Assembly (NCBI RefSeq): GCF_051622035.1
Contig: NC_135356.1
Coordinates: 12,696,079-12,760,078, forward strand
DNA length: 64,000 nucleotides
Reading direction: 5' to 3'
Source of the DNA: Arctopsyche grandis
Lineage: Eukaryota; Arthropoda; Insecta; Trichoptera; Hydropsychidae
In this document: positions 1-64,000 of the stretch, piece by piece
Position numbering within the stretch: the stretch's first letter is position 1
How the letters are laid out: each line of letters starts with the position of its first letter
Notes under the pieces: generated by a model
Database searches by the model: none
What the model saw: the letters and a program-made list of their open reading frames with translations, nothing else
Told to the model about the DNA's origin: nothing
Made by a program: the position numbers and the translations under genes

Positions 1-613
1 AAGTGAGGAGCTGTAGTAGCTCGTTGACCATCCGGTGACCAAATACAAACAAAAATAGCAATCATATGTACTGTACTGGGAAGTCTGCAGCCCCCGTATG
101 GACGACAAGAATATAATGGATATGTACTATATTGGGAGGGCTGCAGCCCAAATGGACGAGCCGCCACTGTATATATAGAAAGCATTTTCTTAAAATGCTA
201 CTTTCGCTCCTATGGTTGGGCTCAAATCTGGCGCCACATTATTGCTTTCAATACAAAGCCTAGAAAGACTGGTGAAGTTTGTTGACTAATTCGTCACCCA
301 CTCTCATTGCACTTTTCGAAATAAACCTATGTTACTATAAAATTCGACAATTTAATATTTTGCCCTTAAAATTGGTGTACCCGGGATATCAATACTTCCC
401 CCCCCCCCCCTTCCAGTTACGCCACTGCATATGTGACTATTATTTTTTTGATACTTATTGGTTATACAGACGCGTCTGAGCATCGAGTATACACACTTAT
501 GCCAACTCAAACAAATATATGGCAATGAAATTAATGGCCTCTAGTTGTTGTTAACAACCGAAGATTGACAAATTATTTTATTATACACACCTACATACAT
601 ATGTATATATATA
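1..613. other. Intergenic, no gene seen
   Basis: An imperfect direct duplication (about 64-90 and 119-148, sharing GGCTGCAGCCC-like cores), a poly-C run at about 401-412 and simple AT-rich sequence. Nothing coding is recognised. Confidence 0.6.
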
Positions 614-1130
614 TTAGGTATTCCCGGAATTAATGTCGTTTTTGTAATATGCAATTTTGACTCGGGTCTCTTTCGGTTCGTTGACCATTGAAGACTTGTC
701 TTGTGTTTTTTTCTTCTTCTGGATTCCATGCGTTCCTTTTGAACAAAAAAAATCTTTTGTACCTGATCCACAAAAAATGATAGAGATGTATCCATCAGAA
801 GCTCATTTAAGGAGCAATATGTTATTGTTGTTTCACGCGAAAAATGTGCCGTAGAGGCTTCAAAATTCATTTGCAACATATACGGCGATATACTGGATGT
901 GAAGAATGTGTCATTGTTGGTTTAAGAAATTTCAATCAGGCAATCTGAGCTTGGATAACGAGCCTCGAAGTGGACGGTGCATTCAAGAAGATTAAGCATC
1001 TCTAAAGGCTGATATCGAAGCAAATCCAATGTTGACTCTTGATGATATACATATATCTTGATGTAAATAATTTAAAAAATTAAGTTTGAATTTTACTATA
1101 AAAAACGACATTAATTCCGGGACGACCTAA
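614..1130 (+). mobile_element. mariner-derived deleted element (517 bp)
   Basis: The terminal inverted repeat starts TTAGGTATTCCCGGAATT at 614 and its complement starts TTAGGTCGTCCCGGAATT at 1130, each flanked by TA. The interior at about 797-1050 keeps a broken mariner transposase N-terminus: HLRSNMLLLFHAKN, then (frameshifted) FKKFQSGNLSLDNEPRSGR and LKADIEANPMLTLDD. It is non-autonomous. Confidence 0.88.
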
Positions 1131-1141
1131 TATATAAATCA

Positions 1142-1730
1142 TCTGTCTATGAATTTCACATATTTATTTATTTATTACATTTTATACGAGGAAGGCCTTA
1201 CACATGTTCTGGTGGAGTATTGGCCAGTATTGCATTATTGCAGAGAGAATGTCTTCAAACGTATCTTAAATAAAATCGTTTTCGATTTTTATCCATATTG
1301 TTCGATATAACGTCAATCACTGGTTGCATACTGTCACTTTACTTCAACTGTTTGCGACACCTAGAGGCCATTCGTGTAACTGCCGTGTATTTTTATGTGT
1401 TAGTGTAAGTGTGTATACAGGTAGTCCTCGACTTATGACCAAAAGAAATCACCGATTATCAGAAAATTATTTTTCAAAATTACCATTAAATTTTTTAAAC
1501 ATTAAATCATGGGCTGTTGTTACGCCACTGCCAAGTCTTGGAAGAAGTTAAATGGCGTATATTTTCGAGAAATTAGTAAATATGCACATTTTGAAGTGAA
1601 TAAAATTGATAAATTTTGACGTTTTGTATGAAATTCAAACTATGACCGAAGTGCAAGAACGTGTTTCCGTCGTAAATCGAGGAATACCTGTACTCTATAC
1701 TCAGATCCGCCCATATAACCAATAAGTATT
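1142..1730 (+). repeat. Dispersed repeat family A, copy 1
   Basis: This shares the segment with TTTGCGACACCTAGAGGCC and the end GCGCCCATATAACC-like with copies at 61871-62160 (+) and about 61225-61375 (minus). It is split by a pogo-like MITE at 1418-1690. No coding capacity is seen; class unknown. Confidence 0.75.
1418..1690. mobile_element. pogo/Tigger-like MITE nested in repeat A
   Basis: The left end CAGGTAGTCCTCGACTTA and the inverted right end CAGGTATTCCTCGATTTA are flanked by TA on both sides. The related family A copies continue across the insertion point without it. Interior about 230 bp, no intact transposase. Confidence 0.8.
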
Positions 1731-2479
1731 TTATTTTTTTGTATTTATAGTCTGAATATTTTTATATACAAAACTTATAGAAGCCTTGTTTTTAGAAAAC
1801 TTTTTTTTACTAGACTTTTCTATGTTTCACTTCGCTAACGATTCAGTATTTATTCCTACAGTCTTCCAATCGTTTTGAAACTTTACAATTTTAATTAAAA
1901 GAATTAGAAAATAATTAAACAATTTTTAAGGACATTATGAAATGCTTAGATAATGGTCGAGTCAATATTTCTATTTCATAAACTCAAATAGTCAAATCCT
2001 GTTATAATAAATTTCCTCAAATTGTTACAATGAAATTAAAGAGTAATATCTGGAAGTTGAATTATTTCAGAATTAAATTATATCATCACAATAAAACAAT
2101 CATCATCATTTCACAGCCAACGGCGAAGAAAACAAGCTCGCGCTTTACAAAACACAAATCCTTCGACTTTACGGAACACAATCGAGCGAGCAAGAAAGCA
2201 TTAATTCGGTTCCGTAAAGCGAGGAATCGGTGTAATTTATTTGTAACAAATTTTGCATACATACATATACATATTCATGAACAATTTGGCAGCGAGCGAT
2301 TTGATTTAAATGTGCTTAGCGATTGACGCGTCTCACTATTGGGTTCGAGTAAAAAAACCATAACAATTGTACTAATATATTATTACATAAATCACATTCT
2401 CATACTGAAAAACAAAACTCGCTTTGCATGATAATACACATTAATGATCGCAGACTCGCGCAACGTCCGCCTATCGATA
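1731..2479. other. Intergenic, 3' side of SDHAF3
   Basis: AT-rich sequence with no recognisable gene; the short open frames have no supporting features. It presumably holds the 3' UTR of SDHAF3, but no clear polyadenylation signal could be fixed. Confidence 0.5.
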
Positions 2480-2890
2480 TCAACCGTTCTCTTCCAATTT
2501 GGTCGCCTTCATCAGCTCGTACAGTTGCGCCACTTGCTCGTCCCGCATCTGATCCACCAGCCGAGGGTCCATTTCGCTGCCAATCTTCATCCTCCTCATA
2601 CCCTTCAAGCCGAGCTGTTTACTTAGCGTTATGGCATAATCCTAAAAAAATCAAATAAAATAAAACAAATGAATTGAATAATTAAAACAATTTCAAGGTT
2701 ATATGAAGATACTCACAGTCCACTCATTCATGAACAAGTTGGCTTCCGCGTCTGAGCATTTTTTGTGTCTTTTGAACTCGGCCTTGACGTACTCGTCTCC
2801 GAGTGCTTTCATCTCCAATGGTAAGCCTCTGTGAAGACGGAGGATGGCCTTGTACAGCATCCGAGTGCTCTGGAGCTTCGTGAGAGACAT
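2480..2890 (-). CDS. SDHAF3: Succinate dehydrogenase assembly factor 3 (ACN9 family)
   Basis: Two-exon gene read leftwards: exon 1 2717-2890 (58 codons, donor ACT|GTGAGT) and exon 2 2480-2641 (acceptor TTTTTTTAG|GAT, ends TGA), giving 111 residues; the human protein is about 125. The start ATG at 2890 opens MSLTKLQSTRMLYKAILRLH, and the LYK motif is this family's form of the LYR motif. Further matches are LGDEYVKAEFKRHK in the middle and DEQVAQLYELMKAT at the end, all collinear with animal SDHAF3. Known role: a small mitochondrial-matrix chaperone that helps mature the iron-sulphur subunit SdhB of complex II. An in-frame TTG lies 18 bases upstream, but the ATG is the better start. I see no obvious cleavable presequence, as is usual for LYR proteins. 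The frame is intact and the gene is likely functional. Confidence 0.95.
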
Positions 2891-3047
2891 TTCCGCATTA
2901 AAAATCAACGCAAGACTGACGTTATATTCACTTTGTTATGTCATCAGTCGACTGTCAAAATGAAATTTGGCCGTAACAATGGCTCAACATCGACCAGTGC
3001 TTCAATTTTTTTTACATCAATTTTAATTAAAATGGTTCGGTGATTAT

Positions 3048-3262
3048 TAGTCAAATGTGAACCAGTCACAGGACAACCGGTCGCTCTAGCTCGGTCACAC
3101 GTCACACTAAAACTGGTCACACCCTAAAATCGATCACGAGAAAACTGGTTGACCGATTTTAGGGTGTGGCCAGTTTTCTCATGACCAGTTTTAGTGTGCC
3201 GGGTGATCACGTGTGACCGATCTAGAGCGACCGGTTGCCCTGTGACTGGTTCACATATGACT
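3048..3262. mobile_element. Foldback MITE family FB1, copy 1
   Basis: Long imperfect palindrome: the left arm with GTGAACCAGTCACAGGACAA pairs with the right arm ending CCTGTGACTGGTTCAC. The core contains several short GGTCACACCCTAAAAT-like repeats. A second copy at 41134-41700 is interrupted by a solo LTR. Confidence 0.85.
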
Positions 3263-3295
3263 AGTAGTCCGTTTACCAATTAAAATGATGCATGA

Positions 3296-4501
3296 ATGCC
3301 AATTGATGGTGATGAATTAGTACATTTTTATGATTTAGTAAGCACCATCGAGGGTACAAAAGTCAAAGAGTTCTCATTTTCTAACCTTAAAAATAAAATG
3401 TCCATCAATTGTATTATAGTTCCCCTATTGAATTATGAAAAACGAATTGCTATCATGATCCAAATGAACAGCTTGTTGGTTGTCGTGTGTTTTGGTGAAA
3501 ATTATACAGTTACACTGATTGCTACGTGTAATAGAAAATTGACAGCTTTGAAAAATCTTATAAAAACATTGGGCCTTTATCACATTATCCCGTTTTTATT
3601 TTTAATTGGAAGATAAGTAATATGAAACACGGGTCATTAAAAATTATAAATTAAATAAAATACAATCTGTAAGTCAAGTGTGTAAATGTAATGTATATGT
3701 ATGTATGGGTTACATCCATTGATTTATAATACACTAGATCCGCCATCACGCTTTATACTGGTCTCCTTTTTGGCGCATGCACAGTTTCTCTCAGTAGGTA
3801 GGTAGGTACTGCTGCGTCGTAGGGAAAAAAACCTTTTTTTTCCCAACTTCCCCGCTAGTTAAACCCCCCGCACCCCTCAGTTAGTGAAGACAAGATCTCC
3901 GACCAAAATCACACGTCAGGCCCCATCTATGTGTATTATATATCTATGGTTACATCCCAAATGTGAATCGCTACCAGGATAACTGCCGCTACGAAAATCG
4001 CCCGCGCGGTATTCTGTCGCACAGAAAAATTGCCGTACAGAAAACTGCCCGAATTTCGTAAAAAAAAAAAGCATTTGCTGCAGTTATCCTGGTCGCTAGC
4101 GATTCACATTTGGGATGTTATCACCGAACCGTATGTACATATGTAGATCACTTTAAATAAAGCCTTACAGTATATTGGACTTATCTAAAGCCATTTTCTT
4201 CCATTACAATATCAAAAACTATTACGTATTTGAATTGTATAAACTTGGTCTCAATCAAAATGAATTAAGGATAGTAAATTACATCTACGGGAATTTTTAA
4301 ATAAAAAACATGCATTTTTCAATTACAATTTATTCAAAACACATAGTTTTATATATAATTCATAATGGTAAAACACTAGCAAGTAATCACTGTGATATAT
4401 ATGTTTTAAAGCAGCGATTATTTTTTATCCTTGAAAAAGTTGAAAAATTAAGCGACAAAAACGGCATTGCAAAAAAAATATACAATTATATTTTAATATA
4501 A
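3296..4501 (+). CDS. Uncharacterised plus-strand open segments
   Basis: I cannot name this. One open run from ATG 3296 to 3616 (106 codons) includes DGDELVHFYDLVSTIEGTKV and later LLVVVCFGENYTVTLIATC. A second, about 4178-4501, follows an acceptor-like CTTACAG with LDLSKAIFFHYNIKNYYVFE, a stop at 4300, then in the same frame MHFSITIYSKHIVLYIIHNG. The longin-like alternation of strands in the first run is suggestive only. The foldback and MITE insertions between the segments, and the internal stop, favour a decayed gene or chance ORFs in AT-rich DNA. Confidence 0.18.
3731..3952. mobile_element. Dispersed element family C, copy 1
   Basis: Shares CTTCCCCGCTAGTTAAACCC, a poly-T/A block and the sequence CAAGATCTCCG with 20897-21232, in which the same segments occur in both orientations around the centre. 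The end has an ATAGATGGGGCCTGACG-type terminus. Likely a non-autonomous foldback element. Confidence 0.75.
3950..4122. mobile_element. Hairpin MITE
   Basis: The terminal inverted repeat of roughly 35 bases starts ACATCCCAAATGTGAATCGC and is mirrored at 4082-4120. The loop includes GCCCGCGCGG and a poly-A run. No coding. Confidence 0.8.
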
Positions 4502-4518
4502 TCAGCCTTAAAAATTAA

Positions 4519-4758
4519 CACGTTGGCGCCTAGCAATGTGAGTAGTTCATTTCGCCGGTTCTCGACGAGTGGCGTATATTATATTATAATAATATCGATT
4601 CCATCAATGAAATGCAATCAGAAAGTTATCACATACACAATCAATTATTTCAATTTTGAAAAATTTTGCGCAGAATCACAGTTTTATATGCGCGCCAATT
4701 TCGCTATACGCGTAGCAAAGATATCATTTTTATGCCAAATCAAGCAGACGCCAATGTG
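4519..4758. mobile_element. TTAA-flanked MITE (piggyBac-like)
   Basis: TTAA occurs on each side (4515-4518 and 4759-4762). The inner ends CACGTTGGCGCCT and, inverted, CACATTGGCGTCT form the terminal repeat. The 240-bp body has no transposase. Confidence 0.75.
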
Positions 4759-5721
4759 TTAAAATAAAAAGCACTTAAAAATATAACAAATTCAAAATGA
4801 CGCATTTCAATATATATATTTTATACATTCATATTTCAATAAACTATCTGTTTACATAATATACGTATAATTAAATCGTATGATATTTAACTAAATTCTA
4901 TCTTGCATAGATCAATATATTGACAACTTCTACATACATATATGTATATATACATATATATATATAATGGTATATCTACGGAAACTAGGGAGTTTCAAAC
5001 AGGGAGAGAGCCATTGAAAATTGAATAAAAATATCAGATTCTTTTTATGATATGAATTTGACGAAGTATTATATGTATGTATGTTCTAAGACTGAAATTT
5101 TATAAAATTGGAAATATTAATTTCTTGCTGATGAATCAAAAAGTCATCCGGTGGAAGGAAGCAGCTGTATTCAGGCACATACATACATACTTGTTTTCAA
5201 TGATACAAAGTTTAACGCACGAATTATCAAATTCAGTTGCAAGCTTCATCCGGATGCATTTTTTTTTAATTTATTTATTTATCACCAATTTAAAAGTTTA
5301 ATTGTATAAAAAATCTTGCTTCATTCCACATCAGTCTTTCGCACAATTATCACCATTGTACACGTCTAATTTCGAATAACGTTATTGAAATAAAATTTTA
5401 AAAAAAATGTTAAACATTTAAACAAATAAAAATAAAATTTCAATCATTAATCCCATGAGAAGCATTTTTCAAATGATAAAATCATATATTACATATAAAA
5501 ATAAGAGGATTTTTTCCCTTTTTGAGATTTTTGAAACATAATATAAAAATTAAAAAACTACACACATTACATAATACAATTAAAATACTGTTTGGAATAT
5601 AATACCTTATTCGTAATATTAATTTTATAAAATTCATATAAAATAAAATCGTATTTCACAAGCAACATTCTCTCTAAATTCTTGATGTTATCATTACATA
5701 TTGTTCAAGAAGTACATATAT

Positions 5722-5815
5722 AAAAGGAATGATATATTATAATAAAAAAGGAATGATATATTATAATAAAAAGGAATGATATATTATAATAAAAAAGGAA
5801 TTATATCATTTTTAC
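5722..5815. repeat. 24-bp tandem repeat, about four copies
   Basis: The unit AAGGAATGATATATTATAAT plus an A-run repeats at 5722, 5746, 5769 and 5792, the last copy being diverged. Confidence 0.85.
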
Positions 5816-6976
5816 ATTACTCGATAAATCAATTTCGCACAATGTGAATCACATTGCAAATTTCATTAACTAAACACGAAGCGTGATGAGGAATTTGGTG
5901 AATGACATATGTATCAAATAATGGCGAACGTTAAAATTAAACATCAGTTATTAATATATAACAATAGATAATTACATATAATCAGTGGAGAGATTAATTT
6001 TAATTACTTATTTATGTGATATAACATGTATAACGTGTTCCCAAAAGTCACTGTATCAGAAAAGTAGAACTTAAGATGTCTATTATTCAAAAATATTCAA
6101 TAATACAGACCATTTATATGGAAAATACATACATAACAGTCCAAAAATAAACCTCGACATACATAAGATTGCGCTCAAGTAAGACGAATACTATTTCAAC
6201 GAGTACAATATGAGAAATTAATGCCATAGTACAATATCTCTGATGATAATTCACAAATTGATTTGATTATTTTTATTCATGTAGGTATACATTGAAGATC
6301 ATTGAAATAAGTACATACACGATTATGATTACCCGATGGTTCTATAAGGTGACTAACGAGGCTGTTGTGTTATAGAAATATCAGTAAACCGGCCATTCAC
6401 CATATTGTTATCGCATCCTCTCGTCGTTATTACCGTTCTGTGGTGTATATAATAATAGTAAGTATGAAGACACGTGCCGTTCGGAAAGTGCATTTTGGTT
6501 ATACGATGCTGTATCGTAATCAATGGTACAGTCGCAGCTATAGCAAAAAATGTCGCTGGTGAATATACATCGTCGACAAACAAGTACACTGTACGAGTGT
6601 GCTAAATATGAATATGTGTACAAAATAGGAACATAAACGTTTAAATACTCAAAAGCAAAAGCGAATCTTGGGTATATATCACATACAAGTATCTAATATT
6701 CTTGCACAAATCTAATATTTTAATTTTTTTTTATTTTTTCTTTATATTTTCGTCTACATAAAGATTCTTACATACATTATGTTAAACTTTATATACCTAA
6801 CTACTGAAAAATACTATCGTATTCAAAGCACGAGGAATGCATTTCTTATTTATATCGTAAAATCATCGTAATGTAGATGCGTTTACAAAAGACAAGCTGT
6901 GTGTATGTATAATATATAATGAAATAAAAAGGAATGATTATATTATATTATGAAATCATTTTCGTTAATAATAAAA

Positions 6977-7001
6977 ATGTGTGTGTGTGTGTGTGTGTGT
7001 G
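6977..7001. repeat. (TG)n microsatellite
   Basis: Perfect GT dinucleotide run. Confidence 0.95.
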
Positions 7002-7190
7002 TTATGTAATCTGGTGTGTGCATGTACATATAATATATTATATAAATACATAAATATAATAGTTTCAAGCATTCTTTATAAAAATTGATAAAAAGCATGT
7101 TATCAATATTTGGTGCTGGAAACGTAAATTGCATTATCATCATGAGCCACAATGCAAACCGCCGGATATACCATTCTTCCCCCGCACACG

Positions 7191-10100
7191 TTAACGATAA
7201 AATTTGACCTCTGTCTCGATACAATCCTTCATCAGGTCGTCCAACTCTTGGAGAGTGGACGCGCCCTCTGCGTACTTGTCCGAGAACTCAGCCAGCTCGT
7301 TGACGCACTTGTCCTCCATCGTCTGCAACAGTTCGAGGATATTCTGCAGCTGGCCGGCGCTCTGCTTCGAATGCAGATTATACAGCAGGTGGTGACGGTT
7401 GCGCTGTTGAAGACAAAACATATTCACATAACAAAATCGATGTATCTATGAAAATAAATCAGTAAGTAAAGACAAGATGAAGTAATATTAATGCACTGCA
7501 TTCTCACTCAAACCCGAATTGGTTGGGTTCCACGGTGAAACATCTATGAACAAAACGTTTAACGACACAATGTCTGCAATAGAATGACAACACGAATAAA
7601 TGGTTATGGATGGAATTTTAACGCGACATGATGCTCATGGAAAAAATGATGAAACGACATTATATTCATAAACAAAATTAATTAATGGTTACGAAAAAAA
7701 ATTTTACACGACATAATGTTCACAAACGAAATGGTCACGCAACATTATGTTCACAGACAAAATGATTGCGACATAATGTTCACGGACAAAACGTTCATAC
7801 GTTCAAAACGATTTTTTTTTAACGAAAGGCACAAGAATTCATTAAAACGTGAAGATCTATAAACGTCCTTTGACAAATGAATAAATATTAATCAGATAAG
7901 CCAGTATAACCGAAATTTAATAACAAATAACAAACTTTTCGAGCAGTCAAATAAAAATTTTTATTAAAAAAAATCGTTTTTGAATGTATGAATGTTTTGT
8001 ATGAACATTATGTTGCATAATCATTGTGTCCATAACTATTGAATCATTTTGTCAGTGAACAGTGTCTGTAGCCATTTAGTCGCGAAGTCATTTTATCGTA
8101 GACGTTTTGTCCGTAGAAGTTTCATCGTGACACCAATTGGATTTGGTTATGCAAAGAGGATCCAACTCAAATAAATGAAAATATCTATTTGTACAAAATA
8201 TGTACTTAGTGGTAGTACACTGTTGCTACTTATTTCCCTTAATTAAGATTAAAGCACCAATATATCTAGCTGAACCTATCTTATGCCCAATTTGTTTTGG
8301 ATTTGAGTTTTTATTTATCTCTTTCAACTCCTTCTGGGTCGCTTCATGGATATTTTACCTCTTGAGAACGACCTCTTCAGTAATCTACATATGTTTACAT
8401 ATCTAACTATATCACCTACTATACTTGAATTTTATAACTTTACTTCGATATTATACTATAAAAAGAAGAAAGTCGAAAGCATACTATACAAAATTAAACC
8501 CAATTGTAACATGCATATATTGAAAAATCAAATAAGCATTTACATGCTTATGTATACAGCTGGCAAAAACGCCAATAACGTTACCGTTGGTAACAATTTG
8601 TAAAGTTTATATAAAACGTACAACTAAAAGTCAGAAATATATGTACAGCGATAATATGTGGTTTTATTTCATAAAGGAATATTTAACCAACACTATCAGA
8701 AAGCTTTTAAACACATACGAACATTGAAACCGTGTTAGTGACTAAGGTACATCGAAGGAGACTATTTTGGAGGAGATAAAATACTCATCTTTTAGTAGTG
8801 CGAATTGTGAGATGAAAACACTAAATATGATGACCTTCAGAGTGTGTTTTTTACATGCTATAGTGGTTGATAATAGCACAAATTACCTTAGCTTGTTGAT
8901 TTACCCTCACATACTTATATACACAATGATATACTCACGTCATTGGCGACACTAATGGTGTGATGAGAAATTCTAGCATTCGGAGTAAATACAAATGGCT
9001 TATAAACAGAAACGCTAGGATCCGGAGTTCCGGTGAGCCAGTGAACACTCAAAGCCGACTCGGAGAGGCACGTCATCTAAAAATAAACATACATGGAAAC
9101 AACGTTCCTATGTGGAGAACAAATCCAACAGATATGCAATCACCTGACTCCCTTGAGTGGGGTAATAGTCTTCGACCGTGCGACAAATGTTGTTATCTTT
9201 GTTGCGTAAAATTTTAAACATATTTGCAGTACTAATGGTTTCCGTTGTGTACAATTCGTCGATTAACTTCTCTGCGTCACCGTGATAGTCGTCGACATCA
9301 TCCGCCTTTAAGCACTTTGCGAAATTAAATTCACCCTGGAAACATTTCAATGAGAATGATTTTATTGTATAATCCTTACGTGTGTGTTTGTTAATACGAA
9401 AAGATCTTAAAATACTTGGATGCATATTTAAATAGATTATGTACATATGGTCAGGGTATTCCAGCACACCTCGTAAATCTTATAAAAAGTCTATTTAGAG
9501 ACAATTCTGTGTTAGTAAGGGTAAACAAGTTGCTAGCTTTAAGTCCAAAAAGGTGTGCATCAAGAATATACTTCGTTTTCCATGCTGTTTAATAGGAGGA
9601 ATGGGTAAAAGCATACCCGATGATATTACTCTCATAGCCAACTCGGAAAAGGAGATGGGGGATCTACTCCGTCGTCTGCAACAGGAAAGCAGAATACTTG
9701 GGCTCGAGATGAACAGAGTGAAAACAAAGATTATGATGGTGGATCGAAATGGTCAACTCGTGAGGACAGATGTTTGCTGATCTTGAAGTTGTACACAATT
9801 TAATTTATCTCAGATCAATGCTATCGGATGACGGAGCATGTGAGACTGAATTAAAAAAGGCGGATTGGCAAGGCGCAAAGCTCTATGTCAAAATTGAGCA
9901 AAATTAAAAAAGATCGAGGCATCACTCTGTCTAAGAAAATGCGTCTGGTCTGAGTTTTGTATTTCTATATGGGGTAGATACAGACAGAAAGAGCTCGAGA
10001 AAGGTAGAAAATAGACGCTTTTGATATGTATGTGGTGTTGGAGACGGTTGCTTAGAATCCCTTGGACAGCAAGAAAAACTATGCCTCCATCCTGCAAGAG

Positions 10101-12746
10101 CTGAGGGTTGGTGATAAGCTATCATCCATTTGTTTTAGACTTACATATATCCTTTAGTTTTTTGGGAACATCGCGAAGAGAGACCAGGACAGCCTGGAAA
10201 AATTGATCGTTCTGCGAAGCGGAGGAAGAGGGTGATGACCACTGTGAAGACCACGACAGGTCGCATTATGGAAGTCAGAAGATGGGAAACTCACGACCCT
10301 CATATGTGAAGAAAGCGACGGGAAAATATGTATATGTCGTCAGCATACAACATAGAAAATCCATTTTCTGATTTAAATTTTTCATTAAAAGTATTGAGAC
10401 AATAAATAATGGTTCAACACGGTTAATGGACTTCAGTTGTATGCCAATTATGTAATTTTCATTGAAAAGGCGTGTTTGAATGTAATAAGTGTAATCAAAA
10501 TGGCAGATACATTAAAGTAATTGAATGGATCAAATGATAGCAGGTAAGTCGATGAAACGGGCGTCGACGACCCAGATGTCGATATATCAAAGTTGAAAAC
10601 TTGATATTACAGCAGACCGCATAATTTAGTAATCAAAAGAATAGTATTGCACAAGTCGAACTTGAGCAACATATAAGAAGGTCTATATTTCAATTATTCT
10701 GAATATAATGTATGGATATTGAACTGTATGCGGACTGGATGAAGTTTCGGAAAACACTCCAATACAGAATATATGTACATAGAATTTACAGTTCTAGAAA
10801 GAAACAAAGGAAGACGAGGATTAAATAAACAGATCTCACGGCTTAAGAATCGTTTAGATGGTCTTGTCTGCGAGATGCCCCCACTTTCTAAGCTAACGCA
10901 CGGAGAAGTCAAGAGCAAACTTGAGATATATATGAAAGCACCGAATCATCACCCCCTTTCATCTACCCGGAATGGAATGAAAAATTATCTTTCCCAACAT
11001 ATGTATTACCAAAAGAAAGGCTCGGTGGTTGTGTTGATACTAAGCACCGAGAGGTCGCCGGGTTCGATCCTGTCAGCTGACATCGATTGAAAAGAATTTA
11101 TTCCGAGTATAATCTTTAATCCTGATGGTCAGACTTGGATCATTTCCTATCAGAGTTTGCCATTTTACCTGATTTCATCATTGAAGCTGTTCCTCCATCA
11201 AAATTGGCAAAAACCATCCTACCCACTGTCACCACTATTTTAATATGATTTCAAAAAATTTACTATATATAACATAGATGCCTCACTAATTTTCTTATAT
11301 TTTTATTTTATTTTATTTTTTACATAGATATATACCAGGAAGGCCTAGCAGGTAGACCCCAATGCGCTTTCCTAGATAATTAATTACAAACATTGCAGCA
11401 TTTTTATTATATAAATCGCTGTGTTTCGTGAGGCTGAAGAACACGAAATTAACAATTAATTAATTAATTAATTAATCCATAGAGACATCTCTGGATTTAG
11501 ACTAGTACATAAATTTTTACATATTGTACATAAATCAAATTCAGATATTTGTAACAGCGGGTAGGATGATTTTTGCCAATTTGATGAAGGAACCGTTTCA
11601 ACAATGAAATCAGATAAATTGGCAAACTCTGTTAGGAAACGATCGACTTGGAGTCACAAATATCCAAGTCTGACCAGCAGTATTAAAGATTAGCACGGGA
11701 TCGAACCCGATAACCTCTCAGTGCTAAACATAAACTAAACCACCGAGCCATACTGCTGAATATATATAGTATTTTTATTATGTTTATATGTATGTCTGGT
11801 CACAGTGACGCGTTAGAGTATTCTGTTATGTCACTGTGGTTAATATTTAAATAAATAAAACTGACATTATGTGTTTGTAGTGTTTCAACACCACTTATAT
11901 AAAAGAATAAATAAAAATCATACTTCTCCGTTCCATAAGTTGAGCTCTTGCATCTGTTCCATCAGACCGTCCGACATTTTATCTATCTTAGTTTGTATGG
12001 TGTACCCGTTTGAGAAATGCTTATGGGTTGATTCTATTTTAACGGCCGCCCAAAATTTGCCGCAAGTTTCTATGAGCCAACCTTCGTTAGGATCGACGAT
12101 GACGAAAGCGTTGTGATAAAATATATCCGGATCGTTCTCGGCACAAGGACCACCCTGTCCAAACTCGTTTAGTAAATTGGTAATCATGTCCACGCACCCT
12201 TCTGCAGACGAACACCTCTCTAAAGCGATTCTGCAAGTAGCAACGAAAGCAACGTGTATACATAATGCAACATTAACGATACAATATTGAATTACGGCGT
12301 AACTAAAGTATCAACCTGACGAGGTCCATGCCCAACAGTCGTTTAACACTACTATCGGCATCGTCTTCATTGTAACGCGATCTCAATGCAATGTTGCCGA
12401 TACAAACGTTTTTATCGTTTGATCCCATCTCGGCGCCCCACATCCACGCCGGTTTGCTCAGAATGACCGAATTCGTAGGGCCGTCGAATTCTGGAATCTC
12501 GATGTAAGTACACTGCAAAGGAAGAAAAGCGGTGAAATTGAAACGATGCAAAAATTGTAGTCGCAATATGGATTGAATATAGTTTAATTTTACTTTTAAG
12601 CTACCGCTATCCCGTTTGTTGCCCTTCGCGTATATGATCTCTTGAACTTCGTTCCGTGGTCTATGAGAATTTTTGGCAAAGACCACCTGCCCATTGCCAC
12701 CGGGTAGGACGACGAATATATCAGTGGGGATAATTGCTTTGGTCAT
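7191..12746 (-). CDS. SCRN: Secernin (peptidase family C69, Ntn-hydrolase fold)
   Basis: Six coding exons: 12594-12746, 12316-12512, 11924-12230, 9144-9335, 8939-9076 and 7191-7403. Every junction has GT-AG ends and keeps frame; total 399 residues (human SCRN1 is 414). Matching blocks along the chain: VVFAKNSHRPRNEVQEIIY, KPAWMWGAEMG, LLGMDLVR, NEFGQGG, WNGEGEFNF, LTGTPDPS and the C-terminal DCIETEVKFYR. Secernins are cytosolic proteins linked to exocytosis; peptidase activity is inferred from the fold, not well shown. Oddities: where vertebrate secernins have the N-terminal Cys of the Cys-Asp-Thr-Phe-Val type motif, this one reads Thr-Asp-Ile-Phe-Val (Thr8). About 20 residues found before the RRH/RNRHH block in vertebrates are missing, so a microexon in the 7404-8938 intron cannot be excluded. 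That intron holds a foldback element; the 9336-11923 intron holds LINE and SINE insertions. Confidence 0.94.
7511..8148. mobile_element. Foldback element in secernin intron
   Basis: The left end (GGTTCCACGGTGAAACAT region) mirrors the right end (TTTCATCGTGACACCAATTGG region). Both arms are built from degenerate short repeats around GACAAAATG and GACATAATGTTCAC. This resembles foldback transposons with internally repetitive arms. Confidence 0.75.
9485..10330 (+). mobile_element. RTE-type LINE reverse-transcriptase fragment
   Basis: Translation pieces [31 protein letters not shown], then (after frameshifts) YLRSMLSDDGACETELKKA and MWCWRRLLRIPWTARK are the C-terminal pol motifs of RTE-like elements. 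The RT core upstream is deleted and frames are broken. It lies in secernin intron 3, antisense to the gene. Confidence 0.88.
11018..11255 (+). mobile_element. tRNA-derived SINE, copy 1
   Basis: The head GGCTCGGTGGTT resembles an A box, and GGTTCGATCC at 11061-11070 is a perfect pol III B box. The body with CAGACTTGGAT and CATCCTACCCACTG is shared with 11553-11752 (inverted) and 38770-38945. Confidence 0.85.
11553..11752 (-). mobile_element. tRNA-derived SINE, copy 2 (inverted)
   Basis: Reverse orientation of the same SINE; the complement of the B box (GATCGAACCC) lies near 11698-11707, and GCTCGGTGG is at the far end. Together with copy 1 it makes an inverted pair around a 300-bp spacer. Confidence 0.85.
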
Positions 12747-12929
12747 TTTCAGTTGTTGATTTGTAGTTAAACCTTTGGAAAAAAATTAACAAATATAGAT
12801 TACATAGATTATGTGGTTAATTTTCTTAAAAATTTTAACCTAGATTAAACCGCAAATAATAAAAAATAAATCTCAGGTGAGTTATGTCATATCATATCAT
12901 ATCATTTATAAAATATAGCTATTCCGTCT

Positions 12930-13345
12930 GTCTGTCTCTGAGATAACGCTCGCCGTACTATAATAGTCGTTTCGATTCGACATATATATGTACGTCACAG
13001 CTAAACCATTGCCAAAACGTATATACGAATACAATAACAAAAGAAAAAAACTTCTATATATACTGATCACTACTAATGTTTCCACTTGGCAGAGAATTAT
13101 CCACCATCTATTGAAAATTTATTTAATTAATTGATTTTTCTATCGGTTTTTTATATTGTTTATATGTAGGTAGGTTGTTTTTTTACCATTTTTTTCATAT
13201 TAAATATATTTAAAAGGTATATGAAAAAAATTCGACCGCGTGAGGATCGACCAAAGGATAGACAAATTCGTTGTTTTTTTTTGAATAACTTAATATGCCA
13301 ACACCTATGTGATGATATTTCATCGGGTACAACACTAGTCATCGT
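12930..13345. repeat. Dispersed repeat family D, copy 1
   Basis: About 0.43 kb repeated almost in tandem with 13372-13815. Shared landmarks: CTCGCCGTACTATAAT, CATCTATTGAAAATTTATTT and the end CATCGGGTACAACACTAGT. No coding. Confidence 0.85.
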
Positions 13346-13371
13346 ATATTATATATATAATAGCGCTATTC

Positions 13372-13815
13372 TATGTATCTGTGTGGGATAACACTCGCCG
13401 TACTATAATCGATTCGACATATGTAAGTCACAGCTAAAACACTGCCAACAAAACGTACTAATATAATAACAGATCAAGAAAAAACTTCTATATGTACTGT
13501 TTGCTACCAATGTTTCCTCTAGGAGAATAGTCTAGGAGCTAAATTTAACGCCATCTATTGAAAATTTATTTAATTAATTAATTAATTTTTCTATTGCCGT
13601 TTTATGTTGTTTATATGTAGGTAGTTAAGTAGTTTTTACCATTTTTTTTTTAATATTAAACAATTAAATATAAATATTAAATTAAATATATTTGAAAAAA
13701 ATTCGACTGCTTGCGGATCAAACACAGGACGGACACATTTCTTTTATTTATTTTTTATTTAATAACTTAATATGCCATAACCCATGCGATGATATTTCAT
13801 CGGGCACAACACTAG
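13372..13815. repeat. Dispersed repeat family D, copy 2
   Basis: Same element as 12930-13345, ending CATCGGGCACAACACTAGT. Diverged, with indels in the A/T runs. Confidence 0.85.
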
Positions 13816-13846
13816 TGAATACATAAATTCAATTCCAAATAATTAA

Positions 13847-13928
13847 CCGCTTAGACGCCCTGCCGACGCGCTGAGCGTATTATAGATACGGCAGTTTGCG
13901 CCTTAAGGCGCTTTGGGCAGCTAAGCGG
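13847..13928. mobile_element. 82-bp TTAA-flanked MITE
   Basis: TTAA lies on both sides. The ends CCGCTTAGACGCCC and, inverted, CCGCTTAGCTGCCC pair, and the centre is itself palindromic (GCGCCTTAAGGCGC). Tiny piggyBac-type MITE. Confidence 0.75.
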
Positions 13929-14599
13929 TTAATAATCCTAATTGAAATAACTGTCTGATTGCATTTATTACGACTTGGTTGGTCTGTGTTGCCACTCCTA
14001 CGAATGCATCAGTGTTGCTACAAGATACATAACTGGCTAGCTAACAGAAGACTCGCTATCCGCTACAACTTATTACAATGAGTTAATATTATATTCGAAA
14101 CGATCTAGCATGAGACTTACGTAAAATGTACATGCTATCACATTCACCCCTTCACGCGATGACCAATTACATTTCGTTTCAGTTTCGCATTGGATTTTGG
14201 TCAAGAAATACAACATTATTCGTGTGTATAGCGATCGGTAGAATTTGACTTTTGTTTTTGTTACTTTTGTGTTCGTGTTTCGTATTTTGAAATATTCACA
14301 TTAATAAAATTGTAATATAAAATACGTAAGTTGTTGATATTATTAATTTATTTTTGGAATACGTTTGTATTTTACATTAATGGAGATTTATATTTTTTTA
14401 ACATAATGCAATCCTTAACTTTTAGCAATATTGTCCAATTAATTCTCCCTACTTCATCTTAATATACTTTTATACTTCCGATCCATCCACTCGCTCCACT
14501 ACGTCAGCTATTCAAACTCACCCCCATGTTTCGTTTCCTTTCTCTCATTATTATATGTACATACTGAAAAAGCAACGTTCTATTCTATTCGGTGTATAA

Positions 14600-15205
14600 A
14601 GGTGCAGACACTTAGCATTGTACGCTGTACGTGTTTTTTTTATTTTTAGATAGTATTGCATATGCAAAAAAAAACGCTAATACGTCTAATCCATGCCTAA
14701 TCCTTGGCAAAACTCATCCCCTGGAGTGTTTTCGGTGAAATTTTTTCCTTGTATTGATATAGATTTGACAAAAACTTGTCGAAATAATAAGATCGTACGA
14801 ATTAAAATCCATTTATATTATCCAGCTCTGCAAGCACAGCAGTGCACGGAAAAGATTACTTTTATTTATACTATACAGCAGCCCCAGTTTCGATACGTTC
14901 AGGCTTGTTTTGGCCGAGTTCGAGGCAAAATCGGCTTACATATATGTACATACTCGTACATTGCAGAGTGCGACGATACGGCACAATATTGCTTGCGTCG
15001 AGTCAATATTGTCACAATGGCGTCGTCCACACACACGGTATCTACACCCGATATTTACGAAATTTTCCATATCCAGTTCCCATATTGCAACCTGTGGTTG
15101 CTATTTAGGAACTGGTTATGGAAAATTTCGGGTGTAGATACCGTGTGTGTGGACGACGCCAACGTAAAGTTTCCGAAAATATTCATATGCACATATGCAC
15201 TTTCG
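14600..15205. repeat. Dispersed repeat family E, copy 1, with nested hairpin
   Basis: Shares CCTGGAGTGTTTTCGGTGA with 15650-15780, and CAAAATCGGCTTACATATA and CGACGATACGGC with 63838-64000. Inside, 15018-15162 is a near-perfect inverted repeat (arms starting GGCGTCGTCCACACACACGG), so the open frames here are repeat-derived. Confidence 0.75.
15018..15162. mobile_element. Hairpin MITE
   Basis: The arms GGCGTCGTCCACACACACGG and ATCTACACCCGA are repeated as reverse complement across a loop of about 40 bases. Confidence 0.85.
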
Positions 15206-15211
15206 TTATGA

Positions 15212-15330
15212 CTAGAGGTAGGATAGCCAAGGTGCCGATCATTGTTCCATTGTTGTAAATCATTTGTAAAAAGGTTCGGCAATACATTTACAACATTTGA
15301 ACAATACGCGGCACCCTCTGGGTCCGGACT
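15212..15330. mobile_element. Palindromic MITE family F, copy 1
   Basis: Imperfect palindrome around AAAGGTTCGGCAA, with GTGCCG...TGTTC arms. The same plan and sequence occur at 19476-19620. Confidence 0.7.
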
Positions 15331-15639
15331 TTAGTTATGACGCGTGCACTCGCCACTATGACGTCACGTCGTGCGTGAATATTTCCACAGTGACCAAAGA
15401 AAACCGGTTCTGATTGATACATGACATGTAATATAGTGTCAGTTACTGCTAAATATTACGGAACGTGTGAATGTGTCCATATATAATGTACCAAAGAAGT
15501 ACTGCTGTATACGCGCAGTTGCCGGCCTGAGCTGTGCCAGTATAAACAGACCTTGAATAATGACACGTAGAACCGCCTATCACAGCTAAAGTCTACCTAA
15601 ACGCGCCGTGCCGTACTATTCAGTGTGTTCTTACCATTA

Positions 15640-16010
15640 GGGCGAAAACACACTGAGTGGTACGTGTTTTTTTTAGATATTTTTAAACATATACATACAT
15701 AGTATACAATCCCAAATATCCCCCCTGGAGTGTATTCGGTGATATTTTATCCTTGCTTGACAGTGATCAATAGCCGTGAATCCCATATTTGAATAAATAA
15801 AGGAGAAACATATGCACTCTGCACGTGCAACTACACCCGAATTCGGTTTGGATAACAGCACTGTCACAGCGTGGAGCCAAGGACGTGACGTTTCATACCA
15901 CTCAGTGTGTTTTCGCCGATAGACTTTTTGGTATTTACTGCCCAAGTTTCGCATAGGAATAGATACTAAAAGTTCACGCTTGTACGATTGTTTCATACAT
16001 GCAATTTATA
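15640..16010. repeat. Dispersed repeat family E, copy 2
   Basis: Shares GTACGTGTTTTTTTTA and CCTGGAGTGTATTCGGTGA with copy 1. The ends at 15630-15660 and 15895-15915 (ACACTGAGTGGTA and its complement) are inverted. Confidence 0.65.
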
Positions 16011-16069
16011 CATTTTTACTTTATCTTTTTTGTATGTTAGTTGAAATTTTATAGTATTTTTTTATTTAT

Positions 16070-16380
16070 TACTAGCTGAACCCGACATGCGTTGCAATGC
16101 CACAATATCGCATGCAATTCCCGTTCCCGTTCCCATTCTCGTTTTTCCCGTTCCCGAGCTAAAGTCGTGGTAATCTCACTTATCCAGCGTTTAACAGCGG
16201 AAAAACGCAGGCGGCGATTTCAAACTATTCAATTGTTTGTTTATTTTACCCTAACAACGCAGGTGGCGACGCGAAAATATTGCGTTGCAATGCCACTCAT
16301 TCTCGTTTTTCCCGTTTCCGTTCCCGTTTTTGGTCCGTTTTTGGTTGTGAATATGTTTAGAGCAATACCAAAGTAAAGTT
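16070..16380. repeat. Repeat rich in CCCGTTCCCGTT, possible old LINE or SINE piece
   Basis: Begins TACTAGCTGAACCCGACATG, a head type seen in many insect interspersed repeats. It contains two GTTGCAATGCCAC blocks and short CCGTTCCCG runs. Class uncertain. Confidence 0.45.
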
Positions 16381-16436
16381 ATAAAAATTTAATGGTAGCA
16401 AACCATATATGAACTTTTGTTTGATATCATTAAATT

Positions 16437-16652
16437 TTATAAGGATTGTAAATAGGTGTTTGAGCTATTTTTCCTATTATGCTGTAGATTAACATTAGAA
16501 TAATATAATACTATGATTACTAACCAAATTAAATTAAATTGTAAAATAGAAAATGATCAGTAGATCAGTAGCTATTAAAATAGATATAAGATGTATTGTG
16601 AACATAATTTCGTAATAATAAAAAGCATTTAAAAATCAAAAAAAAAATTAAA
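16437..16652 (+). mobile_element. Jockey-like LINE 3' end, copy 1
   Basis: 3' UTR sequence beginning AAGGATTGTAAATAGGTGTT and ending in AAAAATCAAA repeats, the same as 52590-52890 and 54300-54755. Confidence 0.75.
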
Positions 16653-16654
16653 TG

Positions 16655-18385
16655 TTATAGGTTTATTTAAGTACTACGCTACGTATATAAAACCATTCAC
16701 AATTTCTGTTACTTTGTCTGCAGAAAAAGCGATTTAAAAGAAGTAGCAATATTTTAAAATCCGCTCGGCACTCATTATATTTTCAAACCCATCTCATTGT
16801 GCTCGAGTTCTATTTTTATAAAAATGACTACAATGAAATGCGACTTTATTGTATAAAATGAACCACAATAGGCTTCAGACTCGGCAGCGAGTCACTATTA
16901 TAAGAAAAATTCTAAAAATATTAAGAATAATTTGGAAAAAGGTATGAATATAACGTAATCATTCTTTTTTATAGGATCGAAATTATAGTCTATCAAAAGT
17001 AAATTAATATCGATTTAATAAAAAATTTCTTACCAAATTGTAATATTTTAAGTAAATTAATGCCGATTTTTTTTTTATCAAAAACAAAATATATACAGTT
17101 ATATAATATATCTACATGGCTTTTTTTCCGAGCATTAAGTCAGCTTAAAAGATTAATGCCCTGAAATAATATAACAATGGCACCAAATTTTTCGTATTAT
17201 TGGTAATGATAAATACGCGTTTTAATAATAATAATAATAGCTTTTATTCCAGACGATGAGGAGAATAGTGCAATCCCCAACGCCCATATAAATAATATAT
17301 AGATAGTAAAAAAAGTATTGAAAAATAGTAAACAAAAAAATAAATAAATAAATACATAAGTAAATATATAAATATTACTGATAATAAATAATAATAATAA
17401 TTATTATAATAAATAAATAATAATAAATAATAATAATTATTATTATTATAATAAATAAATAATAATAATTTTATGTCTATTCAAGGCGGTCGGTGTAGCA
17501 GTTCCATCCATCGAACATACAATGAAGAATGCAAATGAGAAGATGCAGCAGCAAGAAGACAATTAGGCGATAAAAATATACGAAGACGTAGAGAGGCCGC
17601 TCTCATCCTGAGAATGGCTTCAAAGTGAGGCACATGCCCTTCTACAAACATTTGCGACGCGCTACAGCTCCTAGGTAACCCGAAAAGAGCACGGTAACAG
17701 TTGTTTTAGAGTAGCATTGGGAAAATTGAATCCTGAATAAACCCATTTCTACAGTCCTAATGACGATAGATATATAAATTGAACCTGTAGCGGCTCTATG
17801 ACATGGTCGGGTTTCGGTCACCATCCTGCGAGCTGGGACCAACTCGGCCATGTTGCTCGCTGCTCAACTACTTCTTTCCCAACTGTCATATTAAATAGTC
17901 GTGTATACAACAAAAAATGAAGCTAATATTTCAACTCATCGATGACTATTCCGAAAACTCTTTTTTTTTCTCAATTTTATTTCATTTATTATTATAATAA
18001 ATACATTATAAATGGATAATGAATAACAATAACAAATTAAAGACCAATGTGACCATCTCATGAAACTGACTTTTGTATGTTAAACATGACTGTTTAAAGT
18101 GAAAATTGAAATACAGCTTCTTTACAGTTGAATTCGACCTTATAAATTATATTTCTCAAACTGTGGTGATTGTTGAATTCAATTTGAATAATAAAAAGGC
18201 ATGATGTGTGAAAAAAAATCAGCTAATTACAATATCTGGGGATTTGAAATGGATATTATCGATAAATTCCTTGGGAAAAAAAAGTTGAGCTTTAAGCCTT
18301 TATATATATATATATTTTTTTTTAGTCAATTTATATATATTTTAATTTATTTATCGATATTTTGATATCGGTATGTTGGTATAGG
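16655..18385. other. AT-rich intergenic with ATT microsatellite
   Basis: Degenerate ATT/AAT runs at about 17221-17475. No gene recognised. It holds the decayed LTR at 17786-17910. Confidence 0.6.
17786..17910 (+). mobile_element. Diverged LTR related to the 42.3-43.4 kb element
   Basis: Starts TGTAGCGGCTCTATGACATG and continues TCCTGCGAGCTGGGACCAAC and CTGTCATATTAAATA, collinear with the 162-bp LTR at 42334-42495 but clearly older. No partner LTR was found. Confidence 0.65.
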
Positions 18386-18776
18386 GTCTACGTGACGAGA
18401 CAGAATGTTAAATGACAGAAAACGCAAATATCGGAAGGCAAAGATCGAAAATCGAAAGATCTTAAGTCGAAAGATCAAAAAAAAAAATGGTGCATGGTAA
18501 ACGGTACATACTCACTTAATTTGCGCGAGCAGGATACAACAGGAACAAGAGGAACATGCTTTTCCTCCCGTATCCTGCGCGCGCACATTAATACGGGAGT
18601 AAAAGCCTGTTCCTCTTGTTCCTGTTGTATCCTGCTCGCGCAAATTAGGTGAGTATGTACCGTTTACCGTGCACCATTTTTTTTTGATCTTTCGACTTAA
18701 GATCTTTCGATTTTCGATCTTTGCCTTCCGATATTTGCGTTTTCTGTCATTTAACATTCTGTCTCGTCACGGTGAC
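18386..18776. mobile_element. Long palindrome family B, copy 1
   Basis: About 390 bp that reads almost the same on both strands. Outer arms: GTGACGAGACAGAATGTTAA and GCAAATATCGGAAGGCAAAG. Inner arms: AATTTGCGCGAGCAGGATAC and ACAGGAACAAGAGGAACA. Copies at 20533-20892 and 37288-37632. Confidence 0.92.
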
Positions 18777-20064
18777 CGGTTGGTATAATATCTATGAATG
18801 TTAGTTTGAAATTGAATATATATTTTTTTGTATGATATTTGGAGGATTTAAAAACACATATATTGTTTTTAAGGCCTATAATGAGTTATCATAATAATAG
18901 AATGCAATTTAAAAATCAATATAGCCTTTATATATTTAATTCGATGTATTTGTATGCTGAAACGAAGAACCAATATTGTTAGAATATAATTCAACTACAA
19001 AATTATAATATGTATTTTTTGTAAAATAAATTGACGAATAACGATGAAACTATTAAAATGTAAGGATTAACTAAAAACCTTAAACTAATTAAAAACCTAC
19101 ATATAAGGATTTAATAGATTTGAATATACATATATAAAATCCAGCTTGATCGTGTCCTGTAAAGTTTTCCAATATAAATCTGACAATAAATCATACAGCT
19201 CTATATAAAATTAGCACCGACAAAAATCCAAACAAATTATAATCCATTCCCATTTCAAATTCTTTCTGTTCCAGAAGGCAAAAAAGAAACTGCTAGATAT
19301 TAATACCTTTCCAAAAACAACTAATGCGTACATTAAATATTACGTGATGGAGTCTGGTATGTTATTATTATAATCGAGTATTATAATTATAATATAATAA
19401 AATTTCAGTTCAGAGAAAATATTCATACTTAGATCAATTGGAAACCCTCCGATACTGAAATTGTATGATCACTAGAGCCCGGAATCTGAAGGGGCTGTTT
19501 ATTGTTCAAAGATTGTAAATGCATTGTTAAAGGTTTGCCGAACCTTTTTTACAAAGCATTTACAAGAATTGAACAATAGGCGGCACGTTTCCGACCCCTT
19601 CAGATTCCGATCTCTAATGATCACTTATCAATAACCATTGGATCGTTTCTATTACATATACGTACATAGAAGCCTGGCTGACTGAATGATTCCATCAAAG
19701 AGGATATCAATATATGCATAAATTTTAATAACAAAATCGTCTTAAGCTCTTTGTTCTATAATGACTTTGTTCTGCAATGATCACTACGTCAATACATCAA
19801 CCAAAAAGCTACGACAACTTTGAAAGGAGAACGTACTCCTCAACGGGAGAAAGTGCGACTGCTACGATCTCGAACAAATAAAATCTGAACGATCGGTCAA
19901 CGAACGTTTCAGACATTTCATGACGATGTGTGCCGCAAAATGACACATTCCATTTGCAGACATTCAGAAAAAATAAATGCGTGCACAATTTCAATCGAAA
20001 GTTGAAAGAGAAAGGGGGTGGGGAGGGGGCGAGGCTCCGAAGACACATTACCACCTTCCCCACC
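18777..20064. other. Intergenic, no gene seen
   Basis: AT-rich apart from the MITE at 19476-19620. A short purine-rich block (GGGGGTGGGGAGGGGGCGAGG-like) at about 20014-20034 borders the GC-rich island. Confidence 0.5.
19476..19620. mobile_element. Palindromic MITE family F, copy 2
   Basis: The outer arms GGAATCTGAAGGGG and CCCCTTCAGATTCC and the inner TTGTTCAAAG and GAATTGAACAA arms pair; the centre is GGTTTGCCGAACC. Flanked by TGATCACTA-like sequence on both sides. Confidence 0.8.
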
Positions 20065-20067
20065 CCC

Positions 20068-20178
20068 CTACTTGCACAAATCTAAGTTAACGGCATCCTG
20101 TGGATTAGGATGACACAATGGCATATTTTCCATCGTGAGCTCGTCTCCGAGATTTAATTTGACGGGAGTGACATATAC
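20068..20178 (-). CDS. Putative terminal exon or GC-rich promoter/first exon
   Basis: Unrecognised. On the minus strand TTTTTACAG at 20179-20187 is followed by 36 open codons (VYVTPVKLNLGDELTMENMP, then a short tail ending DLCK) and TAG. The block 20065-20530 is GC- and CpG-rich, unlike its surroundings. A second minus-strand reading starts with ATG at 20305 (MAINKLTPILATLARR). CAG|GTATATG at 20178 would also serve as a donor, so this may be a 5' exon, perhaps noncoding, for the secernin gene to the left, whose ATG exon has an acceptor-like CCAAAG just upstream. Confidence 0.3.
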   Translation of the reverse strand, partial: VYVTPVKLNLGDELTMENMPLCHPNPQDAVNLDLCK

Positions 20179-20532
20179 CTGTAAAAATCGAGCGAAGGAC
20201 TCCCGGAAAGCGTGCGACACGTTCGAAAGCCGGCCGCCGACTGAAGGCGCAGTGATCGCGACGTGCCAGCGTTGCCAAAATGGGTGTCAACTTGTTTATG
20301 GCCATCGAAAACGCGAATTATCCATTTCAATGTTTAAATATTGCACATTCAATTTTCTTTGATTGTTTTGCGTTATTGTTTTTAATTGGACGCTCTATTG
20401 ATTTCATTCGATATTCATGGTTTTATAATTTAGGCGACATGGCAACGTCGCAAGTATGACGCGCAGTGCAGCCAACCTGTCCACTTCGCGATCGAAATGC
20501 GACATTTCTGTCCGCGACATTTCTCGCGACCG

Positions 20533-20892
20533 GTCTCCGTCACGAGCCAGAATGTTAAATTACAGAAAATACAAATATCGGAAGGTAAAGATCGAAAATC
20601 GAAAGATTTAAAAAAAGGGTGCATGGTAAACGGTACATACTCACTTAATTTGCGCGAGCAGGATACAACAGGAACAAGAGGAACAGGCTTTTCCTCCCGT
20701 ATTAATGTGCGCGAGCAGAATACGGGAGGAAAAGCATGTTCCTCTTGTTCCTGTTGTATCCTGCTCGCGCAAATTAAGTGAGTATGTACCGTTTACCATG
20801 CATCATTTTTTTTTTTTGATCTTTCGATTTTCGATCTTTGCCTTCCGATATTTGTGTTTTCTGTAATTTAACATTCTGTCTCGTCACGTAGA
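20533..20892. mobile_element. Long palindrome family B, copy 2
   Basis: Same arms as copy 1. Here the left outer arm is shortened (GAAAGATTTAAAAAAAGGGT) and the central loop has lost one CGCGCGC variant. Confidence 0.92.
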
Positions 20893-20896
20893 CCCA

Positions 20897-21232
20897 TATA
20901 TAATACATAGATGGGCCCTGACGCCTGCTTTTGGTCGGAGATCTTGTCGTCACTAATTGAGGAGTGCGGGGGGTTTAACTGGCGGGGAAGTTGGGGGGAA
21001 AAAAAAGGTTTTTTTCCCTACGACGCAGCGGTCGTCGTTTTTTTCACCACTTCCCCGCTAGTTAAACCCCCGCACCTCTCAGTTAGTGACGACAAGATCT
21101 CCGCAATATCTATGCAATATCGACCTTCCGACTTAGAAGCTAACTAGTTACTGAGAGAAAGTGTGCATGCGCCAACAGAGAGACCGGCATAAAACGTGAG
21201 GGCGTATCTATGTATTATACATCTATGCGGTA
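20897..21232. mobile_element. Dispersed element family C, copy 2
   Basis: The ends TACATAGATGGGCCCTGACG and the complementary TGAGGGCGTATCTATGTATT are inverted. Internal inverted CTTCCCCGCTAGTTAAACCC blocks surround an A/T core. Confidence 0.8.
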
Positions 21233-21235
21233 GAA

Positions 21236-21423
21236 GGATTATTTCGCACATTGTGATCGCGCACACGGAATATCTGGCACTCAATTTCTCGCTAGTATGA
21301 TAGTTTGCGTGAATAGTTCTCGGTGGATGGAATTTTCCGGTGCCAGATGTTTCGTATTCGCGATTGTCGGGGCAATGATCGAGATTTAGTGACGTGTGTG
21401 AGATCGCTTTGTGCGGAATAATC
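21236..21423. mobile_element. Hairpin MITE
   Basis: The left end GGATTATTTCGCACATTGTG pairs with the right end, read inverted as GATTATTCCGCACAAAGCG. It abuts family C copy 2. Confidence 0.75.
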
Positions 21424-23197
21424 ACCGAACCATTTCAAACTGTCTAGTTAAATTGAAAATAATTTGTTTCACTTATAGAACGAGATGTTGAGGTGCGTTT
21501 GACCGGTGTTTCAATTTATAGAAATACGTTTGTGTTTTCAAGATCTTTTATTTTCAATCAATATACATCGTTTATTGAATGTAAGATGAAGTAGCTAGTT
21601 GTTTTTGTTTGGAGTGGCTGGCTGTACTCCAGGGGTTTTATTAGTGTTTAAGGCTTGGCATAACTAGTAAACATTTGGCTCACATGCAAATAGAAATAAA
21701 ATTATTGTTTTTCAAGTAACTGTTATACATACATAACAGTCTACAGTTTTAAAAATATTTAAATAACCCAAAATATTTAAATAGCCCAAAATAAGTAATG
21801 ATCATTTCTTATTTTGAACGAGAAAAGAAACGTTTTTGATGCAAATTATGGCTTGAAATATCACTTTAATTTTGAACCAATGCATAAAAACTCATAATTT
21901 GTGAGATGATGTAAATTTTCTTCATCGTCTAAAACTAAATATGTATGACTAATATCAAAGTAGACAGGAAAAATGAAAACAACATTTTATTTGGCAATCA
22001 TTTTATTTTGGTAATTAATAAATTAGTAAATTAATTATTAACATTGACAGCTATTTTTTTTACATGAATATACGAGTACTGTAATATAATTCTATTGAAA
22101 AAAATAAAAGGTTTCATTCTTAAAATCAGCCCTTTGTCAAAGATAAAGCACATATTTTGTCACGACACGTTAAAAACATTTAACATTTCTATGGGTAAAA
22201 TATATTTATCTGTAGATGTACTTTTCAGATTGCAAATGTTAATATTTGGCACAGTTGAAGAGGCTTATAAAATCAGATTTGTGAAATACACGTTTATAAT
22301 AAATAAAATAAATAAAATACTCAACGCTACAGTTGCTTGCCTGGTTATTTTTTTTTCTAATTTTGTCAATAGAAGTATGTATCAACAAGATCATCTAAAA
22401 TTTTCCGTTTAAGGGATTGTATTCATACTATGGAATGGCTTTGTTTTCAGCATATTCCCGAAATAAATCACTACAATTTATTTAACAAATCTACAATCGA
22501 TAAATAAGCCAATTATACAATTCAAAAACAAAGCAGGTACTTGCGGTTTAAAGTTAAATAAATATAGAAATAAGTTTAAAAAAAATCAGTTCTTATAAAC
22601 AAATCTATAGGCACAATAAAATATTCAAAACCAATCCAAATAATATTAACATCAGGGATGTAAAATACATATGTATGTAAAACACATAATACCAAGAAAA
22701 TGTAACACATAACATATATTTAGACCTTTAATAAGTCAATGATAGTCTATCGCAATGGCTTTGAATAACATCAAATAACCCTATTATAATCAATTCAACG
22801 ATTCAACAACGTATTATTGCTTTCGACTTTGAATTACGGTAAAAGCGCTAAGGGATTCCTTAATAATATAGGAGCCTCATTTATTGAACTATTTTGTAAT
22901 AAAATCTATTGATTTGGAAACATTATACCGTCCCCGGTTATAATACGTATGTATAGAATAGTAAAGTTATGACATTCATCAATTTTTTAAATGTTAAACA
23001 ATTATAACACCTTCGATCATAAAAAAATGTTGGCACTGAAGTTTAAAATATAAAACAATCTCGATATTTCTAAATACACAATCATGTATCGAGGAGTCAA
23101 TACAAATATCACCTTTTTTATTATCACATTGGAAAGAAGTGTCCCAAGATTTATACAATACTCGTGCCATCCTCATTTGGCGTTAATTAGTGGTAAT

Positions 23198-23283
<86 letters not shown>

Positions 23284-24551
23284 CTTTATAATACATTAGG
23301 TGTGTCAGGAGTTCTGATTACATTAACAATTCTAAATATGTGATATAAATTTTTATCGCGTGTACATAATTAGGAAACGGGTGCAAATATATGTGTACAT
23401 AATTAAAAGTCCTCTGCCAAGCAAGGGCAGCCGATGTACATTAACATTATATTCAGGTTATTGTACTTTCATTCTTGTGGAACATCTGCCGAGAGATTTT
23501 AGTCTGAGACGTATACAAATTTCACTTATAAATTTAATAAATAAATCAGATAGATTCGGGATTACAATTTTGGAAATGTCTCCGTTTGGCAAACTTATTT
23601 TAAATTAATTATAAATATATGTATATTGATCGACTAGCTATTCACTACGATAGGTATGCATAAATTAAATAACAAAAAATAAATTATCAAAATAATAATA
23701 AAAAAAAAGAAAAACTAAAACGAACATTTCAACAAGAGTCTAAATAAAAATAATAGCATTCAACAATTCCAATGTATAATATTTGAATATAATCGAATAC
23801 AAGGCAGCAGAATCGTGATTGAAATTCACGGTAGGGTTTTTTGCACAATAATTAACTTTAGACAGGGTAGTACGTAAATATGTTGTCGGGAGACATACAG
23901 TACAGTAGTACAGTAAAATGAGATTCGTTGAGCAGTTAAAAACATTGTTTACTCGGCGGAAGCGCCACAACGATGTGAATCGTTCGACGCGTTACATGTA
24001 CAAGATGACAACTCAACCATTCTTCAACTCATACATGCCAACCTAATCATTCATACATAAATTCTTCTAGGCTAAAAAACTAAATCCCACATATACATAT
24101 GTACTTCATTTACTAACTGGTGGTCAACATCAAATACAAAAAATTTCGATTTCACGACACATTTGATCTCGATTCTCTGTTCAGTTGCAAAATTCAATAA
24201 GAAATATGTAATTCAAAAAACCCTGTATATTAATAACAGCACTCTTTAATGCATGCCCTTTTCATTTTCCTCACATTTTGAATACCGAATATCGCGTTAG
24301 TAAAACATTTTCAGAAGGATAAGTCAAAAATAAGTTTCAGTACAAATATAATACTTTTATGTTTTTAAGTCAACAGAATAGAATACTTTCCTCGTAATAA
24401 TATATTATTGCAAACTAAAAAAAAATAATAAAAATAAATAAACGACGACTTTCATACAATATTCAAATGACTTCAGATATAAACCAGTCATTTTGATTAG
24501 TGGTTATTAATGATTTGCTTAGCATTTAGGGGGGGATACTACTAATATGTT
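21424..24551. other. AT-rich intergenic between a MITE cluster and the INPP4 3' end
   Basis: Low-complexity sequence. The 105-codon plus-strand frame at 22095 has no recognisable motif. A (TA)n run is at 23202-23281. Presumably holds the INPP4 3' UTR near 24.3-24.55 kb. Confidence 0.6.
23202..23281. repeat. (TA)n microsatellite
   Basis: Uninterrupted TA run of about 80 bases. Confidence 0.97.
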
Positions 24552-27205
24552 CTACGTTTGGGTAGAGCCGTAAGTTCCGAGTGGTGGTCGATACTCAAGA
24601 GGTAAAGCCATCACTTCCACTTTGTTGAAAGCGTATTTTCTAATTCCAATATTCTTCATGGTGTTATCACGACGACACCCCTCACTGAAATAATTCCACA
24701 CAAGTCAAATTTTTTGCACAATTATCCACAAAATTATAATCCAATTATTCTGAAAAATGTATACATATATATATACATACCTTCTCATACAATCTATAAT
24801 TCTTCTGAATTCTTGACGAGTGAGATTATATTCTCTGTGTAGAATGTTACATTGTTCCAAAGTACAAGACATACCTGTACGATCTTTGGCACTTTTGCAC
24901 GATATAATTCTTATTCCTGAAATTCATACACATGTTTTATTGCACTAACAAACGCTTGTCTTACTGTGCTAAAAACATTCACTAGCCACTGTGCTGGACG
25001 CCAAGCGTCCAGTTAAAAAAATGTGTTGTAAGTTGAAATAATACAAAATTTGCGAAGTTAACTATTGTAATTAGCTATAAAAATCATTTTATCCTGTATT
25101 AAACATCGAATAATATAAAATAAATGCAAAAATTGATAAAAAATAACGACTGAAGCAGAGCCGTCATTCCAAGGCGGATATCATTACCACACTGACCGTT
25201 GAGCGCGGCGCATGAATTCTTGCCCTCTCTCGCATCTGTGAGATACTCGTAAAAGGGGCTTTCCGCGAAAATAATTATTTCAGTTGATATTGATCAATGT
25301 TTTTATTTCGTAATGACATCATTCGAATCATAGAGATTTTGATGAGGAATACATAAAATATGAAGACCCTGCATTCAGTATATTTGGAGATATAAAATAA
25401 AATATAAGTCTTAGTCACTATTCATGTATACTTTTCATTCCACTTAGCATCATAAGCACTCAAAAATAAAATAATATGTAAATGTGTTTTATATATGATT
25501 CGTATTCACTTTGATTCGTTCACGAACATACTAGTTTGGTCATACACGAACTATAGATTTTATTTCGTGCTAAAAGTCAAAAGCTATCTTCAAATAGATT
25601 TCCACTAGATGTCGCATGAAAATTTTAGCTGTCAAAACCTTTGAAATGTGAAAACTCCAAGTATTTGAAAGGGAAATCCTATGGAAACCACATTACAATG
25701 TTGCTGTAATTCCCGTTTCCGTTTATTTAAAATATTTCAACTCAGGGTAAGCATGTGTACATGGGTTTGGTGCATCCGCTCTAAAATCGCCAGATTAACA
25801 GAACGGCAGCTTTAAACGAAATTCTCGTTTTCTCGAATGATAGATTGCACATCAGATAACGAGTAACCTTTCGATGTGCACAGATGCAATTATTAAAATT
25901 GAGTTGGATCTTTCTGGCGACTTTAATAAGGCAAGATTCGGAACTTATCGAATCTTGCCTTATTAAACTCGCCTGAAAGATCCAACTCAATTTTAATAAT
26001 TACCATTTTAATAATTGCATCTGTGCACATCGAAAGGTTACCCGTCATCTGATGTGCAATCTATCATTCGAGAAGATGAGAATTGCATTTAAAGCAACCA
26101 TCCGTTAATCTGTCGTTCAATTTGTCTGACGATTTTAGAGCGGATGCAGCGCATCCGTGTACATACATAGAGTATGGGACAAATAATTTAGAATACTTTA
26201 ACTTATGCCTTTTGTTTGTTTTAGTTTGTTCATGAACAAACTATGTATGTATTTTTTTGTTATTTTTTCTTTTGTTTATACTTAAACTGGCCCTTTTAGC
26301 GTAAACTAAAGACTTAACTATAATATACACTTTTCCCAATGTTACAAATTTGTCTACATTTTTTGGTTCCTTCTACATCCTATATTGCTACTTTGATCAT
26401 GTTTTCATCCACCTGTTTCTTTTTACATACCTCCTTTATTTAAAACCTTTTATTCAGTTTATTTATACTCTGCACCACCTACCTTAACTACTACCTAACT
26501 TAATTCAACACTCACTGCTACCTAATAGTTTGTGCCAGAACAAGCTATGTAGTTCGTTTGTCAATTTGTTTTTTTTTTGTGTACAGTACAATTGGCCAGA
26601 TTGGTTCGTGTATGAACAAACTAATATATTGACGAATGAATGAGATGTACACTTGGACTTGTAACATACATATATGCTTGTTGCACCAGATTTTATGACC
26701 CATGCTGCCTACTTTGAGTATGGCAGTAAGGAAACCTTTCATGCTAATTCTCCATTCCAATGACTTTATACAAAATTCAGCATTTACTAGTGTACGGTAC
26801 TAAATATTATATTTACCATTCAATCTTCTTGTGATATGTGAAGCTTCTTGTAAGAGTTCAACATTTTTGGATTTTTTTGACAACAGTAAATTCTTCATTT
26901 TGGCCATCATTTCCTCAGTAGGTTTCAGTTTTGGGACTACTAAAATTTTAATCAAAATCAATAAGTATGACAAAATTATAAGTCTACAATAAGAAATACA
27001 CAATAAAAAAAAAACCTTTGCAAGAGTCTTCGTCGGTAGATGGAAAACTCAATTTTTGATATCTTAAATGATATTCATTCAGGCGGTCGTAGTTATCAAT
27101 ATTTGATCTGGACTGCGGCGTCGTCTCCCCCATGGTTTCGGCGACCGTTGCCTTCGCATTAATACCGATGTTAAAGTAAACCGGCGTGATGGTAAATTTT
27201 GTAGC
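24552..27205 (-). other. INPP4 exons 18-21: phosphatase core with CX5R active site
   Basis: Exons 27016-27205, 26817-26939, 24781-24916 and 24552-24684. The catalytic P-loop [11 protein letters not shown] sits in exon 24781-24916, with the nucleophile Cys and the phosphate-binding Arg both present. It is followed by [24 protein letters not shown] and a C-terminal RPPLGTYG box as in vertebrate INPP4. Donor AATG|GTAAAT and acceptor TTTCAG|GAATAA join to read [15 protein letters not shown]. Confidence 0.93.
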
Positions 27206-30200
27206 CTGAAATAGGGAATAATTCGTAAATCATAATTAATATAATATGTACAATATGGCGCAGTACTTTAACGATATGACAATTTTACCTGTTTATTTGG
27301 AAGTTTTGAATACAAATCTGCTTTGACGGGAATCGTCACAATTAAGGAAGCTCTAGAACCCTTAATTTGAGGCAACGGCATATCTCTAAAAGATATATTA
27401 AAAATCGATATAGAGAGAAACTATGTATTTATAAGAGTAGATTTAGTATTTAATTAAAAGCACAACAAACCGATGATTCCATCTAATCAATTGAAATGAG
27501 ATAGTCTGAAGATCTTCGATGGCTATCACCATGTCGCCCCACATTCCAGTTTCCTTTCCGTGCAACGTCAGCAATCCTTCAAAATAGCACAGCGGACCCA
27601 AACCAGATTTTAGCAAAATTGTAATAACGTCAATATTCGTACTCCACAACCAGCAAAACAATCCTGTGACTAAAGATGTCAACTGAAAAGGTAGAAAAAA
27701 ATAATTAATCAATTTCAAAGTGAAAAATATTGTAACAGAAAAAGGCACGGAAATGCAACATAACAGTTTATGCTAATGCGGATATTAATTTTTTTAACGA
27801 TAAGTTTTTTTCTTTCTTATAGTAGCTGGATTTCTTCCCATAGAAGAATGTTTAAACGTAGCATTTATTTTATTTATGCCATCAATTCTACAACTGAGAA
27901 ATTTCATAATGAAATGTTAGTAAGTCTTCTTCTTCTTCATGTGCTGTGTCCTCCTAGAACGTTGGCAACCAGAACTCTCATCTGTACTCTGCTCGGGTGC
28001 TGAGGCCGAACCACTGCCGAAGATTCTTTAACCATTATGCTTTTCACCGGCCCCAACTGCGTTGGCCAATTATCTTTCCCAGGATAACTAGGCGCGGGAG
28101 ATCGTACTTCTAGTTCCACATCACATATCCAAGATATTTTAATTTGCAACTTTTCACATCTCTGAGCACTTTGACATGTTTTCTCAACAGGGCCAGCACC
28201 TCAGTATTGGTTCTACACAGCATCCATAAGATTATCAGCATCCTTCTGAATGTCTACATCTTAAAAGCCTACAGCTTTTTACACATGGCATCTGTCATGC
28301 TTCTGTCCCATACAGAAGGTCGCTGAAAATGTAACATCATATAAGTCTAAGTCGAAGCGCTATGCTGAGATCCCGTGTGGTTAGAATATTTTTCATTTTT
28401 AAGAATGCAGCTTTTGGTGTTTCTACTCTAGCATGAATTTCCTGGTTACTTTCACACGTTTCGCCCAGATAGCACCCACGATATCTTAAATGATTTATTC
28501 TCTCCACCACGATTTTCAACTTTTAGAGAGTCAATGTATTACGAGTCGACTTACTGAATATCATCCACTTTCTTTTCCTGACATTCGATGTTAGCCCCGC
28601 TCTGGAGCTATCCACAACAATTGCGTCTAGTGTTGCTTGCAAGTCTTTAAAGCTAGTGGCCAGTAGTACAGTGTCAACCGCATACCGAATATTATTAATA
28701 ACCACACCATTGATTGTAATTCCGGAATCCATGTCTTCCAAAGCTTCAGCAATAATATTTTCGGAATACAAATATAACAATAGCGGTGAAAACACACATT
28801 CTTGAGGAACTCCCTTTAAATGTTAGCAAGTCAAAAATCAAAAGTTGAAAATACAATATCGATCTCGACTTTATCACATTCTAACCAGGTTAGTATCACA
28901 TTCTAACCAGGTATTATATTTTCAAAGTTAGAAAGCGGAAATTATATATCTTATAAGTAATCCCGTCCTCGAACGTTAAGACTTACTGCTTGAGAAAAGC
29001 ACACGTCTCGTCGCATCTGAAGAGCAATGGCCTGCTGCAGCTCGTTCTGATCCTGCTTAATACGCAGGACAGCGTGGGCCAACCGTCCACCTTTCAACAG
29101 GCCGTCCATCGCCTGACGGAGCTTCCTCATCGACGGTCGAAGTTCCGCAGCCCAGTCCAGAACATCGGCCAAATTCAACCCTGCAACGATAGACGAAACG
29201 TAATCATAATCAGTACAAATTAATATAATGCATCGATTTTTTTATCATAATTGCAGTCTCGACTTTTAATCAAAATGTATATAATATATACCATCAGTAA
29301 ATCTATTACTTTTCTTCGAAGGAGTTTTTACGACATCGGACATTTGCTTAGTGACATTTACGTCGGAGTTTTCATTCTTATTGTGATTGTCTCCTGGTGT
29401 GTTGGTTACATTCACCGAGTGATTGTTATTTCGCACGTTGGAAACAATGTGGGTGTCCAGTATTAGATTGTTAGAATTGTCTACTGGCTCGTTGGATAAC
29501 TGCAATCGAGAAATCTTTTTTAAATAATCCAATAATAAATATAAACAAAATATATACATATGTAGTTGGTTGCTAGGAAAATATTTCCTGCTTTACCACT
29601 TTTTTAAACTTATAAAAAAAAAGATTTTATTTTCATTTTCCATTTATAATTCAATAAAATGGTTTGTAGCAAAATTCATGTTATATCAACTGAATATGAA
29701 ATTAAATTGACCAAAAAATGTATTTTAAAATGATATTAACTCATTATGGACTGTCTGCTTATATTTCGCAGTAAAAATAATAGGTTTTGTAAATTAAAAA
29801 TAACTCCTAAGCCTTTTAATCAATTAAAACGAAAATTAAAATACAGCTTCTTTACAGTTCTTTTCGATCGTATAAATTATCAGATCAGAATTTCTCAAAC
29901 TGTGGTGATTGCTGTATTCAAATTTTGACAAATTTTATATACATTTCAATATATTTATTTTAATGAAAAATTCGATTTCAGAAGAATCTATGCTACGGGA
30001 GAAAAAACCAGTCAATTTCGATATCTGGGTATTTAAAATTTTTCCAGAACTATATCGATAAATTCCCTGTAAAAATAAGTCAAGCTTTATAAACCATAGA
30101 AATATTTTTAGTTTATCTATGTTATTAAATAATACTTTGTTTTTGTATTAAGTTTGAAGGATTTAAAAACACTCGAGCTGTATTGATAGACTTTAAATGA

Positions 30201-33200
30201 AATTTTATTGAAAACACAGCGTATGTGTTTACAGCCCATAGTGAGTTAATATAAACACGATGAAATTACATTTTCATTGGAAAAAATAAGTTGAAATTAA
30301 AAGAGAAAAAAATCCTAGCCACTTGTTAAAGAAATAAAATTACGTTTTCGTTAGTATTTCCATTGGAAGTGTTGAATATTCTCTGAATGGTATTCAAAGG
30401 TTTTGATTTTTGTCCTCTCAGTCTTACGGCTGGACTTCCACAATGTCCACAAAGAAATTTCACCTATAAGATAAATTGAAGCAATAAATTTTGACCGATT
30501 AACAAATCACGCAGCAAATACATTCAATGATATTGGGTAGCAGAAAATATTGAAAATTGGTTGCATTTTCAAACTGAAAATAGAATCTTATTCTAACATG
30601 ACGACTGCGTAAGAATTATCCACATAAATAATGTAAAATACATATGGTGTTTTTGACTTAGTCATCATTAGTATTGTTGCCGAGACAACCAATTGATTTT
30701 TGTTGGCAATTTTTACTTAATCAAATACATATTTATAAAAAGAGACAATTACTTTTGTATATATTGTACTAGCTGTATTACCCGGCTTCGCTCAGTGTTT
30801 ATAATATAAACCGCTTAAACATGACTAAGCTAATTTAATTAAAAAAAAAAAAAAAATTTAAAAATTTAAAAAAAAAATAAAAAAAAAAATTAAAAAAAAA
30901 TAAAAAAAAAAATCAAAAAAAAAATAAAAAAAAAATCAAAAAAAAATTTAAAAAAATCAAAAAAAAAAAATCAAATTTTTTTTTTTGCCTTCTAGGGCTT
31001 CGCCCTCGGCACCCCCCTGAGCCTTTGCCTTCTAGGGCTTCGCCCCTCCACGCCCCATGAGCAATTGCCGTTTAGGGCTTCGCCCCCATGATCAGTTGCC
31101 TTTTAGGGCTTCGCCCCTCCGCGCCCCCATGATTCAAAGCCGTCTAGGGCTTCGCCCCCCTTAGTTAATGCCTTTTAGGGCTTCGCCCCCCGCGCCCCCA
31201 AGATTAATTGCCGTTTCGGGCTTCGCCCCCCTTAGTTAATGCCTTTTAGGGCTTCGCCCCTCCGCACCCCCATGATTAAATGCCGTCTAGGGCTTCGCCC
31301 CCCCTAGTTAATGCCTTTTAGGGCTTCGCCCCCCGCGCCCCCAAGATTAATTGCCGTTTAGGGCTTCGCCCCCCTTAGTTAATGCCTTTTAGGGCTTCGC
31401 CCCTCCGCGCCCCCACGATTAAATGCCGTCTAAGGCTTCGCCCCCATGATCAGTTGCCTTTTAGGGCTTCGCCCCTCCGCGCCCCCATGATTAATTGCCG
31501 TCTAGGGCTTCGCCCCCCTTAGTTAATGCCTATTAGGGCTTGCGCCCCATGAGGCTGGGCCCCCCGGGCCCCCTTCGGGGCCCCACGGGGCTGCGCCCCA
31601 TGTGGCGCCCCCTTTTGAGCCCCATGGGGCTGCGCCCCATGAGGCTGGGCCCCCCCGGGGCCCCACGGGGCTGCGCCCCTTGTGGCGCCCCCTTTTGAGC
31701 CCCATGGGGCTGCGCCCCATGAGGCTGGGCCCCCCGGGCCCCCTTCGGGGCCCCACGGGGCTGCGCCCCTTGTGGCGCCCCCTTTTGAGCCCCATGGGGC
31801 TGCGCCCCATGAGGCTGGGCCCCCCGGGCCCCCTTCGGGGCCCCACGGGGCTGCGTCCCTTGTGGCGCCCCCTTTTGAGCCCTATGGGGCTGCGCCCCAT
31901 GAGGCTGGGCCCCCCGGGCCCCCTTCGGGGCCCCACGGGGCTGCGCCCCTTGTGGCGCCCCCTTTTGAGCCCCATGGGGCTGCGCCCCATGAGGCTGGGC
32001 CCCCCCGGGGCCCCACGGGGCTGCGCCCCTCGTGGCGCCCCCTTTTGAGCCCCATGGGGCTGCGCCCCATGAGGCTGGGCCCCCCGGGCCCCCCGGGCCC
32101 CCTTCGGGGCCCCACGGGGCTACGCCCCTTGTGGCGCCCCTGGCGGGGCCCCATGAAGCTACTCGCCTTGCGCCCCAATCCATTGAATCCATTGAAACGA
32201 AAAAAACAAATCGGCGCCCATGGATCGAAAAAAAAAAAATCGAATCACGTGTTCGATGACGTCACCGATCTACGGACGACGACGACGAAAACGACGAAAA
32301 CGACGACCAAGGATACATACAAAGTCTCTTTCCAAATTATAGATTAGATTATAATCATATCAAACTTTAGCATCATATGTGAAAATCAAACTATATTTTG
32401 CATATCATAGTTTGGCTAAAGAAAACAAATATTCATACAAAATTAACTGAAGAAAATATGTAGGACATAGCAGAAGAAGAATGAATAATATAAGTCGCTG
32501 CAATATAAGCAATAAATTTACATATAACACACAATCGATTGGCAACGCGCAAAATTAAACATACGCTTAAAACATTTGCTAGAACAAAATGTGTAAAAAT
32601 AAATAATCTGTTTGAAAATGTTACCTTACTGACTAGGCACATTACGCTTGCTTCAATATTTAACTGAGTCAAATCCCAAGGTTCAGGCTCGTCGTTCGGC
32701 TGATAGTAGTTGGCAGAGGGAGAGCACGACATAGCCTGAGCGTCTAGGAACTGCTGAAAAATATATCTCAATATGAAAATACACCGTTGAATGAAACCAT
32801 TTCAAACTAGAAATATTTAGATACCAAGTGATCGTCGCAGGGCGTCGAAGGTGTAGCAAAATCGTCTATATCAGGACTGATCAAATCGCTCAGATTCAAC
32901 TGCAGATTCATCCGCTTCAACATCGACATCATCTACGACAAATATACACACATTATAATCGATGTTTAAAAATGAAAAATTTCATAGAGCGATAATATTT
33001 ACCTTGACGTTTTCCAGCGTGCTCTCGTCGCTCTCGGCAAAGGCCGATGATACTTTGTGGGCGTCGATGAAACAGAGAGCTTCTTCGACCAGTCCCGAGT
33101 CCCACAGCGAGAGCAGTGCTCGCGTTTTGGTGATCATTTGTTCGGCCAACGGCATCATACCCTCAGATTGACGGGATTTAGCTAGCGAGAGCAATTCGCT

Positions 33201-36200
33201 CATTGTGTCGACGACTTCACCGCGCAATTGTTTGATCGCTTGAACTGCATCGTTGGCCATTTGCACTGGATTTGAAGTGCTTATAGGCGCAGACGAGTTT
33301 TTAGCCTGCTGAACCATCCTTTGGAAATAAATTTTAAAAATTAAAACCACAATACTCCTGATATAATTTCCCATATATATTGTTTTTAAATTAATTTGTA
33401 ATTAAAAGAAATAATGGGGGTTAAAAGCATATACAATCTCGGATACGCTGATGATACCACTCTCATAGCCAACTCCGAAAAGGAAATTGAGTTAAAAACT
33501 GCAAAAGCCAAAAAATCTGTAAAAATTGCACATTTTTTAAAAGGTTGTGGCTATTTGCAGGTACTATAGCTGCGAATTATTGGCTATTTGCAGGTACTAT
33601 ATCTGCGACAGGCGCAAAGACTTCTGCGCATGCGCGTCAACTTATAATCCGATTATCATTTAATGTATGCTAGACTTGTTTAATCAATCGTTCATTATAC
33701 ATGAGGCAAATAAATGTCGTACGTTATTATAATAGATTTATATAATCTAGCTAGTTCGCGGCTTGTACTTGTATGTAGGTATTATACATTGTATATGATA
33801 ATAATTTTCTAACAATTAATAATATCAACTAATTTGGATTATATTTTTTACTCTACGTCACTTTACGAGTTCGAACTAAATTTGAAGAGGTTTAAAACAA
33901 AATTTTAACAGTAAACACGCTGACAGTGACAGTTCATGCGCATGCGCAGAAGACTTTGCGCCTGTCGCAGATATAGCACCTGCAAATAGCCAATAATTTG
34001 CAGATTTAGTACCTGCAAATAGCCACAACCTTATTAAAACGCTTATCTAATGTATAATTTTGAAAGAGACTTTGTATGCATGTATGTATGTTTGTTTGGT
34101 TCGTAGAATCCGTGACGTTCAATTTAATAAAAAAAACAAATGGATATTCAAATAAATTTAAATAAAATAAAACTATTCAAATAAATGTTATCAAATGTTT
34201 ACTATTCGATTAGCCATGTTTAAGCGGTTTATATTACAAATACCGAGCGAAGCCGGGTAAAACCACTAGTATCTCATAAACGAGAAAAAGCCAACGAAAA
34301 TCATTGTCATTTTCGAATTTAGTGGGTCAAACTTAGTATAGATTGATTAGTCTCCGTTCCAGTAATTCTTTTTGTTGCTCAGTGTTATTTGTATGAATAT
34401 TACTACCGATTCATAAAGGAAAATCGACAACATAGTTATGTATGTATTCTTAAATATTTGATATTTTTCATATATATTTATACAATACTATTTATATTAT
34501 ATATGAATGTACAATATGTTTTTTTAAGTTGGAAAAGCCAAGCTTTCAACATTGCTATTGATATTATTGCGTCATTTAGTATGGATTGAAGCTGGTAGCA
34601 TTTATTGAGACTTTACTACGTATATACCTATTCAACACAACTCATCGTCACACTTACTGAAATAAGCCACCTTCCTTTCCAGCCTTTTGGCAATGCGCTG
34701 TGAATGCACCGACGGTGATAGTGTCATAGTAGCCAGATTTGTTTAAATTGTAATCGTGGGCCCACATTCTTTGGACGTGAAGGTTTACTGGGATGAATTC
34801 AACAAAGGGATCATCTGAAATGTTTCATTTCAAATATACATACATAGACTGGTAAAAACGAATGTTACCACAATGATTCGTGTATGATTTGGATCATTTT
34901 TGCAGACCCATTTGCTCACCTTTCCGAGAGCTCTTTTTGAATGTTGATTTATGCGCTTTCATGATCGTACTTTCAAGAGCTTTGTTATAATACTTATATA
35001 AGTTATAATGTTTATTTAACAATTCCATTTGGTTTGCCTTCCACGGGAGCTCCATCTCACCCATGCAAAGTACTTCTTGAAGCATCTCTTTCTCGTGCTG
35101 TATCCATATATCACTATCGAAACAAAAAAATCGAAGAATTTATGAGTACAAACAACTTAATAAAAAAAAATATATATTATACTGAATATTTCTATTATTC
35201 ACAGAAGTTCCTGCGGACAGTAGTAACAAAACTTAGACTCGGCCATCAGCTCGTGCACGGTGATCTCACATCCTAAATCTGACTGCAGTCTGTACGTCGA
35301 CTGGCAAACATTATTGAAGAGATAATCAGCCACGTCACTGTGCGAAGGCAGTTTAATTTTTATGTTAAGTGTTATCGGAAGTGACTGCGATCGTCTATGA
35401 CAATAAACCCTCCATGGAGTCACGTCGTTCGGTTCCAAAGACGAGCCCTCTTCTTTGTGTGACGTTTCGAAACTCCAACCGTTGAGTGTCAAAAATCCGA
35501 TCGTTCTCCGATCGCAGTTCTTCAACGCGACCCGAAACCGCTGAGTGACCTGGCAATTGGATCGCATTGAACCGAGGAAGCTTTTTAATTTGCGTATGAT
35601 ACAAATAGTTCAGACAAGCCAACCTGGATTGTCCCGAGTAAAACTGTAGTAGATCCTAACGTGACAGACGTGTTCGAAACAAATTCAGTCATGTCTTTAG
35701 CGGTGATCCGTACTATAGTTTCGCCGTCTAAGCCGTCGCTTTTTCTGAACATGACAGTTTTTACGAATCTAGGATGTCTCGTACTCTGTGGAAAAAAAAA
35801 GTTTCAAGTAAAACAACAACACGTTTCATACAAATCACGTTAAAGAAATACACTCACTTCTACAGCTTCGGTAACAGCATACTGTATCCAAGTGCCGCTA
35901 TTCACCTTGACGTGTATGACCAAAAATGGATTTGGATATCGTTCATAATTATCACACAAAAGATTATCACAGGATAGTGACAATTCGCAAAGTGGCACCT
36001 CATTTAAGTCTGTAAATGGGTTCAAAATCAAATCAAACGTATTCATCATTTTTATACACATTCTCACCCAATTCTGTTTTTATACGATTTTGATAGAACA
36101 GTAAAAACAAAAATAAACAAATCCAGTTATTACACATATCATTTTAGGATTTATTGTGTATATAAGAAACTGCATATACCTTTACGAATCAGAAAAGCAG

Positions 36201-36858
36201 TACTACTGAAGCATATTAACCAAAAATAGTCGAAAATAAAGATCTACTACATACATATGTACATACATATGCAGTAGTAGATCCAGTAAATGGGTAACCC
36301 CAAGCGCATTTGAAATTTAAGGCCCTTAGTAAAATAAAAGCTATCATCGTTTTTTACCATGCTTTTTAGTATATAGTTTTTCATTAAGATTTTACAAAAC
36401 CATATTTTTTTATTTATTTACTAACAGTTTTTCGAATAAAATAGGTACTATTTTAAAATACTATATACTAAATTCGTTTCACTCCAACCACCCCAAAGTC
36501 CAATTTTTTTTAAATTTTAGCATACTCATATAAAAACAGAACGAAGCGTATCATATATTATAGAAAATTAACCTATAAATAGTCCCCTTGGAAGTTTCCA
36601 AAGATGTACGTCTACATTGGAGTGAATTTTAACTATGTTTTTCAATCTTGTCTGTAGGAAAAAATATTAAATAAATTTCAATTGTACAATACAACTGCCA
36701 AATTAAATATTGCACATTTTACATACCTTCAGAACTTGAGCGTGTGATTTTAAATAATCGTGTGACGCTAGTTGTATAGCTTCCAGCCATCCGAGCCTAT
36801 CGCATTCGGTAAACGTTGCCAGTTGAAGCCAATGCATCGGTCGCATTTCATCATTCCA

Positions 36859-36900
<42 letters not shown>

Positions 36901-39900
36901 AACATTACATACATATGTACATACTGAGCATAGCAACAGAATAACTGTTTCATCGACGACTTCTGATTAACTCAATTATCTAAAAGTCTAAAATACGAAA
37001 TATAAATTTCTCATAATAAATTCAAAGTCTCGAATGTTATGCTCCAAATTTTGTTTGGAATGTTATTTTTTTGTAACAGCATTTCAATATATAAATGCCA
37101 GGGGCTTAATTGTATATATGTCACCGTCAAAGTGTATTTATTACCAGTTATGTATATATTTTATCAGGCGCTTTAAAAAATTTATATTCGAATCAAATTA
37201 ACCAGTAGATATACAGCCGTGGACATTTATATGAGGCCATTTGCAAAAAATGCTTCTGACTGGAATTACTCATGTATTTGAAACCGGTCTCCGTGACGGA
37301 CCGGAATGTGAAATGCCGGAAAACGCAAATATCGGAAGGCAAAGATCGAAAAATCTTAAGTTTTCGACTTGGTAAACCGTACATACTCACTTAATTTGCG
37401 CGAGCAGGATACAACAGGAACAAGAGGAACAGGCTTTTCCTCCCGTATTCTGCGCGCGCACATTAATACGGGAGGAAAAGCCTGTTCCTCTTGTTCCTGT
37501 TGTATCCTGCTCGCGCAAATTAAGTGAGTATGTACCGTTTACCATGCACCCTTTTTTTTATCTTTAGACTTAAGATCTTTCAATTTTCGATCTTTGCCTT
37601 CCAATATTTGCGTTTTCCGGCATTTCACATTCCCATTTGAAACAACCACTAACTGTAATGAAATAATTTTTAAAAAATTATTTAAAAACACATTGAAAAA
37701 AGTTTGTGACCACTATATCGTTGTATACAATGATGCACATGATGCAGCGTACAGTAATGCAGCGCACACAACACAAATTTGTGCTCTACTAATACGAAGT
37801 TTTTGGTCACAATTTTACCGGTTTAAAATTCACCACACATCCAATTAACCCTTTTAAACGAAATCAAAAAATAGTGTGGCCAGAACACTATCCTAATAAA
37901 CATGTTTCAATAGAAAATACTCAATATAATATAGTATTAACAGTGGGAAAAAATCACAAGTGAAAATACGTAATTTTGACTTTTGATTTGAACTGGACGA
38001 CTACTTAGAGAGATTTGAAAGCTGAAAAGTACTACAAATGAAAGATAAAATACCCGACTCTAGATTCCAATATTCATTTTGAACAGAAAATTAACAGATT
38101 TTGAGAAATCGACCGAACAACACCAAGATATAGAAAAATCGCGCGATTTAAAAAACACATATATCTCCGAATCTCGAGCCAATCAACACTTTTTATTACC
38201 AGATTCGTGTTCACTGGGCATAGATCTATAAGGAAAGTCATATCCCGTCTCTGAAACATTTTAAAAGTCGTCATTTGTCGAACAGTGTTATTATAATACA
38301 TGCTCAAGAGTCGAGATAGATCAAAATATTCCAAACAACTTAAATTATCGCGATGTACGGTCCAAATGACATTAAAAGGATACAGTGAGATTGGTTCTGT
38401 TAAAAGTCGATCAAAAACGGGAAGAATAAGGAAGTCAGAACTGTATAAAGATCTCATTTTAACGACCATGTCTTTAAAAATTCCAAAAACGGACCTACTG
38501 AACAAGCTGGAGAAGTGAAAAGGTAATAAAATATTAAAACTTTCTTCGCGATTGGTAAAAAAGACCTCTGACGGAAGCTGGATTACAGGATATACATATT
38601 TACTTTTATAGTTCAGATTTTTTTTACAGAATGCTTTAGGATTCAAAAATGCGTTAACGTTACTTACTATTACCAAACATGGGAGTTTCATATTACGATA
38701 ACACTAAGAATGTGTTAAAAACAAAAATGTGACTTTTCACTCAAATTCATTAATTTTATTCATAGTATTTCTCTAGTTCTGCTGGTCAGATTTGGATATT
38801 TGTGACTCCAAGTCGATTTTTTTTTCTATCAGAGTTCGTCAATTTATTTGATTTTATAGTTGAAATGTTTTCTCATAAAATTGGCAAAACCATCCTACCC
38901 ACTATATCACCAGTATTTGAATATGATTTCAAATTTATATACATATACAAGTTTAATACCATAGGGGTCGCTCAGGGGCAACCTGTAATGGCTACATGGG
39001 AAAATACATATAAATTTAATTTAATAACAATATTGTAGATTTAAAATTTTCATTGCAGGGAGTCAAATATTTAAAATGTCATAATTTTTTTTAAATTTTG
39101 ATTTTACTCGAGACTTTCAGGAGTTATCAAAGACACAAGTTTGTCTTTTATTTATGGTACATATTAGTAATGTATTGTTTTTAACCTAGATGGAAAGGCC
39201 AGTGTCCATGTTCATTCTGAGGAGTTGTCCTTATGGAGCACCGCTCCAAAACGATCACGCCCTTGATCTCCGACCATTGTTCTGATGTTTTAGAATAAAA
39301 TAGGAGATTGTCAATGAGGCGACACCAGCTTTCTTGGGTTACTGAAAATCAAATATAAATTCTTTCATTTCAAAACATACGCTGCAATATACTTATGCCA
39401 TAAGATAAATTATCTATATATGTATGTACATATATCAAGGTTTTTAACTGACAATCATCAAAATTTGTACTAGAAGGATAAGTTGCGGTTTTTTAATGAA
39501 ATAAAATTTTCAGGATTTAATTATGTATGTGAGTTTAATGTATAATATAATAACATATTGAAACGAAACGGTTTAGAAGTCACAATGCAAACATTAACCA
39601 CTTCCTGGTCTACCAAAGTGTACCATTTTGGGCATTTCTATAGTAAAATTCTGGAAACAAACGTAAATAAGCGTGACAACTAATTTGACCGGAAAACAGT
39701 TAAGAGGGCTGTACAACCGAAACCTTAATTTTGTTACCGTTCCTTTCTTCGATATATATATTGAGTGTATGTATATATTGAGTGAATGCGACAATATATA
39801 TCAATATATATATTGAGTGAATGCGACAGTTGCGCTTCGACCAGATAAAAAGTATTTTAAATTGACAAAATCGAGGTTTCGTATTCTCCTATTTTCTTCT

Positions 39901-40713
39901 CCAATACTGGACCAATTTAAAAAAAAAATTCATCATCGGTATGAGAAAGATACTTTCTGTGCATCTATCGGCGTATTTTTTTTTAAATCGACCGTTAAAC
40001 AAGCACGTTGGACTCGTTTCGTGGGTATAAAAAAGAGGTGATTTTATAGATGTTTGGCGGCTCCTAGCTCCTATAAAAAATAATTAATCAAAAAAATAGA
40101 ACGATAGATGCACCCCAATGGTGGATATCCATAGCATACTAAAAAATAATTTCTCTAGTGCCATAATTGAGGAAGGGAGAAGTATAGTACGTTTGTATGG
40201 ACAAGGCGGTGCTGTCCAGCCCTCTTAAGTATACTCCAATATAATAAAGATTAAGAAGTAAGTACGAACTAAACAGTAATAATAAAATAAAATGCACCAA
40301 TTCGTTCATTGATATTACAATGATAAAGAGATAAGTAAATTTGAGAGAAAAATAAAAAAAATATTGAATCATTTGACTGACAAACCTTGACATGGACTTT
40401 TTTCATTCTTCACAATTATTAAACGTTCATAAGTGGATATACATTCGATTTTTTTTACATACATATTCCTAAATAAAGTATTAATATTTTTCGAATTATT
40501 TATGTATGCACATTTATTAGGAACATTTAATCAGATAAGATTACCAAGTATTTGAAACAACGCCCTGGTAAATATACCTTCAGGTCTTTTGAAGAACCCG
40601 TCCTGTTTGAGCTTGTTCGTTATGACCAGGATGCCTTCCCTATTGAAGATGTTCATCTGCTGGCCGGTGAGAGCCGCCAGCTCCTGGCCGTTGAAGACCA
40701 GACCGTTCGGCAT
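24552..40713 (-). CDS. INPP4A: Inositol polyphosphate 4-phosphatase (INPP4 family) with PH-like and C2 domains
   Basis: Twenty-one coding exons, all in frame, 1157 residues: 40578-40713, 39186-39341, 36727-36860, 36573-36651, 35858-36009, 35624-35785, 35203-35540, 34920-35113, 34658-34814, 33003-33318, 32825-32932, 32625-32753, 30344-30463, 29292-29499, 28987-29180, 27471-27682, 27289-27385, 27016-27205, 26817-26939, 24781-24916, 24552-24684. The ATG at 40713 is chosen because an in-frame stop lies upstream with no acceptor between. Order: PH-like domain (about residues 35-140), C2 domain (about 169-300), a helical middle with [14 protein letters not shown], then the phosphatase with [21 protein letters not shown] and the active site CKSAKDRT (Cys1075, Arg1081), ending [10 protein letters not shown]. 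The family removes the 4-phosphate of PtdIns(3,4)P2, damping PI3K signalling. Introns carry numerous repeats. No frame lesions. INPP4A versus INPP4B cannot be assigned in an invertebrate. Confidence 0.95.
25755..26165. mobile_element. Long palindromic element in INPP4 intron
   Basis: About 410 bp with arms of nearly 190 bp: the outer GTGCATCCGCTCTAAAATCG and GATTTTAGAGCGGATGCA, the inner GATCCAACTC...GAGTTGGATC and GGCAAGATTCG...CGAATCTTGCC. The right arm carries a small duplication (TTTTAATAATT twice). Confidence 0.92.
27928..28815 (-). mobile_element. RTE-type LINE fragment in INPP4 intron
   Basis: Minus-strand pieces: [40 protein letters not shown], then [19 protein letters not shown] and [16 protein letters not shown], and a tail [11 protein letters not shown]. 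This is RT/C-terminal pol of an RTE-like element. The catalytic YADD is YAVD, and frames are broken. Confidence 0.9.
30766..30985. repeat. Interspersed-repeat head followed by long A-rich tract
   Basis: TACTAGCTGTATTACCCGGC with AACCGCTTAAACATG, then roughly 150 bases of A-runs broken by TTT or TC. The same head occurs inverted at about 34222-34270. Confidence 0.7.
30986..31539. repeat. GC-rich tandem array, part 1 (TAGGGCTTCGCCCC units)
   Basis: At least fifteen occurrences of AGGGCTTCGCCC, each able to form a small GGGC-TTCG-CCC hairpin, separated by spacers such as TTAGTTAATGCCTTT and GCGCCCCCATGATTAA. It lies in the INPP4 intron between exons 30344-30463 and 32625-32753. Confidence 0.95.
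31540..32165. repeat. GC-rich tandem array, part 2 (80/90/99-bp units)
   Basis: The landmark TGTGGCGCCCCCTTTTGAGC (one CGTGG variant) recurs at 31601, 31681, 31771, 31861, 31951, 32031 and, partly, 32130: spacings 80, 90, 90, 90, 80 and 99. Length steps follow gain or loss of a GGGCCCCCTTC-like block. Open in several frames on both strands simply because stops are rare in GC-rich repeats. Confidence 0.95.
33420..33490 (+). mobile_element. RTE reverse-transcriptase scrap
   Basis: Reads [18 protein letters not shown] with the YADD catalytic motif, then stops at the foldback element. Same family as 9485-10330. Confidence 0.75.
33534..34037. mobile_element. Foldback element with GGCTATTTGCAGGTACTA arms
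   Basis: Arms of about 105 bp: AGGTTGTGGCTATTTGCAGG at the left and its complement at the right, both with ATCTGCGACAGGCGCAAAG and GCGCATGCGC. Spacer about 300 bp. Lies in an INPP4 intron. Confidence 0.9.
35203..36651 (-). other. INPP4 exons 4-7: C2 domain region
   Basis: Exons 36573-36651, 35858-36009, 35624-35785 and 35203-35540. The core reads [23 protein letters not shown], then [13 protein letters not shown] and [11 protein letters not shown], matching the strand pattern of the C2 domain of INPP4A. It is followed by [14 protein letters not shown], which aligns with the TVIGW segment of the human protein. The role is lipid binding, by family knowledge. Confidence 0.85.
36862..36894. repeat. 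(TA)n microsatellite abutting an INPP4 acceptor
   Basis: The run ends directly at the acceptor of exon 36727-36860, so the usual pyrimidine tract is replaced by TA repeats (TATATAG|TTTGG on the minus strand). Confidence 0.9.
37288..37632. mobile_element. Long palindrome family B, copy 3 (in INPP4 intron)
   Basis: Same inner arms, with outer ends CCGTGACGGACCGGAATGTG. The right outer end is truncated after CATTTCACATTCCC. Confidence 0.9.
37941..38740 (+). mobile_element. Tc1-like transposon remnant
   Basis: The plus-strand frame at 38300-38518 gives a Tc1 paired-like helix-turn-helix: [20 protein letters not shown], then [13 protein letters not shown]. The DDE domain is missing. A related 5' piece lies at about 62698-62775. 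The 205-codon frame on the opposite strand is a shadow. Confidence 0.75.
38770..38945 (+). mobile_element. tRNA-derived SINE body, copy 3 (5' truncated)
   Basis: Shares GACTCCAAGTCGAT and ATTGGCAAAACCATCCTACC with the two full copies but lacks the tRNA-like head. It lies in an INPP4 intron. Confidence 0.75.
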
Positions 40714-40937
40714 GGCGAGACTTTCAAGATCCAACCGCCACAAAGCCCCTCATCGTCGACATGCAACTGTCACAATATAACACACACATGCAATACAATG
40801 TATATATATTATTTATAGTTGATGTAATTATATATGTATATGGAGTGTGTGTTACTCTTATGTTGGTTTAAGCAGGAGTGAGGGTGGAAGACGGCCGCAG
40901 TCGGCGTGAAGAAGCATTATTGATCCGGGATGACCTT

Positions 40938-41120
40938 TTAAGGGACCTTTGCGCTGTTGAGAAATGTCAGAAACGCGTCGGTAAAGGTGAGAGCGCAGCT
41001 CGGCAGCCGCCACTCGACCAGCGACCGGCAAGTGTCAACGAACCGGGACGAGCGCCACGGCTGCCAATCCATGTCTTGGTCAAGGCAATTCAGATGCACC
41101 AACTGCGTCAAATCAACACA
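40938..41120 (-). CDS. Unassigned coding-like exon, possibly leucine-rich repeat C-terminus
   Basis: I do not recognise the gene. On the minus strand, after an acceptor-like TTTTAAG, there are 60 open codons ending TAA with leucine-rich character: DLTQLVHLNCLDQDMDW, then LVEWRLPSCALTFTDAFLTF. The local GC content is well above the flanks. It lies just upstream of the INPP4 start and directly abuts a foldback element at 41134. The opposite strand is also open for 133 codons, so the coding strand is uncertain. It could equally be 5' noncoding exon or promoter sequence of INPP4. Confidence 0.3.
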   Translation of the reverse strand, partial: CVDLTQLVHLNCLDQDMDWQPWRSSRFVDTCRSLVEWRLPSCALTFTDAFLTFLNSAKVP

Positions 41121-41133
41121 CTTAAAATAGTAA

Positions 41134-41700
41134 ACGGACTTCTAGTCATATGTGAACCGGTCACAGGACAACCAGTCGCTCTAGATCGGTCACACGTGAT
41201 CACCCGTCACACTAAAACTGGTCACGAGAAATCTGGTCACACCCTAAAACTGGTCACGAGAAAACTGGTCTCACCCTAAAATCAGTCAACCAGTTTTCTC
41301 GTGACCGATTTTAGGGTGTGACCATGTAGGAATATAGTACAACTCGTGCTATTATATCAAAACCAGCGATCTCATCATCGATTCTGTCCAAAAACGCATA
41401 AACTCAAGGGCAACGACCATTCCAGAAGAGAGTTCATCGTTCGATCCCAACCCAAAAGGTATATAAAGAGCCACGGCAGCCCCAACACCAGAGTGAATCA
41501 CTCTTCGTACATACAATAACCATTGTACCAATTGAACAAAAATAAACGATCCTCTTTCAAACTCAACTGAATTTCCATAGGCCGGGAAACGGTTGAAACC
41601 TTTCACCCGTCCTATAACCAGTTTTAGAGTGACAGTTTTAGAGTGACGGGTGATCACGTGTGACCGATCTAGAGCGACCGGTTGTCCTGTGACCGGTTCT
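41134..41700. mobile_element. Foldback MITE family FB1, copy 2, interrupted by a solo LTR
   Basis: Left arm ATGTGAACCGGTCACAGGAC at 41154 onward; right arm ends CCTGTGACCGGTTC near 41699. The core GGTCACACCCTAAAAC repeats as in copy 1. The LTR at 41325-41616 splits the right half. Confidence 0.88.
41325..41616 (+). mobile_element. Solo LTR, 292 bp, inside the foldback
   Basis: Begins TGTAGGAATATAG, ends CGTCCTATA, and is flanked by the 4-bp duplication ACCA (41321-41324 and 41617-41620). Removing it and one ACCA restores the foldback sequence. It has a TATATAAAG box near 41460 and AATAAA near 41541 in the expected order of an LTR promoter and poly(A) signal. Confidence 0.9.
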
Positions 41701-41857
41701 TAATTTTTTTCTTTTTAGTTTTATTAAATTAATATTGGAAAAAATTGAAATATTCCAAAATGATTAAGACTATTCATCATTGAATTAAAATAACTCGTTA
41801 ATTTTTCAAAAATATTTGTCAATCGTTAAACTAAAAAATAACTTACTTTTTTTTTAG

Positions 41858-44035
41858 AGGCAATGAAAATTGTAAGAGATTCAAGCTAAAAGAAATAGCA
41901 ACTGTTACACTACGGAAGAAAGATTTTTACTGTGATGACTGTTTCACTGTTGGTGTGACACACAAATTCCGAGCCACATTGGGCAAAGGTAGACTCGTAA
42001 AGCCAGGTGACAAAGTTTTGATAGCATACTCCGGCAAGATTGATTCATCTACCCTATTTTATTTGGTAAAAAATGGAATTGAGGACAGCACACATAAAAA
42101 ACTCTAGTTTCAGGCGCTTGTACTTCAATATCGACGGTACATTATATTCTTAAAATCTATAAGAATTCATTGAATGCACTTTTAACAATCTTATTATCTT
42201 TCAGAAAGTTCCAAAAATATAGAAACAAAGATGCCAAAAATATAGAAATAATGTCGCAAGTCAAGTCACAAATTCAACAGTACGATTTAATGTTCTATTC
42301 AGTGAGACTCAGCGAAGTCAAGAAAGATGATGCTGTGGCGGCTCGCTTATACGACATGGTCGAGTTTGGTTGCCTTCCTGCGAGTGGGGACCAACCCGGC
42401 TGGGTTCGGAGAGCTGCTACCCACTCTGTCTTCAGCTGTCATATAATAAACACGTGCATTAACATGCCAGTCGTCTCATTCGTTCATCTCCTATACTGGT
42501 GACCCCCGACATCGAGCCACGCAGCCTCGATCAATTTCAACATGCCGCTCATCCCTGCCTCGCCGAGTCAGGCGGGAGAAGCTACCCGCCGCGCCCCCAT
42601 CGCCATCAACAGAGCGCGTCGCGGCCCGCGGGTGACAATAAACGAGCAGACACGGCTACCTACCTACCTACCGACGTCCAGCCACAACGTCGACGACAGG
42701 TGCTTTTAAAAAATGGGGGAGCGAATGAGACGACGATCTTGACAGCTGGATGTGGAGTCATGCGCGATCCACTACACATAGAACGGTCATCCAGCACCAC
42801 AAGACATACACCACCTCAGCACCATCATCATCATCATCATCATCAAGGCCCCGTCCGTCCCCACGAGCGTCGTCACGCCGAGACGGGCGGTAGCGCTACA
42901 ACACCTCCACGAGCCACAACGACTCACAGTCCAGCTCGGAGTATCATCAACCACATCGATGCCCCTGCCGCCCCCGCCGCCCCACCAACCGACATCAGCC
43001 TCGGAAGAGCGGCGCCGCCGCAGCATCGCATTGATCGGCGCGACCATCGGACCACCCACCGTCCTGCTCGCGACGTTACCGCCCTCGAATGTACCGACCA
43101 TTCAGGGCGGTACACCTACATAGCGGATGACCCACGTCAACAATTTTTTTTCTCCCCACGTAATAATTTTTTCTCTTTGTGTAACAATAATTTTTTTCTT
43201 TTGTAAAATTTGTTTCTTTGTAATTTTGGTATCGCTGATGCTGGGGGGGGAGTGATGTGGCGGCTCGCTTATACGACATGGTCGAGTTTGGTTGCCTTCC
43301 TGCGAGTGGGGACCAACCCGGCTGGGTTCGGAGAGCTGCTACCCACTCTGTCTTCAGCTGTCATATAATAAACACGTGCATTAACATGCCAGTCGTCTCA
43401 TTCGTTCATCCCCTATAATGCATTAAATTTAAACATATTCTTAAATTCAAAATTATGATCACATCTACAAAGAACTGCACGGCGAAGTTGAATCTTTTAA
43501 AGAAACTTAAACAAAATCTACTGCTCAATTGTGCAAAACGCCTGGATTGTTCTTATGTATGTATTGTTAGCCGAAACGGCCACCAAACTTGCAGCCAATT
43601 TATTGGAAAATGTAGCTATCGGAGGCGGCTCACACATGTCATCCGAGAATCATCATTAAGACATCTAAGACGTGTATGTACAGATTTAATTAAAAATACC
43701 TTTATTTGTAGGGATTTTCTGATGCTAGGGACGATAGACTAAAAGTACTTCGCCCTTTGAAGGATTTGACGACAGAAGACATTGCTTTATTTACCAAAAT
43801 TAAAAATACATCTGAAGTTCAACCTACGATCCAATATGACAATCCATACACCAGTATACATACAGTCATTGACTAAACAGTTTGTTAACAACTTGCAAAA
43901 TAATTTCCCAGCTACAATACCAACTGTTTTAAGAACAGGCGATAAAGGCGATAGACAATTCTAGCAATGTCATCCAAAATGATGATTTTCAATGTGTCTT
44001 ATGTCAGGTAAAATCATCTTCTATGCATGTACTTA
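41858..44035 (+). pseudogene. CTU2: Decayed CTU2 (cytosolic tRNA 2-thiolation subunit 2) copy split by a retrotransposon
   Basis: After an acceptor-like tract TTTTTTTTAG the sequence reads KEIATVTLRKKDFYCDDCF and HKFRATLGKGRLVKPGDKVL, then YSGKID: the first zinc motif and the P-loop-like region of CTU2. Lesions then follow: TAG at 42105-42107; a frameshift near 42120 before YFNIDG; a retrotransposon at 42334-43417 after FYSVRLSEVKKDD; frame changes near 43565 (LLKKLKQNLLLN to LAETATKLAANLLE), near 43870 (DNPYTSIHT to SLTKQFVNNLQNNFP) and near 43962 (RTGDKGD to FQCVLCQ). CTU2 with CTU1 thiolates wobble uridine of tRNA Lys, Glu and Gln; this copy cannot make the full protein. Remnant splice-site-like tracts suggest a DNA-level duplicate rather than a processed copy. 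Assembly error is the alternative, but the number of lesions argues against it. Confidence 0.85.
42334..43417 (+). mobile_element. Young terminal-repeat retrotransposon (TRIM-like), 1084 bp
   Basis: Two 162-bp LTRs (42334-42495 and 43256-43417) differ at one base (TCTCC versus TCCCC). Target duplication ATGC at 42330-42333 and 43418-43421. The LTR starts TGTGGCGG and ends CCTATA. A primer-binding-like CTGGTGACCCCCGAC follows the left LTR, and a G-rich polypurine tract (CTGGGGGGGGAG) precedes the right LTR. The 760-bp interior has no pol; its open frames are proline- and histidine-rich and lack domains. It must be mobilised in trans. Confidence 0.92.
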
Positions 44036-44223
44036 TCCAGTAGCATCGCTAGGCCCGTGTGGGGTGCGGTCTTCACCGGGTGACACCAAATTGATAAACG
44101 CTAATTCCGACATATTCTTTGTATGAAGGTCCTCTAGCGGCTATACGCTCCATTGCAATTTCTGTATACATATATACAGCTACCGCGAAATTCGTCTGGC
44201 GCTTCGTCTTCGTGAAATTCGTC

Positions 44224-44226
<3 letters not shown>

Positions 44227-44307
<81 letters not shown>
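44227..44307. repeat. (TA)n microsatellite, left of the Tc1 element
   Basis: Roughly 80 bases of TA, continued on the other side of the element at 45959-45998. Confidence 0.97.
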
Positions 44308-44310
<3 letters not shown>

Positions 44311-45955
44311 TCCCATGACAGCGAATTACTAACACCATGCGGATTTTGCAAATTCTATGTTTAGAGCTATATATTGAAGAGTAGGTTCGTAAAATTAAAA
44401 CAAAGATGTGTTTATAATGATTATACATAGTTTATTTACAATATTAATACAACATATATATATATTATTAATATTTTGTATGTCCACCCTTATTTCGGAG
44501 ACACGATGCTATTCTTTTGGGCATACTCTCGATACAAGACGCAATGGTTGACTTTATCTCAGGATCTCCCTGCCACACAGAAATTATGTTTTGTTTTAGG
44601 ATATTTTTATTGGTACATTGGAGCTTATTTAATTTCATTTTAAGGGTATGCCGGACATTTTCTTTAGGATTTAGATCGGGAGAATTACCGGGCCAGTGAA
44701 GGAGCGGTAAATTGTGGTTGGACATGATTTTTTTCACAATTTTGGCTTTATGGCAGGGTGCAAAAATATTGCATTAAGTGCAGGCGATCCCTTTTGTCAA
44801 TTTTGTTTTGTATAGAGTGCAATAGGGTGTATCGCAATACCGTTATATATTGCGAAGCATTCATCATCCCTTCTACAAAATACAATGGCCCCCGACCTTC
44901 CGCTCTAATTGAGCCCCAAATCATGAGTGACAGCGGGTGTTTCACATTTTTTATGACACAGGACTCATTATACCGCTTGCCGACTCGCCTACGTACGTAT
45001 TGGTGAGTCGGTGTCATCAATTGAATTGACGACTCGTCAGAGAAGTGAACCTTAAAAATGTTAAAAACATCGATTAATTCAATTCATTCAAAAAAAATTA
45101 GACAAATAATTTAATTTCAATTAAATTACCCCTTTCCAATCGTCGAGGGTGAAGTGGCGATGCTCATTAGCCAAATTGAGCCTGGCTTTCTTCATTTTTG
45201 GCGTCAAAAGCGTTTTTTTAAGTAGTTGTCTGCCATTCATCCCCGCGTCTGCGAAACGGCGTTGTATTGTCCGAGTCGATATTTCGGTTCCGCTCCCGTA
45301 AATTTGTCTGGATTTTTTTATTTGTGGCAAACCGATCCTTCTCAACAGTATTTATAATATATCGATCGACTCGAGGACCGTATTTTCGAGTGCCACAACA
45401 ATTCTTACGCTTGGTGACCGTAGGATTTTCACCTCTTTTTAGTTGGGTGCTAATTTTATGCACACTGAAAACTCTAACCCCCTAATCTTTAGCAATATAT
45501 CGTATAGAATACTTCCCAGTATTTAATAATGTGGAAATATTGGCGATTTTCTCCATAGATAAATCTTTATTTCTTCCCATCTAAAAAGGAAAGGGGTTTT
45601 TTTCACAAGCAATTTAAACAAATAATTAAGTCACATTTAAAAAATTTAAACACTTTAACTTACTTCAATGATATCGATAATATACAGGAAAGCAAAAATC
45701 TCTTCAAAACTAACTTTTCTCCCAGTGAAAGCACACGTCTACACCAAACGAATTTCAAAGCCAAACTGTGTATTTGCACTTGTTCGGTTTTTAAACTATT
45801 TGTATAAACACTACTCATCCTATCCTTCTCTAAATACATAGAATAGGATACAATGAATGGTCTACAAAAAAAACCAACCCAAAATGTTACTTAAGACGGC
45901 GCAGGTACACAAAATAGGGTAAATACGCGGGTGTTAGTAATTCGTTGTCATACGA

Positions 45956-45958
<3 letters not shown>
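44308..45958 (-). mobile_element. Tc1-like transposon with intact ends and decayed transposase
   Basis: Terminal repeats CAGTCCCATGACAGCGAATT at 44308 and, inverted, CAGTCGTATGACAACGAATT at 45958, about 30 bp and followed by ACTAACACC in both; TA on each side. Minus-strand transposase pieces: MGRNKDLSMEKIANISTLLN, TQLKRGENPTVTKRK, TRTIQRRFADAGM, VHFSDES (first catalytic Asp), IWGSIRAEGRGPLYFVEG, PCHKAKIVKKIMS and WPGNSPDLNPKENV. Stops and frameshifts break it, and the second catalytic Asp region is damaged. Length 1651 bp. Confidence 0.93.

Positions 45959-45998
<40 letters not shown>
45959..45998. repeat. (TA)n microsatellite, right of the Tc1 element
   Basis: Continues the TA tract interrupted by the transposon. 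Confidence 0.95.
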
Positions 45999-46001
<3 letters not shown>

Positions 46002-46543
46002 TTTTATTTTTCTGTTTTTCATAATCAAATGTAGGCCATTGTGGCGCGTTAGGTTCTTCATGTAAAGCCACAATGGTCAAAAATAATATAAATAAAATAA
46101 AATAAAAATATTAGATTAGATAATATTTTTGAAAACTGTTCAAAGAATGAGACTGATACTATTACCGCGTGGGGGATTATGAGATTACAATCTAATATTT
46201 AAAACAATAAAAAATATTTGTATTGATATATTGAAAATATTTACATATTAAACATAAACAGGTATTTAATTTTAATACATACATACTTATCTAAACATAC
46301 TTTTTCACATTTCACACTTTATTTTACTAGTTTTACTTATTTCCTATGTATAATTATAATATATACAAAAACATCCACAATTACATGATCTTACCCAATT
46401 GGAGACTTTCAATTAGTCATTCATATATTTATTTGGCTATGACAATTTAAATTTTAAAACAAAACGACGATTCACTACAGTTAACTCTGGATAGTTTAAG
46501 GGAGGGTCACTAGTGCACACATCCAATTTATATTTTTATGAAA
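45999..46543. other. AT-rich spacer, no gene seen
   Basis: Contains a short hairpin GCCATTGTGGC...GCCACAATGG at about 46033-46076. Otherwise featureless. Confidence 0.5.
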
Positions 46544-47764
46544 TAAAAATGTGTTGAACGATTGGCTGATGTTAGAAAAATTTTTACCACCTTTAATTCA
46601 ATCCATGGATCAAAGAATTATGTCGTGAATGAAACGTTCTAAACACCTATGTCGACTTTTAACCTATTAAAAATAAAGTGCTATGCACGTGTATATTCAA
46701 TATTGATCCAAAATAAAGGTAGTAGAATCCATTATATCATCAAAGACAATTTATCCAGGTGTAGGAAAAGATTTATTAACTTCTTACGTTCTAAGTCTTA
46801 TATAATATCTTAAACATGTGTATTAATGGCAAATTTACAAAACTATGCAAATGCAGATAAAGTAATAAAACAATTAAAAAGTAATTACTTAAATGATCAT
46901 GTGAGAAAGTTTTTGAATTTTTTCTACCATTTTCATATTAAGGTTAAAAATAAAAATGTGTTGAACGATTGGCTGATGTTAGAAAAATTTTTACCACCTT
47001 TAATTCAATCCATGGATCAAAGAATTATGTCGTGAATGAAACATTCTAAACACCTATGACGACTTTTAACCTATTCAAAATAAAGTGCTATGCACGTGTA
47101 TATTCAATATTGATCCAAAATAAAGGTAGTAGAATCCATTATATCATCAAAGATAATTTATCCAGGTGTAGGAAAAGATTTATTAACTTCTTACGTTCTA
47201 AGTCTTATATAATATCTTAAACATGTGTATTAATGACAAATTTACAAAACTATGCAAATGCAGATAAAGTAATAAAACAATTAAAAAGTAATTACTTAAA
47301 TGATCATGTGAGAAAGTTTTTGAATTTTTTCTACCATTTTCATATTAAGGTTAAAAATAAAAATGTGTTGAACGATTGGCTGATGTTAGAACAATTTTTA
47401 CCACCTTTAATTCAATCCATGGATCAAAGAATTATGTCGTGAATGAAACATTCTAAACACCTATGACGACTTTTAACATATTAAAAATAAAGTGCTATGC
47501 ACGTGTATATTCAATATTGATCCAAAATAAAGGTAGTAGAATCCATTATATCATCAAAGATAATTTATCCAGGTGTAGGAAAAGATTTATTAACTTCTTA
47601 CGTTCTAAGTCTTATATAATATCTTAAACATGTGTATTAATAGCAAATTTACAAAACTATGCAAATGCAGATAAAGTAATAAAACAATTAAAAAGTAATT
47701 ACTTAAATGATCATGTGAGAAAGTTTTTGAATTTTTTCTACCATTTTCATATTAAGGTTAAAAA
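46544..47764 (+). repeat. Three tandem 407-bp units carrying a pogo/Tigger transposase piece
   Basis: Unit starts at 46544, 46951 and 47358, exactly 407 apart. The units are nearly identical (few base changes, e.g. MLEKFLPP versus MLEQFLPP). Each holds a frame with KSNYLNDHVRKFLNFFYHFH and, across the junction, LPPLIQSMDQRIMS, the box preceding the last catalytic region of pogo/Tigger transposases. Confidence 0.93.
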
Positions 47765-47980
47765 TAAGAAAACATTATACATATACATATATCATACTAA
47801 CAACAAAAGAATTTTTAAAGGAAATATTCTCAAAAACACAAAAAATCACAGATTTTCTCAATAAATATTTAATAAACCTGTTGTCTGTTGCATTATTAAA
47901 CAAAAAACAAAAATCAATAATTAAGATTATCCGTGCCCCCTACCGACTACTTAGCCCGGATAATCGGGGGTACACTGTAT
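47765..47980 (+). mobile_element. Tigger remnant right end
   Basis: The end CGGATAATCGGGGGTACACTG matches, in the same orientation, the end of the second Tigger remnant near 59820 (CGGATAATCGAGAGTACACTG), so the array at 46544-47764 arose inside a Tigger copy. Confidence 0.75.
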
Positions 47981-48641
47981 ACACTTATAAATTTTATATT
48001 TAGTAATACTATCACTAATTCTTCTGAATTTCATTAAAAAATATCTACATACATACATATACAAATTACGTCGATTGCGATCATTAATTTGCCTTAAAAA
48101 TGTTCAGTATAACAAAAAAACGCACCACTTACACCACACCATTCATAAAGGACTTTCTTTTTATACATAAAAACATCCACCACGGGAGGCTTAAAGTCGA
48201 CTTACATCTTCCAGAACACTCTGATGTTATACAATGCATCCTAAGCGAAAAGATTTCAAGAAGAAAAGAAAACCTTCATCCAACACTTCAAATCTTCTGA
48301 AATTACATAAAACATTCCGAAAGATGATTCTACTATATGTCGTCTCCGCACTTGCGTTTAAACACGACTTTGTATTGACTTTATAATGATGCAGCTCACA
48401 TCCACATACTGGATTGTTTGTGTTATACTGATATTTTTATACAATTATGTTACTTCATTATTTTACACACACACACACACACCATTCGCTTACAATTAGA
48501 TGGTAAACAATGTTTCTTGTGAGTTTTTTCTTTCACTTCGATAATTTATATTTGATGGTTTACACACAGCTTAATCTATAATAAAATCACAATGTTCACA
48601 TTCTATCACTGGGTGCCTGCTGATTTTTTTACATCTTTTTC

Positions 48642-51600
48642 TTAATCGCCTTTCAAATATGCCTCCAGAGGATTAGGGCCTTTTCGTTTGGAAAATGTCA
48701 CGGACTTGATTTTCGCTATAACAAAACACACGTATAATGTGAGACTAAATAACAATACATACAAAAAAATCACAATAATATGTTGATAGACACTTTTGGG
48801 AAATACGTCTCTTTCATCTTTAGTACCAATGGTTAAATAAAATACACCACTTTCAGATAAAAATAGGGCTGTGGAGTGGGAGTCGTTGAAAATTCCAACG
48901 ACTCTAACTCCAATTTCGCGCATGTATATACATACATATGATTTCTATGCATATGAATATTGAATTTCTAACAAAGAGTGACTCACCATACCCAATGTAT
49001 GCAGATCTGAGACACAAGTGTTTCTATAATACTTTGGTATTTTTATCATATCTAAAATAGATCAAAGTGTGGAGAAACCTACTGTTTGACAAATCGTTTT
49101 TTTTATATAAGTTACAGATGCATATACAGAGTGTTATGAAGTACAAGGCTTTGAAGTGTTGATAGCTCGTATCATTTAAAACATTTTGAGCCATACATAT
49201 CTCAGTACAAAGTATTGTGGTTTTTTGTTTTAATTTCATTTTCAAGACTTTTAAAAATTTGTCGAGTAGGAAATAACTAAATTTACCTTAAGAGGTAAAG
49301 AGGTAAAAACTAAATTTACTTTAAGAGATAAAATAGGAGTCAAAGCATGCCTGCTCGATCACCTGATTTGACCCCTTTACAATTTTTCATCTGGGGACGG
49401 GCCAACGAGTTCATTTATAAATTAACAGCTAATCAGAAAAATATAAAAATTTTTTCAAATCAAGAATTAAGAAATGAAACTAAAAAAAATTACGTGAGAC
49501 GGAATCGGAATACTCTTATGTATGTACATATTAGCGCGTGTCGTATAGTTAAAAGACTTGAAAAACTTCGTACTTTTAGTGCCGAGAAAGAGTTTAAGTC
49601 CCCAAAAGACAAAAAAGAAAGACTCATCGCCTTTCATACTTATTGAACTTAATGAAATACCAAAAAAATGTATGTATATATGTACTTACTGGTTACAATT
49701 TCAGTGTCTTTCCGTTGTGCGTTCAAGCAATTCAACCACTCGGTCATGGTGATTTTGTTATCGTTGTTGACGTCACAATATCTGGGAAACTTTTTTCCGC
49801 ATCTTCGCAAGTGACGATTTTGCGACACGAGCTGTCTGAATGTCTTCCACTCTTTTCTTTCCAAATTTGAGTTTTTGTTAATATCGAACATGACGAAATT
49901 CCAAATGGCGATCTCCTCTTCTTGGGATGTTTGCCTATTCGAAACAACGACAGACGTATCAGCTAGACGCACAACATAACATAACACCTACATATGTATT
50001 TCTTGAAAGACAAGTCGGAAGACAAGACAAATCAAAAATAAACCCAATACACACATTAGTCCTGTTCTATTAGTATTCATAACCATTTGATTTTTCAGCA
50101 ATTTCATCAAATCTTGAAGGAACACTGCTTTTTTTTGTTCGGGGCAGCCTGGAATTAATCAATTTAGCAAAAACTCAATTATACAATTTAACTTAAGTAT
50201 ATACGTACATATAACATGCACTTAAATCACTACACATACCTTTCATTGGGCGGCTGGGTGTAGAAAATGCATCACATTTGGGTGGCTCATCTTTTATTGC
50301 CGTTCCTGATATTGGTACTCCAGAGTCCTCGTTAACACACCAACAATATCCTGTCTGCGGATAGCATTGTATCCTACGGTAGCGACCATCCGCAGTACAC
50401 TCTGGGACGTAACTCACTGTATCGTTTTTCTATCAAACAATCAAATGTATATTTGTGTCTACTACATACATTAGATATATTTTTTTGCTTTTAACACATT
50501 CTTAGAGTTATCGCAATACGATACGCATTACCTTTATTCGTACTATCTAGCAAACTATTGAATTCTAAAGCATTCGTAAAAACATTAGAGCTGTCCAAAC
50601 TTAACTGTAATATTAAACTGGATTATGTTAATATGTATTAAAACACTCAAACGCCACATAAAAGCAAGTCACTATACCATCTTTAAAAAAGTTTTACTTC
50701 AGAAATATTTACCTTAAGACACGCTGTTCTATACGACCAGGTGTAAGTGTTTAAATTTTGTTTTCACAATGAAGAATAGATTTACCTGCATAACGGTTGC
50801 TTGTTCATCGAGCATGGATTTTCTGTCCGAAAGACAATCAGATAAATCGCCATCGTCTTTGTTTCTATCCAAGGAGTCATCGTTAAAACCTGGTGGATGG
50901 CCAGATAGTTTTGGTACACTTCCTTGCAGCACTGTATGAAAATTGTAATAAACATTAGTTGGGCTAGTTAGAATGTTTTTATAATAATACCGATATAGCT
51001 CACGGTATAATTATGATTTTAATCATGTCAACTCTTTGAGATACAAATTTCTTCTATTTTAGCGCTGTAGAGTTACCATCTCAGTTGAACCGCAAGAGAA
51101 TGAATATATGTAGGCATTCTGAATGTTTTTGTACAATTTAATTGATATTTTTGTTTGTGTATCAATTTTTGAGCTACAATACTTCGACTGATTTATTTTT
51201 CAATCAAAATTTTAGTAAAAAAATCCCCAAAAAAGCTGTTTGAATCGTCGGCGAGAGTAAATAGAAGCTATTTTGGATATAAATGGTAACTATTTATTCA
51301 GTTGCCATATCATTTAATCAATATGTATTACTTACATATATTGCATATGTTCAATCAGTAAATATAAATATATTACATATGTTCAATCAAAAGTGAGACT
51401 TTATAACAAACCGTACAACTTAAAAATTATTTTTATATGATACTATTTTGTCTTACGACAGTGTCTTAGGATCTATTTGTATTCTTTAATGGTAACTCTA
51501 CAGCATTCATACTAATCAAGATCCTTTGATATGTACTTATGGATGATTTTGACAGATCTTTCAAAAAAAATTATGTGTCGATCAACCTATCTCAAAGAGT

Positions 51601-54600
51601 TCATTCATATATGTAAGTTAAATAATCATAAAAAGCATTATTTATAATAAAATACATTGAGCTGAATTTTATAATGTAAAATGTTAAATTATATGTTTAT
51701 CGGCATTGCATAAATAAATAAATATAATAATAATAATTCATGTCACATTGAAAATCAAAACATAGAATGAGTTTATAATACAGACAATATATACATACAA
51801 ATTAATAAGACATATACAAATGAAAAATTTTATACAGAAGCATACACCTTATTGTAAATAGGCATGCATATTAGAAAATATATACAAAAAAAAAATAGCA
51901 ATAATATATTAGTAATGACAATGCACAATAGATAAAGTATGTGTTAACCATTTCCAAACATAAATAATGATACTAATGAGGTGCAAAAAATAATGTATTG
52001 ACGTATGTTCTGTTAAGCTTTACATAACTGCATGCGAAAATAGTAAAATATTTTTACAATAATAATAAAATACCTGTAATGTATTGTAAATATTTATATA
52101 GAAAGGAATATTGGTCGATTTTGAGATTGAATGTTAAATAGTATGTTCTATCATATTGAAATATATGTATGTATGATAAATGAATCAACAATCAAATTAA
52201 TGAATTTCAATCACGAAATCGACGAAAAACTTTCAAATGACATAATTTCAATAAAATCTCAAAAGCTAAAAAGCACAAAAGTACGATTAATAAATGCATA
52301 GATGCGAGGCATATACTTGCTATTATAACTAGGTAACTCGTCTTCGCTAACGATTCATCTACGTTCGCCTAGACGTGGACTTGGAAAACTTGTTAATAAT
52401 ACATATGTACATACATATATATGTACATATCATACACAACTGCCACATTACAGATGCAAAGATCCGGTGATACAAAATGCGGCAAAATCATCTTTACTAT
52501 TTTACGAAATTATTTTTTCTTTTGCTTTTGCCAATTTTTGTTTTATTTTATTTTACTTAATACTTTGGAATTTCATTTAATCACGATTACACAGATTACC
52601 TAAACACAATCTGCTTTAGGTCATCGACTTTAGTGAGTCTTTAATTAATATTATGTATTAGATGTATTATGAGCATTTATATGTATAAGGATTGTAAATA
52701 GGTTTTTGAGCTCTTTTTCCTATTATGCCGTAGATTAACATTAGAATAATATAATACTATGATTACTAACCAAATTAAATTAAATTGTAAAATAGAAAAT
52801 GATCAGTAGATCAGTAGCTATTAAAATAGATATAAAATGTGTTGTGAACATAATTTAGTAATATTAAAAAGCATTTAAAAATCAAAATCAATTTAATCAC
52901 GATTACAAAACGTAATCTGAATTCTGCAAAAATAACTATCTATTGTCAATATACATATCTATATGTAGACATTTTAAAACATTATAACTGCCCATCAACA
53001 TAAATTTGAATAGTGAGGATCAATTGGATACAAAAACCATAGAGGAAGACATCGAATACCACAAGAAATAATAGAAAAATATGAAAATATATTATTAATC
53101 AAATTATGAGCATAAATTTAAAAATGAAACATTAATTTACTATATTCCGTTTTATAGTAAAGATTGTAAAGGGAGTTTAGCCGCACTCTGTATTACCAAA
53201 GCACTATAAATGCATTAATCCAGAAAGAAGTATATTATTCATAGAGAGTCGGAACACTTGCAAATTACCCATTATCAACTATTCACTCAATCTTTACTCG
53301 AGTCTTTTCAAAAAGAGATATATGTATATATATATATATATATATGTGTATATGTATTATATAATATCATTCATTAAATTTGAAACACATGTTATTACAT
53401 ACACAGTGCGGGCTTAGTTTTCAGTATCTTATATGATGGCCCGTGGCGGTGCGGTCGATGGTCGGCACGCTTACCTCCGGACAGCCCAACGTCTTGATCA
53501 ATTCCATCATCGTCATCGTCAATTCCTCCCTCCGGTGGGATTTTGGCAAAGGCACTTTGCCCTCTATCAGCCCCCGGCGCCCGCGCCCGGCCTTCGTCTG
53601 AGTTCAGCGACAAGAACAAACGGAAAGAGACTAAAGAATAATTCTGCAGATCTGCCTTAACCCAAAAACACTACAGGTACGTTACATCGTTAGGATCGCT
53701 TCGAAAAATTGCATTATCAATAAATAGAAATCACACCATGTTTCGACGTCAACTCCGGCAAAAATGAAACATGCACACAAACAATATAAAAAGTATAAAG
53801 GGAGCCATCCTGCGAGCTGAAATGTCTATCTACAAATTATTTTGATGAATTGAGATTTTTTGGCAACTTGATGTTACTACTTCGCCAACCTGAAAGTGGA
53901 AATTCACGTAGTTTTCATTGCAGACTAATCTCTAGCCATTTTGGTCTCCCAACAAAAGACAACTTACATACAATACTTTTTCTGTTCAAATTAAATCAGT
54001 TTGAATAATATAAAACGACAAATTTTAATGTTTTGACGCATTTGATAAAAAACTTATTGTGACAGATGATTCTCAAGAATGAAGTCCAGGAATTTGCCTC
54101 TTGATATGTGTATATTCCATATGGTCTGTTGTGGCATCTTTGACTATGACAAATGCTGTAGTCAAGAAGCTTGCCTGCTGATATATCTCTATGTGACTGC
54201 TCACCTTAAGCTAATGAAATTTCAAGAGTATATAGATACATATTTTACAAACATAGCATTTATTTTAGAAATTTAAATTTAATCGGCTGTGTTCCATACT
54301 TTTTCAATGTCTTAAATAATAATTTTGTTAGAGAAATTACTAACAAACTAACCAGTAGATTCTATAACAGAATCTTTAATAACCATATTAACACACTTGT
54401 GAAGAGTCTCGGTGATTACAACAAAATGTCTATACCCTTCAGGTATAAACACAGATTACCTAAACACAATCGGCTTTAGGTCATCGACTTTAGTGAGTCT
54501 TTAATTAATATTATGTATTAGATGTATTATGAGCATTTATATGTATAAGGATTGTAAATAGGTTTTTGAGCTCTTTTTCCTATTATGCTGTAGATTAACA

Positions 54601-57600
54601 TTAGAATAATATAATACTATGATTACTAACAAAATTAAATTAAAATTGTAAAATAAAAAATGATCAGTAGATCAGTAGCTATTAAAATAGATATAAGATG
54701 TATTGTGTACATAATTTAGTAATAATAAAAAGCATTTAAAAATCAAAATCAAAATAGTAATTCTCTACAACGTGAGCAAAGTTAAAAGTATTCGTTATAA
54801 ATATGATAATTTTTTCTGTAAAACATCACTTCCAAAAATTCTTCGAGTTTCTTACCATAGTCTTTTTTTTACAAGCTTTTTTACATCAAGTACATACATA
54901 CATACATTGTACATTTATCTTATCCCAAACGAAATTTATTTGATGCTATTTAGCCTTTTCAAAAAATAAAAAATTATATGTACACATATGTTTGAATACT
55001 TTCCTGTTATCGCTGGTCAAAATTATTTTTTCTCATTTGATTTTATATTTCTATTCAACAAAATTAGAGTTTCCAAACTACCTCGTTTGGAAAAGGAAGT
55101 CGTATAATTATTACAAGAACGAGGCGTCATTCCAAATAAGATGGTTTATCACAATGGTCACGAGATGAACCATTCGTTTCTCTTATTTCTGGTCCAAGGA
55201 ATTGTCGTTGGGCAAACTGTCCAACGAGGAATTGCGCATGAAAAAGAACCCAACCGTCAACTGGAATAATTACACGTGAAAAGTCTTTGAATCGACAACA
55301 GCCAAAACAGAAGATTGGGGACAAATGGTTGATCGTCGAAATCAACTAGAGCTTGTCCACCAAGCGCAAGAATCTCACCAGCCGAGTGTTTCCTCCACAG
55401 TGGATTTTCGATAGATTAGATATGCCAGAAGACACACAAGCGTTTTCTGGTCGAAGTGCCCGATCACAGGCAAAAACGTTGACTTCCCCATTTAAAATGA
55501 ATCATCTCGACGTTCACACCTAGAACGTTGAGAGAATGTGGGGATCGGTAAAATGCAACAAACGACAAACGACATCAAGGAGCAGCATGTCGTCATTTGG
55601 AGTCATACTAAACCGAATTCGTTTGGAGACAGCAGGTTGAATATAACCAGGGTCACCGAGAGGGGGGGGGGGGGGGGGAAGCTGGTGTTAAAGTTCCAGG
55701 GCCCAGACTACATGAGGGGTCCCGTGTTGGGACGTTCGACTGATCGATATTGATATTGTTGCGTAGGGGTGGGTGGAGGATCCAAGTTAAAGGCCAATGT
55801 CGTGTTACAGCATTTATTGGTGATTAAGCAGATACACGCACTGGCAGTGCTCCGTCCAGAATGTCTTCATATCGCATAAGTACCGCCTTATAACGGGTCG
55901 GTTGCTCAAGGCATCTTCAACGTCTGGTTTGCTTGCCTATTGTTATGGTCACGTACTAGATGTCCCACGCTACCGGTGTGGGTTCTGATAACTCTACCGG
56001 AATGCGACCCCAAGTTACGGCTACCCCCGCTAAGTGCATTCGGGGGAGATAATCCTCGAAACCAATTACAATGGTCACACAGTCTCTGGGATGCTACTCG
56101 GCCTAATCCAATTGCACTTACTCGGCCTAATCCAAGTGTACGTAAAAACATTTTATATTATTCTACATAAAAATGCATATATTTCTTTAATGCTAAATGT
56201 TTATTATTTTTCGATCCGTTTCGATTTTTTTGTGTCCTTGTGAAATCGTATCTGTTATATCATACGTTCTTATTCGATTATTTCAAAAAATAGCATTTAA
56301 CATATAGGTATTTTTCTAATAGTTCTAAACAGATTTTTCGCATATTAAAAATACATATATCTTATATAAGAATTTTTTTTAGTTTGTCATAGGGTATGGA
56401 ATTATTTTTCCAGGGCCCGGGATTCCTCTCGGCGACCCTGAATACAATGACGACGTATTCGAGTCACTTTTGAATTGTATAAAAGCGTTATGGCCTTCAT
56501 CATGTCATATATAATTGTATATATGTATACAAATAAACTATATATGTATATATCTAAAATATATATACATATGTATATAAATAAACAAATTAAAAAATAT
56601 ATTTTGACCCACGATAACAGGGAAGTACCTCTGTTTGTAAATAAATAATATTATGACTCACATAATCAGATCTTTTTCATTTTGAATAGCTTACACTATT
56701 TCATAATCAAAAATAAAAGAGTACATATATATTTTTAAGAATAAAGCATTCTTGGATTGGAAGTCAATTAAAACTGATGTTTATATTTACAAATTAATAA
56801 TAATGTTAATTGATTCATAATTTTTTTTAACATTATATAGTATTATCACTGCATGAAACTTCATTTGGACCAAGTATTATATTAAAATTTTAACAATTTC
56901 ACATTTACATTAGATTTCATACGAATTTTTTGTATATTTTAAAATAGTTATATGTAAAGTGACATTAATTTTTCTAGACTTTAGAATTCCCTAAAGTTCA
57001 ATCTGCAATTCATTGGTTTTGAAAAAACAGAACTTAAATTAATGGAATATTATTATATGTATTATATATTGATCTGCAGTGTCTAAAAAATGAAATTTAA
57101 TTGTAATAAAATACACGATTGATAAAATTATGTTACATATTGGTCACTTTCTATGTAAATTATAATAGCTTATTGCAGTTCTGACTGTTGTCTAATTTTT
57201 TGCATCTTTTATATTTATATAAAATAATAGTATGTAAAAGCTTTTTTTATACAGAATAATGACGATGGTGATTCAATGAAATGATATTACAATTACACGT
57301 CAATAAGACTTGATTGTGGCTATGTATACAGCCTGTATTTAATAACTTTAAACGGCTTTGATGAATACTTTATAAATACAGTATGTATGTTTGTATAAAT
57401 AGCAACATCCATAAGATGTCATCGGCACATTGACTGTGATTTGACGGTTGAAAATCACATACAACAAAAATATACTCACGTACAACATATAACAAAGAAT
57501 ACTTACGGACTATGATAACATCCAAATGGTCAAAGAACCTACAGAATGAAAAGAGTGTACTTATTTACACTGTGAACACAATAAAAAGAACACCAAACCC

Positions 57601-60600
57601 TGTGACCCATGATTTGTTATGTTTGTGTTATTCGTATGTCTATGTTAACAAAAAAAAAACAAGTATATAGTTATTTATTATTGCAACGTGAACTTTCCTC
57701 AAAACCAGTGTGATTGCCACCGTCGGTGTGTTGTGTGAGAAATCCCAACGAAATTTTAGAAAATGTGTACAAAAGTGAATACGCTCCGATACATACATAC
57801 GTTATTAATAAAACAGTGTAATGTTATACATATAGGGTACTCACAGTTGTGAGTGTTATTCATGATGCAGCTCACCCACTCCGGTTTGGTAATCATTCCG
57901 TTTTGGTCGGCGTCGCATAAATCCAAAGTCCTCGCGCACCGATAAGGCTTCACCACCTGTATATGTTCACATCATATTTGAAATTGATGATTAAATAAAA
58001 ATACAGATCGTTCGTTATCGCCATGCAAAAGTAAAACGAGAAGAGCAGCAATTAATCTTTGAGCTTAAAAACCTTCACCGATACCGACACCTTCTACATA
58101 AAGTAAATGTCTAGGCATTTAAAGACCCATACATGATATCGATACTTAGATACAAATATCAACATGCATGAGGCATTTATTGCAAATTATCAATATTGTA
58201 AAATTGATTTAATTATAAGCAAATTATTAAAAAAAAAGGTTCATATACAAAATAATGTAAATTATAAAAAAGAAAAACAAAAACGTTAAGAATAAAAATC
58301 GCATGGCGAAAGTATTCGCTTGTATATGAGCCGTTATGTTTCAAAGTGGCGAAAGTCGAATTTTCGGTTCCAAAAACACTATTTCTGTTTGATTTCATTC
58401 ACAAATTGTTATCACTTATTTTAATTCGATATGTCCATAATCCCAGAAAAGCAGAATAAACGTATACATGCCACAAGTATTTTTAAATATTGTTGAACGC
58501 AATACATTATATTTGATGTTTCTCGAAATGAAGAAAAGTGGACTTGTGCCACTTTCAAACGGCTCATATATTGACAATATAGCGCAAAAAAGTAATGAAT
58601 GACAAAAAGTTTCAATCGTTACAGCAAATATGTACATCAATTCGGTCATTATTATGTAGCTTATGTATAACGGCAACATATCAAATCAAATACTAGATTG
58701 CATTCTCAATTTCAATTTGATTAATCTTTATATTTTAAAAGGATGCTACTGTGTACTCTCGACTATCATTATTTTTTAATAAGAATACGCGTCTGTTGCG
58801 ACATAGACTCGTATAAAGATTCGTATGTATGTTCAGTTATTTACATGTTTAATTACTTTTTGGATTTCCATCTGGATGGCTGACCAGATGTAAGGAACGG
58901 TATGGTATTCAGGAACTTACAATACAAGGAGAACGTCTCAGTGGTTGTGTTTAAGCTGTTCTTAAATTCTGCATCAGATTTCAAGAATATTTGCAACCCG
59001 ATCAATGCAGATGAGGCAGGCATATTGGAAGTGTTTTCCAACGAAAAAGCTTCAAAAGAAAAGTCAATTCCCAGACAAAAGTCATTTAAAAAGGGCGCAT
59101 TACACTCATGTGTTGTGTAAATGCATCAGGAATTCATAGAATGGAACTTTTGTTAATTGGAAAATCGAAAAAATCTAGATCATTCAAGGGACTGAAATAA
59201 AAAATATTCCTGTTGATTATTGTAACCTAAAAGGAGTATGAATGGATAGAGATCTTCGAAGATCAGTTCAAGACTAAATGGGTTCCTGGAGTGAGAGGTT
59301 AATAAAAAGTAAAGGGTTGCAAAAGAAAGCAGTATTGTTAATAGATAATGTTCCGTCTCATCCGAATGAAACTCTATTTAAAAAAAACCCGACGGTCTTA
59401 TGATGTTAAATTTTTACCGCTTGATATTACTAGTCTAATTCAACCCATGGACCAAGGTGTCATATCATTAAAGCTTTACCGTGTTGGTCTTCTCAAAACT
59501 ATTGCTGAGGAAGATGATGACTTGATGAATTTCTGGAAAAAGATGAGTGTATTGGATGCTATACACGGAATGTTGGAAAGTAAAACCAATTCTTCCTAAC
59601 GTGGAAATAGATTTATTACATTGTGAAGAGATTGATCGATCTGAAATATGGAGATTAATAGAATATTTAAAATGCTTTAACAATCGTTTCCAATGCAAGA
59701 TCGATGCGGATATTGTTTATATTGTCACTCAAATGATAGAAACGATATCAAAAATTGATACTGCGGATTATCCAGTCCTGTACTCCCCAGCATTAGCGCG
59801 GATAATCGAGAGTACACTGTATTTATGTCCTATTATGCTACTTTTCAAATCATTTTTTTTCTTTTGAGCAAAATGAATGCCGCTCCAATGTATGTATATT
59901 CATTTCGCGCGATAAAATAAGCTGGTTAATACTCAAGACACAATTCCTGTGAAATAACACATTGTGAAATGCTTCATTGCATCGTCTTTCATGCTCGATG
60001 ACAGTTCAAATGTCGCCCAAGGAAAGATAATACACAATTAGACTTGCTACGCTTTAAATAAATGCTGACTATCCTTATCAATGTGAAGACCCCAACTGCT
60101 TTGACGTTGAATAAATGAAGGGAAGGGCCTAAGCCAATAGCGGACACTATTAAAATGAACGTGTTTTTATTGTCGGGCGGAAACAATATCTCGAAAATGA
60201 ATGCTTCAATTGAGAAGTTAGTATTCCTAAGCGGAATAAAACCAATGGGATAGCACTATGCTAATATGTCATTTTTTGGAGATAGGTCACCGTGCTTTCG
60301 GAAACTTTTCGTAGTTAGTATTTGAATTGAATTTGCGGTCGGATGTTATCCTTCAACTACCCAGGTGGTTTGAAGTCTAAAAATTATGCTAGGGAAGGTT
60401 TTGTGCGATGCAATATATGTGACTTATATGTATGTATATATGACTTATATATGTATGTATGTATACAAAAGAAAATTTGCTATTTGATTTAAGCGTTAAT
60501 TTTCAATCTGCTAATTGTTTAATTGCCTCCGCTCCCATTCTTAATGATCTTTTATGCAGCAGAATAAAAATTGATTGTAAATTTACAATAATGCACTCAC

Positions 60601-61038
60601 AAGCAGGTCAACGATGCAATGTGCGTAATGGCAGAGTATTTCAACAGATAGTGCATCATTATTTCATTGATTGTGCGAACCAGTTCTGCATAATATACAC
60701 AAGAATGATTCACAGTACAATGGCACACGTGTATGTACATACATATGTAAGTGTAAATATATAATTAATTTTTTATGTTTAAATTCGCCATTAGCCGATT
60801 GACTTTGGTCGCATTATTATTGTCGGATTGACCTTTTTAATAGTCCTTCTGATCGCCTTATATTCATTCCTATCCAAGTATTTGTTGTCATCTTTGTCCA
60901 GCAAATTGAATTTCCACTCGACGACCACTGTGTCCTTTCCGTTTATCGACGGTATCACCGGATTCTCCCTGTCAAACTCCTTGCTGAGCATATTGACCAG
61001 GTTCAAATTGAACTGTGCCTTGTCGGCTCTTCCGCAAT
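48642..61038 (-). CDS. magu: SMOC/magu-type secreted modular calcium-binding protein (3' eight exons, 5' incomplete)
   Basis: Eight exons read leftwards: 60833-61038, 57845-57956, 53403-53630, 50786-50931, 50240-50429, 50055-50148, 49690-49934 and 48642-48715 (TAA). All join in frame; 431 codons. Order: a first calcium-binding module (CGRADKAQFNLNL, EF loop DKDDNKYLDRNE, then CARTLDLCDADQNGMITKPE), an acidic linker (DDDDDGIDQD), a thyroglobulin type-1 repeat (YVPECTADGRY, QCYPQTGYCWCV), a second calcium-binding module (CPEQKKAVFL, EF loop DINKNSNLERKE, RRCGKKFPRYCDVNNDNKIT), and a basic tail KRKGPNPLEAYLKGD. Family role: extracellular matrix regulators that bind proteoglycans and modulate BMP signalling (Drosophila magu/pentagone). 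The first exon in the window needs an upstream exon ending in phase 1; signal peptide and N-terminal domains must lie past 61038, probably beyond the window. The exon 60833 donor is the weaker AAG|GTCAAT. Confidence 0.9.
49340..49600 (+). mobile_element. mariner-like transposase C-terminal scrap in a SMOC-gene intron
   Basis: Reads MPARSPDLTPLQFFIWGRAN, then YKLTANQKNIKIFSN: the SPDLTPxDFFLWG box of mariner-family transposases, with the last catalytic Asp changed to Gln. Confidence 0.75.
49690..50148 (-). other. SMOC-like gene: second EF-hand (EC) module exons
   Basis: Exons 50055-50148 and 49690-49934. An amphipathic helix KAVFLQDLMKLLKNQM is followed by two EF loops, DINKNSNLERKEW and DVNNDNKITMTEW, with the paired cysteines of the SPARC/SMOC fold (RRCGKKFPRYC, WLNC). 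The join is AT|G across the intron. Confidence 0.88.
50240..50429 (-). other. SMOC-like gene: thyroglobulin type-1 domain exon
   Basis: One exon encodes most of a TY domain. The preceding exon (50786-50931) supplies the first Cys in LSDCLSDRKSMLDEQ; this exon has PECTADGRYRRIQC, the hallmark CWCV, and PPKC. The acceptor is TTTGATAG|AAAAAC and the donor AAAG|GTATGT. Confidence 0.92.
50932..53402. other. SMOC-gene intron, mostly plain AT-rich sequence
   Basis: Apart from the LINE tail at 52590-52890 I see no gene or structured repeat; short TA and catacatatg runs only. Confidence 0.6.
52590..52890 (+). mobile_element. Jockey-like LINE 3' end, copy 2
   Basis: Starts within CACAGATTACCTAAACACAA and runs through the shared 3' UTR to an AAAAATCAAAATCAA tail. 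Severely 5'-truncated, in a SMOC-gene intron. Confidence 0.8.
54300..54755 (+). mobile_element. Jockey-like LINE 3' end, copy 3, with pol C-terminus
   Basis: The longest copy. Before the stop it translates REITNKLTSRFYNRIFNNHI and PFRYKHRLPKHNRL, typical of the extreme C-terminus of Jockey-clade reverse transcriptases. The shared 3' UTR and ATCAAAATCAAAA tail follow. A short piece of the same element is at 63252-63300. Confidence 0.82.
55100..55640 (+). mobile_element. Possible degenerate DNA-transposon remnant
   Basis: A short frame-shifted WGSVK box near 55535 after ERM recalls the NVWGSLK box of Tc1 transposases. The sequence is too decayed for certainty. Confidence 0.3.
55648..56440. mobile_element. 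hAT-like non-autonomous element with internal insertion
   Basis: The ends CAGGGTCACCGAGAGG and, inverted, CAGGGTCGCCGAGAGG are followed on both sides by CCAGGGCCC blocks. The 8-base flanks AATATAAC and AATACAAT agree at six positions. A long poly-G (about 55662-55678) follows the left end. The GC-richer middle (about 55755-56125, starting TGTTGCGTAGGGGTGG) looks like a separate LTR-type insertion. Confidence 0.6.
56441..57844. other. SMOC-gene intron, no feature seen
   Basis: AT-rich with scattered ATATGTATA runs; nothing coding or repeated is recognised. Confidence 0.6.
58850..59822 (+). mobile_element. Tigger/pogo transposon remnant in a SMOC-gene intron
   Basis: Plus-strand pieces in shifting frames: NADEAGIFWKVLP-like sequence near 59010, VNASGIHRMELLLIGKSKK near 59110, LIDNVPSHPNETLFKK near 59340, FLPLDITSLIQPMDQGVIS at about 59415 and KMSVLDAIHGMLESK near 59540. 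It ends with the CGGATAATCGAGAGTACACTG terminus at about 59800-59820. Non-functional. Confidence 0.88.
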
Positions 61039-61224
61039 CTGAAACGACAAGTATATTCCTTACATTCAGCAGCAAATACATATGTTCAGTGATTTTATCT
61101 CACAAAGGAGTACGTTGCTTATTATTAGGGATCAAAAAGGTTTTAAAAAATGGTCACTTCATAGACCGGGCTCGAGAATCTTTTATATTTTTCAGGGAAT
61201 TGTCATAATTTATAAAACTAAAAT

Positions 61225-61375
61225 AATTTGGTACACGGGCGCATTTGAGAATAGAGTATACACACGTACTAATACACGGCAGTTACATGAATGGCCTCTA
61301 GGTGTCGCAAACGGTTTTGGTAAAGTGACAATAGGCAATCAGTGATTGATGTTACATCGAATAGTATCGATAAAA
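61225..61375 (-). repeat. Dispersed repeat family A, copy 2 (inverted)
   Basis: The complement of GGCCTCTAGGTGTCGCAAAC is at 61294-61313, with the collinear GATGTTACATCGAA block to its right and GCGCATTTGAGAATAGAG to its left. Confidence 0.75.
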
Positions 61376-61870
61376 CTCATTTTTTTTACAAATCATTTTA
61401 TTATACATATGTATATTTTTTCTTAATGTAAGCTATCTACATATCATCTCAATGTAAGCGACGTCTTAATGAAATCTAAGCTATCATCTTAATGTAAGTG
61501 ACTTCTTAATGAAATCGTTCCTGCCATGCCTGGATGTGATATTTTCCACGTCAGTGAGCGTAGGTTATCAGAGAATATTTTAACTAATTTGTCTGGTAGC
61601 CTGCACTCATCATTATTTTCATAATTGGATGTGGTGTATGAGTGAATTTTGATCTTCTCACTCCCATTCGGGCCTCACGGGGATGTTTTGTATTCACGGC
61701 TGGTTCTTGTACAATGTACATATATATGTATATTAGTGCTGACTGTTGCTGCAAGACATTCCCTATTTTTCTCCTTATATTTAACCATTAATATATGTAT
61801 TTATATTTTATGTCTACTTCTATTATTGTTTTAAATTTTGCTGCTATTGTTTTTTTTGAATAGATGAATA

Positions 61871-62160
61871 GTATATGTATGTCTATGAATTTTACATATG
61901 TATGTTTTGATGGAGGCCAGTATTGCTTCATTTTAGAGAGAATCGTATAGGTATGTGAAATAAAATTGTTTTGAAATGAAATGCTTTTTCGATATTTATC
62001 GATATTGTTCGATGTAACGTCAATCCATGGTTGCCTACTGTCACTTAACTTCAACTGTTTGCGACACCTATAGACCATTCATGTAAGTGTTGTGTATTTG
62101 TATTTATATGTGGATACTCGATGCTCAAATGCGCCCATATAACCGATAAGTAACAATTGT
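61871..62160 (+). repeat. Dispersed repeat family A, copy 3
   Basis: Same order as copy 1: GAGGCCAGTATTGCTTCATT, CGATATTGTTCGATGTAACG, TTTGCGACACCTATAGACC, GCGCCCATATAACCGATAAG, without the pogo-like insertion seen in copy 1. Confidence 0.8.
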
Positions 62161-63837
62161 TTTTCAAACAAGAGGGGAATTGTATATCTATGTATGTATT
62201 ATAATTTTGAGTACCTATTCAAAGGAAACTTAATATTTTCTATGAAACGCGAAGACTAAAATTCTCCCTCTGATTGATTAAAAAAATATATATATATACA
62301 TAGTGCATGTGCATGTTTAAGTTGATAGCGAAAGAAGAAAATGTAATTTTTTTATATTTCCACTAGCCTTTAGATATAATTTAATTCAACAAATACTTGC
62401 CCAACCCTAAAAGATCAAAATCCAATGTATGATTATTATTCTGGGCACTTTTTAAAGATTTTAAAATTGTATTAGTGTGCTGAATTTTAAATCGGTAAAA
62501 TTTCGAGCTAAAAGCTCGTACTATTATTTACTCGCATTTACACGAATCTGAATTGAATTAATAGGGATAATATATTAAATTGTCTTTATATGAGAATTAA
62601 ATAAAATTCCACTAAGAAAAATCATATTTCAACTATTCTTGTGGATCAATAACAAAAATTATATTGATAACTGGCTTATCTCGATAAAATAAACTAATTT
62701 GGGTATAGGTCTATAAGAAAAGTCATATCTCGTCTCTGAACCATTTTTCCTGTCGAACAGTGTAATGGTTGAGGTATAATTAAAAAAAAAAAGATTATTC
62801 AACATTTCTAAAATATGTAGTAATAAAAATATTCTATGAGACTTTTTGTTAGTTTCAAAATATAAAATTGCTAACAAAATAAGAGCCATCTCCAACAAAA
62901 ACTGTATACAATTCAATGCAATTAATTAAATCCATTGCTCTATATTGTGATATAATTGAACGAAACGAGCCACTCTTAGGTTTAAATGGTTATTTTATAT
63001 CAATTGAAGTTCATTATTGTAACAACAGATAGGGCACATCCACTACGATGTAGATACAACTACATAACAAGATGATTTAATCATTTAAACAAGGAACTGG
63101 CATTTTAATACGCAATAAGTTGATATATAAATACTCGTGTACGTATATGCAATAGTTGAAGTGAGTCGGAATGACTTTTTGCTATAGATTTTTAAACCAT
63201 CCTGATACTTTTCAATGAAACGATTTTGATCACAAGGCCTCAGTGCTTACAGCAAGTTGTCTCTACCCTTCAAGTATAAACACAGACTAGTAAAGAACAA
63301 TGTGTTTTGAGATTACCCATTTTAAAGAATATTAAATCTACATATGTATAGTAACACACTCGCATGACGTTGCAAGAAAATTGTTGCAAGAATCTTGACA
63401 CCGAGCCTTTTCAAACCCCATCTACAGTATGTATTTGCATAGCAGACAAATAAACTAACATGTATTTTCGTATAGAAGATAACAAGGCGTAATTTTTTAA
63501 TCAACTCTCAAAAAATAAATAAAAAAAACTATCATCACGACATATGTATTCATATCGTTTGAAAATTAACTACGCAAATATACAATGGGCTTTACACATT
63601 ACTAGAGACATGCATATTTATACAAGAGTTATTAAATCAATGATTAATGTAAAAAAATATATCTATTCCTACATTTCATCAACAAACAGATTTTTTTTGC
63701 AATTCGATTTTTGTTATTTTGATATTCGGAGGATATTTTAAACCAGCATGCATATACATACATACATATGTAATTACAATATTTACCATTAGATTGTTTA
63801 TTTTTTATCAACTGCTTGTGTATTATTTTTTTATTCA
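62161..63837. other. AT-rich end region, no gene seen
   Basis: Contains a Tc1 5' scrap (about 62698-62775) and a Jockey-like 3' scrap (63252-63300). It is probably intron of the SMOC-like gene; no further exon with the needed phase-1 donor was identified. Confidence 0.5.
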
Positions 63838-64000
63838 TACCATCCAGCACTGCAAAACACAGTAGTGCATGGAAAAGACTACTTAGAAAAGACTACTGTA
63901 CAGCAGCGCACGTTCGGACAAATTTTGGCTGAGTGCAAGGCAAAATCGGCTTACATATACATTACAGAGCGCGACGATACGGCGCAATATTGCTTGTGTC
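63838..64000. repeat. Dispersed repeat family E, copy 3 (runs off the window)
   Basis: Matches copy 1 from CAGTAGTGCATGGAAAAGA through GCAATATTGCTTG. Confidence 0.75.

Follow-up and report, generated by a model that had tools for sequence, protein, structure and literature searches.

The window, a 64,000-nucleotide stretch of the Arctopsyche grandis genome, contains a GC-rich tandem array of hairpin-forming units, about 1.17 kb long, in a predicted AT-rich intron, in agreement with the preliminary description of this DNA. The GC content was 68% between positions 31001 and 32000, whereas the remaining 1-kb steps of the window ranged from 24% to 50%. The span initially given for the array, 30986..32165, does enclose it, but its end takes in about 11 bp beyond the last unit. 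The predicted exons 32630-32753 and 28987-29180 join in frame across the 3449-bp intron. The host gene had been named INPP4, a name not borne out by our searches, as Pfam returned nothing for the exon frames 32982-33401 and 35199-35609 and PDB nothing for 32982-33401. The features of the locus are collected in Table 1. The element described below is a passenger of the intron, and its minus strand is the sense strand of the gene. Neither a tRNA (bacterial code) nor an Rfam family at the gathering score was found in the window. Elsewhere in the window, a 407-bp unit is present in three tandem copies with 98% matches (46541-47767), and two minus-strand frames, 28523-28822 and 44748-45083, gave matches to RVT_1 and DDE_3, respectively, both under the Pfam cut-off.

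Table 1. Features of the intron, of the element inside it and of a short relative nearby (positions in the window)
Feature	Positions	Strand	Remarks
Predicted exon just upstream of the intron	32630..32753	-	outermost of five possible acceptors leaving the frame open
Predicted host intron holding the Helitron, 3449 bp	29181..32629	-	bounded by GT and AG splice sites in fitting phases
Predicted exon immediately following the intron	28987..29180	-	
Complete non-autonomous Helitron, 1580 bp	30769..32348	-	5'-TC at 32348, CTAG-3' at 30769
Helitron 5' terminus TCTAATCTATAATTTGGAAAGAGACTTTGTATG	32316..32348	-	
5' subterminal region	32155..32315	-	contains a GTC/TTC microsatellite; CCGTAGATCGGTGACGTCATCGAACACGTGATTCGA stretch mostly conserved
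Array Part II	31536..32154	-	seven units; 11 GCA-loop cores and one GTA-loop core
Array Part I	30987..31535	-	31/40-41-bp half-units, 15 GAA-loop hairpins, then start of the junction half-unit
T-rich tract (A-rich on the plus strand)	30835..30986	-	differs from copy to copy
Helitron 3' terminal region with GAGCGAAGCCGGGTAATACAGCTAG	30769..30834	-	retroposon-like head of the preliminary description
224-bp short relative from the same Helitron group, without array	34046..34269	+	TC...CTAG between A and T

The array is composed of two blocks. Part I consists of 15 half-units of 31 or 40-41 bp, which alternate from the third onwards, and every half-unit holds GGGCTTCGCCC (in one case AGGCTTCGCCC). 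Part II consists of seven units of 90, 80, 90, 90, 90, 80, and 99 bp, lengths that depend on the choice of borders, since other borders give 91 bp for the first unit and 89 bp for the last. The length steps sit in a GGGCCCCC block, from which the 80-bp units lack 10 bp and in which the 99-bp unit has an additional 9-bp GGGCCCCCC; the earlier idea of slippage in this block fits these steps. TRF gave periods of 72 and 143 bp for Part I and of 90, 170, and 260 bp for Part II, indicating that higher-order repeats exist. With at most one mismatch allowed, GGGCTTCGCCC was found 27 times in the window compared with a mean of 0.10 in shuffled sequences, and all occurrences lie between 30995 and 32127, inside the array. 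Part I and Part II have GGGCTKCGCCCC plus neighbouring letters in common (local score of 20; shuffle mean of 12.4, with 3 of 300 shuffles reaching the score), and the junction half-unit combines a Part I flank with a Part II-like hairpin. It may be that Part II arose from a Part I-like unit, a comparison that is suggestive only.

We then considered the loops of the hairpins. GGGCTTCGCCC folds into a 4-bp GGGC/GCCC stem with a 3-nt loop. The hairpins had been described as carrying UUCG tetraloops, which does not apply to GGGCTTCGCCC: GGGCUUCGCCC likewise folds with a 3-nt loop, so that no C(UUCG)G with a closing C-G pair is formed. The description does apply to CTTCGG, which fits the cUUCGg motif and occurs five times in the array, in five of the seven Part II units. 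UUCG tetraloops had also been expected in the pre-mRNA; with the gene's predicted exons located on the minus strand, its transcript would instead carry mainly GAA and GCA loops. The minus-strand cores of the array are GCGAAGC (15 occurrences), GCGCAGC (11), and GCGTAGC (1). Thus, 27 GCGNAGC cores are present on that strand and none on the plus strand, compared with a mean of 0.6 in 500 shuffles, although the repeats are not independent and the comparison shows only that the units keep the core. Most loops on the strand that a Helitron would transfer are therefore GAA or GCA, that is, of the GNA type. The folding of one 72-bp stretch of Part I was no better than that of shuffled sequences (z of 0.16 and 0.56), whereas one Part II unit folded somewhat better than its shuffles (z of -1.65 and -2.87).

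The array very probably forms the tandemly repeated interior of a Helitron that is young, non-autonomous, and present in many copies. Its surroundings on the minus strand read, in order, A, TCTAATCTATAATTTGGAAAGAGACTTTGTATG, the GTC/TTC microsatellite, Part II, Part I, the T-rich tract, GAGCGAAGCCGGGTAATACAGCTAG, and T, the outer A and T (the complements of positions 32349 and 30768) being the two sides of the insertion site. Both ends of this 1580-bp element recur 1.7-3.5 kb away, in the 224-bp copy that has no array; the two copies agree at 87% over the outer 68 bp and at 92% over a 37-bp stretch of the opposite end. Both window copies have TC...CTAG ends, and no target duplication was seen when their flanks were read by eye. 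The hallmarks reported for insect Helitrons are a 5'-TC, a 3'-CTRR or CTAG, a stem-loop at the 3' end, and flanking A and T (PMC6544945, PMC4344730), and published descriptions of Helitrons include a palindrome of 16-20 bp close to the 3' end. The TC/CTAG ends and insertion between A and T without target duplication are all found here, while the 3' stem-loop is weak. At the 3' end, GAGCGAAGCCGGGTAA contains a GCGAAGC core and is followed a few bases further by CTAG, and in the long copy the predicted DNA fold of this hairpin has a 2-bp stem only. Derivation of the array from this 3' hairpin was also considered and is not claimed, as the shared GCGAAGCC was no better than shuffles (703 of 1000 for the long 3' end and 452 of 1000 for the short one). 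A repeat-in-repeat origin had been proposed for the array, and its position inside a Helitron is in line with that proposal.

We searched the genome from which the window comes (475.7 Mb in 189 contigs). A genome-wide search with the repeat unit had been suggested earlier; performed with Part II as the query, it revealed many dispersed copies, with 120 matching stretches in the 40 scored of 914 candidates. Pairing of strict end patterns yielded 31 complete copies, 30 with the array and one, at 34046-34269, without it. They comprise 27 elements (26 long and one short) from 20 fetched regions and the window, and four long ones from four further regions; the first 20 regions and the four further ones were chosen by similarity to Part II, and this first sample is biased. 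Unpaired ends (e.g., in L018, L023, L026, L027, and L032) were left outside the 27 elements, and L007, which is the window copy, and L008-L014, which lie inside L015-L021, were not counted again.

The patterns included TC and CTAG, and the flanking letters were not part of them. All 25 outer 5' flanks end in A (21/21 among the 27 elements and 4/4 among the four additional ones), and all 21 outer 3' flanks begin with T (17/17 and 4/4). A preference for ATA at seven to nine bases past the cut, on its downstream side, is also suggested by the insertion sites, since this triplet was present in 13 of 17 outer 3' flanks compared with 4.0% of the A^T sites of the window (8.0% when matched for AT content). 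A search with the 66-bp 3' end as the query gave 532 candidates; all 40 that were scored are 100% identical to it and lie on the C1 contig, plus strand, between 1.6 and 26.2 Mb. Every third of these 40 was taken and 500 bp were read, giving 14 copies picked by the 3' end only, from one strand of one contig; Part I hairpins were present in all 14. To the extent that the copies were read, this young subfamily, present in many copies, has the array as a fixed component.

Several copies are nearly identical. L016.1 and L017.1, which lie on contigs C9 and C8 and have different flanks, show a single base difference over 2316 bases and no gap; L021.1 and L027.1 are free of mismatches, with one 21-bp gap; and L054 and L055, on C8 and C7, have zero mismatches and 3 gap bases over about 1.84 kb. 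That copies on different contigs differ by as little as one base in 2316 bp indicates that the array moves within a recently active element.

The copies differ mostly in the number of their units. Among the 26 long copies, lengths span 1106-2885 bp, and the numbers of exact hairpins per copy are 10-28 for the GAA loop and 2-33 for the GCA loop. In 14 compared pairs of copies, gaps of 90, 143, 170, and 286 bp correspond to unit or multi-unit sizes, and other gaps measure 15, 21, 37, 39, 61, 71, 229, 339, and 1090 bp, in addition to small ones. The joint between Part II and Part I, with hairpin spacings of 84, 41, 31, 41, 31, and 40, is constant in 24 of the 26 long copies, while unit numbers vary on either side of it, as expected from hairpin slippage or unequal recombination.

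Short array-less relatives were found with looser patterns in four of the same 20 regions (L016, 219 bp; L020, 215 bp; L023, 199 bp; L032, 221 bp) and were kept out of the 31 strict copies. Their 3' flank is T in four of four and their 5' flank A in three of four, with T before TC in L023. The ends of these four and of the short window copy differ from those of the long copies.

Work on Helraiser indicates that a single donor strand is used, that the 3' hairpin is a termination signal, and that the circles contain a TC-CTAG junction; lagging-strand synthesis has been proposed to take place on the strand that is peeled off (PMC4778049, PMC5876387). By analogy with such published Helitron work, a Rep/Hel protein made elsewhere in the genome would nick the 5'-TC end of the element on the minus strand. 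The peeled-off minus strand would be joined at CTAG, and the whole element, including the array, would be copied to a new A^T site. Growth and stepwise change of the array might take place by slippage, when the peeled-off or replicating strand folds at the hairpins, or by unequal recombination. The folding results speak against hairpin slippage in so far as the Part I stretch did not exceed its shuffles and the Part II unit did so only somewhat. An autonomous partner was sought at 16 Helitron_like_N loci with 1.5-kb flanks, and no end match better than an E value of 0.019 was obtained. Two 9.9-kb regions gave only weak matches of the T-rich and AT-rich parts of the element (best E value of 3e-4, 64% identity). 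Among L036-L051, in the interval G000:C3:20710636-20738225, Helitron_like_N matches recur every 9032 bp exactly, four times, and form a tandem block of a larger unit. In L052, a 377-aa open frame starting with a short repeated peptide (6233-7363, minus strand) lies beside an 836-aa frame with a Helitron_like_N match.

Some elements adjoin one another directly. In 6 of the 27 elements, the 5' TC directly follows the CTAG of another copy, and among the 14 copies selected through the 3' end, four have a direct CTAG|TC joint. Such joints were observed in L015, L016, L018, L020, L021, L026, and L030, and the arrays differ in the five pairs tested. Adjacent copies might be rolling-circle concatemers of one element, with expansion of the array in the process, and for plants and bats, head-to-tail junctions and tandem Helitron arrays have indeed been reported. 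L020.1 has its closest relative within its own cluster, namely L020.3, which is located two places on and is not its neighbour. However, in none of the five neighbour pairs tested was either partner the closest relative of the other, the ranks being 6 to 25 of 25. Repeated insertion at a resident A^TC site is therefore likelier than concatemers of one circle, which we regard as unlikely while giving that possibility some weight.

The hairpin array could also be a working part of the Helitron. Its GNA mini-hairpins might protect the transferred strand, serve as primers or start sites for second-strand synthesis, or make the replication machinery pause, and they may have helped the array-bearing subfamily to spread. 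Second-strand start sites on the transferred strand can be likened to the single-strand origins of rolling-circle plasmids. In favor of such a role, the GCGNAGC cores of the window array all lie on the minus strand, all 30 long copies contain the array in one and the same orientation, and it was also present in each of the copies picked by their end only. Furthermore, GNA and GNNA loops on at least two G-C pairs have been reported to form unusually stable DNA hairpins, GCGAAGC melting at 78 C (PMC4686876). Under standard DNA parameters, in which GNA stability is not visible, the two strands have the same energy. Among hairpin variants within two mismatches in the 26 long copies, 12 hairpins have a change at the first loop base, 13 have T or G at the free middle position, and none has a change at the last base. 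Changes of the first base are thus about as frequent as those of the free one to T or G, and no constraint on the GNA loop is visible across these copies. In addition, a GGGGCCCAGCCTC module is present in every Part II unit (210 occurrences over the 26 copies); it could pair with a CCA loop, which is not of the GNA type. The array may simply ride along, and relatives without it exist. Altogether, a working role appears improbable.

The same DNA had been read as following a retroposon-like head with an A-tract. A SINE or RTE-like retroposon with such a tract, spread by reverse transcription and with an array grown in its middle, would account for the A-rich tract adjoining the head and for the SINE-like size of the short copy. 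However, the head is the 3' end of the Helitron read backwards, and the A-tract is its T-rich tract. The TC...CTAG ends, the insertion between A and T in every outer flank, the lack of a visible target duplication at the two window copies, and the direct CTAG|TC junctions between neighbours all go against a retroposon, which is very unlikely.

Contamination by bacterial or symbiont DNA, or a misassembly, was the other explanation offered previously and would fit the sharp jump in GC content. It is ruled against by the recurrence of the array at many places of the same genome, on many contigs and with different flanks. A Helitron carrying the array at many places indicates that the array is genuine DNA of this organism. 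A plasmid blastn search with Part I and Part II, run with the low-complexity filter on, gave no match. In viral and prokaryote contigs, the array patterns gave no hit or single k-mers; GGGCTTCGCCC is absent from the four viral loci with k-mer hits, and no array was found in the 401 bases around each of two prokaryote hits. We consider a foreign or artifactual origin extremely improbable; the unit count of the window copy could still be off. Selection of the array in this intron as a host element, for its RNA structure, is just as hard to credit: it does lie in a predicted intron and would be transcribed, but it is also found at many other sites, moving with the Helitron.

We thus return to an internal tandem repeat of a young Helitron. 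The weak 3' hairpin, the lack of a partner among the loci searched, the exceptional flank of L023, the loop changes, and the biased sample leave the flank rule and the near-identical dispersed copies untouched.

Helitrons with internal arrays are known, and internal tandem repeats are described as frequent in Helitron and Helentron elements (PMC12628747). Among the closest are the Hel-2 non-autonomous Helitrons of Lepidoptera and insect viruses, which likewise have a 5'-TC, a 3'-CTAG, A/T flanks, a 3' stem-loop, and internal tandem arrays (PMC4344730). Compared by description with Hel-2, the array reported here occupies most of the long element and consists of two GC-rich blocks that form hairpins. 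Helitron-2 of Drosophila virilis also has tandem repeats inside a rolling-circle transposon, although its units are longer (153-154 bp) and no GNA-hairpin feature is described in the cited part of that study (PMC3833285). Helraiser, a bat Helitron, shares the TC...CTAG ends, the TC-CTAG circles, and the 3' hairpin termination signal, but it is a reconstructed element with its own transposase, for which no internal array is described in the sections cited (PMC4778049, PMC5876387). Set against the general literature, the present element is a new example, marked by its GC-rich hairpin make-up. A mobile element with a variable-number repeat inside is also represented by the SVA composite retroposons of hominoids. 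SVA is a retroposon and not a Helitron, and no relation to the present element is claimed.

GC islands in AT-rich introns thus need not be contamination, and the length of such an array differs between copies. A young, multi-copy Helitron subfamily that combines near-identical copies with array-less relatives in one genome offers a setting in which the gain, carriage, and resizing of a GC-rich minisatellite by a transposon can be followed. This subfamily provides a system for testing whether hairpins of the transferred strand matter to Helitron movement.
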